Part shown: positions 1 to 45,376 of the stretch, piece by piece
How positions within the stretch are numbered: the stretch's first letter is position 1
How the letters are laid out: each line of letters opens with the position of its first letter
From: a virus
Strand: one strand, 5' to 3'
IMG/VR virus record: IMGVR_UViG_3300050019_000038
Coordinates: 1 to 45,376 of that record
DNA length: 45,376 nt
The notes under the pieces: generated by a model
The model's database searches: none
What the model was told of the DNA's origin: nothing
The model's input: only the letters and a program-made list of their open reading frames with translations
Made by a program: the position numbers and the translations under genes

Positions 1-1934
1 GCGCCAAACACTTCGGCGGCGGATAAATGCTCGGGTGACTGGGCGGTTGTAACAACACGCGACTGTATCCCCCGCTTGATGCCCGTTGCCGCTTCAAGGC
101 CGGGAGTCATCAGCCGTTCAACCTGTTTGCCGACTTTGCTATCCCGAATGTCACCTACTATCTCCATCGCGGCTTTGACACCGTGGAGAGGGTTGATACC
201 GGCGTGAAGGAGGATGGTTTGTTTCTCGTCTGGTGAAAGCATCTCCGTTGTGCCTTCGCCCTGCACAAAGGCGTGAACGGGTTCAGAGTCTTTCCCTGTT
301 GCGTACACCGCTGAATCGCGCATCGAAGCATCAAGTTCTTCGGAAGCATATAGTTTTAAGGCTTTGGCTACCCGCAAAGCGTCTGCCGGAGTTCCATCAT
401 ATGGTGCGGAAATCTTTTTGCCTTTTCCGCCTCCCATAGTTTGAACATCCATGACAATGTGATTCGGCTCTAGTTGCTTCATATCCTTGATTGTGGGAGC
501 TATTTTATCAACTTCCTCGTGAGCTTTATCGTAGGCGTTACGCTTATCAACCTCCACCCCTTGACTCTGCCACAACCCCTCACTGTGCAATTCCGCTTTC
601 TGGTCTTGCGGCAACTTCTCGTACAGGTCGGGCTTGTTTTCCTTGAGCCATTCCGCGCCCTGCTTCCGGTCAAGCATGGTCTTGCCATCGAGAGTAAAGC
701 CCCTGTCGGCTTCGGGAGCATCCTTGACAATATCGGTGTGACGTTCGCCGTCTGCTCCGGTCTTGAGTTCTTCGCCTACCTTGACGGCGGGGCGAATCAT
801 CTCTGCCGGTTTCTCCGGTTCTTTCCCTGTCTCAACTTTTGCCGTTTCCTTCGCCTCAATATCCGCAACGCTCGGCGCACCGTCAACGCTCATTTCCTTG
901 ATATGCTCAGGGGTGACATGTTCAGCCATGCCCGCCAGGTCGGAAAGGGGGATATCTACTTTGCCGCCTTCAAACTTGGCCTCGTAATAATGGGTCGGGT
1001 CGTCAAGAACATCCTCCGGCTTCAACCCCTTGTCCGCAAGCATCTCATCGAACTTCTCAACCGGCATGGAGACGGGCTTGCTTTTCTTCGTGGCGGCTTT
1101 GGTGAACTTCTTGAAATCCTCCGGTGAGCGTTTGGCAAGGGCTGATTCTTTCGCGGCATCGGTAATCATTTTCACATGGGCGGCATTGCGGGCGGCGACT
1201 TGACCGTCTGCCATTTCCCCTGCTAGTTTACTGCCCCATGTGTCACCCTTCTTGTAACCGGCAAGGAAGGGTAAGAACTCCCATGCTGTGCGGGCTATCG
1301 CTTCCTCGGTAGGATGACCATGCGCGGGGATCATGAACTCTCCCGCTTCGCTCCACTTCTTGAACGGATAGGCAATCACTTTCTCAGCGAGTTGACCGGC
1401 TCCCGTTTCGGGCTTGTATGCGGTCTTTTCTTCATCAGACTGCATGGAGTCTTGACCGGATTGTAATGCTTCGTCAAAAGACCGTCCTGCGGCCATAGTA
1501 CCTGCAACTGCGGCGACCCCCCTGTACCCTTGCACGACTTGGCGCAGAGGGGAGGTAATCGTGCTACCGATAGAGGTTGCAACGTCGACAGCCGTACTAT
1601 GCTCAAAAGAGGTTATCAGCCCTTCTATTTTTGAGAGGATAGGATGGTCGTCATGCGCTTTCTTCGCGTTGTCGGGGTCGGCAAGGTATTCACCTGTCGC
1701 GGGCGGGAGGTTGTGGAAGTCGTTAATCAGGGAGTGCATGTCGTCAGAGTTGACCGGCTTTGTGGCAGGAGTGGCAAGGGCGGGCGGCATACCTTGTTTC
1801 TTGGCCTTGTTGATATTGGCAACGTGCCGCTCAGGGTCGGTATTATGAGAGATGATAGCTGAGCGGGTGAGCGCGGATTTGTGGTCGTTGTCATCTTGTG
1901 CGGCGTATTTATCGAAGAGGGATTCAACGTCCAT
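1..1934 (-). CDS. Giant internal virion protein, N-terminal part (runs off the window start; continues at 45300)
   Basis: This frame is open from an ATG at 1934 to the window edge. Joined at the terminal repeat (60 = 45301) it continues in frame to the stop at 42694, making a 1493-residue protein; this part supplies about residues 1-625. The start overlaps the previous stop (TAATG). The part is charged and lysine/glutamate rich, with many MDV/AEH-type helical stretches and no signal peptide. Position as the last and largest gene of the internal-protein group matches the T7 gp16 slot: a protein packed in the head core and ejected into the cell. I saw no clear lysozyme or transglycosylase motif. 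Bases 1-59 are a divergent version of 45242-45300 (8 mismatches in 60) and still read open. The role is inferred from gene order and size; the continuity is seen in the sequence. Confidence 0.8.
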   Translation of the reverse strand, partial: MDVESLFDKYAAQDDNDHKSALTRSAIISHNTDPERHVANINKAKKQGMPPALATPATKPVNSDDMHSLINDFHNLPPATGEYLADPDNAKKAHDDHPILSKIEGLITSFEHSTAVDVATSIGSTITSPLRQVVQGYRGVAAVAGTMAAGRSFDEALQSGQDSMQSDEEKTAYKPETGAGQLAEKVIAYPFKKWSEAGEFMIPAHGHPTEEAIARTAWEFLPFLAGYKKGDTWGSKLAGEMADGQVAARNAAHVKMITDAAKESALAKRSPEDFKKFTKAATKKSKPVSMPVEKFDEMLADKGLKPEDVLDDPTHYYEAKFEGGKVDIPLSDLAGMAEHVTPEHIKEMSVDGAPSVADIEAKETAKVETGKEPEKPAEMIRPAVKVGEELKTGADGERHTDIVKDAPEADRGFTLDGKTMLDRKQGAEWLKENKPDLYEKLPQDQKAELHSEGLWQSQGVEVDKRNAYDKAHEEVDKIAPTIKDMKQLEPNHIVMDVQTMGGGKGKKISAPYDGTPADALRVAKALKLYASEELDASMRDSAVYATGKDSEPVHAFVQGEGTTEMLSPDEKQTILLHAGINPLHGVKAAMEIVGDIRDSKVGKQVERLMTPGLEAATGIKRGIQSRVVTTAQSPEHLSAAEVFG

Positions 1935-3679
1935 TATTTGCCCCCTGCGAGTTCTTCAAGCAACGCACTCCGCTGCTTATCTGACAACTTCTTCCCGCGC
2001 TTCTTCTCCAACATTTCAATCTTGGCAAGGTCGGCGGGCTTAATTACATCGGCAATGGGCTTCTCAACCTTCTTGTCACCGTACCAATGATGCTCCGTGG
2101 TGGAAACGTGTTGCATGGCTCCGATGATTACGCCCTCAGCTTCGGAGGATTTCAACTCTCGGCCAAGTGCTTTCTCTTCCGCATCAACGAAACTCTGCGC
2201 CTTGACGATGTACTTCTTTTTATCCTCGGCAGATAGTCCCGGCATTTTATCAAGGACGTTCCACACCACTCCGGATTCCATTGAGGCTTTATGAAGGGCG
2301 GCGGGGGAGACAAGTTTCTTCCTCATGTCGGAAAGCTTCTTGTAGTCAACGTGGCTCACATCACCGGAGACCCCTTCAAACTCTTCCTTGCTCATCTGCG
2401 CCAGTTCTTCGGGGTTGTTGTAATAGTGATTGAAATTGCCATCCCACTTCTCTTTCATATCCCGGTCATGGTCGCGTTTATCTTCCCGAGCTTCCCGCTT
2501 GCGTTCGTTTCTCTCTCGGCGTTCATCCCCGGCAAGACGGCGGCGTTCGTTCTCCTGTTTCGCTTTCTCGCTTTGAATGAGCCGGTTTTCCGTGTCCACC
2601 TTATCGAGCACCTTCTCCTGTTCATTAGTGGGGAGTTGGGCGAACTCAGGAGACTTGCGGACCTTGTTGACATCCGTTTCCCGTTTATTGTCCCAATCGT
2701 CGCGGGCTTTCATGTAGAGGGAACCGGACAAAGATTTGAACCTGTCGGCGGTTGCCTGGGTGTGAGTGCGTTCCTGTCGCTCTAATTCAGCATAGGCAAG
2801 TTTCCGGACATTCGGGTCGGTAGTGGTAGCCTTGACAGCTTCATACCGCTTGTCAATATCGAAGGGCGCATCAGGGTCTTTCCCCATGACCGCATTAACT
2901 TTGGCGAGTACCCCATCGACAGCGTATGCGTCCAACTTCGGTTTGAGCTGATGTTGTAGGAGCGCCACCGTTCCCGGTTCGATATGACCAGAATACTTAT
3001 TTAAGACCTCTTGCGCTTTCATCGGGTCGCCGGAGTCGGCAATTTGCGTGATTGCGTTCTTGTACGCCTTATCGGTTACATCGTTCACCATGCCTTGAGC
3101 GGCGGGGGAAGTGTCACTGTAGCCGTGCATGTGAGCAAGGTCGAGAGTTGCCGCCTGTACCTGCTTTAAACGCTCTTGGAAGGAACCGTCAATGTCGGTG
3201 TAGAGGGTTGATAGTACCTGCGCCTGAGAGTCAACCAAAGCCGTCGCGTTGGTGATCTGCAACGCCTTGCCCTGCTGTGCCTCATGCCGGTTGAGTTGGA
3301 GTAAGACCTCGTTCTTTTCGTTGGCGGTGTGCTGTTTGAATAACTGCTGTTGTGCCGGGTTCATGCCTTCAAGTGATTCAGCATAAATCTTGTCGAACTC
3401 TTCCGACCCCTTCTGAGAAATATTAATGGCATTTTCGCCCTGAGTGGTGAGCAAGCCGGTTTTGGGGTTATTGAGTAGGTCAAGACGTTTCGCGTTGAAC
3501 TCAACAGCCTTACCCATAACCTTTGAGGCGTTGGCGTCCACCTGAGCATCATAAGCCACATCGGAAAGGGTTTTACCTAACCCGCCCAAAGCCTGATTGA
3601 CGGGATTGTTACCCGGCATCCGGGGGGGAGAAATGGTATTAGCTTCAACGGGGTTTGAATTGTCGGTAGGTATCCGCAT
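1934..3679 (-). CDS. Internal virion (core/ejection) protein, coiled-coil rich
   Basis: A 581-residue protein between the gp14-like and giant internal protein genes, the place where T7-type phages carry the gp15-like core protein. It is almost entirely predicted helix, with glutamate/lysine/arginine-rich segments around residues 300-410 (ERRRLAGDERRERNERKRE) that look like a long coiled coil, and alanine/glutamine-rich repeats in the first 250 residues. There is no signal peptide or membrane segment. The ATG at 3679 has a good AGAGGA site 5-6 bases upstream. Its stop shares bases with the next start (TAATG). Product class comes from context and composition; I see no specific domain signature. 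Confidence 0.75.
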   Translation of the reverse strand: MRIPTDNSNPVEANTISPPRMPGNNPVNQALGGLGKTLSDVAYDAQVDANASKVMGKAVEFNAKRLDLLNNPKTGLLTTQGENAINISQKGSEEFDKIYAESLEGMNPAQQQLFKQHTANEKNEVLLQLNRHEAQQGKALQITNATALVDSQAQVLSTLYTDIDGSFQERLKQVQAATLDLAHMHGYSDTSPAAQGMVNDVTDKAYKNAITQIADSGDPMKAQEVLNKYSGHIEPGTVALLQHQLKPKLDAYAVDGVLAKVNAVMGKDPDAPFDIDKRYEAVKATTTDPNVRKLAYAELERQERTHTQATADRFKSLSGSLYMKARDDWDNKRETDVNKVRKSPEFAQLPTNEQEKVLDKVDTENRLIQSEKAKQENERRRLAGDERRERNERKREAREDKRDHDRDMKEKWDGNFNHYYNNPEELAQMSKEEFEGVSGDVSHVDYKKLSDMRKKLVSPAALHKASMESGVVWNVLDKMPGLSAEDKKKYIVKAQSFVDAEEKALGRELKSSEAEGVIIGAMQHVSTTEHHWYGDKKVEKPIADVIKPADLAKIEMLEKKRGKKLSDKQRSALLEELAGGK

Positions 3680-3689
3680 TGTTTTCCTC

Positions 3690-3718
3690 TTGCTAATGGT
3701 TTACTTAAATGTTAAGCT
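3690..3718 (+). promoter_or_regulatory. Possible promoter for the two rightward genes inside the late block
   Basis: TTGCTA (3690-3695), 17 bases, then TAAGCT (3713-3718), in an AT-rich stretch just before the first rightward gene. It is only a partial sigma-70 match. It would give these genes expression independent of the leftward late transcript. Confidence 0.35.
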
Positions 3719-3737
3719 ATCAGCTATGAGGTATCAC

Positions 3738-3995
3738 ATGGAACTTAAACTTGCACAAATGGCCAGAGACAAAATCCTTACAGCGGGCGGTGAAGTGACC
3801 TTTAACGAGTATGACTCTTTGATGTATCCTGAAAGATATTTCACCCCTTTTAATTGGATAATCGGATGGGGTCTCCCTGTTGGCGATAAAAAGCGTAATA
3901 ATGACAAGATGTGCGCCTTTGCCGCTTGTAAGCACAAGTTAATAGAACAAACCAAAACAGGGTACAAGGTGATCTCCAATGCAAACAAAGATTGA
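3738..3995 (+). CDS. Small protein of unknown function, opposite strand to the late genes
   Basis: An 85-residue reading frame on the strand opposite the surrounding virion genes. I chose the ATG at 3738 because TGAGG sits 6 bases ahead; an ATG at 3726 is also possible but has no good site. The protein starts MELKLAQMARDK, has a hydrophobic aromatic stretch (FTPFNWIIGWG) and a basic C-terminal third. I do not recognise a family. It overlaps the next gene by 17 bases. Lower GC than its flanks and its own promoter-like sequence suggest a late addition (a moron). Function unknown. Confidence 0.6.
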   Translation: MELKLAQMARDKILTAGGEVTFNEYDSLMYPERYFTPFNWIIGWGLPVGDKKRNNDKMCAFAACKHKLIEQTKTGYKVISNANKD

Positions 3996-4191
3996 AATAA
4001 CCTACCACAAAGAAGATGAGAATGAAATAAGGTTTCTGTTAGCCAAAATACAATTCGAATTAAACGCTTCCCGCAAAACTAATTTTTTATCTTGTGCTAC
4101 CACACTGTTCAAGGATTCTAAAATACAGCGTGAATACGATTACTTAATCGTTCTCAAAAAAGCCCGCAAGCGGAGCAAATGCTCCACCTAA
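3979..4191 (+). CDS. Small protein of unknown function, second rightward gene in the late block
   Basis: A 70-residue, AT-rich coding frame, rich in Lys, Glu, Asn and Ile, ending in a strongly basic tail (KKARKRSK). It starts with ATG preceded by AAGGTGA and overlaps the previous gene, so the two are probably co-translated. No family recognised. Small hairpin sequence GGAGC/GCTCC lies across its stop region but lacks a T-run, so I do not call it a terminator. The pair sits exactly between two leftward genes without disrupting either. Confidence 0.55.
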   Translation: MQTKIEITYHKEDENEIRFLLAKIQFELNASRKTNFLSCATTLFKDSKIQREYDYLIVLKKARKRSKCST

Positions 4192-4203
4192 CAGGGTTGC
4201 TCC

Positions 4204-4704
4204 TTATGAAGGCTTACCAAAATAGGGTTGTGATGCCTTAGACAGCCCACCAAGTAGACTTGACCCTGCGTTCATATACCCCGCCGTCTGCGCGTTGTCG
4301 CCCTGCATCTCGTCAATGTTCCCCTGCGCCTGATACCCCCATGCCGTCCTCTGCGCGTTGCTGATGATACGAAGGCTGTCAAGTTCGCCCTTCTGCATGG
4401 TCTGTGCTTCCAAGGTGAGAGGGGTTCCCGTTACCGGGTCAACCCCGCCCGCGCCCGCTGATGCCACCTGTGAACCGGCAAGGAGTCGGGCCTTCTGGAT
4501 CCGGTCAGCGGCTACACCTGCGGCGGCGTTCTCCGTGCTGATAGCGGTTTTCCGTTGGAGGTCGGCGTTCTGGTCGGCGGCTTTCTTAGTTGCATCACCC
4601 TGAGCAACAGCAGAATAAGCCGAAAGACCCGCACCGACTAAAGCCGTTCCTGCCATGAAAGTTTCTGCGGCGGTAAAGCCTAACGCGGCAATGGCGAAAC
4701 ACAT
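4204..4704 (-). CDS. Internal virion protein B-like (T7 gp14-type)
   Basis: A 166-residue alanine- and glycine-rich protein. Residues 5-35 form a hydrophobic helix (FTAAETFMAGTALVGAGLSAYSAV), followed by a long glutamine/alanine-rich amphipathic helix (KKAADQNADLQRKT...) and a segment with GAGGVDPVTGTPL. This pattern is typical of the gp14-like internal core/ejection proteins of T7-type and BPP-1-type podoviruses, which form part of the channel across the host envelope. It lies directly upstream of the other two core-protein genes in transcription order. Family call is by pattern and context. Confidence 0.75.
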   Translation of the reverse strand: MCFAIAALGFTAAETFMAGTALVGAGLSAYSAVAQGDATKKAADQNADLQRKTAISTENAAAGVAADRIQKARLLAGSQVASAGAGGVDPVTGTPLTLEAQTMQKGELDSLRIISNAQRTAWGYQAQGNIDEMQGDNAQTAGYMNAGSSLLGGLSKASQPYFGKPS

Positions 4705-4705
4705 A

Positions 4706-4951
4706 TCAAACCCCCATCAACCTTGCATTGAAGTCGGCAAGGAGGTACTTCTCTATCTTCTGGGTGAAGGCGTTCCAGACAGATACCGTGTCCCCTTCGT
4801 TTACGACCACCCCAATGTCGGCACCCCGAAGAGTACGGTATTCGACAATACGGGCAGAACCGGGGGCAAGGGAAGAGTAGAACCCCTCTGCTCTCTTTTT
4901 GCACACTTCGTTGTTGTCGGCGCGGAGCCGGTTGCCGTCGCGCTTGTTCAC
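4706..4951 (-). CDS. Small conserved-looking virion-cassette protein
   Basis: An 81-residue protein with a GTG start at 4951 that overlaps the stop of the preceding gene (GTGTGA). It ends 2 bases from the gp14-like gene. It contains a compact predicted beta region (ARIVEYRTLRGADIGVVVNEGDTVSVW) reminiscent of a small barrel. No family recognised. Translational coupling on both sides suggests it works with the neighbouring virion or virion-processing proteins. Confidence 0.6.
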   Translation of the reverse strand: MNKRDGNRLRADNNEVCKKRAEGFYSSLAPGSARIVEYRTLRGADIGVVVNEGDTVSVWNAFTQKIEKYLLADFNARLMGV

Positions 4952-5322
4952 ACTGGCTCCGTATCATCGTACTCATTCCATGTATAGCCATCCTGCAAAC
5001 AGGCAACGGCTTCAATCATGAGGCTGTTCATGTGATGTTTATGGTAGGGCGCATCCGGCATAGAACCGGGGTCGTCATGGTCTGGATGCTCAATATCCCA
5101 CTTCTCGATGCTTTCAAGACTGATGCCGTCACGGTAGCACCTGATTGCTTCCATATACTCATGAAGAATAATGTAGTGGGAAAACATCACGTTAGGCATC
5201 AGGACGGCGCGGATTTGCAGAATACCGTCATCGTCAATCCAGTAATCGCCCCATCCGTCCTGATACGCGGGTCTCATTTCTTCTTTCGGGATGATTCGTA
5301 TATTAATGCTTTTGATTTCCAT
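4948..5322 (-). CDS. HExxE-type metallopeptidase-like phage protein
   Basis: A 124-residue protein with the motif LHEYMEA (His54-Glu55-x-x-Glu58) and a downstream histidine cluster (YHKHH, 94-97). HExxE-like helices followed by 'GIs.e.i..wD' and a later histidine are seen in a small phage protein family often annotated as hypothetical. It resembles a zinc peptidase active site, but the usual HExxH second histidine is a glutamate, so catalysis is not certain. The ATG follows the ATP-grasp gene stop directly (TAAATG). Its tight pairing with the ATP-grasp gene suggests one pathway, perhaps making and cutting a peptide bond or maturing a virion protein; that is inference. Confidence 0.6.
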   Translation of the reverse strand: MEIKSINIRIIPKEEMRPAYQDGWGDYWIDDDGILQIRAVLMPNVMFSHYIILHEYMEAIRCYRDGISLESIEKWDIEHPDHDDPGSMPDAPYHKHHMNSLMIEAVACLQDGYTWNEYDDTEPV

Positions 5323-6630
5323 TTAAAAGTCTCCGAGTCCTAATTCCTTGCCCTGCTCGATAGTCTCCGTGATATCCTCAAAGACATTGGCGTTGAAATA
5401 TAATTCCTTGCACTTCACATTGTCGGCAGCTTCAAGGGCCATATCCTGCGCCTGTTCCTGAGTATCACCCCACCCGACAGCCGCCCCGATTATCTCATCG
5501 CCGTGCATCGGAATGATAAAGGTCTGCCCGCCAACCACACATTGCCGTCTAAACTTTATGCGGTCCTCAAAACCCTTTTCAACCGAGACAGGCGTTGATT
5601 CGCACATTGCCATACCGGACTTAAGAATGACCTGTGCGGCGTACTTGGCACGAGGGGCAGGGGTTATCATCTCCCCGTTAGCGCAAGCCCTGACAATGTG
5701 CGGGAAGTTGGTGTAAAGCGCGGATATGATCTCAGCCGGTGGACTGCCCGCCCGTTGGGTTGCATCAAGGAAATAGGACTCTCCTACCTTGTAACCGTGG
5801 AGGGCTTCGCTCAATATCCGCGCCTCAGTCGAGGCCATGCCGCAAGTATTCCATCTCTCGTAAAAGGGTGCCATGCCGTCATTGATCTTCTTGACGGCTT
5901 TCGGCATCTGGTCAAGGGGTACAGCCTTGCAGATATAGCCTTCGTTCTTTTCCTCAAAGCCGTAAGTACCAATAGGGAGGTACTTTCCGCTTGAGACGAA
6001 GAAGTCACAGCCGGTTTCGATACCCGGCCAGCACTCTTCTGCTATAAACCTGAATTGATTACGGATAAAGCCAAGCGTATGCGCTAGCTCGTCAATGGTG
6101 GTTTCGGATGTGAGCCAGTCCTCATGATACCATGTTTCCTTGATGCCGCGCCATTTGGAATCAATCTTTATCCATAGGTCGTCATTGGCTTTCAGGTGTT
6201 TGCGCAACTCTTCGATGCCATAAAGCGGAATGTAGGGAGGTTGAGCAAGCCCCGCCTCTGCCAGAATCTCCTTGAACCTCAGCCGGTCCATTTCGATGAT
6301 TTCCGACTCGCCGGCGCCGAATACCTTTTTACCCTGCCGGCGTAACCGCCTTTGCGTGGAATAAGCACCAACATCGAACATTACGAAAATATCAGATGAA
6401 TCTATGTAATCCTCATATTCTTCTACCCAAATCAGCCCAGGAACATCTTTACCCATGTATGCCTTATCGGGAGTCGGGTTGTAATTGTGCCACGCGGTTC
6501 CGTAGATTGTGGTTCCATAGCCGTCTTTGCCGCCAAGAGACTTAGCAAGTTCAGGGAAATAACCCCAATCTAATACAAGCGCAGTTTGATTAGACAAATC
6601 CGATGTTGTCATTTTGTTCTTGTCTGTCAT
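5323..6630 (-). CDS. PurD-like (GARS-type) ATP-grasp ligase
   Basis: A 435-residue protein resembling the ATP-grasp and C-terminal domains of phosphoribosylamine-glycine ligase. Visible landmarks: the pre-grasp region with FGAGESEIIEMDR and RFKEILAEAGL (about 105-128), the nucleotide-binding lysine strand LWIKID (152-157), the adenine/acidic strand FIAEECWPG.E.GCDFFV (195-212), a metal-site segment FLDATQRAGSPP (287-299), and a GARS-type C-terminal end IGAAVGWGDTQEQAQ (381-395). In GARS the metal site reads E-x-N-x-R; here it is D-x-T-x-R, so the Asn ligand is replaced. The usual purine-synthesis partners are absent and the gene lies among virion genes, so a true role in purine synthesis is unlikely. 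Ligation of an amino acid or other acid to a phage or host acceptor is more plausible (inference). Confidence 0.75.
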   Translation of the reverse strand: MTDKNKMTTSDLSNQTALVLDWGYFPELAKSLGGKDGYGTTIYGTAWHNYNPTPDKAYMGKDVPGLIWVEEYEDYIDSSDIFVMFDVGAYSTQRRLRRQGKKVFGAGESEIIEMDRLRFKEILAEAGLAQPPYIPLYGIEELRKHLKANDDLWIKIDSKWRGIKETWYHEDWLTSETTIDELAHTLGFIRNQFRFIAEECWPGIETGCDFFVSSGKYLPIGTYGFEEKNEGYICKAVPLDQMPKAVKKINDGMAPFYERWNTCGMASTEARILSEALHGYKVGESYFLDATQRAGSPPAEIISALYTNFPHIVRACANGEMITPAPRAKYAAQVILKSGMAMCESTPVSVEKGFEDRIKFRRQCVVGGQTFIIPMHGDEIIGAAVGWGDTQEQAQDMALEAADNVKCKELYFNANVFEDITETIEQGKELGLGDF

Positions 6631-6693
6631 GGTACCTCAATGATGTTTATATAAGCAAACTCTCCGTGAAGGGTAGGAGCGTGTCTCTTTATA

Positions 6694-7155
6694 TCACGAT
6701 TCCATGTGAAACCGTATAAACTTCTTATTAAAAGGCCCCATATTTTGGGGCACTTCGTCAAACTCAAATCGGAGCCACTTCAACCATGCAATCGCCTTCT
6801 CATTGGTCGCCTCAACGTAATTTTCGAGGGTCGGGTAGCACTTCATCATCTCCCGCACCTTCGCCTTGTTCCGTCTCAGAAAGGCCATTTGATGATTCTC
6901 TATCTCCGGTGTGCCGAGAAGCCAAGGCCTTCCAAGCGAGGAAAGGAACCCGGCAGGTGCAACGCCGAACATACAAGCCGGTACATCGTCAACCATGCCC
7001 GTCCATGCCATGCATGAAGCCATGAATGACCGCGTGAGAGCTTCCACCGGACGGAGCAGGGCGAAGTGCCACAACTCATCCTTATCCGCTTGCCGGAGGT
7101 TTGCGGAGATATGCGGGATATGTTCGGCTTGCGCTGTCACTACGGAGATTTTCAT
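6694..7155 (-). CDS. Internal virion protein A-like (T7 gp13-type, GNAT-like fold)
   Basis: A 153-residue protein of the DUF2833/gp13-like group. It starts MKISVVTAQ, has the polar region HFALLRPVEAL, the segment MVDDVPACMFGVAP and the C-terminal pattern AIAWLKWLRFEFDEVP typical of an acetyltransferase-like fold (GNAT) used as an internal head protein in T7-type phages. The ATG overlaps the previous stop (ATGA). A 63-base gap separates it from the ATP-grasp gene. In T7 this protein is needed during core assembly but not retained in quantity; the same role is assumed here. Confidence 0.75.
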   Translation of the reverse strand: MKISVVTAQAEHIPHISANLRQADKDELWHFALLRPVEALTRSFMASCMAWTGMVDDVPACMFGVAPAGFLSSLGRPWLLGTPEIENHQMAFLRRNKAKVREMMKCYPTLENYVEATNEKAIAWLKWLRFEFDEVPQNMGPFNKKFIRFHMES

Positions 7156-7514
7156 TGAATCGCCTTTAGTCTGTTCCCACCAAGTACCCCCGATTGCTGA
7201 TCTATGTACTTGTTGCGGTCCTCAATGTCTCTCACTCTCATATCAAGGTTCTTTATCTGTTCGGTGTGCTGCATCATATTAACCTTCGTGTCGGACAGCA
7301 TCCCTTCAATCCCTGAGAGTTTTGTCAATATCGAACTGCTCAACCATCCAGTAATAAGAATTGCGACTGTCAAAAGTATAGCTGAGGCTTTGAGCCACCC
7401 TGACTGCTTATGAACTTCATTGTCTACGCTATCAAGCCGCTCTTCATGGGCAAGACACTCTTCGTCTCTCATTCTGCGGCCTGGTCCCGTTCTTTCCACT
7501 TCCGGTTTATCCAC
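7152..7514 (-). CDS. Small membrane protein with coiled coil (holin/XhlA-like pattern)
   Basis: A 120-residue protein, GTG start at 7514 chosen because GGAGG lies 8 bases ahead and just after the tail tubular B-like stop. Residues 1-40 are charged, about 40-62 form one strong membrane helix (SAILLTVAILITGWL), and the rest is a coiled coil (heptad-like IEGML...IKNLDMRVRDIEDR). One-helix proteins with this layout include hemolysin XhlA-like lysis helpers and tail-associated membrane proteins. The location in the tail gene cluster favours a structural or ejection role, but lysis is possible. Confidence 0.6.
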   Translation of the reverse strand: MDKPEVERTGPGRRMRDEECLAHEERLDSVDNEVHKQSGWLKASAILLTVAILITGWLSSSILTKLSGIEGMLSDTKVNMMQHTEQIKNLDMRVRDIEDRNKYIDQQSGVLGGNRLKAIQ

Positions 7515-7531
7515 TTTATAAAACCTCCATG

Positions 7532-10222
7532 TTAAAAACCGCCCACCTCTACCTGCGGTATCACTGCCAGAATTGAACACGGCAGAGGTTGTGATTGCCT
7601 GACAAATATTCTCCCTGACTTCAACCATGTTGCCGGGATATTGGAATCAACTATGCCGCTGATAAGGTCATCAGGTGCGCTGTAATCTTCATTGGCGCGG
7701 GTCTTGAACGCTTGCAGGTTGTTGGCATCCGGTCCCACCGTGAAGCCGCTTGACTTGTCCACTATAAGGGAAACGGCGTTGATTGCTTTCTTCTTGTCTC
7801 GGCCCTGCGCTATGTCGAGCGTTTCAAGGTCGGAGACGTACGGCAAGCCGATATGAACAACAAGGGAAGGGTTGGGAAGGGTGATCGAACCGGCAACGAC
7901 TACCTGCTGCGGATAAACATTGCCATCGGCCAGAATCGCCGCCGTTTCTCCGTTAAGGTGGTCAAGCCCTGAGAATGTGGTCGCGGGGGTGTTCGTCGGC
8001 CTGCCGTCATAAGTCAAGCCACAATCCACGAAATACCCGTCCCGTTGGTCTTGGAACTGCCGGGAGACCATGCGCTCAATACACCGGACAGTTTGCCCGC
8101 CGAGCGTCCGGTTGACGAGGAAATAGACCACATCCTCATTGTTCTCCGTAACACAGCAAACATCCTCATACTTCCCTTGCGTGTCGTGATGGTGCCATGC
8201 GGTGACTTCCTGCTCCGGTTCGAAGGTGAAGCCGAGTAACACCCCGTCATCTCTCACGGCCCAAATGCAGGAGTATGGCGACCGCTGATAGGCCCAATTT
8301 ACTATCCGGTTGAACTGCATCAGGTGGGAACTCATCACCGTTACGTCTTTACCGATGAAGGAGTTTTCCGCGAAGGAATAGCCGAGCGTCCGGACTTCTT
8401 TGCCGTTGTCATGGATGAACAGCGCATAGCTGTTGATCTTCAAAGGGGCAACGTCAGACACAGGATTGTTACCCTGCGACTTCAACATAATAGTTGATGG
8501 GGTGATAACTCCTTCGCCCTGCGCTCCACCCTGCACCATATACGGCCCGCCAGAGGTGAAGATGATAAGATAGCTCAATTCCAACATATGCTTAATGGTG
8601 TTGACTTGGTTGGAAAGAATCTTGTAGGTGATTGCGTCATCATCAAGGGTCGGGTTGCCAACTGCAAAATCAGTAAAGCCCGTAACACGGCTAAAGTTTA
8701 CCGTTGATGGTCTGCCGTTGGAACCGCCGAACAGTTGCCGGTCCTGAAAGTAAGCCGTTGTTGCCGGGTATCCTTGCGCCGTTCCCCATGCCGCTTTCGC
8801 CCAATTGTAAGTAGGAGTGGCGACGTAAGTTTTTGTAATAGACCCGCCTGAGACATAGGCTGTGCAATCAAAAATACCATTCAGGTAGAAGTTCTGATTA
8901 TCAATAATGGTGATAGTAAAAGTCCCGTTGGCTTCAACTGCGCCGACAACTCCGACGATTGTCAACGTGTCGCCGTTGGCGAAGATGTTAGGGTATTGAG
9001 TTGTTACTTTAACGGGTAGGCCCGTCCCGGCATCTCCTGTAAGAACATTCGTTATGTTTATTACGGCTACGGCGTTGACAACAGAATCAGGGAGGCGAGA
9101 TACTACCGTGGCGATCACATTCTTTGAATCGGTGAAAGCGGTTATCTTGACAATCCCAAAACCGGAGTGAAGGTAAGTCCATAATACGCCGGGGTTGCCG
9201 TCCCGTTCGGAGCCTTCGGTTACAGTAGGGGGGATGGTGCCGGTAGTCCCTGATGAAGCCGCTTGGTAATAGTTGGCTCCATATTTGACCTGAGATCCGC
9301 CAGTGGTGACAATGCCAACCTGCCAGGTGTTAGTTGCGTTGTCTGCTGCCTGTTGGATGTAGAATAATTCCCCCACCATTGAAGCATCAAACAAGTCTTT
9401 TGCGGAGGTAATCGCAACTGACCCGGTAAAACCATCGGTAAAGATTGTGTTGGTATTGTCAGGGTTGATATCAAGGAAAGGGCCATTGACATTGACGAAT
9501 GGGACGCATTGCCAGATCGTAGCGCTCAACCTTTCAATCTGCTGAGTCGGATACAGGGGGTGACAGACAGTGACTACATCGGCAGACTGCGTAAATTTGA
9601 GCTGATTTAATACCTGAGAGGGCCACGGAGTGACAACCGTCACCGGAGACCCACTTGCTTCCTGTGCAAATCCGCTGCCGGTCCATGCCGCCTGTTCTAC
9701 CGCAAGAACTTGTTGGAGCCCCGAGAAGGTTATTTTTAGCGTGTTGGCATCTATTTTGGTTATCAGTTGCGGACCGTTCACAACGGAAGATACTCCGGTG
9801 AAGTTCACAGTGTCGGCAGTGCTGAACGAATGACCGGTGACGGTAAGAAATACATCTCTTTGCGGTTCACCTGCTCCGTTAAAGTACGGGGTAGTGACTA
9901 CATATCCGGTTACTATGTACGCCGTGCTGCCAGTAATAAAAGCACCATTGGCAACAATCTGCATGGTATAATCGCCAAGGACAAGGACATATTGTTGTTG
10001 ATTGTTGAACTGGAATCGGATGAAGCGGTGCAACTTCGTGGAATCGTCAACAGCCCCAACAAAGCGCGTTCCGGGTCGATTATCTACCCCGCCATACTTG
10101 GAGACGATGAAGTTTCGGCAGGTACGCAAGCCCTTGAAATAGCTTTGAAAATCCACCCTCCCGTACATGGCCGGTGATATTTCGCCCTGAGTAAAGGCTG
10201 TTTGGTTTACGCTCTGCGGCAT
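7532..10222 (-). CDS. Tail tubular protein B-like (tail nozzle)
   Basis: An 896-residue protein. The N-terminus has the hallmark of T7 gp12-like/BPP-1 nozzle proteins: TQGEISPAMYGRVD, then YFKGLRTCRNFIVSKYGGVDNRPGT and VLVLGDYTMQIV. Long beta-rich repeats follow, and the C-terminal third contains propeller-like segments (YKILSNQVNTIKHM, LGFTFEPEQEVTAWHHHD). In T7-type tails six copies form the tapered nozzle below the gp11 ring. It starts 3 bases after the tail tubular A-like gene, as expected for this module. Length is close to the usual 800-900 residues. Confidence 0.9.
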   Translation of the reverse strand: MPQSVNQTAFTQGEISPAMYGRVDFQSYFKGLRTCRNFIVSKYGGVDNRPGTRFVGAVDDSTKLHRFIRFQFNNQQQYVLVLGDYTMQIVANGAFITGSTAYIVTGYVVTTPYFNGAGEPQRDVFLTVTGHSFSTADTVNFTGVSSVVNGPQLITKIDANTLKITFSGLQQVLAVEQAAWTGSGFAQEASGSPVTVVTPWPSQVLNQLKFTQSADVVTVCHPLYPTQQIERLSATIWQCVPFVNVNGPFLDINPDNTNTIFTDGFTGSVAITSAKDLFDASMVGELFYIQQAADNATNTWQVGIVTTGGSQVKYGANYYQAASSGTTGTIPPTVTEGSERDGNPGVLWTYLHSGFGIVKITAFTDSKNVIATVVSRLPDSVVNAVAVINITNVLTGDAGTGLPVKVTTQYPNIFANGDTLTIVGVVGAVEANGTFTITIIDNQNFYLNGIFDCTAYVSGGSITKTYVATPTYNWAKAAWGTAQGYPATTAYFQDRQLFGGSNGRPSTVNFSRVTGFTDFAVGNPTLDDDAITYKILSNQVNTIKHMLELSYLIIFTSGGPYMVQGGAQGEGVITPSTIMLKSQGNNPVSDVAPLKINSYALFIHDNGKEVRTLGYSFAENSFIGKDVTVMSSHLMQFNRIVNWAYQRSPYSCIWAVRDDGVLLGFTFEPEQEVTAWHHHDTQGKYEDVCCVTENNEDVVYFLVNRTLGGQTVRCIERMVSRQFQDQRDGYFVDCGLTYDGRPTNTPATTFSGLDHLNGETAAILADGNVYPQQVVVAGSITLPNPSLVVHIGLPYVSDLETLDIAQGRDKKKAINAVSLIVDKSSGFTVGPDANNLQAFKTRANEDYSAPDDLISGIVDSNIPATWLKSGRIFVRQSQPLPCSILAVIPQVEVGGF

Positions 10223-10225
10223 TAG

Positions 10226-10855
10226 CTACCCTCGGATGCTGATGAACTCACTTTCGGGGTCGGGCTTTGCTTGACTCTCGTTCAGCGACAGGACAACGGC
10301 TTTGCTGATTGCTATCTCGTAAGCCTTGGAAACTACCTGAGCATACTTCACCGGGTCGGATGACAAAGGGGAGACGATACGGGAAGCAAGGAGCAATGAA
10401 ATGGCATTGACGAAGGCCGGAGACCACATTGGAACGGTGGTGATTCGGGCGGTATAAGCAAGGGTCGGGGTGTCTATGTTCGTGGCGATTGCAAGCCCTG
10501 TGACGTTCTCAACGATCTCATAGGGTATTTTCCGATACCGGTCTATACATGAAGGGCCAAAAGCCGTAGGAACTGCATCAGGAGTCGACATGATTGCCCG
10601 CGCCTGTAAGCAATCCGAAGGCACGGCATACACGTTGCGCCATCCCGGTACGGTCTTGGTAATAAGTTGCAGGGGTGTAAACCGCATGGCAAAGCCCCAC
10701 GGGGCATCCTGTAGGCACTGATCGCGCACGGAATCCCAAAAGACATTACAGGTATTGGCTTGCAGACTCCCTTCGGCGGGGGAGGTGATGAACCTTGATT
10801 CCCCTATCGCGGCAAGTGCCATGTTGTAGATTGACGTTTGCGAGGAGGTATTCAC
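10226..10855 (-). CDS. Tail tubular protein A-like (head-completion / tail adaptor)
   Basis: A 209-residue protein with the gp11-like signature: SIYNMALAAIGE near the N-terminus, NVFWDSVRDQCLQDAPWGFA around residues 35-55, then VPSDCLQARAI and a C-terminal helix pair. Twelve copies of the T7 homologue join the portal to the tail nozzle. It overlaps the upstream gene's stop by 4 bases (ATGA) and is followed 3 bases later by the nozzle gene. Length and order fit the family well. Confidence 0.88.
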   Translation of the reverse strand: MNTSSQTSIYNMALAAIGESRFITSPAEGSLQANTCNVFWDSVRDQCLQDAPWGFAMRFTPLQLITKTVPGWRNVYAVPSDCLQARAIMSTPDAVPTAFGPSCIDRYRKIPYEIVENVTGLAIATNIDTPTLAYTARITTVPMWSPAFVNAISLLLASRIVSPLSSDPVKYAQVVSKAYEIAISKAVVLSLNESQAKPDPESEFISIRG

Positions 10856-11124
10856 GGCGCCTTACCTTGTGCCTTGAGTGCTTCATTGAGAGTGGCTTGC
10901 AACGACTCAGTGGGCGCACCTTTGAAAAAGGCAATATTCAGCGTGTTCAATCCCTGCACAATGGTGGCACGGTCAGGCTCATCCGGTTCGGCGGCTATAA
11001 CAGGTTTCTGGCCGGCTCCCTGCATCCATAAGCCCTTCGGCCCGTCCCACTCAAAGACGGTCCCGGCTGAAATAAAACCTTTCTCTTTGCCGAGCCACCC
11101 GCTATCTGTTGCGATGTATTTCAT
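10852..11124 (-). CDS. Small virion-cassette protein
   Basis: A 90-residue protein between the capsid cement and tail adaptor genes. The first 40 residues form an apparent small beta barrel (SGWLGKEKGFISAGTVFEWDGP); the C-terminal half is a helical segment (ESLQATLNEALKAQ). No family is recognised. ATG at 11124 follows a GGAGGGA site. Position suggests a minor head-tail joining or decoration protein. Confidence 0.65.
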   Translation of the reverse strand: MKYIATDSGWLGKEKGFISAGTVFEWDGPKGLWMQGAGQKPVIAAEPDEPDRATIVQGLNTLNIAFFKGAPTESLQATLNEALKAQGKAP

Positions 11125-11185
11125 GATTCCCTCCGGTGCTTAATGGAAGGGGCGATTGCGCGCCCCCTCGGTAAACATCGGAAGG

Positions 11186-11620
11186 TTACGCTACGGTGTA
11201 GCCGACCGGGTAGAAGGTCTGGAGGTCAGCGTCGGTAGCGATGAAGGCGGTGAACGTCTTGGAATCGCTCCCGCTGCCCCAGGTGAAGTACACGTCAATG
11301 TACCTGAGGTAAGCGGCGATGACAGGCAGAGGGATGACATGAATAGTTCCTGCGGCGGCTCCTGCGGCGAAAGCGGCATCGGTCAAAAGGGTGTTGATGC
11401 TCCCCGTCAGCGCGGCGGTGCTACCGGTTGCGCTCGTCCTGAGGGCGGCGGTGATTGCCGAAGTAGTCCCGGCAGATGCCACAAGGCAAATGACGAGGTA
11501 AAGATTCTGCGACCCTACCCCGATATTGCGGGCGATGCCGAGGTCTACAGCAAGGGAGGAAGCCCCCGAAGCCGTAGCTACCTGTTTATTACTGAACTGA
11601 GTAAGGGTATCTATCTGCAT
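11186..11620 (-). CDS. Capsid cement/decoration protein (Bbp16-like)
   Basis: A 144-residue protein following the major capsid gene. Pattern FSNKQVATASGASSLAVDLG, then LYLVICLVASAG and beta-rich repeats ending FIATDADLQTFYP, matches the Bbp16 capsid cement protein family first described in Bordetella phage BPP-1, a jelly-roll dimer that clamps capsomers. A GGAGAAAC site precedes the ATG. Start, length and location immediately downstream of the coat gene all agree. Confidence 0.82.
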   Translation of the reverse strand: MQIDTLTQFSNKQVATASGASSLAVDLGIARNIGVGSQNLYLVICLVASAGTTSAITAALRTSATGSTAALTGSINTLLTDAAFAAGAAAGTIHVIPLPVIAAYLRYIDVYFTWGSGSDSKTFTAFIATDADLQTFYPVGYTVA

Positions 11621-11644
11621 GGTGTTTCTCCTTTAATGGATTGG

Positions 11645-12697
11645 TTAGACTACCTGAGCTTCGGAGTTGAGAAGCTGATCGACAGTACGAACCGGGATGC
11701 CCCGGCAGAAGGTCACAGGCCGCCCGTACACATCATTGCCGGACTTAAGGGTGTACTGCGTCTTGTTGAGGCTCTGGATGTCGAGCATTTCCGCCACGGT
11801 CCTATTGGCGTAAAAGACCGGGTTCGGAGCCAGAGGGATAGGCGCGGCACCATTGGCGGCGGGGTTCTCGATGCCGGTCTGGACGATGCCGAGGTTCGGA
11901 ACGCGGTGCATGGCTTTAACCATCAGTTTGATGAGGTCAGCCGCGCCCTGCTCGGTGGTCAGGTTGGAAATGTCAATGTTGGCGATACGGACGATGTATC
12001 TCCAGTCCTTGACGGTGAGACCGCATTTCCATTTCCAAATGTCGCCATAGCCCCGGTATTTGTCGCCGTTGGAATCCTGGCAGTCGATCTCTCCGAGGTT
12101 CTGGTGCATGAGACCGGCAATGGAACCCTTCGGGAAGATGCCGTGGACGGTATGCGGCCCCCAACAAACGAGCCATACAGAGGTATTATCTGCTCCGGTC
12201 CCGCCCGCGTCGATGATGTTCTGCGCGTTACCTGCGCCGGAGATAGCCGAGAAACGCGGAGCAAAGCCGTTGTACTGCTCCGGCTTGAGGGCCGAGTTGC
12301 CGTACATCAGCGCGGTCATCTGCGTCTGGTTCATGCCTTCAATCTGGCCGAGTCCTTCAATCATGCGGAAGGAAGCGGTGTTACCGTTGAAGTCGGCAGC
12401 ATCTTTGTCAACTTCGCTGCGGGCTTCAAGGTTGGCGCAAGCATCCGTCACCTGGGCGTAGGTGGATTTGGAAGCCGGAACGCCCTGATACCATGACCGG
12501 AAAATAGGGGTCGGGATGCCGGTACGCACGGTGGTCTGGTTGCCGTTGGGAAGGTTGCCCTCTACCCACGGAATATCAAGGAGGGGCTGGTTGGTCTGCT
12601 GGAGCAATTCGACTATATCAGCCGTCTTGCCGTTCGGGTCCATCGTTCTTGCCACTTCAAGCAAGGTAGGATATGCACCTGTTCCGAATACGCTCAT
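11645..12697 (-). CDS. Major capsid protein
   Basis: A 350-residue coat protein of the BPP-1/P22-like HK97-fold group. It begins MSVFGTGAYPTLLEVART, has the conserved region LLDIPWVEGN...RTGIP.P.FRSWYQG (40-70), a helical spine with NGNTASFRMIEGLGQIEGMNQ around 103-123, and a C-terminal domain with YRYIVRIANID-type strands (WRYIVRIANID) and PVTFCRGIPVRTVDQLL. It lies after scaffold and before the cement protein. There is no signal peptide, unlike its two upstream neighbours. A large overlapping frame on the other strand is only a shadow. Confidence 0.9.
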   Translation of the reverse strand: MSVFGTGAYPTLLEVARTMDPNGKTADIVELLQQTNQPLLDIPWVEGNLPNGNQTTVRTGIPTPIFRSWYQGVPASKSTYAQVTDACANLEARSEVDKDAADFNGNTASFRMIEGLGQIEGMNQTQMTALMYGNSALKPEQYNGFAPRFSAISGAGNAQNIIDAGGTGADNTSVWLVCWGPHTVHGIFPKGSIAGLMHQNLGEIDCQDSNGDKYRGYGDIWKWKCGLTVKDWRYIVRIANIDISNLTTEQGAADLIKLMVKAMHRVPNLGIVQTGIENPAANGAAPIPLAPNPVFYANRTVAEMLDIQSLNKTQYTLKSGNDVYGRPVTFCRGIPVRTVDQLLNSEAQVV

Positions 12698-12738
12698 GTT
12701 GTTTCTCCTGGGCCGGTGTTCTCCGGCAAAAGGTTATG

Positions 12739-13104
12739 TTACTGTTTCTGTAGGAATCCGCCCACGCACCCCGATAGATTCAGGAAAGGAGTTGCGGCGT
12801 TCTTGGCTCTGATGTGCCAGAGGGTGTTCGGAACAGGCGAGGCGACATACGCACCCTTGGCAGAGGTTGGCATCAGCCGTTTCAGGCAGGTTCCTGATGC
12901 GCTATACACCCCATAGAGGATGTAATTGCTCAGGTCCACGGTTACGGATGCAACCGACAGAGCCGTGGTAGCCGTGCCATCAGGCGCAAAGAACTGGACA
13001 GGCACCTGATTGGCGAAGTTGCCGGACGTTCGCTGTAAGTCGCCGCCGGCAAGTGCCATACCTGCAAAGGCGATAGCCATGGTTAAAGCGAGGATGATTT
13101 TCAT
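12739..13104 (-). CDS. Exported small protein, paralogue of the upstream gene
   Basis: A 121-residue protein with a clear Sec signal peptide (MKIILALTMAIAFAGMALA, cut near residue 19-20). I chose the ATG at 13104 since GGAGAACGT lies directly ahead. The mature part has the pattern Y..YSASGTCLKRLM...LNLSGCVG. The preceding gene has the same pattern, Y..YQGAGTCIVRLM...LNYSGCLG, so the two are duplicated copies with two matching cysteines that could form a disulphide. Location between scaffold and major capsid genes is odd for an exported protein. Possible roles are a periplasmic or surface factor such as superinfection exclusion, or a virion protein with an unusual leader. Confidence 0.75.
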   Translation of the reverse strand: MKIILALTMAIAFAGMALAGGDLQRTSGNFANQVPVQFFAPDGTATTALSVASVTVDLSNYILYGVYSASGTCLKRLMPTSAKGAYVASPVPNTLWHIRAKNAATPFLNLSGCVGGFLQKQ

Positions 13105-13115
13105 ACGTTCTCCTT

Positions 13116-13487
13116 TTACTGAAAGTGTAGGACGCTGTTCTTTCCTGAACCGAGACATCCGGAGTAATTGAGGTAATTGGTGTTGCCATGAATGAGGTAG
13201 GTATGCGTTCCACCTGCCGCCACGGTCTCAGCTACCCATGATGCTTTCGTAACGGTGTTCATTAAGCGCACAATGCACGTTCCGGCCCCCTGATAAATGA
13301 GGTCATACCAGATATTCGCCTTGACGCTGTAGGTGTGGCTGTTGTTGTCAGGGACGACAGTCGTCTGGTTAGGGTCGGGCGCGGCACCCTGTAACACTCC
13401 ATCCGTGTTGATGTTGGTATGGAGGTACGGCGCGGCCTGTGCCATTGTAGCTATCAGCACAAGCGATATGATAATGAGTTTCTTCAT
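13116..13487 (-). CDS. Exported small protein, first of two paralogues
   Basis: A 123-residue protein starting MKKLIIISLVLIATMAQA, a textbook signal peptide with cleavage after AQA. The mature domain of about 105 residues is beta-rich with two cysteines (GTCIVRLM and SGCLGSG) aligned with those of the next gene. An AGGAAACC site precedes the ATG. It lies 15 bases after the scaffold gene. I recognise no family. The mature domain looks like a small extracellular beta-sandwich; function unknown. Confidence 0.75.
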   Translation of the reverse strand: MKKLIIISLVLIATMAQAAPYLHTNINTDGVLQGAAPDPNQTTVVPDNNSHTYSVKANIWYDLIYQGAGTCIVRLMNTVTKASWVAETVAAGGTHTYLIHGNTNYLNYSGCLGSGKNSVLHFQ

Positions 13488-13502
13488 GTGGTTTCCTCTT
13501 AG

Positions 13503-14282
13503 CTAATCGCCGTAGAGTTTGTTTGCCATCCCTTCGATGGTCTTGGGGGTCTTGTCGATTATGACACCCTTCCCCTCGAAGTTGCTTTCCTTGAGGTTCT
13601 TCGCCATCCTAGCAAACATCAGATTGAGGCCGGGATGATTGCCGAGGCCGTACTTGTCAAGGTCGGCGCGGAACTTGGCGGCCTCATCGGTGTTGAACAG
13701 GGAGTTGATAACCCGTATCCCGTCCGTGTTCTGTCCCTTATCGTCAAGGGTGATCTCTTTGGTTGCCACGACTTCATTCTTCCAGGCGGCAACCTGATCT
13801 TGCCACGCATCGGCCTGACGCTTGACAATGGCGGGCATGACCTTCTGTGCGTACAAGTCAATGACCTTTTGCGCCTTCTCCTGAGTCAACCCGAGCTCCT
13901 TGAATAGCGGTTCCGTCTCCGCAAGCAGTTCCTTGTCAACCTCCATACCTTCAGGGAGTTTGAAGTCATACGCTTCCGGCACGGTGTTCTTCGCCGCTTC
14001 TTCTGCCTTGGTTGCGTCCTCTGCCGTTCTTTCCTCATCCGTGAGAGCGGCGCGGCGGGTCTCTTCGGCCTGTGTTGCGGCAAGGGCTTCTTTCCTTTCC
14101 GCTACCATCTCAGGAGTGAAGAGGGTTGAGAGGTCATCAGCGGGAGGAACTACCGGAGGATCGCCAGCCGGTGGATCTCCTGCGGGTGGGTCGCCGGGTT
14201 CAACTCCCATGATGATAGCGAGAGGGAAAAGGATTATCCGGCGTAACCATCTATTCAATTTCATTTTGTTTCGTGCGCTCAT
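13503..14282 (-). CDS. Scaffolding protein
   Basis: A 259-residue acidic, helical protein just upstream of the capsid region, as expected for a scaffold. After an N-terminal basic-hydrophobic stretch (RWLRRIILFPLAIIMG) come proline/glycine repeats GDPPAGDPPAGDPP (about 30-45), then charged helices with ERKEALAATQAEETRRAAL and a C-terminal helix with MANKLYGD. The ATG at 14282 has GGAG 7 bases ahead and overlaps the previous gene by 32 bases; ATG codons at 14264 and 14210-ish lack good sites. The hydrophobic leader is unusual for a scaffold; a start after it would give the more typical protein. Confidence 0.8.
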   Translation of the reverse strand: MSARNKMKLNRWLRRIILFPLAIIMGVEPGDPPAGDPPAGDPPVVPPADDLSTLFTPEMVAERKEALAATQAEETRRAALTDEERTAEDATKAEEAAKNTVPEAYDFKLPEGMEVDKELLAETEPLFKELGLTQEKAQKVIDLYAQKVMPAIVKRQADAWQDQVAAWKNEVVATKEITLDDKGQNTDGIRVINSLFNTDEAAKFRADLDKYGLGNHPGLNLMFARMAKNLKESNFEGKGVIIDKTPKTIEGMANKLYGD

Positions 14283-14565
14283 CTTCCATCTCCTTTTGCA
14301 TCAGTTCGTCATCCTTCTTTCCTGCTTTGACCATCTTCATGTATGCTTCGGGGTTGATATTCAAAACCTCAGCTAAGAGGGCTTTTCCAATGTCTTGCTT
14401 GCCTAAGTTGAAAGCGGTTGCATCCGGCATACCGTAAACGATAGGTACGGAGTTCATGCAGCACTGTTTCATCAACCGCCATACTATCCTACGCCCCCAC
14501 GATTCATTGAGGAGGGTTCTCATGTCATCTTCGTCACGTTGTCTGATGCGCTCGGCGTGGGTCAT
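14251..14565 (-). CDS. Bbp19-like small head-cassette protein
   Basis: A 104-residue protein. The core WGRRIVWRLMKQCCM...ATAFNLGKQDIGKALLAEVLNINPEAYMKM resembles the Bbp19 family protein found beside the portal gene in BPP-1-like phages. Its precise role is unknown; it may assist portal or scaffold function. It overlaps the previous stop (TAATG) and the following scaffold start, indicating coupled translation. Confidence 0.72.
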   Translation of the reverse strand: MTHAERIRQRDEDDMRTLLNESWGRRIVWRLMKQCCMNSVPIVYGMPDATAFNLGKQDIGKALLAEVLNINPEAYMKMVKAGKKDDELMQKEMEDERTKQNEIE

Positions 14566-14819
14566 TACCCACCCACAACCAGAGATTCAAGCCTTCCGGT
14601 AGCATCCATGAGGGCGGTGTAGGCTTCAGGATTCGATAGGCGAAGGGTAAACTGTGCCTTCTCCATACCTTCAAGAGCGGCTTTCACCTCAGATACGAAG
14701 GTCGCACCCACGACTTGCCACTGTTTCAAGAGGTTACGGAGTTCGATGTTCTGCTCTACGAGCTTGGCAACGTCCACTCTGACTTCTCTTTTCGCTTCGA
14801 TGTCGATTACCTTACCCAC
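14565..14819 (-). CDS. Small helical head-cassette protein
   Basis: An 84-residue protein with a GTG start (14819) after GGGGGG. It starts MGKVIDIEAKREV and is mostly helical with a leucine-zipper-like stretch (LVEQNIELRNLLKQWQVV). No family is recognised. It sits 10 bases after the portal stop and overlaps the Bbp19-like start, so it belongs to the portal-scaffold assembly group. Confidence 0.6.
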   Translation of the reverse strand: MGKVIDIEAKREVRVDVAKLVEQNIELRNLLKQWQVVGATFVSEVKAALEGMEKAQFTLRLSNPEAYTALMDATGRLESLVVGG

Positions 14820-14828
14820 AGACCCCCC

Positions 14829-16565
14829 TTATTGCCCGCTCATTGCCCGTACAAGGTCTTGCACGTTGCCGCCGTCTGTCTCTCCGAGAGCCTTCGCGCC
14901 CTGTGCGGCTTCCTTCATCGGTTTCGCCATCTGCGCCATTGCCGTCGCTTTCTCTTTTGCCGCGCGTGCTTCGCGTAACCCTTTGACCTGATCGGCAGTC
15001 CTGATGATGTTCGGGTTGATGCCGTGCATCTCGGCGTAGGTGTCAATGGCTTCATCAACGTCGAACTTGTCGAGGGCTTTTGGGTCCATGCCCGCCATCA
15101 TGCCGGTGAACTGCGATACCTTCTCGATGTTGGCCGTGCCGAGGAGTTTTTGCGCCTGTGCGAGGATGGAGGTATATTCAATCTTGAGGTTTTGCCCTTT
15201 GAGCATTTCCGGAGGTGGCGGGAACATACCCTTGCGGTGACAGATACCGAATACCCTTTCGATACAGGGGTCGAATATCTCATCGTTGTCACGCTCCATG
15301 ACCGGGCCGAGGATAAGGACTTTCTCGGAATGGCGCTCTTCAATCTCCCGTGCAGTCATCTTAGGGTTGTCAGATTGAGCAAGCATCTGCATCATGTCCT
15401 CGAAGTAGCCCCGCTTGATGAACTGTTGAAGTTCTTCTTTGATTGCGGATATACCTTGGAGGTCGGGTTTAATCTCCCTGACGGGGCGCAACCCTGCATG
15501 AGCCTGTTGTGCAAGGCCATTAATGAAGGTGATACCGCCATCAGGGACGAAGTTGCAAGCCTGAGTGCGTAAGGATTCGTCAGCTATCAAGTGCGGCCTG
15601 ACATGCCAATCTACCGCTTGCATCCGGCGTTTGTCGGTGAGCTGTAAAGCCCTGATGGTGCCGAGGGAGTCAATACCGGGAGAGGCAGTACCATAAACGG
15701 AATCATCGTACAAGTCCCACCGAGGAGCCATAACGGGGAACTCATCAAAGCCGGACTTGTCGAGGAATAGCCCCTGATCTGCGCCCCACTCAAAGTAAAC
15801 GGAGCGGAAAGGTTTATGCTCGGCCATCACGGAAAACTTGTCTCTATCGGTGTTGGGTTCGACGCAATGACAAACGTCAATCTCGGTCTCGTACTGTTGA
15901 GCTGCCCACATGCCCTTGACGGTAGGCGATACATTCTCAATACCAAATCGCTTGACGAGGTTCCGTACGGTCATCGGGAAGCGACGGTAAATGGTATCGC
16001 AACGGTTGTACTGATTCACGGCAAGAAGATATGCGCCGATTTGGAAGTGGTTGAACCGCACCACGTTCTTGTCGTCCTCAAGGACCGACATTGCCGCCGT
16101 GCCGAAATCCCCCTGGTCGCCGTAGACCATCGGCAGAACTTGGTAAAAGTTGGACTTAGTGAACACCGCCCGCATGACCGTTTCGACTTCATACAGCCAC
16201 GTTTTAGCCGCGCCATGCTCGGCCATATCGGGATCCGGAGTCGTCAACTTGAACCACGGACGAGCCGGGGAGGTCAAACCGGCCATCAAACCGCTGCGGA
16301 GGGTTCGTGAGGCAAGGGTAGCAGTAGGGTCAACAATGCGAATGTCGGCCCTGCGGCCCTTGGAATTGTCCTGAGTGATGTTGATACGGGCTGATTTGGG
16401 TCTAACGTGGTCGGAAATGTCCTGCCAGAGAGGGAGGAAGGAGGTGCGCTCGTCCTCCATAGAGGAGTAGCGGCGGTTGAAGTGGTCCCTAAGCTTCCAG
16501 TTTTCGGATTGATCTGAGTTTGGCATGTTGCGGATGCGCTCCATTGTGGCTATCCGTCTTGGCAC
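14829..16565 (-). CDS. Portal protein (podoviral head-to-tail connecting protein)
   Basis: A 578-residue portal of the Bacteriophage head-to-tail connecting family (T7 gp8-like). Landmarks: WQDISDHVRPKSARI (about 47-61), the conserved LASRTLRSGLMAGLTSPARPWF (84-106), a wing region with DQGDFGTAAMSVLE, and the stem/crown PDGGITFINGL and MTAREIEERHSEK.LILGPVMERD. Twelve copies form the DNA entry channel. The frame begins with GTG at 16565; a later ATG at 16526 has GGAGCG 9 bases ahead, so the true N-terminus may be 13 residues shorter. Confidence 0.92.
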   Translation of the reverse strand: MPRRIATMERIRNMPNSDQSENWKLRDHFNRRYSSMEDERTSFLPLWQDISDHVRPKSARINITQDNSKGRRADIRIVDPTATLASRTLRSGLMAGLTSPARPWFKLTTPDPDMAEHGAAKTWLYEVETVMRAVFTKSNFYQVLPMVYGDQGDFGTAAMSVLEDDKNVVRFNHFQIGAYLLAVNQYNRCDTIYRRFPMTVRNLVKRFGIENVSPTVKGMWAAQQYETEIDVCHCVEPNTDRDKFSVMAEHKPFRSVYFEWGADQGLFLDKSGFDEFPVMAPRWDLYDDSVYGTASPGIDSLGTIRALQLTDKRRMQAVDWHVRPHLIADESLRTQACNFVPDGGITFINGLAQQAHAGLRPVREIKPDLQGISAIKEELQQFIKRGYFEDMMQMLAQSDNPKMTAREIEERHSEKVLILGPVMERDNDEIFDPCIERVFGICHRKGMFPPPPEMLKGQNLKIEYTSILAQAQKLLGTANIEKVSQFTGMMAGMDPKALDKFDVDEAIDTYAEMHGINPNIIRTADQVKGLREARAAKEKATAMAQMAKPMKEAAQGAKALGETDGGNVQDLVRAMSGQ

Positions 16566-16592
16566 TTTCTCACCCGCTGTGAGGAAGCGTTG

Positions 16593-16760
16593 TTACTTGT
16601 GAACGCAAAAACTTATTCTTACGTGGTCTCGCCCATTGTTTTTTTGCACTGCGTTAATAGCTTCTGCAGCGGCAATGCATGTTTGTTGTGTCCCGAATTC
16701 CTGAAAGAACGGCCCCGATTGGTAAGATGAACCGATGACCAACACGATAAGTACCCACAT
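16593..16760 (-). CDS. Small protein with N-terminal membrane helix
   Basis: A 55-residue protein, ATG at 16760 with GGAG 7 bases ahead, starting 1 base after the preceding stop. Residues 2-12 (WVLIVLVIGSS) form a short hydrophobic leader; the rest is polar with two cysteines (QQTCIAAAEAIN and ISFCVHK). It resembles short phage exported or membrane-anchored peptides that detect or exclude, but no family is recognised. Confidence 0.5.
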   Translation of the reverse strand: MWVLIVLVIGSSYQSGPFFQEFGTQQTCIAAAEAINAVQKNNGRDHVRISFCVHK

Positions 16761-16761
16761 A

Positions 16762-16917
16762 TTAGCTCCCCAGAGCGACGGCAGGGTCGGCCTGTTGCCA
16801 AGGCAAGTCGGCTAAAATCGGGTTTGACTGCACAAGAACTTCCAGAACTCCCGCCATGGATGCTTGACGGATACGTTGACCACGCTTTCTGTGAATCATT
16901 TGTTTTAATCTGGACAT
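16762..16917 (-). CDS. Small basic protein sharing a QQADPAVAL segment with its neighbour
   Basis: A 51-residue protein (MSRLKQMIHRKRGQRIRQ...), strongly basic at the N-terminus, ending WQQADPAVALGS. The ATG at 16917 follows the previous stop by 2 bases, with GGGGACG ahead. The nine residues QQADPAVAL are also in the upstream lipoprotein-like gene and are encoded by a perfect 29-bp DNA repeat. Unknown function. Confidence 0.5.
   Translation of the reverse strand: MSRLKQMIHRKRGQRIRQASMAGVLEVLVQSNPILADLPWQQADPAVALGS
16770..16798. repeat. 29-bp direct repeat, copy 1 (copy 2 at 17033-17061)
   Basis: Bases 16770-16798 and 17033-17061 are identical, begin CCAGAGCGACGG and end GCCTGTTGC. The copies lie inside two neighbouring small genes in the same frame and encode QQADPAVAL. 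The two copies are 263 bp apart and could recombine, deleting one gene end. Confidence 0.9.
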
Positions 16918-16919
16918 TG

Positions 16920-17156
16920 TTACGTCCCCAACAGTGACTTCTGCCCGCCCGTCTGCGGCATGATACCGTTTGGACCGGTGAGTTGAGTATTACTTGCCGC
17001 CGCCGCCCTGCGTCTCCGCTCGGCATCACCCGCCAGAGCGACGGCAGGGTCGGCCTGTTGCGGGGAGGGTGCGGGCATCGGAGGTGTTGAACCGCCGCCG
17101 CTACATCCGAGGGGAATTATTAACAGGTTGAGAAGTAGTGTATAGAATTTGCACAT
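16920..17156 (-). CDS. Small lipoprotein-like protein
   Basis: A 78-residue protein with a leader ending LLIIPLGC at residues 11-18, a plausible though imperfect lipobox (L-G-C), then a glycine/proline-rich linker (SGGGSTPPMPAPSP) and QQADPAVALAGDAERRRRAAAASN. It is the first gene after terL. If lipidated it would sit in the periplasm. An arginine/alanine-rich tail and C-terminal GQKSLLGT recall small structural proteins of podoviruses, so a virion role cannot be excluded. Confidence 0.55.
   Translation of the reverse strand: MCKFYTLLLNLLIIPLGCSGGGSTPPMPAPSPQQADPAVALAGDAERRRRAAAASNTQLTGPNGIMPQTGGQKSLLGT
17033..17061. repeat. 29-bp direct repeat, copy 2
   Basis: Second copy of the sequence at 16770-16798, identical over 29 bases, within the lipoprotein-like gene. 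Confidence 0.9.
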
Positions 17157-17194
17157 GCGTTACCCCTATCTTAAAGATGAGGTGTTGTCAAGAA

Positions 17195-18679
17195 TTATTT
17201 ATAAGGGTCGTAGTCGTTGCCCTTGTTGCCCTGTTGGTTGCCTAACGCGCCGTGACCTTCCCACTTCTTAAACACCGGGAAAGCAAACGACAGTATCCAC
17301 GCATCGAACTTGCCGGGAGACCTACCGAGTCGCTTCTTAATCAGCTTCTTATCCTCAAGCTGAACCTTGCCGTCAGTCCTTGGTACGGTCTCTGGGCAGA
17401 GTATATCATCCCGCAATTCGTTGTCACAGCCGTCTAATGCGCCACCATCTTTGAGCCATTGTTTACCGTCATGCGCCATTTCAGCCCGCTTGTTGAGGAA
17501 TCCCGGCTTGTTCGCTTCCCCGGAAAACCATACTATCTGCCAACTACGCCCCCATGTGCGCCCCGCTGAGATGATACCAGTCCCGAATCCACCGTCGATG
17601 AATACCGCGTCGGCCTTCTCATCGTCCTCGATCTGCGCCAGGATGCCCGCAATCTGAATATCGTTGTCGTTTTTGGGGATGGTGCGAAGGATACGGAAGG
17701 TCAAACCCTGTCTCCTGCCGATCTCAATCATGTCATTCCCTTCCCATGCCGGGTCAAGGGTGATAATGACAGGGGCGAAGTTGTACTGATCGGGCCGCAG
17801 TTCTCTACCGAAGGCAGCATCAACATCGGCAACGGAATAATACTGCTTCGCGCTCATGTTGGGGAACATGCCCCGCACACGGACCTTAACGAAGTCGGAA
17901 TCAATACCGTAGTCGTCAATCCACTGCTGAATCTTGGCCTTATTGCTGATCTTCGCTGATCTGGAATCTATCTGCTTATGTATCCACCTGTGCTTGAACT
18001 TGCCGAAACATTCCTTGAACCGCCCGCTGTTCATGGTCGGGTTGCCGAACGCAAACCACATGATCTCGGTATCAGCGTCAACGAGTGCGCCCTCGGAGAC
18101 CTCCCAGATGATATCGGGGATAGCTGAAGCTTCATCGAAGATTAAAACTATCCGCTTGCCCTTGTTATGCAGACCGGCAAACGCCTCGGAGTTGTGTTCG
18201 CTCCAAGGAATCATATCAGCCCGCCAGGTCTCCTTGTGGTTCTCGTCGATAGCGTGGAGGGACGTAGCGTTGTATTTGAACCAGTGGGAGGTGATGCAGA
18301 GCCGGTGCCACTTCTTGAGTTCCGGCCAGGTCTTCGTTTTGAGCTGTGTTTCCGTGTTGGCGGTAACGATGATGCGGGTATCCTCGAAAGTGGACACGCC
18401 CCAGAGGATGAGCCAACAGAGGAGAGCCGTCTTGCCGATATCATGACCGGAGGCAACTGCAATCTGGATTGCTTCGTTGATCGTCAGGAGACCGTCACGA
18501 ACCGCGGAGAGGATTTCCGTCTGCCATGCGTCCGGCCCTGTCTCGTCGGAGAGGTCGCCGCTTCCCCACGGAAATGAGTACATGACCCATTTTAGCGGGT
18601 CTTTGCTCATCTTCGCCATGTCGCGGATTAATTCGGCTTCGAGGTTTGGCTTGTGAGAGGTCTTTGCGGGGGATGCCAT
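17195..18679 (-). CDS. terL: Terminase large subunit
   Basis: A 494-residue DNA-packaging motor. ATPase: Walker A-like ASGHDIGKT (76-84) and Walker B RIVLIFDEAS (176-185). Nuclease: first acidic residue in ITLDPAWEGND (Asp309), second in VFIDGGFGTG (Asp362), and a third candidate Asp459 (KFDAW). The protein cleaves concatemers and pumps DNA through the portal. It begins 14 bases after the small subunit stop. The sequence most resembles terminases of BPP-1/P22-like and Mu-like relatives; together with the circular assembly this favours headful packaging of circularly permuted DNA, though the mechanism cannot be read from sequence alone. Confidence 0.93.
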   Translation of the reverse strand: MASPAKTSHKPNLEAELIRDMAKMSKDPLKWVMYSFPWGSGDLSDETGPDAWQTEILSAVRDGLLTINEAIQIAVASGHDIGKTALLCWLILWGVSTFEDTRIIVTANTETQLKTKTWPELKKWHRLCITSHWFKYNATSLHAIDENHKETWRADMIPWSEHNSEAFAGLHNKGKRIVLIFDEASAIPDIIWEVSEGALVDADTEIMWFAFGNPTMNSGRFKECFGKFKHRWIHKQIDSRSAKISNKAKIQQWIDDYGIDSDFVKVRVRGMFPNMSAKQYYSVADVDAAFGRELRPDQYNFAPVIITLDPAWEGNDMIEIGRRQGLTFRILRTIPKNDNDIQIAGILAQIEDDEKADAVFIDGGFGTGIISAGRTWGRSWQIVWFSGEANKPGFLNKRAEMAHDGKQWLKDGGALDGCDNELRDDILCPETVPRTDGKVQLEDKKLIKKRLGRSPGKFDAWILSFAFPVFKKWEGHGALGNQQGNKGNDYDPYK

Positions 18680-18693
18680 ACGGTACTATTCCC

Positions 18694-19194
18694 CTATTCC
18701 GGCAGGTTGGCGCGTTGGCGGGCTTTCTTTATGGCTGATGCGAGGGAGTCTGATATCTCTATTTCCTGCGTAATGCGGTCACCGTATTTCTTCGGGAGGA
18801 GTTTCGCTACTACCCATTTGCGGGTATCAACACGGAGTTTTGACCGCTCCATGAATTCTTTGTTCTTCACCATCTTTGCCGACTTGCCTGATTCCTCATC
18901 ACCCTCTACGAATATGGCATCTTCGGAATCATCGTCGGCAATATCAATGATCTGCTCGAATATGTGGTCGGCTTGCATTTCTTTCGCGCGCGCATATTGG
19001 GCGGCTAAGTTAGCATCTTCTGATATCCAATCCCTGATTGTTCTGCGGGAGGGAAACAGAGAGTCATCTTTGCGGAAGGCATCACAAATACGCTTCATGC
19101 CCTTATCGGTTTCTTTTGTGGCTTCACATACGAGGTCAACAATCCGCTGCCGGTATTGCTCCTGCGTCTCGGTTGTCGGTTGCTTTTTTGCCAT
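18694..19194 (-). CDS. terS: Terminase small subunit
   Basis: A 166-residue protein, first gene of the late block. I chose the ATG at 19194 (MAKKQPTTETQEQYRQ) because GGTGG is 5 bases ahead; a GTG at 19212 is also in frame. The N-terminal region has a helix-turn-helix-like segment (MKRICDAFRKDDSLFPSRRTIRDWI) followed by AAQYARAKEMQADHIFEQIIDIADD, the common pattern of small terminases that recognise phage DNA and load the large subunit. Confidence 0.85.
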   Translation of the reverse strand: MAKKQPTTETQEQYRQRIVDLVCEATKETDKGMKRICDAFRKDDSLFPSRRTIRDWISEDANLAAQYARAKEMQADHIFEQIIDIADDDSEDAIFVEGDEESGKSAKMVKNKEFMERSKLRVDTRKWVVAKLLPKKYGDRITQEIEISDSLASAIKKARQRANLPE

Positions 19195-19258
19195 CAGTCC
19201 ACCGCTTGCCACGCTGTCGCTTAGTCAGCTATCTTCCGTGCCTTAACGCGCACGAGGG

Positions 19259-19288
19259 AATAGTGAACTTTTCATTTATGCGTGTCAA
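19259..19288 (-). promoter_or_regulatory. Candidate late promoter upstream of terS
   Basis: On the minus strand a perfect TTGACA (19288-19283) is followed after 17-18 bases by CACTAT/ACTATT (19265-19259). The -35 is ideal, the -10 weak, which would fit an activator-dependent late promoter. It is the only promoter-like site found at the head of the 30-kb leftward block. Confidence 0.4.
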
Positions 19289-19397
19289 GGATTATTTGCA
19301 TCATTCTAATCTGATTGCCGAATACCCTGTTGATAACGGAATATCAATTTCACCTAGCGGAATTATGCCCTACTCTCCCCCACGTGTAAAGGTGATT

Positions 19398-19433
19398 CGA
19401 AAAGGAAAGCCCCTGCCGATGCTTTGGAGGGGC
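19398..19433 (-). terminator. Terminator at the end of the leftward early genes
   Basis: Minus strand: GCCCCT (19433-19428), a 13-base loop, AGGGGC (19414-19409), then TTTCCTTTT. The U-rich tract is only on the minus side. It lies 54 bases past the last leftward early gene and upstream of the late promoter, so it would separate early and late transcription. Confidence 0.55.
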
Positions 19434-19486
19434 GGTTTAACTATGCGCTACACCGGGCGAGTCGGTGAGCTTTGCCGTTATGATGC

Positions 19487-19993
19487 TTACAGTGATCCGT
19501 CCTGATATTCGGCACGATAGCCGCATTTAGGGCAGATGGTGATACCTCTGAATCGGTGATCTGTTCCTTCCTGTGTCCCTTCCGTCCACGTTTCCTCCAA
19601 AATAAAGGTGGTTCCGGTTTCATCGTCGGAAAGGGTACACTGGTCGCAATCTTCGGCCCCGCAATGCCAGCACTCGCATCCGTGGCAGTGGACACCAGCA
19701 GTGGTTTCACCGAGGCGCTTTATCATCCTCGCTATCCAGGGGAATGTTCGGCGATAACCGCCAGACCAATCACAGAATGGACGCCAGCCGTCCCATGACA
19801 GCCAAGAACAAAAATTAAAGATGGTTTTATACAGCAACCACCAGTGAAGATTCGGCCAGCGCCAGTCCCAATACTCCTCACATTTCGGAAGTAGCCGCAG
19901 GCCAAATGAACCACGGCCTAGCATACTGCCGAAGAACCAGCGCCGAGGGCGAACAAATATCCAGCCATACCAGTAGAAAAGTGTTGTTGTCAT
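19487..19993 (-). CDS. Tryptophan-rich zinc-ribbon protein, unknown
   Basis: A 168-residue protein; ATG at 19993 chosen for the GGAGGAACACTG site. Residues 1-85 are very rich in Trp, Tyr and Phe (WYGW, WDWRWPNLHWW, WLSWDGWRPF); then a cysteine cluster VHCHGCECWHCGAEDCDQC (about 105-122) and a second pair CPKCGY (158-163) look like zinc ribbons. Predicted partly membrane-associated. I recognise no family. Last gene before the early terminator. Confidence 0.6.
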   Translation of the reverse strand: MTTTLFYWYGWIFVRPRRWFFGSMLGRGSFGLRLLPKCEEYWDWRWPNLHWWLLYKTIFNFCSWLSWDGWRPFCDWSGGYRRTFPWIARMIKRLGETTAGVHCHGCECWHCGAEDCDQCTLSDDETGTTFILEETWTEGTQEGTDHRFRGITICPKCGYRAEYQDGSL

Positions 19994-20063
19994 CAGTGTT
20001 CCTCCGTGGCTCGAACGCATCATAACCAAACGTTCGAGCCGTTGTACGGCTCAACTCAAGCCG

Positions 20064-20255
20064 TTATGGCGCTTGCCTTTGCGTCGTACGTTCATTGTGC
20101 AACCGAATCGCAGAGAGAATGCTTCCTCCACACGGGTCAAGGTAGCTGCACTCATTGCACTCAACATGCCTCCCGCCATTTTCATACGTGTAGACGCTTA
20201 GTCCATCTCCAGGATTTCCACACGTAGGACATGGTTTTATTTTTGGATAAGTCAT
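20064..20255 (-). CDS. Lar-like zinc-ribbon protein
   Basis: A 63-residue protein with PCPTCGN (8-14), VECNECSY and a C-terminal AIRLHNER, matching the layout of the Lar restriction-alleviation family (PCPFCGG ... V.C..CG ... A...WN). Rac-prophage Lar modulates host type I restriction, but most small Lar-like phage proteins are untested. The ATG overlaps the previous stop (ATGA). Confidence 0.6.
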   Translation of the reverse strand: MTYPKIKPCPTCGNPGDGLSVYTYENGGRHVECNECSYLDPCGGSILSAIRLHNERTTQRQAP

Positions 20256-20410
20256 GGCTCCTCCACTTTGAAAAACACGTCTGGTCGCGCCTGAGCAAAT
20301 GTCCTTATGTGGTTGCCGGTACCCATCTTCACCTGGAAACGCTCACTAAGTCGAAGAGCCAACCACCGCACCACAAAAAGAGGCAGAATTTCAATCCAGG
20401 CTTTTAACAT
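20252..20410 (-). CDS. Small basic/hydrophobic protein
   Basis: A 52-residue frame starting MLKAWIEILPLFVVRWLALRLS, with GGAGG 10 bases ahead of the ATG at 20410; an upstream in-frame start at 20452 has no good site. The N-terminal half could be one amphipathic or membrane helix. Unknown function, coupled to the Lar-like gene. Confidence 0.45.
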   Translation of the reverse strand: MLKAWIEILPLFVVRWLALRLSERFQVKMGTGNHIRTFAQARPDVFFKVEEP

Positions 20411-20489
20411 CTTCGTGGCACCTCCGCGCCATAACAAGCGCTGTCCGGTCATGCTTTTTGTTATCCTGCCCGATATGCCACCGGCTCAT

Positions 20490-20708
20490 TCATGCCACCA
20501 CCCTCCGGCTCGTAAAGAACCGCCGCAAGACATACGACCGAATGATTGAAATCACCGTGAAGTACAGCCCGATCAGAATATTATCGCGGAAGGGAACATG
20601 GATCCCGAACAGTGGGAAAATTGCCAATTGTGACGCAAGGGCGACAAAGTATCCGATTGCCACATTTGAGCATGATTCTATAAAACTATGTCTGCGTGTT
20701 TGCTTCAT
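20490..20708 (-). CDS. Two-helix phage membrane protein (DUF7220-like)
   Basis: A 72-residue protein: MKQTRRHSFIESCSNVAIGYFVA...PLFG, then a second hydrophobic stretch (ILIGLYFTVISIIRSYVLRR). This pattern of an ESxxNxxiGy helix and SixRSYxlRR helix is common in small phage inner-membrane proteins of unknown function. ATG at 20708 is the second of two adjacent ATGs and has the better spacing from GGGAGG. Confidence 0.7.
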   Translation of the reverse strand: MKQTRRHSFIESCSNVAIGYFVALASQLAIFPLFGIHVPFRDNILIGLYFTVISIIRSYVLRRFFTSRRVVA

Positions 20709-20751
20709 CATCCCCTCCCTGATATCCCTACCCCTGAGGTGCGGGGGGTTG

Positions 20752-21141
20752 TTAAGCTTCAATATCTCCGAATTTCTCATCAAGTTCAGCCAGTAACGCC
20801 CGTATCTTTGCCCTGTTTTCCTGTGCTAGCCTTTCCCTTTCCTCCGGTAAAAGAACCTCTCCTATGAGGGTTGTAGGCTCTTTGGTAGGCAATGCCGGAA
20901 CTACTGTTGCCGGTGCCATGTTTGCGGCGTTCCTGATCTCAACCGGCTTAGGGAAATATTGGTTATGCCCAAAAATATATCTTGATGCCCACTCTATCCG
21001 CGCAATATGAATGTCGTTGAGAGCGTAAAAGTAATCCCTCATGTCATCCTTGCTGAGTACGCGGGGGGTGTTCTTCATCAGGAACTTATCAGCGAGCCAG
21101 TACATTATTACGGCAAACTGTTTCTTGTCCTGTTCATTCAT
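20752..21141 (-). CDS. Probable helicase loader/inhibitor-like replication protein
   Basis: A 129-residue protein immediately after the initiator gene, starting MNEQDKKQFAVIMYWLAD and containing LSKDDMRDYFYALNDI and FPKPVEIRNAA, a pattern like the helical domain of small phage loader proteins (G39P type: YxxxLxDI ... FP.paeIR). The rest is charged helix (LLPEERERLAQENRAKIRALLAEL). It overlaps the initiator stop by 8 bases. In such phages this protein brings the host replicative helicase to the origin. Family call moderate; context strong. Confidence 0.55.
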   Translation of the reverse strand: MNEQDKKQFAVIMYWLADKFLMKNTPRVLSKDDMRDYFYALNDIHIARIEWASRYIFGHNQYFPKPVEIRNAANMAPATVVPALPTKEPTTLIGEVLLPEERERLAQENRAKIRALLAELDEKFGDIEA

Positions 21142-21835
21142 TAACAAACTCCCTCGCGGCTTGCCGGTTGCCCTCTCTGACTACTTCCGCGCTGTCTGGT
21201 TGATTATTACCTCTTAACGGCCTTTCGGAATTATTGAGCCAGTTGCAAATCCTTTGCCTTGAATATGGTTTCTGTTTACTGAGACACCACGCTTTGCATT
21301 TCCCCATTTCCCGGTCAATGTCTATTCCCTCATAGGCATGGTTTGCCCTCATTTCAGATAACCACTCATCATCGGTGAGTTTGACTTTTGCAGGGCGGGA
21401 CGATTTTACCGGAACGACAATAGGTTCTATATTCTGTTTCTCTATCTCTATCTGTTTCTCTATCTCTATCTCTATCTTGCTCGGGAGTTTATCAGGAGTC
21501 TGTCGGGATTTTATCCCGATTCTATTGGTATACTCGTCACGGTATTTCAGCAGCTTAGGGATACTTATCTTTATTTTTCCTATACAATTACTGTCGTCAT
21601 ATTCCAAAAAAATCAAAGAACTTTCTGAAAGTACACGGAAAAAATCTGTAACTTTGCGCTTAGAAATCTGAAATTTTGCCGACCATGTACGCATAGGATA
21701 TGAGACAAAACACTTATCCGTATCATCCATTTGCTCTGCTACGATCTCACAAAGCATCCACCAAAAGCCGTATCCCTCAAGTCCATATTGTTCCCGAATG
21801 ACGGCAAGGCGTTCATCGTTTCTGGCTGTTGCCAA
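21134..21835 (-). CDS. Replisome-organizer-like replication initiator
   Basis: A 233-residue protein. The N-terminal region (ARNDERLAVIREQYGLEGYGFWWMLCEIVAEQ, then a winged-helix-like KFQISKRKVTDFFRVLSESSLI) resembles the DUF4373/replisome-organizer N-terminal domain of phage initiators. A central low-complexity IEIEIEKQIEIEKQ is encoded by a CTCTAT-type simple repeat near 21437-21480. The C-terminal part (WCLSKQKPYSRQRICNWLNN) is typical of these proteins. The start is a TTG at 21835 with AGGTGG 9 bases ahead; there is no in-frame ATG upstream before a stop. The origin may lie in or near this gene, but I could not locate iterons. Confidence 0.68.
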   Translation of the reverse strand: MATARNDERLAVIREQYGLEGYGFWWMLCEIVAEQMDDTDKCFVSYPMRTWSAKFQISKRKVTDFFRVLSESSLIFLEYDDSNCIGKIKISIPKLLKYRDEYTNRIGIKSRQTPDKLPSKIEIEIEKQIEIEKQNIEPIVVPVKSSRPAKVKLTDDEWLSEMRANHAYEGIDIDREMGKCKAWCLSKQKPYSRQRICNWLNNSERPLRGNNQPDSAEVVREGNRQAAREFVNE

Positions 21836-21839
21836 ATGC

Positions 21840-22322
21840 TTAAGCCACCTGATAAGTCACCTCCCGTTGAAAAGATGTTTTCCTGTAGACACTTCGTACC
21901 CACGCCGCATCCCACGCCGCAGCCCTCGCCGCAGCCCTCGCCGCATCCCACGCCGCATCCCACGCCGCAACCCCCGCCGCAGCGTCAATCTTCCCATCTG
22001 CGAAGTCTCTCGCGGCCTGTATCGCAAGTCGAGGTCGGTTATCAGTAGGGCGCTCTTTCTCAAACAGATACAAAACCGCTTCGGCACAATCAGCGGCGAT
22101 GTAGCGTGATATGCGGTCGCGTTCAGGATGATCGACAGCACGGAGACACCAGAGCATGTCGTCAACGCCGTTACTGCCGAGAATGGTCAAGAGGTTGATC
22201 GGCTTGTCCGTACCGTACTTGGTAACACCGCCCAAATGTGCGACAAGTTTCTTGTAGTTGGACTCGCAAGCACAAGCTTTGTGGAGTTGTGCAAAGGTTA
22301 CGGTGAAAATCTGTTTTTCCAT
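21840..22322 (-). CDS. Imm-5-like protein with Ala-Trp repeats
   Basis: A 160-residue protein. The region DMLWCLRAVDHPERDRISRYIAADCAEAVLYLFE..RP.DNRPRLAIQAARDFADGKID matches the Imm-5 'putative immunity protein' family, which also ends in Ala-Trp-rich helices. Here the repeat is VAAWDAAWDAARAAARAAAWDAAW (about 118-141, shown in pieces: AAWDAAWDAARA, AARAAAWDAAW). Imm-5 proteins were proposed as antitoxins of polymorphic toxins; the phage role is unknown. It begins directly after the previous stop and its DNA contains near-identical 12-15-base units. Confidence 0.65.
   Translation of the reverse strand: MEKQIFTVTFAQLHKACACESNYKKLVAHLGGVTKYGTDKPINLLTILGSNGVDDMLWCLRAVDHPERDRISRYIAADCAEAVLYLFEKERPTDNRPRLAIQAARDFADGKIDAAAGVAAWDAAWDAARAAARAAAWDAAWVRSVYRKTSFQREVTYQVA
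21893..21985. repeat. Short tandem repeats coding Ala-Trp/Ala-Arg units
   Basis: Units of CACGCCGCATCC and CTCGCCGCAGCC alternate six to eight times (plus strand). They encode the AAWDAAW/AARAAAW helix of the Imm-5-like protein. Length is likely to vary by slippage. Confidence 0.75.
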
Positions 22323-22565
22323 TCAATCCTCCCTGAGATGTGCTAGTGCCGTCCGCGCTTCAATCGCTTTCCATGTCGGTTCATATTCCGGCCAGTCATG
22401 TTCGATAACAACGCATTTAAGAAAAGATATTCCCTCAAAGGTTCGGTGACACGCTACCTTGTCACTGAGCAGGTACAATACTTGCCGTTCTTCCTGGTTC
22501 AATGCTTTTTCGATATCTTTCCTCTTGAGCACTAAATACCGATCTTCACGCTTAAATTCTTTCAT
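22323..22565 (-). CDS. Small protein of unknown function
   Basis: An 80-residue frame starting MKEFKREDRYLVLKRKDIEKAL, with YLLSDKVACHR and a charged C-terminus (WKAIEARTALAHLRED). The opening 'DRYlVlKrkDiekaL' is common in small phage proteins without assigned function. The second of two adjacent ATGs is chosen for spacing from GGGAGG. The next gene starts directly after its stop. Confidence 0.6.
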   Translation of the reverse strand: MKEFKREDRYLVLKRKDIEKALNQEERQVLYLLSDKVACHRTFEGISFLKCVVIEHDWPEYEPTWKAIEARTALAHLRED

Positions 22566-22583
22566 CATCCCTCCCTTCCCCTG

Positions 22584-22766
22584 TTAGGGGGCTAATCCCG
22601 CTTGTTTTTCCAAGTCTTTAAGAACTGCCGACTCATCGGTTCCTTGAGATACGATACACTGTCCGGCGTTCATCATGGCAACGTACAGATACCGGTTGCC
22701 GTTCAGTCTGTAATGGTTCATTCCGACAATATACCAACTCGCTTGCTTCAACTTTTCCCACGGCAT
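22584..22766 (-). CDS. 60-residue duplicated small protein, copy B
   Basis: A 60-residue protein MPWEKLKQASWYIVGMNH.RLNG..YL..AM...G.CIVS.GT. Another gene at 24753-24935 has the same length and about half identical residues (MPW..., IVGMNH, RLNG, CIVS, DLE). Both follow a GGAGG site. No family recognised; the conserved core suggests a small beta-rich fold. Confidence 0.65.
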   Translation of the reverse strand: MPWEKLKQASWYIVGMNHYRLNGNRYLYVAMMNAGQCIVSQGTDESAVLKDLEKQAGLAP

Positions 22767-22798
22767 TGTTTATCCTCCTTCGCCCTGAGAGGGCGGAC

Positions 22799-23137
22799 TT
22801 ATTTATTTCGTGCCTCCATCATGGCATCAGCCTGTGCATAGGCATAGTACGCTGTGACAGCTTCGCCACTGCCATGCTTTTCTGCATCGGCTCTCGATAT
22901 ACTGTACTCAGAATTTGATGTTAATCCCTGCATTGCCGCCATTGCGAACTGGTCACGAAGTGTCATCTTAGCTATTTTCAATTCTTTCTCGGCTTTATCA
23001 GCCCGTTCCTTCTCTGCTTTTAATTTCGCATCTGCGCTAAATATGCAGTCATGACGCTCTATCATCGAGTAAGTCACACCGCAATATGGACAGGTAGGAT
23101 TCCCAAATTTCACATTGCTGAACAATTCATCTTTCAT
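22799..23137 (-). CDS. Zinc-finger/coiled-coil small protein
   Basis: A 112-residue protein: an N-terminal CPYCGVTYSMIERHDC zinc-binding segment (residues 15-30), a coiled coil rich in Lys/Glu/Ala (KLKAEKERADKAEKELKIAK), then MAAMQGL and a C-terminal segment EAVTAYYAYAQADAMMEARNK, a pattern frequent in small phage proteins of unknown function. ATG preceded by GGAGGAAGGG. Confidence 0.65.
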   Translation of the reverse strand: MKDELFSNVKFGNPTCPYCGVTYSMIERHDCIFSADAKLKAEKERADKAEKELKIAKMTLRDQFAMAAMQGLTSNSEYSISRADAEKHGSGEAVTAYYAYAQADAMMEARNK

Positions 23138-23162
23138 CCCTTCCTCCTTCGCCCTGAGAGGG

Positions 23163-23348
23163 CTAAAACTTCCAACTTATCCATCTGCCGAAATCACCAA
23201 TGCGGCAACAAAGTATCCCGAAATAATGAATCAACGCTACAATCGGGAAAAGTACAGGGAAGAATATCATCGTCAGAATGTAACGCGTTCTATTGGTGTG
23301 CCACTCTCGTCTGTGGCATTGCTTTGCGCGTTCCCACCGTTCTTTCAT
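23163..23348 (-). CDS. Small membrane protein
   Basis: A 61-residue protein starting MKERWERAKQCHRREW (ATG at 23348 with AGGAGGAAGGG ahead) with a basic N-terminus and one hydrophobic segment of about 22 residues (ILTMIFFPVLFPIVALIHYF). It probably inserts in the inner membrane with the basic end inside. Unknown function. Confidence 0.6.
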   Translation of the reverse strand: MKERWERAKQCHRREWHTNRTRYILTMIFFPVLFPIVALIHYFGILCCRIGDFGRWISWKF

Positions 23349-23367
23349 CCCTTCCTCCTTTAGCCGG

Positions 23368-23649
23368 TCAGGGCTTGTTGAGAGCTTCCAATTCCGTAAG
23401 GAAATCGTAAGCGAAGTTGGCAAAATCATCAGGTATTATCCTGTCGAATGTTGCGGTTACATCGTCCGTCCTCTCGGTTATATGGTCGATATATCCATCA
23501 AAAAATCTTTCATGTTCTGGATGGTTGCACATGAAATCCTTGAGCTTGAAGAATCCGTCAGGGGTGGAGAAATTAATAGCATGGTGTGGGGACTCACATC
23601 CTTTACACTTCCACTCCCCTATAACCTTCGTCAAAAATTTGTTTCTCAT
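23368..23649 (-). CDS. Small protein with CxxC motif
   Basis: A 93-residue protein (MRNKFLTKVIGEWKCKGCESPHH...), with one CxxC pair and a further Cys/His region (MCNHPEHERF), acidic C-terminal half. No family recognised. The second of two adjacent ATGs (23649) has better spacing from GGAGG. Confidence 0.55.
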   Translation of the reverse strand: MRNKFLTKVIGEWKCKGCESPHHAINFSTPDGFFKLKDFMCNHPEHERFFDGYIDHITERTDDVTATFDRIIPDDFANFAYDFLTELEALNKP

Positions 23650-23671
23650 CATCCCCTCCGTCCTTGAGATA

Positions 23672-23851
23672 TTAAAAACGCCCTGTCTTTGAATCGGGTT
23701 CTTCGTAATCTGTTCCCGCAGGTTCCGATGATATTAATAGCCGTTTCAATTCTTCATTACTGGCATTTTTAACATAGTAGACATCAACAACGTCGCATCG
23801 TAAAACTATTTCACCTATCATCTGCCGTCTCGTCCATCCTGTGTATTTCAT
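23672..23851 (-). CDS. Small protein of unknown function
   Basis: A 59-residue frame, MKYTGWTRRQMIGEIVLRCDVVDVYYVKNASNEELKRLL split over a basic start, a beta-like middle and an acidic tail (YEEPDSKTGRF). GAGGGG lies 7 bases before the ATG. 'YYVKNASNEELKRLL' is a common opening of small phage proteins. Unknown function. Confidence 0.55.
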   Translation of the reverse strand: MKYTGWTRRQMIGEIVLRCDVVDVYYVKNASNEELKRLLISSEPAGTDYEEPDSKTGRF

Positions 23852-23862
23852 GTTTTATCCCC

Positions 23863-24720
23863 TCACCACAAGAACATTTGGCAGTCTACCCCTTCCCCTT
23901 CATATGCCTTGCCGCTTACCCACCAGTCCCATAAAGCTTCAACAGTGGGAAATTTCTCAATTGCTCGCGGATCGCCGTTGCGTTTCGGAACTCCCTTGTA
24001 TTTGTCGAAATACTTCTGAAATCCTTTTTTCCACATGACTTCATATTTCGGCCACCGCTTGAAATCCCGCGCTTGCCCTGTCGGCCCTCCCATTGGGCAG
24101 CCAACACAGCCGAGGCGGTCAAATCCTTCGTCATACAGGCAACAATACGGGATATTGCGCTCTCGGATGAATTGCCAAACGTCTTTACTTGTCCAATAAA
24201 GGATAGGGCAGAGAATGGGCTTGTTCGTCCGCCTGTCGATAGTCAGCGTTTTCCACAATCCTTTTCGCCTAGCAGACTCCTCGGCCCTTACGCCAATTGA
24301 CCTCAATTGGCCGATTCCTCCTTGCTCCTTGTAAATCTCACAACACCACCGGATTAAGCGAGTGGGGGGGCCGCATGATTTGGCATCAGCCATGTGCGCG
24401 ATAAGATGCTTTCCGGTAGAGTGCCAGATTGTATCTGGATGATGTTTCTTGCCGAACTGTACCAATTCAGGCGGGTCGATAGTGACGTTGTTATAGTGGC
24501 ACTTGTGTTTCACCCCTGCCATGATAAACAATTCCCGCATGATAGATGAATCTTTCCCAAACGAATCACAGACGTAAAACCCATCATCAGAAAGCTGTAA
24601 TGCTTGAGGTTCAAGGGACTTTATCAGGGAAATCGAGTCCATAACCTTCTCCGACAAGGGCCGGGAAATGGCAAACTGATACATTCCCTCTTCGTCCATA
24701 TTACCAAATAAATCTTTCAA
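23863..24720 (-). CDS. PAPS-reductase-family (PP-loop) protein
   Basis: A 285-residue protein of the phosphoadenosine phosphosulfate reductase/PP-loop family. It has the nucleotide loop SFGKDSS (about 53-59), CGPPTRLIRWCCEIYK (Cys116, Cys126-127), GVRAEES (143-149), a WTSKDVWQFI motif and a later CVGCPMGG (Cys205, Cys208) that could bind a metal or Fe-S centre. Many phages carry such proteins; proposed roles include sulfur transfer to nucleic acid (DndC-like) or sulfur metabolism, and the real substrate is usually unknown. It starts with TTG, six bases after GGAGG. Only a short C-terminal domain follows the PP-loop fold. Confidence 0.8.
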   Translation of the reverse strand: MKDLFGNMDEEGMYQFAISRPLSEKVMDSISLIKSLEPQALQLSDDGFYVCDSFGKDSSIMRELFIMAGVKHKCHYNNVTIDPPELVQFGKKHHPDTIWHSTGKHLIAHMADAKSCGPPTRLIRWCCEIYKEQGGIGQLRSIGVRAEESARRKGLWKTLTIDRRTNKPILCPILYWTSKDVWQFIRERNIPYCCLYDEGFDRLGCVGCPMGGPTGQARDFKRWPKYEVMWKKGFQKYFDKYKGVPKRNGDPRAIEKFPTVEALWDWWVSGKAYEGEGVDCQMFLW

Positions 24721-24752
24721 AATATTCCTCCGTCCTACCGCTAGGGTAGGGG

Positions 24753-24935
24753 TTAGACTGCTAATATAGCCTTGCGTTCAAGGTCGACAAAAACTTGCTC
24801 ATCATTTGTACCCTCGGATACAATGCACTTACCATCCTTTGTCATGGCGCAAAAAAGATATGTTGCACCGTTCAGCCGGAAGTGGTTCATCCCTACAATG
24901 CGCCATCCTGCCTTAAACAATCCTGACCACGGCAT
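24753..24935 (-). CDS. 60-residue duplicated small protein, copy A
   Basis: First gene of the leftward early operon: MPWSGLFKAGWRIVGMNH, then RLNG, YLF, CIVSEGT and DLERKAILAV. ATG at 24935 chosen for spacing from GGGAGG and for agreement with the 60-residue paralogue at 22584-22766. Being promoter-proximal suggests early strong expression, as for host-takeover proteins, but no function can be read. Confidence 0.65.
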   Translation of the reverse strand: MPWSGLFKAGWRIVGMNHFRLNGATYLFCAMTKDGKCIVSEGTNDEQVFVDLERKAILAV

Positions 24936-24986
24936 AATCATCCCTCCCCCTCTTCCGGTAGTTGGCCGGCCATGTTTGATGAATGG

Positions 24987-25015
24987 ATTATGAGGGAAAT
25001 AAAAAAGAATTGCAA
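24987..25015 (-). promoter_or_regulatory. Leftward early promoter
   Basis: Minus strand: TTGCAA (25015-25010), 17 bases, CATAAT (24992-24987). Start of transcription would be about 24980, 45 bases before the first leftward gene. It faces away from the rightward promoter 23 bases off. Confidence 0.6.
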
Positions 25016-25037
25016 GCGGAAGATGTAAGAAGAGTAG

Positions 25038-25066
25038 TTGACAGACACATTTTATTTTGCTACCTT
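25038..25066 (+). promoter_or_regulatory. Rightward early promoter
   Basis: TTGACA (25038-25043), 17 bases, TACCTT (25061-25066). The -35 is perfect. Expected start near 25073, so the AGGAGGA site at 25073-25079 would lie at the very 5' end of the message. Confidence 0.6.
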
Positions 25067-25085
25067 CTTTTCAGGAGGATTATTT

Positions 25086-25274
25086 ATGGCTCTACCGATT
25101 ACTAAATTGAAGCACTGGCGGGAGAAGCGGTTTATGTCTCAGCAGGAGTTACACAAGGATTCTAAAGTTGCTCTCGGTGTAATTTCCAAAGCAGAGAACG
25201 GGGAGAAAATATCGCTTGGAAGTATTAAGCGTCTTGCCGACTCTCTAAAGGTTGAACCGGAAAAGTTGATATGA
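25086..25274 (+). CDS. Cro/CI-type helix-turn-helix regulator
   Basis: A 62-residue single-domain XRE-family protein: MALPITKLKHWREKRFMSQQEL, the turn DSKVALGVISKAENGEKI and RLADSLKVEP.KL. Helix 2-3 (residues about 18-36) would contact DNA. ATG at 25086 is 6 bases after AGGAGGA. It is the first gene rightward of the divergent promoters, so it most likely binds there and controls both early operons, as Cro does. It lacks the C-terminal cleavage domain of a CI repressor, and no integrase is present, so it is not evidence for lysogeny by itself. Confidence 0.8.
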   Translation: MALPITKLKHWREKRFMSQQELHKDSKVALGVISKAENGEKISLGSIKRLADSLKVEPEKLI

Positions 25275-25396
25275 ACCGAGAAAGGGAAGGGCGCATCACC
25301 GCTACCATCTCTCGCATCGAGGACGCCATTTTGCCTGTCTATGCAAGGGCTGAACGGCTGGCGGTCATGGTGACAGTAATTATTTTAACAACTTAG
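25271..25396 (+). CDS. Small protein of unknown function
   Basis: A 41-residue frame overlapping the regulator stop (ATGA): basic N-terminus NREREGRITATISRIED then a short hydrophobic end (AVMVTVIILTT) that may be a membrane anchor. No family. Confidence 0.4.
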   Translation: MNREREGRITATISRIEDAILPVYARAERLAVMVTVIILTT

Positions 25397-25404
25397 GAGG
25401 CTTT

Positions 25405-25983
25405 GTGAACACGTACACAGTCGAAGAAATCAAAGAAATTCTGGCGCTCCATAAGAAGTTTTGGAACGGTAAAGCGGGAGGGAAGCGCGCAAACCTTCAT
25501 GGCGCAAACCTTCGGGACGCAGACCTTCGGGGCGCAGACCTTCGGGACGCAGACCTTCGGGGCGCAGACCTTCGGGGCGCATACCTTCATGGCGCAAACC
25601 TTCGGGGCGCAGACCTTCGGGGCGCATACCTTCGGGGCGCAGACCTTCAGGACGCAGACCTTCGGGACGCATACCTTCAGGGCGCAGACCTTCGGGGCGC
25701 ATACCTTCAGGGCGCAGACCTTCAGGGCGCAAAGTACGGCACCGATGACGATACCGAATTAATGGTAAATTATTTCTGCGTCGGCCCCATCGGTAGCCGC
25801 TCCGATTACCTCCAAGTTTTCCACACTAACAAACGGATTGAACTGAAAACCGGATGCTTTGCTGGCTCCGTTGATGCTTTTGAAACTCAGGTTTTAGCGA
25901 CCCACGGAGAGAATAAACACGGCAAAGATTATGTTGCGGCAATTGCTTTTGTCCGGCAAATGACCGCCGAGGTTTCCCTGTGA
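25405..25983 (+). CDS. Pentapeptide-repeat protein
   Basis: A 192-residue protein with GTG start 5 bases after AGGAGG. Residues 29-108 are 16 pentapeptide units of the A(D/N/Y)L(R/Q/H)(G/D) type (ANLHG, ADLRG, AYLQG), which form a right-handed square helix like MfpA/Qnr DNA mimics. The remaining 80 residues form a separate domain (DYLQVFHTNKRIELKTGCFAGSVDAF...) typical of phage pentapeptide proteins. Possible roles are protection or inhibition of a DNA enzyme; this is inference. The coding repeat is unusually homogeneous at the DNA level. Confidence 0.85.
   Translation: MNTYTVEEIKEILALHKKFWNGKAGGKRANLHGANLRDADLRGADLRDADLRGADLRGAYLHGANLRGADLRGAYLRGADLQDADLRDAYLQGADLRGAYLQGADLQGAKYGTDDDTELMVNYFCVGPIGSRSDYLQVFHTNKRIELKTGCFAGSVDAFETQVLATHGENKHGKDYVAAIAFVRQMTAEVSL
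25489..25728. repeat. 15-bp tandem repeat coding pentapeptides
   Basis: Sixteen near-identical 15-base units of the form GGCGCAGACCTTCGG, differing mainly at A/T/G positions that swap Asp, Asn, Tyr and Arg/Gln. Identity is too high for an old repeat family, suggesting recent expansion or gene conversion. Confidence 0.9.
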
Positions 25984-26339
25984 AGCTCTCCGAGAAGATA
26001 GCAAGGCAAGTTATACCGTGGCCGAGTTGGTATTGGTGCTCGGCTATCCGGTCTAAGGTTATGCTATCCGGACTCCGTGGCGCGGCAAAGCAATCAACCG
26101 CCGGTGCTGTCATGCTCATCATCGTAAAATGGGAATATCCCGCAAATTACCGTAAGTGGCTTAAGGGGGGAGGGATGAAGAAAATTAGCGAAGATGGTTT
26201 GATTTATAAACAGGAGTCCATAAGTTTAGCCTTTAGTTTCTGTCCTAACATCTACCCGTGCAAGCATTGCGGTCATCCTGTAGTGAGAGGCTATTGTTGC
26301 AACCATTGCCAGAGTAGTAATCCTAGTGGTGAAGATTAA
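25980..26339 (+). CDS. Zinc-ribbon small protein, start uncertain
   Basis: The frame is open from a GTG at 25980 (overlaps previous stop, GTGA) to 26339, 119 residues. A second ATG at 26175 has a strong GGGAGGG site and gives a 54-residue protein (MKKISEDGLIYKQESISLAF, CKHCGHPVVRGYCCNHC) with four to six cysteines typical of a zinc ribbon. The 65 residues before it (LSEKIARQVIPWPSWYWC...) look less conserved in style. The shorter protein is certain; the longer one is possible. Confidence 0.5.
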   Translation: MKLSEKIARQVIPWPSWYWCSAIRSKVMLSGLRGAAKQSTAGAVMLIIVKWEYPANYRKWLKGGGMKKISEDGLIYKQESISLAFSFCPNIYPCKHCGHPVVRGYCCNHCQSSNPSGED

Positions 26340-26385
26340 CCTCCAACCTCTACCGGTTGGGTAATCAAGAAATAGGGAGGGGGGT

Positions 26386-26661
26386 ATGGATGTAATAAGA
26401 GACGAATTTCTTGTCGATAAAATGGCAGGGGAAGGCGCGTGGAAAGGTCTGCTCTGGAAAGACCGTCCTGATTTCTCCGAGTGGGACGGGTTCGGCAAAC
26501 TGTGGGAGTGGTCGCAAAAACAGAAATGGTTCGGTTCATTCTGCACTTGGCTAACCATTAATAAAATGGACAAAGTAGCGCATACTAGTTGGATAGTCCA
26601 ATTCATCAACCCCGACCGGTATGCTGATGCCGTCCATGAGTTCCTTGAGCAATGTTCATGA
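26386..26661 (+). CDS. Small acidic, Trp-rich protein
   Basis: A 91-residue protein, MDVIRDEFLVDKMAGEGAWKGLLWKDRPDF..., with repeated WKxL/WEW aromatic motifs and a C-terminal INPDRYADAVHEFLEQCS. Strong GGGAGG site ahead. No family recognised. Its stop overlaps the next ATG. Confidence 0.6.
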   Translation: MDVIRDEFLVDKMAGEGAWKGLLWKDRPDFSEWDGFGKLWEWSQKQKWFGSFCTWLTINKMDKVAHTSWIVQFINPDRYADAVHEFLEQCS

Positions 26662-26825
26662 CCCGCTCCCATATCGCCACTCACGCCCATTACTCCCTCT
26701 ACCTCGATGAAGCGACACAGCCGGAAGAGGTGACGCAATGGGTTATTACTCGCAACGGGGCAGACTGGCAGAGCGGAAATGCTGATATTGTCGGCGTGTT
26801 CTGCGATTTGGCAAAAGGAGAATAA
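26658..26825 (+). CDS. Small protein of unknown function
   Basis: A 55-residue frame starting MTRSHIATHAHYSLYLDEATQ, ATGA overlap with previous stop. Middle part WVITRNGADWQSGNADIVGVF appears beta-rich. No family. Confidence 0.5.
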   Translation: MTRSHIATHAHYSLYLDEATQPEEVTQWVITRNGADWQSGNADIVGVFCDLAKGE

Positions 26826-26827
26826 CA

Positions 26828-26899
26828 ATGATCGGAGAATTTGCCTGCTACGTTGCCCTTGCCATATCCGCCTGGGTCGGCCTTATGCCATTGCCCTGA
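26828..26899 (+). CDS. Possible 23-residue membrane peptide
   Basis: ATG at 26828 follows AAAGGAGAATAAC. The peptide MIGEFACYVALAISAWVGLM is almost wholly hydrophobic, about one membrane span. Very short; real status uncertain. Confidence 0.3.
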   Translation: MIGEFACYVALAISAWVGLMPLP

Positions 26900-26917
26900 T
26901 ACTGTTTCCACCGAAGG

Positions 26918-26998
26918 ATGAAGGTTAGCCCACTATTGCCGTACCGGAAGGTATTGCGCTATGTGGCGGAGTTGATGAAGGGGAGGATAAGACGATGA
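26918..26998 (+). CDS. Possible 26-residue basic peptide
   Basis: ATG at 26918 to TGA at 26996-26998, overlapping the next start (ATGA). Peptide MKVSPLLPYRKVLRYVAELM then KGRIRR. Overlap suggests coupling, but the frame is very short. Confidence 0.3.
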   Translation: MKVSPLLPYRKVLRYVAELMKGRIRR

Positions 26999-27594
26999 AT
27001 CTGAACGGTTTTTGCTGTACAGATGAGAATCACCGGCGTTACAATATTGACGTTCCTTATTCTCAGGGCGAATGGACTTATGCCACTAATGGTCACATAC
27101 TTATCCGCGTGCCACGGTTGTCGGAAGTGACCAACGAGAAAGGGCCGAAGTCGGAACCGCTGTTTAATGAAGCGATACTCCGTCCTGTTACCGTTTGGCA
27201 ATCGTTGCCGCCGTTTGAGCTAAAAATTGTCGATTGTCAGTGGTGTTCAGGAGCCGGCTACATGACGGAATGTCCATCTGTGACGAATAATAGCCCTATA
27301 TGTAAAAACGGCGAAGGGAAGAACTGCCAAAAGTATAATGACGATTGCCTTAAATCCTGCTTGCCCACCGATAAAGGTGCAATCCCATGTGAAGATTGCA
27401 ATGACGGAAAGATTGAAGATCCTGGCAAAATCATCATGGCGGGGAGCGTTGACGAGGAAGTGAGAGTTTCGGCGATATATCTGGACATGATAAAAGACCT
27501 GCCAAATGTCCTTATTGCACCTTATGACGCTTTATCTGCAATACGGTTCAAGTTTGACGGCGGCGAAGGGCTGATAATGCCCATGCGTCTTTAG
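26995..27594 (+). CDS. Zinc-finger phage protein (DnaJ-like cysteine pairs)
   Basis: A 199-residue protein. Residues 1-75 are beta-rich (YSQGEWTYATNGHILIRVPR); a central cysteine-rich region holds CQWCSGAGY (about 82-90), CKNGEGKNC, and CEDCNDGKI, which look like DnaJ-type zinc-binding CxxCxGxG modules. The tail (LIAPYDALSAIRFKFDGGEGLIMPMR) recalls a DNA polymerase sliding-clamp-like or beta-strand repeat seen in some phage proteins of this kind. GGGGAGGA site 10 bases ahead. Function unknown; location in the early operon. Confidence 0.65.
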   Translation: MNLNGFCCTDENHRRYNIDVPYSQGEWTYATNGHILIRVPRLSEVTNEKGPKSEPLFNEAILRPVTVWQSLPPFELKIVDCQWCSGAGYMTECPSVTNNSPICKNGEGKNCQKYNDDCLKSCLPTDKGAIPCEDCNDGKIEDPGKIIMAGSVDEEVRVSAIYLDMIKDLPNVLIAPYDALSAIRFKFDGGEGLIMPMRL

Positions 27595-27633
27595 CCCCCC
27601 ATTGCGATGAGGGAGAGAGAAAGGAGATAGGGG

Positions 27634-27810
27634 ATGAAAATCTATTTTGACGTGGAAAAGAGTGAAGTTATCTTCTCCGACAGGAACGAAATTTTGACTG
27701 TTCCGCTGTTAAAAGGCCGTGGCGATAATGATGATATGTATACGAACGATCTGTCAGCTGTAGACCATGTAAAGGTAATAAAGTTCATCGTGAAGAGTTT
27801 TATTTTTTAA
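27634..27810 (+). CDS. Small protein of unknown function
   Basis: A 58-residue frame with AAGGAGATAGGGG ahead of the ATG. MKIYFDVEKSEVIFSDRNEI and a C-terminal beta-like DHVKVIKFIVKSFIF. Acidic in the middle. Unknown. Confidence 0.5.
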   Translation: MKIYFDVEKSEVIFSDRNEILTVPLLKGRGDNDDMYTNDLSAVDHVKVIKFIVKSFIF

Positions 27811-27828
27811 CCTCCGTCCAAATAGTGC

Positions 27829-27865
27829 TTGCATATCCTGAATACACCTGATACACTTCATACAT
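27829..27865 (+). promoter_or_regulatory. Promoter with triple 9-bp-spaced operator repeats
   Basis: TTGCAT (27829-27834), 17 bases, TACACT (27852-27857). Overlapping it are three half-sites in exact 9-bp phase: ATACAC 27842-27847, ATACAC 27851-27856, ATACAT 27860-27865. The next gene encodes a ribbon-helix-helix protein, whose dimers normally bind tandem short repeats; binding here would block the -10, so autoregulation is likely. Confidence 0.6.
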
Positions 27866-27884
27866 TAAATAAACAGGAGGGAAT

Positions 27885-28034
27885 ATGAAAAAGGAAATAG
27901 TCAAGCATACGGTGACTTTTGGGATTCGCAAGATGCCGGTAGAGCTTCGGCTTCTCATCAAGCGGCGGGCTTTCGATGCCAATGTCTCAATGGAGAAGAT
28001 CATCCTGGACGCGCTAACTAAGGCAATCAAGTGA
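27885..28034 (+). CDS. Ribbon-helix-helix (Arc/CopG-like) regulator
   Basis: A 49-residue protein: a strand HTVTFGIRKMP, then helix 1 ELRLLIKRRAFD and helix 2 SMEKIILDALTKAIK, exactly the length and order of Arc/CopG-type dimers. AGGAGG lies 7 bases before the ATG. The strand would enter the major groove; the repeat array just upstream is its likely target. Confidence 0.72.
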   Translation: MKKEIVKHTVTFGIRKMPVELRLLIKRRAFDANVSMEKIILDALTKAIK

Positions 28035-28049
28035 CAAGGGGGTAGGGGG

Positions 28050-28223
28050 ATGGCTGGGGATTGTTCTTGCAAACCGAATTATGAACGAGAGTGCGAAGGC
28101 TGCGACATGAAGCCCACGATTGACCTATACTCTGTGGATGGTTCAACCTTCATCGAACATACCAATCTATGCGGCCCTTGCATGTTTGGTGAAGCTGACG
28201 CAATCGACCCGGAGACATGGTAA
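28050..28223 (+). CDS. Small cysteine-rich protein
   Basis: A 57-residue protein with CSCKPNYERECEGC near the N-terminus and NLCGPCMFGEAD near the C-terminus, two zinc-binding-like pairs. GGGGG site ahead. Stop and next start overlap (TAATG). Unknown function. Confidence 0.55.
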   Translation: MAGDCSCKPNYERECEGCDMKPTIDLYSVDGSTFIEHTNLCGPCMFGEADAIDPETW

Positions 28224-28405
28224 TGGACGAAACTATCTATTTAGCGTTTATGCAGGAGCATGAGAGATTCTACCGCTCCCAAATGAAACGAGACCCCCAC
28301 GACACCAATATCAAGGTATGGGAGGGGAAGGCTGAAACCGCCCGTATCTTCATCGCGGAGTTTTTGGAAATGCAGGGGCTTTACTCGCGGAGGGAATCGC
28401 TGTGA
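28223..28405 (+). CDS. Small helical protein
   Basis: A 60-residue protein beginning MDETIYLAFMQEHERFYRSQ; start at 28223 preferred over ATG 28217 because it overlaps the previous stop and is 8-9 bases from GGAG. Predicted all-helical with DTNIKVWEGKAETARIFIAEFLEMQ. Unknown function. Confidence 0.5.
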   Translation: MDETIYLAFMQEHERFYRSQMKRDPHDTNIKVWEGKAETARIFIAEFLEMQGLYSRRESL

Positions 28406-28548
28406 ACTCAACTTGGCAAGTATGCAGACGGTGTAGCGAGTTAATCCAAAACTGCGAGTGCGGCAACATTGACCATGTAGGGGATTGCCCTTGTGATTTG
28501 TGTCGGGAAGATAAAAAGGAGGAAGTAAATGGAAGTCACGCCAGTTAA
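28402..28548 (+). CDS. Small cysteine-rich zinc-ribbon-like protein
   Basis: A 48-residue frame from GTG at 28402 (GTGA overlap). It carries CRRCSEL, NCECGN and CPCDLC, eight cysteines in 30 residues, with the fully overlapping next gene starting 20 bases before its stop. Missed by simple ATG searches. Probably a zinc-binding peptide. Confidence 0.45.
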   Translation: MNSTWQVCRRCSELIQNCECGNIDHVGDCPCDLCREDKKEEVNGSHAS

Positions 28549-29335
28549 AACAACAATTAGTTCAGAAAGCCATCATTGGTATAAGCGGGACGGTTCACCC
28601 TGCCATGAGATTGCCAACGCAAGCAAGAAGGGTGAAATGCGCGGGGTTACTCTCAGGGATGCGCGGAAACTTGACCTTGTACCGAGCGTCACCACCGTCT
28701 GCAATATCATGTCGAAGCCCGGTCTTGACCTCTGGAAGCAGAAACAAGTCCTCATGGCGGCTCTTACCCTTCCTTTGATCGACGGGGAATCTCTGGATGA
28801 TTATTCCGCCAGGGTAATGAAGGATGCCTCCGAGCAGGGCAAAGCCGCCGCCGAGAGAGGAACGCGGATCCACGGCAGTATTGAACGGTACATGCAGGGG
28901 CTTGACTTCATTCCCGAGGATGTGGCTTTTGTCTCTTCCGCAGTTGCCGAACTGGACAAGATAACCGAGAACGGCACTGCGGGATGGTCTGTGGAAAAAT
29001 CATTCTATCACAACGGCTATGGCGGGAAAGTTGACCTTCATTCGCCGGATGGGATAGTGCTTGATTTCAAGACCAAGGAATTTGAACCCGGCACTGATGC
29101 TAAAAAACTGACATGGCCGGAACAGGCTTACCAGCTTGCCGCCTACCGGATGGGGCTGAAACTTCCCACGGCCCGATGCTTCAATGTCTACGTGTCCGTC
29201 AACAATCCCGGCCTTGCGGTCACTTACGAATGGCCCGAGCCAGAGATAAAAAAAGGTGAGCAGATTTTCCTTGCCTGTCTGAAATTGTGGCAGTTGATTA
29301 AGGGTTACACTACTCAAGACGCATTTCCGGGATAG
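28529..29335 (+). CDS. PD-(D/E)XK exonuclease (RecB/Cas4-like)
   Basis: A 268-residue nuclease. Motifs: RGTRIH (about 110-115), E156, GGKVDL with Asp169, LDFKTK with Asp179 and Lys181, and QLAAYRMG (202-209), the usual RecB-like order. N-terminal 100 residues are variable. It is followed immediately by an ERF annealing protein, so together they likely form a phage recombination pair: the nuclease makes 3' single strands and ERF anneals them. AAGGAGG site ahead. Confidence 0.82.
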   Translation: MEVTPVKTTISSESHHWYKRDGSPCHEIANASKKGEMRGVTLRDARKLDLVPSVTTVCNIMSKPGLDLWKQKQVLMAALTLPLIDGESLDDYSARVMKDASEQGKAAAERGTRIHGSIERYMQGLDFIPEDVAFVSSAVAELDKITENGTAGWSVEKSFYHNGYGGKVDLHSPDGIVLDFKTKEFEPGTDAKKLTWPEQAYQLAAYRMGLKLPTARCFNVYVSVNNPGLAVTYEWPEPEIKKGEQIFLACLKLWQLIKGYTTQDAFPG

Positions 29336-29348
29336 GGGGGGGGATAAC

Positions 29349-30116
29349 ATGAACGTATATTCCAAGCTTCAAAAGGTAAGGGTTGAATTGAAATCTAAGC
29401 CGATCAAGGAAAGCGGCAATAACAAGTTCGCCGGATATACCTATATGGAACTCGGTGACTTTCTCCCTATCATCGTTGAGCTTTGCAACGATGCCGGTCT
29501 TTGCCCTGTGATTTCCTTCGCGGAAATGGCAACATTAACTGTCGTGAACTGCGAAAAACCGGAAGAGAAGATAGTTTTTACTTCCCCCATGTCCACGGCT
29601 CAGTTGAAAGGTTGTCATGAGATTCAGAACCTGGGCGCGGTAGAGACATATTTAAGGAGGTATCTCTATGTTGCCGCCTTTGATATTGTCGAGCATGACG
29701 CGCTTGATTCTACGCAAGGCAAAGATAAGATGGAACAGCGCAAGGAAGCGGCCAGGTCTGCCGCTCAAGGGCAGAACTCCGGTACAGGCAACACACCACC
29801 CGCTTCCGAAGATGATGCGGAATATATAGCCGAAATACACGGCTTGTTGAAATCAATTTTTGGTGATGATAAAGCCGGAGCGTTGGCAAAAGTACAAGAG
29901 TTGACCACCTTCCCCGAAAAGAAGGACGGCAAGGCAACCGGCAAGATGGTTGAAGGTGTCAGAGATTACCGCACCCTCAAAGGAAAACGCCTTGAAATTC
30001 TCTGCCATAATCTCAGAAAGCTTTCGCCGCCGAAAGAGGAAACTTGCCCCATATGTGCCGGTATCCTTGAAGATGGTAAGTGTTGGGAAATAAACTGCGA
30101 GAAGTTTGCCGGATGA
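29349..30116 (+). CDS. ERF-family single-strand annealing protein
   Basis: A 255-residue protein with the ERF signature: KLQKVRVELKSKPIKESGNNKFAGY.YMELGDFLPII near the N-terminus, the strand pair and the conserved helix GAVETYLRRYLYVAAFDIVE around 97-116. The second half is a linker (SAAQGQNSGTGNTPPASED) and a zinc-finger-like end (CPICAGILEDGKCWEINC). ERF proteins anneal complementary single strands for phage recombination and circularisation, consistent with a circularly permuted genome. Confidence 0.85.
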   Translation: MNVYSKLQKVRVELKSKPIKESGNNKFAGYTYMELGDFLPIIVELCNDAGLCPVISFAEMATLTVVNCEKPEEKIVFTSPMSTAQLKGCHEIQNLGAVETYLRRYLYVAAFDIVEHDALDSTQGKDKMEQRKEAARSAAQGQNSGTGNTPPASEDDAEYIAEIHGLLKSIFGDDKAGALAKVQELTTFPEKKDGKATGKMVEGVRDYRTLKGKRLEILCHNLRKLSPPKEETCPICAGILEDGKCWEINCEKFAG

Positions 30117-30562
30117 GAAGGAATCCCGAACCCCCGACCAAGTATTGTAAATGCGGCCAAGAGTGCTTAAAACGCAAAGGCCGGTCAGCCTATTATGAAA
30201 CCTGCGGGGCCGCGCCGTGTGTTGCCGCTTCCAAGCGCGAGAAAGTTGCCGGTATCCCGAAGCCTCTTTCCCCCCGCAACAAGATTGCAATCGACGGAGC
30301 GCGGAAACTGGCCCAGATAGCTGAAGGGAAACCGGGGAAGTCGGAGCCGTACGTCAGGAAAGAGATACCCGAGCCGACCCGCCTGGAACTGGACGCGCAA
30401 CAGTCCGAACATGACCGGACAGTTCAAAGCAAGATTGACGCAACCTTTCCCCTGCTTCCGGCGCGAAGTGTGCCGAAGGAAGAATGGGCCTCATTGAAGA
30501 TAACGCCGATTGCTGATATCAGAAGTGGGGTGTTGCAGGAATACAAGACATCCATTGATTAG
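30113..30562 (+). CDS. Protein with N-terminal cysteine motif, unknown
   Basis: A 149-residue protein, ATG 30113 overlapping the ERF stop (ATGA). Residues 10-32 include YCKCGQECLKRKGRSAYYETC, a possible zinc-binding knuckle, followed by basic and proline-rich segments (EPYVRKEIPEPTRLELDAQQSEHD). No family. Immediately downstream of the recombination pair, so may support it. Confidence 0.55.
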   Translation: MRRNPEPPTKYCKCGQECLKRKGRSAYYETCGAAPCVAASKREKVAGIPKPLSPRNKIAIDGARKLAQIAEGKPGKSEPYVRKEIPEPTRLELDAQQSEHDRTVQSKIDATFPLLPARSVPKEEWASLKITPIADIRSGVLQEYKTSID

Positions 30563-30572
30563 AGGAGGATAT

Positions 30573-30809
30573 ATGAGCGAACGAGCGGACAATTTCAGGA
30601 AAGAACTGGTCGAACTATGCTGTAAATATAATTGCGAAATATTGGCGGAAGATCATTACCCCGGTTATGCCGAGTGCGGAGAGGATGTAAGAATGACCGT
30701 TGACTTTAACTCGGATTATTCCGTTGACCCTCCCGTACTAGGTGAAGAACTTGACCTCGGCAGATACTTTGACGGGTTAGGGGTGCAACATGAACTTCCC
30801 TCCCCGTAA
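30573..30809 (+). CDS. Small acidic protein
   Basis: A 78-residue protein starting MSERADNFRKELVELCCKYN, with HYPGYAECGEDVRMTVDFNSD and many Asp/Glu residues. GAGGAGG site 6 bases ahead. Its last codons overlap the next gene. Unknown function. Confidence 0.55.
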   Translation: MSERADNFRKELVELCCKYNCEILAEDHYPGYAECGEDVRMTVDFNSDYSVDPPVLGEELDLGRYFDGLGVQHELPSP

Positions 30810-31041
30810 AGGACTCCCGAAACGTCCATGTGAGCTTGACGGCTGCACCGGCCATTACACGCCGAAGCTGAGTAAATCCCGTCTCTGCATCTTCCACATG
30901 AACAAGATGCTGGTATGGGAATACAAGCGGGATTGGTTCGGGAGTAAATGTCCTCCGCCCTTCGTGGAGATTGATGGACGGTGGACGGTGAATCCGGAGA
31001 AGATCGGGTACAAGCGACAGCCAAGACTTTGTGCAGGATAA
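30790..31041 (+). CDS. Small zinc-finger protein
   Basis: An 83-residue protein with CELDGC (13-18), RLCIFHM and a Trp/Tyr-rich stretch WEYKRDWFGSKCPP, basic overall. Likely zinc-binding with nucleic-acid contact. Unknown family. Confidence 0.5.
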   Translation: MNFPPRKGLPKRPCELDGCTGHYTPKLSKSRLCIFHMNKMLVWEYKRDWFGSKCPPPFVEIDGRWTVNPEKIGYKRQPRLCAG

Positions 31042-31070
31042 CCCCCGCCAGTCGGGACACGGAGGAGACA

Positions 31071-31391
31071 GTGACTTACGATGAACTTTATGCCAATGAA
31101 ATGCAGAGGGCTGTCGAGGAATACCCGCCCGTCTTGTGGGAAGCTATGACTCCCTTCGATATGCTCATGGCGCTCAGAAGGGAATATGACGAACTTCACG
31201 CGGTATTGTGGACGGATGACGTAACCGGCTCTCATGGCTCCCTGATTGAGTCAATCCACGTTGCTGTCGTTGCCGAGAGGATACATGAAGAAATGAAGCG
31301 GCGGAAGTTAAGGGAAGATGCCCAGATGCTTCATCAGGATAGAGAGTGGCGTGACTTTTCCCATGATCTGCCGAAAAGGAATAACCTATGA
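31071..31391 (+). CDS. Helical protein of unknown function
   Basis: A 106-residue protein, GTG at 31071 five bases after GGAGG. MTYDELYANEMQRAVEEYPPV then MAL.REYDELHAVL and IHEEMKRRKLRED: all-helical and strongly charged. ATGA overlap with the next gene. Confidence 0.55.
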   Translation: MTYDELYANEMQRAVEEYPPVLWEAMTPFDMLMALRREYDELHAVLWTDDVTGSHGSLIESIHVAVVAERIHEEMKRRKLREDAQMLHQDREWRDFSHDLPKRNNL

Positions 31392-31585
31392 CCACCCGAA
31401 CTCAGACTACCCTTTCATGGCTGATCGTAATCGCGGCGATTTTGGCAAGCGCGGTGATCTTGCGGGAGAAGATACCGGCGCCGGTGAGCCGGTGGAAGAG
31501 TGACACGGTGTATATCTGGCACGGTGAGCCTACCCGGGACGCTTCACAATGTAGCGATTGCAAAGTTCCGAACAGGAGAAGGTGA
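31388..31585 (+). CDS. Small single-span membrane protein
   Basis: A 65-residue protein: MTTRTQTTLSWLIVIAAILASAVILR (one membrane helix, residues 9-26) and a polar tail with CSDCKVP. Could be anchored with its cysteine tail outside or inside. Unknown function. Confidence 0.55.
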   Translation: MTTRTQTTLSWLIVIAAILASAVILREKIPAPVSRWKSDTVYIWHGEPTRDASQCSDCKVPNRRR

Positions 31586-31589
31586 CACC

Positions 31590-32057
31590 TTGAGATTATC
31601 AGAGCAAGAATACGAATCCCTTGTCAAGCGCAATGCGGCAAAAGACCCGTACCATGTGACAGTGGTTGACCGAGCGACAGGGAAAGAATTACCTCAGCCG
31701 AAAGTTGACCCTCTCGCGGTACACGGTATCACTCAGAAATCAAGCAAGAAAACACGTGCGGAGCAGGAAGCAGAGAATATGCTTGCAATGGAGTTTCGCG
31801 GCTGTGCGGTCAAATTTCACGGCCTAGCAATATATTTAGACTGTGGTCACCGGTACACGCCGGACTACATTGTACAGCTCCCAGAGGGCAAAATACTTGT
31901 TGTGGAGGTGAAACAGGAAGGTAAGAACGGCTTTCGTCAGCAGTCCTACCGGAGCGCACGTTTAGCGTTCGATCAGTCGCGGGTTGAGTGGTCAATGTTC
32001 CGGTTCCGTTGGATGGAGAAGAAAAGTTCAGGGTGGGAAATAAAGGATTATCCATGA
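31590..32057 (+). CDS. PD-(D/E)XK nuclease-like protein (DUF1064-type)
   Basis: A 155-residue protein. TTG start at 31590 is preferred: it follows AGGAGAAGG and begins just after the previous stop; a GTG at 31500 would overlap that gene by 86 bases. Catalytic pattern YTPDYIV (Asp92) and ILVVEVKQE (Glu106-x-Lys108) with an N-terminal helix (RAEQEAENMLAMEF) fits DUF1064/VRR-type phage nucleases, which act on branched or broken DNA. Some C-terminal residues are aromatic and basic (WSMFRFRWMEKK). Confidence 0.7.
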   Translation: MRLSEQEYESLVKRNAAKDPYHVTVVDRATGKELPQPKVDPLAVHGITQKSSKKTRAEQEAENMLAMEFRGCAVKFHGLAIYLDCGHRYTPDYIVQLPEGKILVVEVKQEGKNGFRQQSYRSARLAFDQSRVEWSMFRFRWMEKKSSGWEIKDYP

Positions 32058-32359
32058 GCAAGTGGGGAGAGAAATTCATCCATGACCTCCGCAAGCCTGG
32101 CACTCCAAGAGACAAAAGATACCTGTCTTGGATACGGTCGCTCCCCTGCCTCAACGGACACATGACCGCGCAACCCCACCATGAGGGAAAACACGGCATG
32201 GGTATCAAGGCAAGCGATTACGATACTCTGCCCCTTTGCTTCCGGTGCCACCGTGAACGGCATCAGGCAGGGAAATCTATTTGGCATCTTTGGGGGATTG
32301 ACCCTGAGCATGAAATATCACGGCTGAATGAAGAGTGGGAGAAACTAAAAGACCTATGA
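32054..32359 (+). CDS. HNH-type nuclease-like protein
   Basis: A 102-residue protein with CLNGHMTAQPHHEGKHGMG (Cys32, His42-His43, His47) and DTLPLCFRCHRERH (Cys62, Cys65, His66, His70), the metal-binding and catalytic layout of small phage HNH proteins such as the DUF968/Nin-region type. ATGA overlap with the nuclease gene. Possible role in recombination-intermediate resolution or DNA cleavage. Confidence 0.72.
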   Translation: MSKWGEKFIHDLRKPGTPRDKRYLSWIRSLPCLNGHMTAQPHHEGKHGMGIKASDYDTLPLCFRCHRERHQAGKSIWHLWGIDPEHEISRLNEEWEKLKDL

Positions 32360-32461
32360 CCGCCTACGGCTCGCGGATTGCCTAGGACAAGAAGCGAGAG
32401 GGAGTATCCAGAGGGTACAGCAGGGCGGCACAACGAGCCGAGAGGCTAAAGGGGAGGGAGT

Positions 32462-32620
32462 ATGGGACTTTTTGGAGCATTGATTGATGTCGCGTCCATG
32501 CCGCTGAGGGTTGCGGTGGATGTCGTTAAACTGCCGGGGAAGATTATCAACGGCGAGGATGATCTTTTGGAGCATACCACTAACGGCATTGACAAGATCG
32601 GGGATGACCTTGACGATTAA
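32462..32620 (+). CDS. Small amphipathic protein
   Basis: A 52-residue protein after GGGAGGGAG: MGLFGALIDVASMPLRVAVDVVKL then acidic NGEDDLLEHTTNGIDKIGDDLDD. The first half may be membrane-associating. Last gene of the main rightward operon before the separately promoted radical-SAM gene. Confidence 0.5.
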   Translation: MGLFGALIDVASMPLRVAVDVVKLPGKIINGEDDLLEHTTNGIDKIGDDLDD

Positions 32621-32648
32621 CCCTCTGCCGGGATAGCTGAAAAAAGGG

Positions 32649-32678
32649 TTGACAATCTCAGTGGAGGTATGGGATAAT
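32649..32678 (+). promoter_or_regulatory. Strong promoter for the leader RNA and radical-SAM gene
   Basis: TTGACA (32649-32654), 18 bases, GATAAT (32673-32678), preceded by TATGG. Expected start about 32684-32686, exactly where the leader stem begins. Best promoter match in the window. Confidence 0.7.
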
Positions 32679-32684
32679 TTCAGC

Positions 32685-32790
32685 GTCTAGGTCGCAGTAG
32701 AATATCAATCGAATAATGGCTGTACCGGCTTTAGCCGTTCCGAGCCCCCTGAGTTCTATTGCGCCTAGACAACGTAATTTCCAGGGGGCT
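32685..32790 (+). ncRNA. Structured leader RNA with SD-sequestering pseudoknot
   Basis: Outer stem: 32685-32691 GUCUAGG pairs with 32764-32770 CCUAGAC; after one bulged U (32692), 32693-32696 CGCA pairs with 32760-32763 UGCG; then 32697-32702 GUAGAA with 32754-32759 UUCUAU. That is 17 bp with one bulge. Inside, 32715-32721 pairs with 32733-32739 (7 bp, 11-base loop). The loop sequence AGCCCCCUG (32743-32751) is exactly complementary to CAGGGGGCU (32782-32790), which contains the Shine-Dalgarno AGGGGG of the TTG start at 32796. So the RNA forms a pseudoknot that hides the ribosome site, like translational riboswitches. I do not match it to a known class by eye. Confidence 0.65.
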
Positions 32791-32795
32791 TACTT

Positions 32796-33653
32796 TTGTC
32801 CAAAATTGGCCTAATAGACGTAGACAGCAAAATCCCCAATCTCGCCTTGATGAAGATAAGCGCCTACCACAAGGCGCAAGGCGATTCCGTTGAATTGACC
32901 TCCCCGTTGTTTGTCGACCAGTTCGATAAAATTTACGCCTCTAAAATATTCAAAGACTCCCACCTTCCGATGCTACCGGCAACCGCAATCATCGGCGGCA
33001 GTGGTTTTGACCTGTCCATAAAGCTCCCCCCTGAAATTGAATCACAATTCCCCGATTACAGCCTTTACCGTTGTGATTATGCAGTAGGGTTTACCCTTCG
33101 CGGCTGTTCTCGCAGATGCCCCTTCTGCATTGTTCATGAAAAGGAAGGTTTGCCGCAAGTCGTAGGGGATATTTACAATTTCTGGAATGGGCAAAAACGC
33201 CTGATGCTTCTCTGTAACAACCTCACCGCCGACCCCAAACACTTTGAAAAGATATGCCGTCAGCTTATCGAAAACCGTGTCGAGACAGACTTTAGTCAAG
33301 GGTTAGACATACGCCTTATAACTCATTATATGGCTGTGCTACTGGCGAAGGTGAAGCTCTGGAAACAGATACACTTCGCTTTCGATAATATTAATCTCTG
33401 GAAACAAGTCAGGGACGGAATCAAGACTTTAGACAGCGGCGGGGTGAAGCGGTACAAGCTGATGTTCTTTGTCCTCATTGGCTACAACAGCACTCCGCAT
33501 GAAGACATGGTGAGAACCCGGCTGCTGAGGAAATGGAAGGTTGACCCGTTCGTTATGCCTTATGATAAGACCGACCAATACCAAAAAGATTTTGCCCGGT
33601 GGGTAAACCACAAGGCAATTTTTAAAAGTGTCGCGTGGAAGCATTATAGATAA
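32796..33653 (+). CDS. Radical SAM protein (phage B12-binding-like N-terminus)
   Basis: A 285-residue protein starting with TTG, 7 bases after AGGGGG. Radical-SAM cluster motif CSRRCPFC: Cys104, Cys108, Cys111 (CxxxCxxC) after a glycine-containing strand (GFTLRGC). The first 100 residues (IGLIDVDSKIPNLALMKISAYHKAQGDSVELT) look like the Rossmann cobalamin-binding fold found before such radical SAM domains. The C-terminal part (MFFVLIGYNSTPHED) fits a partial TIM barrel. This phage family has no known substrate. It is separately promoted, isolated after the early operon, and preceded by a structured leader. Confidence 0.8.
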   Translation: MSKIGLIDVDSKIPNLALMKISAYHKAQGDSVELTSPLFVDQFDKIYASKIFKDSHLPMLPATAIIGGSGFDLSIKLPPEIESQFPDYSLYRCDYAVGFTLRGCSRRCPFCIVHEKEGLPQVVGDIYNFWNGQKRLMLLCNNLTADPKHFEKICRQLIENRVETDFSQGLDIRLITHYMAVLLAKVKLWKQIHFAFDNINLWKQVRDGIKTLDSGGVKRYKLMFFVLIGYNSTPHEDMVRTRLLRKWKVDPFVMPYDKTDQYQKDFARWVNHKAIFKSVAWKHYR

Positions 33654-33979
33654 CCGGTGCATCTGCTCCCTCCGGTACACAATGGGGAGAACGTACTTTC
33701 CGCAACCGACATAGAACAGCCAAGCCAACAATCCCCTTACTCACAAACCGGGGGGCGTTTAGTTCTGTCAGGGATATATGGCAGGATGACCGCATAAACA
33801 GGCAACGTAGTATCAGGCAAAGACGCTCCTCGCCAGAGTCAAAACAGGCACCTGATAAAGTTGTTGGCGAAGTTTGGGGCAACGTGAGTTCCTACCTTCA
33901 TTCTCCCCTATCCCACCGCCTAGATAGCAGTTAGACTACATCGGGTTTGTGTAACTGTCTCTAAAATAGAAGTGAGCAT
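33654..33979. other. Intergenic region without convincing gene; paired sequences
   Basis: About 326 bases between converging genes. Right after the radical-SAM stop, ACCGG (33653-33657) can pair with CCGGT (33672-33676), while CTCCC (33666-33670) in its loop pairs with GGGAG (33685-33689), a small H-type pseudoknot. Further on, CAGTTA (33928-33933) and TAACTG (33952-33957) flank 18 bases. The only frame of length is a minus one at 33622-33882 without good start context. Could be a 3' RNA domain, or a decayed gene. Confidence 0.4.
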
Positions 33980-34006
33980 AAAAAAAGCCGCCCATTTCTG
34001 AGCGGC
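33980..34006 (-). terminator. Terminator at the end of the late block
   Basis: Minus strand: GCCGC (34006-34002), loop, GCGGC (33991-33987), then seven T (33986-33980). Clear intrinsic terminator pointing left, about 60 bases past the last late gene. Confidence 0.8.
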
Positions 34007-34065
34007 GATACCCTGCAAGGAGGTTACAAGGCAACTGTTACGGAGCTGTCAACACCGGATAAGGT

Positions 34066-34470
34066 TCAGTACCCGTATTTAGCTTTCCACGCCTTTAAAT
34101 CTTCATCATATGAGCCTTGTCCTCCATGTTCCACGCCCTCGTACGTTATCCGTGCTTCCCATTCTGGTACGCCTAGAAACTCCATGATCTCTAAAAGAGT
34201 CTCATCCATGAAGTCTTTAGGGAACCCGTTCCGGTAGCCTTGGTCATGCGTTACCCCGCCCATCCATCCGAGGCCGAAAGGCGGCGTGATGTTCCATGTG
34301 CATTGCGGGTAGGATAGCCCGTCAGATGTCGCGCCTTTCGGAATAGGGATGATACAGCCGTCCTTCCGCTCATAGACGTAATCGTCAAGCAGGACGACAT
34401 TATGACCGTCCTCAGTGTAGACGTTGAACCCCCTGACCGGATTCCCGGCTGAGTCGCGGAAGCCTTGCAT
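34066..34470 (-). CDS. DUF1353-family phage protein
   Basis: A 134-residue protein with IPIPKGATSDGLSYP (about 42-56), ITPPFGLGWMGGVTHDQGYRN (60-80) and FMDETLLEIMEFLGV, the conserved core of DUF1353, a small phage family often near lysis or tail genes. His74 and Asp75 in THDQGYR are invariant-looking. Function unknown. ATG shares bases with the previous stop (TAATG). Last late gene. Confidence 0.78.
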   Translation of the reverse strand: MQGFRDSAGNPVRGFNVYTEDGHNVVLLDDYVYERKDGCIIPIPKGATSDGLSYPQCTWNITPPFGLGWMGGVTHDQGYRNGFPKDFMDETLLEIMEFLGVPEWEARITYEGVEHGGQGSYDEDLKAWKAKYGY

Positions 34471-34649
34471 TACGGAATCAGGTTCATCGGTTTGAGAGCC
34501 GCTTGCATGTCAGTGAGCATTTTCATCTTGTCGGCTGCCGGTGCGTTGGAGGACTGAAACATGGTGATTGCCGAGTTGATGCCCTGAACCGCTATCGGTT
34601 CGATGGTTGCGAATATCTGCACGATTGCCAATACTTCTTCCGGAGTCAC
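34470..34649 (-). CDS. Small helical protein
   Basis: A 59-residue frame with GTG start at 34649, GGAGG 6 bases ahead, and GTGA overlap with the previous stop. VTPEEVLAIVQIFATIEPIAV... then KMKMLTDMQAALKPMN: two helices, no cysteine. Unknown function; missed by ATG-only searches. Confidence 0.5.
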   Translation of the reverse strand: MTPEEVLAIVQIFATIEPIAVQGINSAITMFQSSNAPAADKMKMLTDMQAALKPMNLIP

Positions 34650-35068
34650 TTTGCACCTCCAATCGGCGTCTGGCCGAAAGCTGTCAGTAGATTGTCCATG
34701 TTGTTCTTGTCGAGGATAAAGCTGTTCAGGGCCGAGAGGTAGGCTGTCGTTGCGTTCGGGTCTTGTCCCGCCGCCGTTGCCGCTTTCAGAGCATTGGCCG
34801 CCAGGTTGAACGATGCAAGCGCCTGGTTGTAAACCGGGACAGCCTTGTTGTAATCTTCCTTGCTCAGTTTCCCGGCGTTGTAGAGTGCATCCAAAATGCC
34901 CGGTGTTGCCTGTAACGCTACTCCGATAGCGTACAGAGACTTTGTTGCCGCATCCTGCGCCGAAGATACTGCGGTCGGCGGGGAAGTCGGGCCGGAGATT
35001 GTGCCTGTGGTTGCACAGGCCGTCAGGGATAGCAGAAGCAGGGGAATCAGGAATAATCGTTTCAGCAT
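34646..35068 (-). CDS. Lipoprotein
   Basis: A 140-residue protein starting MLKRLFLIPLLLLSLTACAT; the lipobox LTAC puts the lipidated Cys at residue 18. The mature part has TTGTISGPTSPPTAVSS linker then an alanine-rich helical bundle (LYNAGKLSKEDYNKAVPVYNQALASFN). In a late lysis-type neighbourhood an outer-membrane spanin-like role is possible, but the helix is unlike typical o-spanins; it could instead be an exclusion lipoprotein. Confidence 0.68.
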   Translation of the reverse strand: MLKRLFLIPLLLLSLTACATTGTISGPTSPPTAVSSAQDAATKSLYAIGVALQATPGILDALYNAGKLSKEDYNKAVPVYNQALASFNLAANALKAATAAGQDPNATTAYLSALNSFILDKNNMDNLLTAFGQTPIGGAK

Positions 35069-35107
35069 TGGTATCCTCCTTTTTATGCCGGTACTCGCTA
35101 CCGGCTG

Positions 35108-35347
35108 TTACTTTGAAATTTCGGTATCCGCCCCCGGTTCATCGAGATTGACGGCAGGAGTTTTGGGCGGGGTGGAAACCGTTACGGTTGTCTGGTCGTT
35201 GGTCGGCTGTTTCTCTCCGGGGCGGAGTATCGCACCCATGATGCCAAGGCATACCCCGGCAGTGGCGGCATCTTTAGCATAGACGGCATACCCTCCGATA
35301 AGAGCAACAGCAAAGGTAAAGATTAGTTTATCCCAGTCGTATTTCAC
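35108..35347 (-). CDS. Small membrane protein, candidate holin-like
   Basis: A 79-residue protein, GTG start at 35347 overlapping the previous stop, GGAGG 8 bases ahead. Residues 5-45 hold two hydrophobic segments (LIFTFAVALIGGYAVYA and AATAGVCLGIMGAIL), then a polar Thr/Pro tail (TVTVSTPPKTPAV). Size and two spans fit a class II holin, and the endolysin-like gene lies a few genes upstream. Confidence 0.55.
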   Translation of the reverse strand: MKYDWDKLIFTFAVALIGGYAVYAKDAATAGVCLGIMGAILRPGEKQPTNDQTTVTVSTPPKTPAVNLDEPGADTEISK

Positions 35348-35463
35348 TTGTTCGCCTCCTTCTTTTTATTGACCACGTACGGGCAGAGGTGGAGACAGTA
35401 CCCGCAAGAGGTTATACAGTTTTCCTTATTCCGCTCGTAACAATAAAAGCTGAATAGTGGCAT
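35344..35463 (-). CDS. 39-residue cysteine-rich protein
   Basis: MPLFSFYCYERNKENCITSCGYC then LHLCPYVV, five to six cysteines in 30 residues; ATG at 35463 with GGAG 5 bases ahead. Could bind a metal cluster (CxxxCxxCxxxxC). Frame overlaps the next gene's start. Unknown. Confidence 0.5.
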   Translation of the reverse strand: MPLFSFYCYERNKENCITSCGYCLHLCPYVVNKKKEANK

Positions 35464-35473
35464 AGTTTCTCCA

Positions 35474-35608
35474 TCACTCGTAAAATGGTCCACCTTCCCG
35501 CAACTGCCTGAGTCGTTCCCATAAGGGATAATCGTCTCTGCCGGTGATTTCGCATTGACGACATTTAACACATTGTTCGGCTTCTTTCAAGGTCTTACTG
35601 CATGTCAT
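35474..35608 (-). CDS. 44-residue cysteine-containing protein
   Basis: MTCSKTLKEAEQCVKCRQCE... with CVKCRQC and a basic-acidic tail (YPLWERLRQLREGGPFYE). ATG at 35608 overlaps the endolysin-like stop (ATGA). Probably zinc-binding; unknown role. Confidence 0.5.
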   Translation of the reverse strand: MTCSKTLKEAEQCVKCRQCEITGRDDYPLWERLRQLREGGPFYE

Positions 35609-36018
35609 ACGGGACTTCTGAATTTCGCATCAGCAACAGGAAACCGGGAAACTTTAACACTATTACTCTGGTTCCCACCGAGGCACCGGATTATGTCATT
35701 GCTGATATCAGGATGGTCGCAGAAGGTCACATGATGAGGCCAGACGACTATGCACCCCAATATAGGCGCCTCAAGTTCTACGCCCCAATTCTGGAACGAT
35801 GCCGCCGCCGCTGAATGAGTGCCAGGGAAACCGGCTGTGTCCGTTACGAAGTTGGCAAAACTGGCACACCATGCTGTCTCATCTGACTGAGCATCAAGGG
35901 TCGTATGTTTCGTGTATTCCAGTATCCGCGCCGTTGCTTCCGGTCCCGGTGTTTCGTGTACTCCCAACTCTGCCAAAGCCACATCATGCAATTTCTGGCA
36001 AGCATCAATTCTGGTCAT
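35605..36018 (-). CDS. NlpC/P60- or CHAP-type cysteine peptidase, likely endolysin
   Basis: A 137-residue single-domain protein with DETAWCASFANFV (Cys51) and a later GCIVVWPHHVTFCD (His95-His96), the Cys-His layout of TIGR02594/NlpC-type peptidases, which cut peptidoglycan peptides. The N-terminal helix region (ALAELGVHETPGPEATARILEYTKH) matches small phage endolysins of this type. No signal peptide, so export would need a holin; the two-span membrane gene 260 bases downstream is a candidate. Confidence 0.75.
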   Translation of the reverse strand: MTRIDACQKLHDVALAELGVHETPGPEATARILEYTKHTTLDAQSDETAWCASFANFVTDTAGFPGTHSAAAASFQNWGVELEAPILGCIVVWPHHVTFCDHPDISNDIIRCLGGNQSNSVKVSRFPVADAKFRSPV

Positions 36019-36049
36019 TTAATTCTCCCTCTCTCATCCCAAAGTATTA

Positions 36050-36229
36050 TCATTCCCCGTTCCCCGCGCTAATCGACATTTGAATCAACTTCGTTAGCCC
36101 GTCAATGGCAACTTCCGTCTTGCCCTGATACCGGCACTCATGGCACTGAACCCCGCAGTGGATGGACCAAAGCACATCGGTCGCAGGGGTGATGAGCGCA
36201 AGTAAATCCTCTTTCGGAAGTGTTACCAT
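36050..36229 (-). CDS. Small protein with CxxxxCxxC motif
   Basis: A 59-residue protein starting MVTLPKEDLLALITPATDVLW, then CGVQCHECRYQGK, and a helical end. GAGGTG lies 4 bases ahead of the ATG. Likely zinc-binding. Directly after the beta-helix gene. Unknown function. Confidence 0.55.
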   Translation of the reverse strand: MVTLPKEDLLALITPATDVLWSIHCGVQCHECRYQGKTEVAIDGLTKLIQMSISAGNGE

Positions 36230-36232
36230 GAA

Positions 36233-37672
36233 TCACCTCACCATCCTGATACCTGTTCGTGACGAGGGAATGCCGGTGCGAGAGGCGCGGATGGAGGTGG
36301 AAAGAGGGCCAAGACTGTACTGCGCCCATGTGGTATCTGAAGCACCACTGCCTGTACTCCAAGGATTCCCATATTGGTTGACGTTCGGGGTTACGACATT
36401 ATTTACCCATATTGAGTTCTTTATATTTAACGTATCGGCTAAACCATCGAAAGTGTTGTTCTGCCATGAATCGCTGACTGTGCGAAACGGGTTAGCCGAA
36501 GCCCTAATATCCCAATATGCACCGGCATCTGTATATGTCCCGTAAGTAACATCGATCATGGAATATTTGAAGCCGGTTACAGTGTTGTTTGAATAACTGT
36601 TATGCGCGTTAAGTTTCCAGTCGTAATATGTCGCGTCCGATGCTGTGTCGGAATAGAGCGCATATGCCATAGAGCCAAGGCCAATCCCACCTAAAGATCC
36701 TATGTTGTGGATGGTGTTATTGTGAACAGTGTTGCCATATGAGGCTCCAAACATACTCAATGAAGTTATTGTCGATGCAGTATTAGGCACATTCATTGTG
36801 ATAGTATTGTAACTTATGTCGCTATCCGTGAACGCCGCAGATATTGTAACGTGGTCTCCGCTCGCTACACCCGAAAGGGAATATTTTGAAGTATCGAGGG
36901 TTAGATTATTACCACTGTGAGCGGTGATAGCGTAATATTGCCCCTTTCCTGTGCCGGACATTAACAGCACATGCGTCCCAACAGCACTATTCCCACCAAG
37001 CGGGTTAAGTCCCGGAACCACTAGACCGCTACTATCCAGGGACTCTATGACCGAAACGGTTATTATGTTTCCAGCAATCGCTGTAATTGTGCCTCGGCAA
37101 GAAGTGGCCCCACCATCCATCACATCCCATCCGGTGGTCTCCTCTGTCCCTCCGGTCATGATGTTATGCTGTATGGTAGCGTTTGATGTTGATTTCCACA
37201 CTGAGGTTTGTGCGGTGCCGTTCCATTCCAAAGGGCTACCGCCTATTTTGAACGCTGTGGCCTCCCCTGCTTGAGCTGTGAAGGAATTATAGGTAACACT
37301 GCTGTTGTCACCAATATTGGCACGAACCATGTGCGTGAAGGTATTACTGGTAATAGTTGCCCCGGTGATTCCTCGCCAATACGACTGTGAGGTAATCGTC
37401 AAGCCCGACATACTGGATATGGCATCTATGTAAAGGTTTCCTGTGGGGTTGATTGAACCCGTGCCGGTCAGGACAAGAGCCGAATTGCTTATCGTCACAT
37501 CCCCTGTAGAATTCACCGCCCCGGTTACTTCCACAGTGTTGTGACCGTTCAGGATGGTGGACAATGACGCGCCGGAAATAGAAGAACCGTATGTCACGCC
37601 GAGAGTGGAAATATCAGCCCCGCTTGCGGGGGTAGCCACCAGCAAAAGAATCAATAAATATCCTAGTTTCAT
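36233..37672 (-). CDS. Exported parallel beta-helix protein
   Basis: A 479-residue protein with a signal peptide (MKLGYLLILLLVATPASGA) and then serial beta-helix rungs rich in Asn/Thr/Ser: NSALVLTGTGSI, ATIQHNIMTGG, ISYNTITMN, NTVHNNTIHNIG, SYSNNTVTGF, WQNNTFDGL. Such folds are typical of polysaccharide lyases, hydrolases and phage tailspikes. No catalytic triad is evident by eye. The signal peptide is unexpected for a tailspike, since virion proteins assemble in the cytoplasm; it may instead be secreted to act on host surface sugars. Confidence 0.75.
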   Translation of the reverse strand: MKLGYLLILLLVATPASGADISTLGVTYGSSISGASLSTILNGHNTVEVTGAVNSTGDVTISNSALVLTGTGSINPTGNLYIDAISSMSGLTITSQSYWRGITGATITSNTFTHMVRANIGDNSSVTYNSFTAQAGEATAFKIGGSPLEWNGTAQTSVWKSTSNATIQHNIMTGGTEETTGWDVMDGGATSCRGTITAIAGNIITVSVIESLDSSGLVVPGLNPLGGNSAVGTHVLLMSGTGKGQYYAITAHSGNNLTLDTSKYSLSGVASGDHVTISAAFTDSDISYNTITMNVPNTASTITSLSMFGASYGNTVHNNTIHNIGSLGGIGLGSMAYALYSDTASDATYYDWKLNAHNSYSNNTVTGFKYSMIDVTYGTYTDAGAYWDIRASANPFRTVSDSWQNNTFDGLADTLNIKNSIWVNNVVTPNVNQYGNPWSTGSGASDTTWAQYSLGPLSTSIRASRTGIPSSRTGIRMVR

Positions 37673-37679
37673 GTCGACC

Positions 37680-38570
37680 TCAATTCGGTACTTTAATATT
37701 ACGTATATAAATATCTGCCGTGGACGGTGAACTTAGACTGGATAGATTATTTGGCATATCAATTGCTATCAGTTTTGAGCCGGTGAATCCTGCCGTGCTT
37801 TTGCTCACCGAGTGGGATGTGCCGTCACAGATAAAATCAGCAGGATTAAGGAAAAAAGCACCGATACCTCCAATGGTTACATCTGGGGCTGCACCTGACG
37901 GGCAGGCGTATTGCATGGAAAAACTACCGGACGTTATTGCTACAGTTTTTTCAATCTGCCAATCATCAAGATATGTTGCATCGTCGGGAGTTGAATATGA
38001 GCCAGCGACATGAACCTTGTAAGCATGAGTACCGCCGAGGAGACCTGTTGCAACTATTCCCTGCGTATCAGATCCGTTTGGGGAATCCCCTCCGGCGTAC
38101 GGACCGCTGGAAGTCCAGCCATTCATGCCGGTTGCAATTTCAAAGTCAGTGATGTCGAAGGAGGCGGCAGCAGCAGACGTCTCATTACTCTGCGTACTCC
38201 CGGCAACATCAGTCCCTCTCAACCGGTAATAATAGGTCGTACCGTTCGTGCGCCCTGTGTGAACGTAAGGCGTACTTGGAAATCCTGCTGTGACGAGTGT
38301 TGAACTTATGATCGAATTGGCATAACTGAGATATTCCGTACCTGCCGAACCTGGGTGTGAAGTGGTGTCCCAATAAAGGATATTGGTCAGGAAGCCTACG
38401 TCGCCAGAGTTGAGAGTGACAGTTGCCGTGGTGTCTCCGCCCGCCGCTGAGATTACGGGAGTTGTGGGGATGGAACCTTTTACGGACGCCATCATGAAGA
38501 TGCCGGGCCCGGAAGCAGAGGACAGAAGCGGCATCAGGCAGATAATTATCGCAAGGAGTAACTTTTTCAT
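37680..38570 (-). CDS. Exported fibronectin type III-containing protein
   Basis: A 296-residue protein with a signal peptide (MKKLLLAIIICLMPLLSSA), then one fibronectin type III-like domain (residues about 33-135: TTPVISAAGGDTTATVTL...YYYRLRGTDVAGST) and a C-terminal beta-rich domain (FEIATGMNGWTSSGPYAGG...) of possible carbohydrate-binding type. Start overlaps the previous stop (TAATG). Such Fn3 domains often occur in surface-binding phage proteins. Confidence 0.72.
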   Translation of the reverse strand: MKKLLLAIIICLMPLLSSASGPGIFMMASVKGSIPTTPVISAAGGDTTATVTLNSGDVGFLTNILYWDTTSHPGSAGTEYLSYANSIISSTLVTAGFPSTPYVHTGRTNGTTYYYRLRGTDVAGSTQSNETSAAAASFDITDFEIATGMNGWTSSGPYAGGDSPNGSDTQGIVATGLLGGTHAYKVHVAGSYSTPDDATYLDDWQIEKTVAITSGSFSMQYACPSGAAPDVTIGGIGAFFLNPADFICDGTSHSVSKSTAGFTGSKLIAIDMPNNLSSLSSPSTADIYIRNIKVPN

Positions 38571-40552
38571 TAGTTGGTACTCCCTTCCGCGATAATGGCA
38601 CAGTAGGCTTTACTGTCACTTCTGATTTCACAGCAGTAATGATCGAATTTATTTGTAACCGTTGTGGCTGATCCTGCCGTTCCGAGCCATTTTACATTCG
38701 TATAGGTCTTTGTAATTACGCCTGCATCCCCTCCTATGTGAAGGTTGACATATCGGACATAAGTGGATGCAGGGGCGGCCGTGACAACGAAGGTGTACGT
38801 AGCGTTGGAAGCCCCGTTGTTGTAGCTGTAAGAGGCAATGCCGGATGTTCCATCTATATTAACGCTGGCCGTTCCTTGTGAAGTAGAAGAAAGAACGGAG
38901 AAGTTTTCTGTCGGGGAGGTCAACGTCTTTCCTGAAAACGTCTCTGCCCCAGCCAAAGTTGCGAGAGTCCCCGAAGTCGGCAGAGTGAGCGAAGTATTCC
39001 CTGAAAGCGTCACCCCGAGCGTATAATTTCCAGTAAAAGTAATGGTGTTATTTGAGCCATTGGCAATACCTGTGCCGCCGTATGCTGGTGCGCGGATTGC
39101 TGTGACCGCCGAATATGTTGCCGAGAGGTCGGGAATGTCGGCGGCTACCGCTATTGACGGAACACCCGTTGAAATGGTGTTTTTCAGAAGGCCTGTGGCA
39201 AGACCACCTAGCGAAGTCCCGTTGATTTTGGTGATCGTTAATACGCCAGTATTGGAGAGGGTTCCATCCCCTGATACCGCTACGTCTGTTGCCACGTTAA
39301 TAGCATTTCCGACAAAGATGTGCGCCGAGGTTAGTACGTTGGAGAGCGCACCCCCGCCGATAGTCTGATCGGTGCCGCAAACAAAGGCTCCTGTCGAGGG
39401 GGTATAGCTGATAAGCTTCCCGGTCGTCGCGTCACAGGAAATGGTCTGAGGCGCGGCAACACAGGTGCCGTCTGATTTCGGAAGTCCTGAGCAAGAGCCT
39501 GAGCCGAAGAGTGCAATGAAGTCGGAGTAAGTTGCCGCCGAGAAACCGCCGGAGCCATTACCCTTGAGAGGAACACTGCCGGATGTTGCCGGGGCTTTCC
39601 CGTTTGCCAGATCGTAAGCTGCTTTAACTGCCGTGGCGCTTCCTGCTGTCGTACTGGAAGTTGTCGAAGTGCTGTCACTGACCGCCGTGATGTTTAAGCT
39701 CGTTCCCCATGCGCTCCCGGTGGATACCGGCACTCCTGCGCCGGGATAGACCATTGAAGCCCCTGCCAAAGCCACGCACCGCTGAACGTCTCCGTTTCTC
39801 TGCACAGCTTGATTAGCGGCACAGGAGATGTTGGCAAAGGTGCGGACCTGTGAGCCTGTGGGGAAAGTTCCCGTTGCGCCTGCACTGATTGGATTAGTGG
39901 TTGTATATGGCACCTTATTATTGCTTGTCCAGTTTGTGTAGGAGAGTCCTCTAAGCCATCCCGCCGACTGTCTGCCGTAAAAGTTCCCATCATTCGGAGC
40001 GTCAGAAAGCCCGCCCGCTACCGTTAAGTCTCCGGAACCGAGAAGAGAACTGCCGTTTACCGTCTTGATATTCGTGCCACTGACCAAAATAGCCTGATAG
40101 ACGGAATCGAACGCTGACCGTAAAGCCGTGTTCAGGTCCGTTACCATCTGGCTGAACGTGTGCGCCGCCATCGTCAGGAAGTTTGTCGAGGGGGTGACGG
40201 TTGCCAGCTTCGCGGAGTCGACGGCTTGAGAAGTAGCCGGGAGTGCACCTATCGCCGCCGGAGTGAGCGCACCGCCGTCAAGCAGAAGCGTCCCTGCTGA
40301 GTTGGCATAAGTAGCGACATGCCCTGTGGTTGAACTCCCCGGCCCGGTGACATTCCCTCCCCCGCCCGAAGGGGCAGAGATAGTGCCATCCGTCTGCACG
40401 GTAATAGTCGAACCGTCCGGCTTGACCTTCCCCGCCACTGATGTTGTCGCGACAGGGGTTGAACTCCCGCCTCCCCCGCCTCCCCATCCGAACGCCCCGG
40501 CCAGTGAAGCGGTTGCAACCATCATCCCTACTGCCGCAATAAATCGTTTCAT
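38570..40552 (-). CDS. Exported tail-fibre-like protein
   Basis: A 660-residue protein with signal peptide-like start (MKRFIAAVGMMVATASLAGA), a glycine spacer, and repeating fibre sequence (LPTSGTLATLAGAETFSGKTL, IKTVNGSSLLGSGDLTV, GYLLKNTISTGVPS-type repeats) typical of phage fibres and fibre-like adhesins. C-terminal beta-rich domain ends AIIAEGSTN. It could be the main receptor-binding fibre, but then the Sec leader is unusual. Confidence 0.78.
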   Translation of the reverse strand: MKRFIAAVGMMVATASLAGAFGWGGGGGGSSTPVATTSVAGKVKPDGSTITVQTDGTISAPSGGGGNVTGPGSSTTGHVATYANSAGTLLLDGGALTPAAIGALPATSQAVDSAKLATVTPSTNFLTMAAHTFSQMVTDLNTALRSAFDSVYQAILVSGTNIKTVNGSSLLGSGDLTVAGGLSDAPNDGNFYGRQSAGWLRGLSYTNWTSNNKVPYTTTNPISAGATGTFPTGSQVRTFANISCAANQAVQRNGDVQRCVALAGASMVYPGAGVPVSTGSAWGTSLNITAVSDSTSTTSSTTAGSATAVKAAYDLANGKAPATSGSVPLKGNGSGGFSAATYSDFIALFGSGSCSGLPKSDGTCVAAPQTISCDATTGKLISYTPSTGAFVCGTDQTIGGGALSNVLTSAHIFVGNAINVATDVAVSGDGTLSNTGVLTITKINGTSLGGLATGLLKNTISTGVPSIAVAADIPDLSATYSAVTAIRAPAYGGTGIANGSNNTITFTGNYTLGVTLSGNTSLTLPTSGTLATLAGAETFSGKTLTSPTENFSVLSSTSQGTASVNIDGTSGIASYSYNNGASNATYTFVVTAAPASTYVRYVNLHIGGDAGVITKTYTNVKWLGTAGSATTVTNKFDHYCCEIRSDSKAYCAIIAEGSTN

Positions 40553-40562
40553 AGTGACCTCG

Positions 40563-42215
40563 TTATGGTAAGATGCTGTAGGTAATGCTATTCCCGTAAA
40601 CCGCTTTCGTGCCGGAGTTGGTAAAGGCTTGTCCGTCCCTAGTTGCGTAGAAGGTAATGGTTGAGGAAGTCAGAGCAATTATTCCCTCGTTCCAGGTGCC
40701 GTTATTCTCAACTGATACCGGGATGTTTCGTGGCGATTGCGGCAAGAATCCTATAGGCACTCCGGTCAAGGTCATAGTCGTAGCGTTGCTCGTCCCGGTG
40801 ATGGCCGGAAGGTTCAGTGTGACAATGTTGCCTTGGATGGAAGCGGTCACGGTGCCGGTAACGGTTGTGGTAAAGCCGGTGAATGTTCCGGTGCCGCTAA
40901 ACTGGTTCGAGGTTCTTTTATCCGTCAGAGCAAGAGCGGCATAATCCCCGCCATTGGAAAGGAACCCTTCGCCGCCCCCTGCGAGGCTTGCGGTTTTAAA
41001 CAGCTTGCCGTTGGTGTAGTTGCCACCTCCGGAGGTGCAGTTTATGCCCGTGCCGCAGTCGATGTTGTAATAAGCGGAATTTGCAAGAGCTGTGGCACCT
41101 TCGATGAAAACATTGCCGGTGACATTGAACGCGAAAGAGTACAGCAATTTAACTACCGGATTCGCTACCTTCTCCGTGTGCAAACCAATAAGGTCGCCGT
41201 TCGCCATTGAACCAGTAAGAAATGGGCCTCCGCCTTCAACGCCGTATTCAAAGAGGCCGGGGCCGAAGTGTGAACCATACGAAAGGTATGCTCCGGTCGG
41301 GTCGGTATTGAACACTTCACTCGACGCATCGCCATTCTCGATCTGGAAATTGGTCGCCTTGATATCCTCGTAACCTTTTGTTGCCGCGAGAAAGATACCT
41401 TTCCATCGGTACAGTTTCCAGTCATTCAGGTAGATGCTCTGGAAATAGTTATTGGTAAACGCAAGCCGGATCTTCTCGAACCAACAGCCGTTGATAAAGC
41501 TCACCCTCAGGAACTTATCGCCGGACAAGACAAAGTTGTTCACGGTGTTTGCCGACGATTCAAACCTGATTCGGTTGAACGTCACATGCTCGGATTTCGG
41601 GTCGGTGGTCGTTGAAATGGTTGAGCTGAACATTGGGCCGGTTGCTGAACTGTAGAACCCTGCATTTGGTCCGGTGCCGATGATGAACAAATCCCCGGTC
41701 ATGGTGTCAACCATGCGGTCAATGTTCACCGGGCCGGAGGATAGGTCGTACTGCCGGCTAATCGACAAGGGTAGCCATCCGGAAGCCGCCGAAGTGTTGA
41801 CGGCTATTTGCACTTTCTGAGTGTCAGTGCCAGGGAACCATGCCGGGTTGATTGCCGGAACGGAACCGGCAGAGTAGATAACTGAGCCGCTACCCGCATA
41901 GAGTTGATCGTTGCCGCCAGGTAAATGTCCCTGTAGCGTCTTGCCGGAGTTCACGGTTATGAGCGCTCCGTTTACCGGCTGAAGGGTCAGAGTGGCGGGG
42001 ATGGTCTTGTTGTTGATGGTCTGGTTTGTGGCGTATTGCAGGGTTGCCGGAGTTGTACCGATAGTGGCGACGGATGTTGATATGTTGGTGAATCCCGCCT
42101 TTGACGCGTCAACCGCATAAGCCAGAGATTTAGACGGCCCGATAACAGTAGTCCCGCCGCCGAAAGCCGGGAGTGCAAAGCAACACAGAGCCAATGCGAG
42201 TAATATTCTTTTCAT
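40563..42215 (-). CDS. Exported tail-spike/fibre-like protein
   Basis: A 550-residue protein; ATG at 42215 (GGAGGTAAGCACGGT ahead, ATGA overlap) gives a signal peptide MKRILLALALCCFALPAFG. It continues with YAVDASKAGFTNISTSVATIG, a pattern of pectate-lyase-like rungs (RIRFESSANTVNNFVLSG, LHTEKVANPVVKLLYSF) and a C-terminal beta-sandwich (FSGTGTFTGFTTTVTGTVTAS). Likely a tailspike-like fold. The Sec leader repeats that of its three downstream neighbours. Confidence 0.78.
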   Translation of the reverse strand: MKRILLALALCCFALPAFGGGTTVIGPSKSLAYAVDASKAGFTNISTSVATIGTTPATLQYATNQTINNKTIPATLTLQPVNGALITVNSGKTLQGHLPGGNDQLYAGSGSVIYSAGSVPAINPAWFPGTDTQKVQIAVNTSAASGWLPLSISRQYDLSSGPVNIDRMVDTMTGDLFIIGTGPNAGFYSSATGPMFSSTISTTTDPKSEHVTFNRIRFESSANTVNNFVLSGDKFLRVSFINGCWFEKIRLAFTNNYFQSIYLNDWKLYRWKGIFLAATKGYEDIKATNFQIENGDASSEVFNTDPTGAYLSYGSHFGPGLFEYGVEGGGPFLTGSMANGDLIGLHTEKVANPVVKLLYSFAFNVTGNVFIEGATALANSAYYNIDCGTGINCTSGGGNYTNGKLFKTASLAGGGEGFLSNGGDYAALALTDKRTSNQFSGTGTFTGFTTTVTGTVTASIQGNIVTLNLPAITGTSNATTMTLTGVPIGFLPQSPRNIPVSVENNGTWNEGIIALTSSTITFYATRDGQAFTNSGTKAVYGNSITYSILP

Positions 42216-42697
42216 ACCGTGCTTACCTCCAATTGCCACATATCGTTACCATTGGCATCAGTCCCCATCCATCGTGTCTGCATGACTGCTTTCTTACCGG
42301 AACCGCCAACATCGTCATAAACTGTCGTTGGCTGTGAGGCCAGTATGGAGATTTCCTGAACGATCATCGTCAGCCGGTCAAGTGCCTGTTCAATGGTCGG
42401 CGCGTAGAACGGCCCCTGATTCGGCAGGGAGACCAGCTGCACGACCGGAGTGGACCTCTGCACGGTCAATGTGTCGCCGTTCATCAACGCTGCTGTCAAG
42501 GCAACACTCCCGCCCCCTGAACTCCCCGCGCCGGTTACGGTAAAGTCAATGTTCAATAATAGAACAGTGGCAACCCCTGCGGCGGTCTTTTTGGTCAAGG
42601 TTAAATCATTGTTGGTGAAGAAAAAGAAGTCAAAAGGGAATGGCCCTGTTGACCCGCTGCCGTTGAAGGTGGTAATTGAAACGGTGGTGACTATCAT
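42212..42697 (-). CDS. Tail fibre adaptor/N-terminal fibre protein (T7 gp17 N-term-like)
   Basis: A 161-residue protein without a leader, starting MIVTTVSITTFNGSGSTGPFPFDF. The sequence LLNIDFTVTGAGSSGGGSVALTA and QRSTPVVQLVSLPNQGPFYAPTIEQALDRLTMIVQEI resembles the N-terminal tail-binding domain of T7-type fibres. Being short, it may be a separate adaptor on which other spikes attach. Overlaps the giant gene's stop (ATGA). Confidence 0.75.
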   Translation of the reverse strand: MIVTTVSITTFNGSGSTGPFPFDFFFFTNNDLTLTKKTAAGVATVLLLNIDFTVTGAGSSGGGSVALTAALMNGDTLTVQRSTPVVQLVSLPNQGPFYAPTIEQALDRLTMIVQEISILASQPTTVYDDVGGSGKKAVMQTRWMGTDANGNDMWQLEVSTV

Positions 42698-45376
42698 TTA
42701 CGGTCCTCCGCTTTTTCTATCCGCTCGTTGAGTTTGTCCAGTTCTTCACCTTCAAGGTCATGGTCAAGGATGTACTTGTTGATTTTGGTCTCGTATACGT
42801 CCCTGAGTTGGTCTCTCTCGTCATCGGTAGCCTTCGCCCACACCTTGATTGACTTCTCCATGTTCGGGTCGGAGAGGTGTTGAAAACTGGCTTGTAAGGG
42901 GGTCAAAGTTGCTTCCTTTTCTATACCCTTAATCTGCCGGCCGGTCAAGGTAGAAAGTCGCTCCTGTAGCTTGTCGGGGAGGGAATCAACCGTGGCCCCG
43001 TTTCGTAAGGCTCTGACGAGTTCCCTTCGTGCCTTGGAGGTGTCTGCGGCTTCCTGAGTCCTGCCCCCTTGCGGTATCTGCCCGCCGATGTATTTGTTCA
43101 TCAGCTTTTCGGCAGGGGAAAGGGTATAGGCTGAGGTTGCGGGCATGATGCCTATTTGCGGAGCGAGGAGTTTTTGCGGCTGAGTCTTTAGTGTCTCCGT
43201 CAGACCGCCGCCGCGCTCGGCTTCTTTTGCCGCTCCGCGCATCCAGAAGGGAGCAAACTGTTTCAAGACGTATTCGCCCCGGTTGATTTCTTTCAATACC
43301 TCGTTGTCGTCCTCATTGGCAATCGTCACCCCGTAATAGTCGCGGTTCTTTATCAGGTCGCCCATGATGGAAATGATCGGGTGAGTTTTAGCAAGCAAAG
43401 TTTTGCCGGGGTCTTCCATGTAAGCGAAAACGTCCTTCTGATAAGTCGGCATAACGAACCGTTCCGGTCTACCGTATTCGTCCGTTCCTCCGGTCCTGAA
43501 AGCCCAAAAGTCCGTACCATTGGGTTTGTCTCCGGTGAAGGCGTAAGTGAGTAAGCCATTGACCGCCGTCATGGTTGCCATGAGAGAAACGGTGTAAGCT
43601 ACCCTGTCCGGTAACTCTGCCGGGGCTTTGCCAGTATCAGCCCACTCTTTCAGGAAGCCCGCTGCGTCTTTGAAGGCTCCACCGATTTCCGCGATAGTCC
43701 CGCCGCTCCACCCTGGGGCTCGGATGAGGGCTTGCACGGTGGACTTGGCCGAGTTGTTGAGAAATAATCTGTCATACCTTACCTGCCCTAACCGAGCGTC
43801 CACCCTGTTCCATGCCTGTCTGAATTGCGGCGTGAGTTCTTCAAGCGCCTTGCCGGGGTTCTGTTCAATAATCCGGTCAACCAAATGCCCGAATACCCCC
43901 GCCTTCTGTCGAGGTACAAGGTAATCCATGATCGGCTTTGCCATCATTTCAATACCGGCAATGGGAGACCGTACCGCCGCCATGATCTTCTTGTCACTGT
44001 ACCAATCGGCTACCATCTTTGAGGTCTGGTCAGTCCTTAGCCCTGATTCCAGTTTGAACCCGCCGCCCGCAAGTTCTGCGGCCTTCGCTACTTGTTGCAT
44101 ACGGGGATTCATCGGGGCATCAGTGTTGCGCCATGCCTTGAGAATTGCATCCCCTTCCATCGGGGTCTTGATAAACGCTTTCGGCATTTCAAGGGCGGTG
44201 TTGGCAAGCTGTTTGACCGTGCGGGTTCCGTTGGTGACTCCATACAGGTCTTTGACGAGGTTCGCCCCTCCGGAGATAATGACTTCCGACTCCGTAAAGC
44301 CCACATGGAAGAATGAACCGACTCCGAGCTGTGATTGATTCAGGGCGTTAGCCATCCCCATGTAACCCTTGTATGCGGTGCCAAAATACTTGTTGTTGTA
44401 CATCGAGGATGAAAGATAGTTGTTGAGAATATCGGCTACAGGCTCTTTGACGATTCTGTGTCCGAGTAACGGTCTGCCGACATAGGTATCTTCCCCTGCC
44501 ATATCCATAGGCCCATAGACCGTGCCGTACTTGTCGTTGACCTTCTGCCACCCTTCCGGCACTTGCTGATTGACCGGAAGAAACTTTTCATCACCACTTG
44601 CCCGCCAGTCCTGTAATGCAGAGTTTGCCATGATAGACCTGTCCATCTCGGCAAGTTTCAGTTTCACAAGGTCAATCGGGTTCCGGCTTACCGGCTCAAG
44701 GCCAAATTCAACCGCATCCATTATGTCATCGAATACTTTCCCTTTGCGGAATGACTCTTTGCCTTTGAACGGGGTTTTGGTGAGATAAGCAAGTGCGCTC
44801 TTGTCGCTACCCTTGCCACCTTCCATTAACTGCTTTACCCTGTCCCGCACTGCCGCTTTGTCCCCTGCGCTCCATTCGGCTAAAGGCTTGCCGTCACCTT
44901 TCCCCGCTTCGATTGCCCCACCTACGGCCAAATTAAGCGCCTTGCGGCTGTCATTCGTCCACATGCCGGGGAAATAGTTTTCTCTGACGGTCTGCAAAGG
45001 TACGCCCGCCTCTTCAAGTTGCTTTAAACGGTCATCGAATAAGGAATTAATCTTCTTTGCCGCCGCTTCAAGTTTCGGAGTCTGTACCCTGCCTTGCGAC
45101 ATATCCGACATGAATTTAACACCGGCATTTTTGGCGAGGTCTGTTTTCTCATTGCTCACGCCCATCTTTTCAAACATGGTGATTTCGCGCCGGAGGTCGG
45201 ACGCGGCTGATTCCTGGTTGCGGTGCATCTTCCCGAGCTTCGCGCCTAACACTTCGGCGGCGGCTAAATGCTCCGGTGACTTGGCGGTAGGAAGAACAAG
45301 CGACTGTATCCCCCGCTTGATGCCCGTTGCCGCTTCAAGGCCGGGAGTCATCAGCCGTTCAACCTGTTTGCCGACT
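42694..45376 (-). CDS. Giant internal virion protein, C-terminal part (continues from position 1-1934)
   Basis: Continuation of the frame that starts at 1934. An ATG at 45351 exists but is internal once the circle is closed. This part supplies about 870 residues with a long helical region, a segment PIAGIEMMAKPIMDYLVPRQK, then a membrane-like region with TVSLMATMTAVNGLLTYAFTG, PIISIMGDLIKNRDYYG, and a C-terminal coiled end (EKAEDRK). The style resembles the 'large polyvalent protein' C-terminal domain (LPD38) of giant phage injected proteins. No catalytic motif found by eye. Confidence 0.78.
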   Translation of the reverse strand, partial: VGKQVERLMTPGLEAATGIKRGIQSLVLPTAKSPEHLAAAEVLGAKLGKMHRNQESAASDLRREITMFEKMGVSNEKTDLAKNAGVKFMSDMSQGRVQTPKLEAAAKKINSLFDDRLKQLEEAGVPLQTVRENYFPGMWTNDSRKALNLAVGGAIEAGKGDGKPLAEWSAGDKAAVRDRVKQLMEGGKGSDKSALAYLTKTPFKGKESFRKGKVFDDIMDAVEFGLEPVSRNPIDLVKLKLAEMDRSIMANSALQDWRASGDEKFLPVNQQVPEGWQKVNDKYGTVYGPMDMAGEDTYVGRPLLGHRIVKEPVADILNNYLSSSMYNNKYFGTAYKGYMGMANALNQSQLGVGSFFHVGFTESEVIISGGANLVKDLYGVTNGTRTVKQLANTALEMPKAFIKTPMEGDAILKAWRNTDAPMNPRMQQVAKAAELAGGGFKLESGLRTDQTSKMVADWYSDKKIMAAVRSPIAGIEMMAKPIMDYLVPRQKAGVFGHLVDRIIEQNPGKALEELTPQFRQAWNRVDARLGQVRYDRLFLNNSAKSTVQALIRAPGWSGGTIAEIGGAFKDAAGFLKEWADTGKAPAELPDRVAYTVSLMATMTAVNGLLTYAFTGDKPNGTDFWAFRTGGTDEYGRPERFVMPTYQKDVFAYMEDPGKTLLAKTHPIISIMGDLIKNRDYYGVTIANEDDNEVLKEINRGEYVLKQFAPFWMRGAAKEAERGGGLTETLKTQPQKLLAPQIGIMPATSAYTLSPAEKLMNKYIGGQIPQGGRTQEAADTSKARRELVRALRNGATVDSLPDKLQERLSTLTGRQIKGIEKEATLTPLQASFQHLSDPNMEKSIKVWAKATDDERDQLRDVYETKINKYILDHDLEGEELDKLNERIEKAEDRK
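45301..45376. repeat. Terminal overlap with 60-135 (genome closure)
   Basis: 76 bases at 45301-45376 equal 60-135. The stretch before it (45242-45300) is 87% identical to 1-59 (8 differences in 60). Joining the ends keeps the large gene open and in frame, supporting a circular or circularly permuted molecule of 45,241 bp. Confidence 0.88.

Follow-up and report, generated by a model that had tools for sequence, protein, structure and literature searches.

The radical-SAM gene that starts at position 32796 of an uncultured phage is preceded by a leader whose bases can pair with the whole Shine-Dalgarno sequence of the gene. We propose, with a probability of about one half, that this leader is a private, phage-specific brake that acts in cis on the translation of a horizontally acquired gene. 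The window, i.e. the whole stretch of DNA analysed, is the 45,376-bp IMG/VR virus record IMGVR_UViG_3300050019_000038, whose terminase shares ~51-52% identity with those of epsilon15-like phages. From 32649 to 32798, a promoter-like sequence, a stem (P1) with its loop elements, a connector, the 3' strand of a second helix (S2) and a TTG codon follow each other in the 5' to 3' direction. The features of the region are the following:

32649..32678, plus strand: predicted sigma-70 promoter, TTGACA-18 nt-GATAAT with an extended -10 TG (11/12 consensus matches)
32685..32702, plus strand: P1 5' strand, GTCTAGG(T)CGCAGTAGAA, with a bulged T at 32692
32715..32739, plus strand: inner hairpin, AATGGCT-11 nt-AGCCGTT, predicted to form if the two S2 strands are kept apart
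32716..32814, plus strand: overlapping upstream ORF of 32 codons, lacking a Shine-Dalgarno, likely due to chance
32743..32751, plus strand: S2 5' strand, AGCCCCCTG (anti-Shine-Dalgarno), inside the P1 loop
32754..32770, plus strand: P1 3' strand, TTCTATTGCGCCTAGAC, pairing with 32685-32702
32771..32781, plus strand: connector L3 of 11 nt, which would span the 17-bp P1 in A-form geometry
32782..32790, plus strand: S2 3' strand, CAGGGGGCT, within which the Shine-Dalgarno AGGGGG occupies 32783-32788
32796..33653, plus strand: radical-SAM gene (phrog_9298), 285 aa, TTG start, with CX3CX2C at C104/C108/C111

Layout of the leader and its start codon

The candidate promoter ranks first among 20 in the early region (24.7-34.3 kb), and the transcription start predicted from it, at ~32685, coincides with the base of P1. 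An earlier note made from the letters of the sequence had described a 17-bp stem with one bulge at this start, an inner 7-bp hairpin and a 9-base loop segment complementary to the Shine-Dalgarno region of the TTG start, and all three elements are present. P1 (32685-32702/32754-32770) consists of 17 pairs, one of them G-T, with a single bulged T and a duplex energy of -25.1 kcal/mol. The arms of the inner hairpin (32715-32721/32733-32739) form 7 pairs, one being T-G, and S2 (AGCCCCCTG/CAGGGGGCT) is made of 9 perfect pairs with an energy of -18.3 kcal/mol, or -21.9 with the flanking pair. The Shine-Dalgarno AGGGGG falls wholly within the predicted S2 pairing and lies 7 nt 5' of TTG 32796.

This TTG is the sole plausible start of the gene, the upstream frame being closed by a TAA at 32775-32777 and the conserved N-terminus KIGLIDVD starting two codons further on. 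Among the closest homologues, several (L013, L015, L002, L019 and L021) likewise appear by eye to start at a TTG, consistent with low expression. A reading of S2 as an intrinsic terminator was rejected, the tail TTACTTTTG being a poor T-run and no terminator being called there. On the 3' side of the gene, ~400 nt (33654-34065) are devoid of convincing genes, and a clear terminator at 33987-34006 serves the opposite strand only.

Rarity of the pairing against chance

A geometry scan that required a stem and, in its loop, a segment fully complementary to some stretch of the 25 nt following the stem singled out the leader as an outlier site, with 18 pairs (one inner pair can be added to P1) and 9 pairs in S2. 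A single further match, with 11 + 8 pairs, turned up on either strand. Among 60 shuffled windows in which dinucleotide frequencies were kept, none (0/60) had a stem of at least 17 pairs together with an S2 of at least 9. The anti-Shine-Dalgarno energy of the leader ranks third among 1,187 phage genes: in the loci compared and the window, 2 of 1,186 open frames bearing a recognisable Shine-Dalgarno have a stronger complement to it within the ~100 nt on their 5' side. In the window itself it is the strongest, at -21.9 versus -13.3 for the next gene (a gap of 8.6 kcal/mol), and its z score against shuffled leaders is -4.2. The combination of stem, inner hairpin and anti-Shine-Dalgarno is thus far above chance.

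Taken by itself, the nested folding energy of the leader stands out only moderately (z -3.5 over 136 nt), and in a sliding scan the leader has a fold z of ~-2.7, with more than 30 other stretches of the window lower. The case therefore depends on the joint geometry and on its register with the promoter and the Shine-Dalgarno. The strongest local fold signal of the window (z -5.6) lies at 21916-22035 on the minus strand, within an ORF. Another stretch, at 33301-33420 on the plus strand (z -5.2), is inside the radical-SAM coding sequence and overlaps short direct repeats.

The radical-SAM family and the search for relatives of the leader

The gene is a clear member of phrog_9298, as indicated by a profile match to this 'radical SAM domain protein' family (E 1.1e-76) and by the CX3CX2C motif, whose cysteines C104, C108 and C111 are invariant across 11 sequences. 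An AlphaFold model of the protein (mean pLDDT 84) has MiaB (E 2e-8; RNA complexes included) and AprD4 as its top matches among solved structures, and the sequence matches to MiaB/RimO are weak. The family is common: IMG/VR holds at least 577 of its loci, and another 148 lie in genomes of bacteria and archaea. Literature searches found nothing on its regulation. A PAPS-reductase-type protein (Pfam PF01507, E 1e-19) is encoded at 23863-24720 on the minus strand of the window, and a protein of this type is annotated near the radical-SAM gene of Bacteroides phage LoVEphage. Near the start of the early cluster, at 25405-25983, a protein carries pentapeptide-like repeats (ADLRGA pattern).

The leader is not a general feature of the family. 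No homologous leader was detected upstream of the homologues, nor by blastn in the phage and plasmid collections. The nearest homologues of the protein are at most 63% identical among the matches listed, and the leader is absent from them; other phrog_9298 members generally lack it as well. The preceding open frame, called mechanically, lies within 20 nt or overlaps in 88 of the 127 homologues with a measured distance. Shine-Dalgarno sequestration across the family was rejected, the z scores of Shine-Dalgarno complementarity in 113 non-redundant homologues having a mean of 0.03 (sd 1.08), compared with -4.2 in the window. One homologue at 56% identity has a different leader at L018:1910-1997, with an anti-Shine-Dalgarno z of -3.0 and an unremarkable nested fold z of about -0.6 (-0.63), possibly a second, independent leader that hides its Shine-Dalgarno. 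Its loosely similar arrangement, in which CCCCTTTC can pair with the Shine-Dalgarno segment GAAAGGGG and is enclosed by CACATG/CATGTG, was discarded as evidence in view of this fold and of the lack of sequence similarity to the leader of the window. In another phage contig, a single Rfam match to a CRISPR direct repeat (CRISPR-DR2, E 4e-6) is present at L014:1648-1677, ~300 nt before the radical-SAM gene of that contig.

In agreement with the earlier statement that no known riboswitch class is recognisable, the covariance models of Rfam 15 gave no match to the leader at gathering or relaxed thresholds, the best sub-threshold match being on the opposite strand (E 1.1). At the gathering threshold, a search of 19 homologous loci revealed no known class for the leader of the window either. 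A single-sequence covariance model, which is insensitive to distant relatives, found the window itself as the only meaningful score in 171 sources, and its best match in the whole records of 21 relatives is a 41-nt partial one (E 0.31). Pattern scans of IMG/VR brought up two sets of candidates, both rejected. The exact S2 pair occurs in 58 stretches, close to chance by estimate, and none of the best-scoring ones combines the P1 stem with the start region of the window. The lower part of P1 has 8 matches, which are variants of one coding-like sequence, with a glycine-rich, tail-fibre-like reading, and are unrelated to the leader. The nearest sister phage (G001) has a terminase at 83% identity and structural genes in common with the window, and it harbors neither the radical-SAM gene nor the other early genes tested, suggesting that the gene and its leader lie in a mosaic region.

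The absence of the leader from the homologues and from the covariance-model searches counts against the brake and leaves selection on the structure hypothetical. The leader may have come with the gene and fold by happenstance, with no regulation at all, as its lack of conservation, the mosaic early region with a gene absent from the sister phage, and the moderate nested z would allow. However, a 17-bp stem, a 9-bp anti-Shine-Dalgarno and their register with the start site go well beyond what shuffled sequences give, and we regard this explanation as unlikely.

Predicted folding and possible control of translation

In a nested model, the fold with P1 only (-47.3) and the fold with the S2 hairpin only (-47.2) are isoenergetic, so we infer the pseudoknot itself rather than compute it. 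With S2 kept unpaired, P1 and the inner hairpin together give -38.0; adding S2 stacking (~-22) and the conventional pseudoknot penalty of ~+9 to +10 places the joint fold of P1 and S2 near -50, as a rough estimate. The complementary segments are interleaved as in an H-type pseudoknot and the loops are long enough to cross: from A-form coordinates, the connector needs to cover ~43 angstrom and its 11 nt reach up to ~72. The P1/S2 pseudoknot is therefore sterically feasible, and its formation is predicted. In a transcript that lacks the P1 5' strand, S2 folds as a hairpin in which the Shine-Dalgarno is fully paired, so that S2 would hide the Shine-Dalgarno with or without P1. Read-through RNA from upstream retains P1.

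According to the proposed brake, the transcript made from the promoter of the gene itself would begin at the base of P1, which would fold once its 3' strand is transcribed. The C-rich 3' side of the P1 loop would then pair with the Shine-Dalgarno segment, forming S2 and an H-type pseudoknot, and this pairing would keep initiation at the weak TTG codon low. Messenger RNA read through from upstream would also keep P1, and where P1 is missing S2 would form as a plain hairpin, so that in both cases the ribosome site would stay hidden in the absence of a competitor. Such a brake would most likely serve to limit the amount of the Fe-S enzyme or to time its production, and any release would probably come from a protein (of the phage, of the host, or the enzyme itself) or from ribosome competition, rather than from a metabolite. 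We favour this brake because the Shine-Dalgarno is completely buried in a 9-bp GC-rich helix, because the anti-Shine-Dalgarno is exceptional by rank, z score and comparison with the 60 shuffles, because P1 starts where transcription is expected to start and the loop geometry is feasible, and because the pairing would withstand both read-through and the loss of P1.

Such a mechanism is of a known kind, with no sign of sharing by other phages. In the SAM-II and preQ1-II/III riboswitches, loop bases pair with a downstream segment containing the ribosome-binding site in an H-type pseudoknot, and the loop bases of the leader are predicted to pair with the Shine-Dalgarno segment in the same manner. 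The leader differs from them by its lack of an Rfam match, of a conserved aptamer and of relatives, and by its long, 17-bp P1. In the leaders of T4 gene 32 and of ribosomal protein S15, a pseudoknot that adjoins or covers the start region controls the translation of one gene, a position similar to that predicted here; those leaders respond to proteins, whereas for this one, predicted from its sequence, a protein partner would be hypothetical. The T4 late genes e, soc and 49 have ribosome-site hairpins in their early transcripts, and their late promoters exclude the 5' arm. A hidden Shine-Dalgarno in a phage mRNA is common to both cases, but the start predicted at ~32685 keeps the whole of P1 in the window, which departs from timed sequestration of the T4 type. 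If the structure works as predicted, the phage has placed an acquired Fe-S enzyme gene under its own strong translational lock, and whatever signal releases it would be a clue to the role of the widespread, uncharacterised phrog_9298 enzymes.

The earlier note had taken the geometry for that of a translational riboswitch or a protein-responsive leader; a structured leader that can sequester the Shine-Dalgarno at a strong promoter is indeed present, but it bears no sign of an aptamer or of a riboswitch class. If the leader were a ligand-responsive riboswitch of a new class, its aptamer would be made up of P1, the inner hairpin and the loop, and the ligand would stabilise or open S2. This would fit the resemblance to pseudoknot riboswitches that sequester the Shine-Dalgarno, the predicted alternative pairing of the latter, the equal energies of the P1-only and S2-only folds, as in bistable switches, and the lack of a match to known Rfam classes. 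The aptamers of riboswitches, however, usually show conservation over many genomes, and none was found in the IMG/VR pattern scans, by blastn against phages and plasmids, with the covariance model or upstream of the homologues, which makes a riboswitch improbable. A very rare class of pseudoknot riboswitch that senses a metabolite or the enzyme product and controls a MiaB-like radical-SAM enzyme is very improbable, and SAM, cobalamin or the product of the enzyme as ligand would be a guess.

Autogenous control, in which the radical-SAM protein would bind its own leader and stop translation, is an attractive speculation in view of the likeness of its fold to that of MiaB, an RNA-modifying enzyme solved in complex with RNA, and of the weak MiaB/RimO matches. 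Yet a protein of 285 aa could hardly accommodate an RNA-binding TRAM domain in addition to its core, and the homologues lack the leader, so we give this possibility little credence.

The P1-only fold of the nested ensemble leaves part of the Shine-Dalgarno unpaired, and P1 could thus instead be an ON state competing with the S2 hairpin, with processing (e.g. cleavage of the 17-bp stem by RNase III) or a shorter transcript giving the OFF state. The equal nested energies and the full pairing of the Shine-Dalgarno without the P1 5' strand would suit such a switch. The geometry nevertheless permits both helices together, and in the rough pseudoknot estimate the joint fold comes out a few kcal/mol ahead, leaving this competition doubtful at best.

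Finally, it is extremely improbable that ribosomes translating the ORF at 32716-32814 open P1 and S2 before re-initiating at the TTG: this ORF does extend across the 3' strand of P1, across S2 and over the TTG and ends 18 nt inside the gene, but it has no Shine-Dalgarno, its ATG sits within the inner hairpin, and an open frame of 32 codons is expected by chance in about one case out of five.
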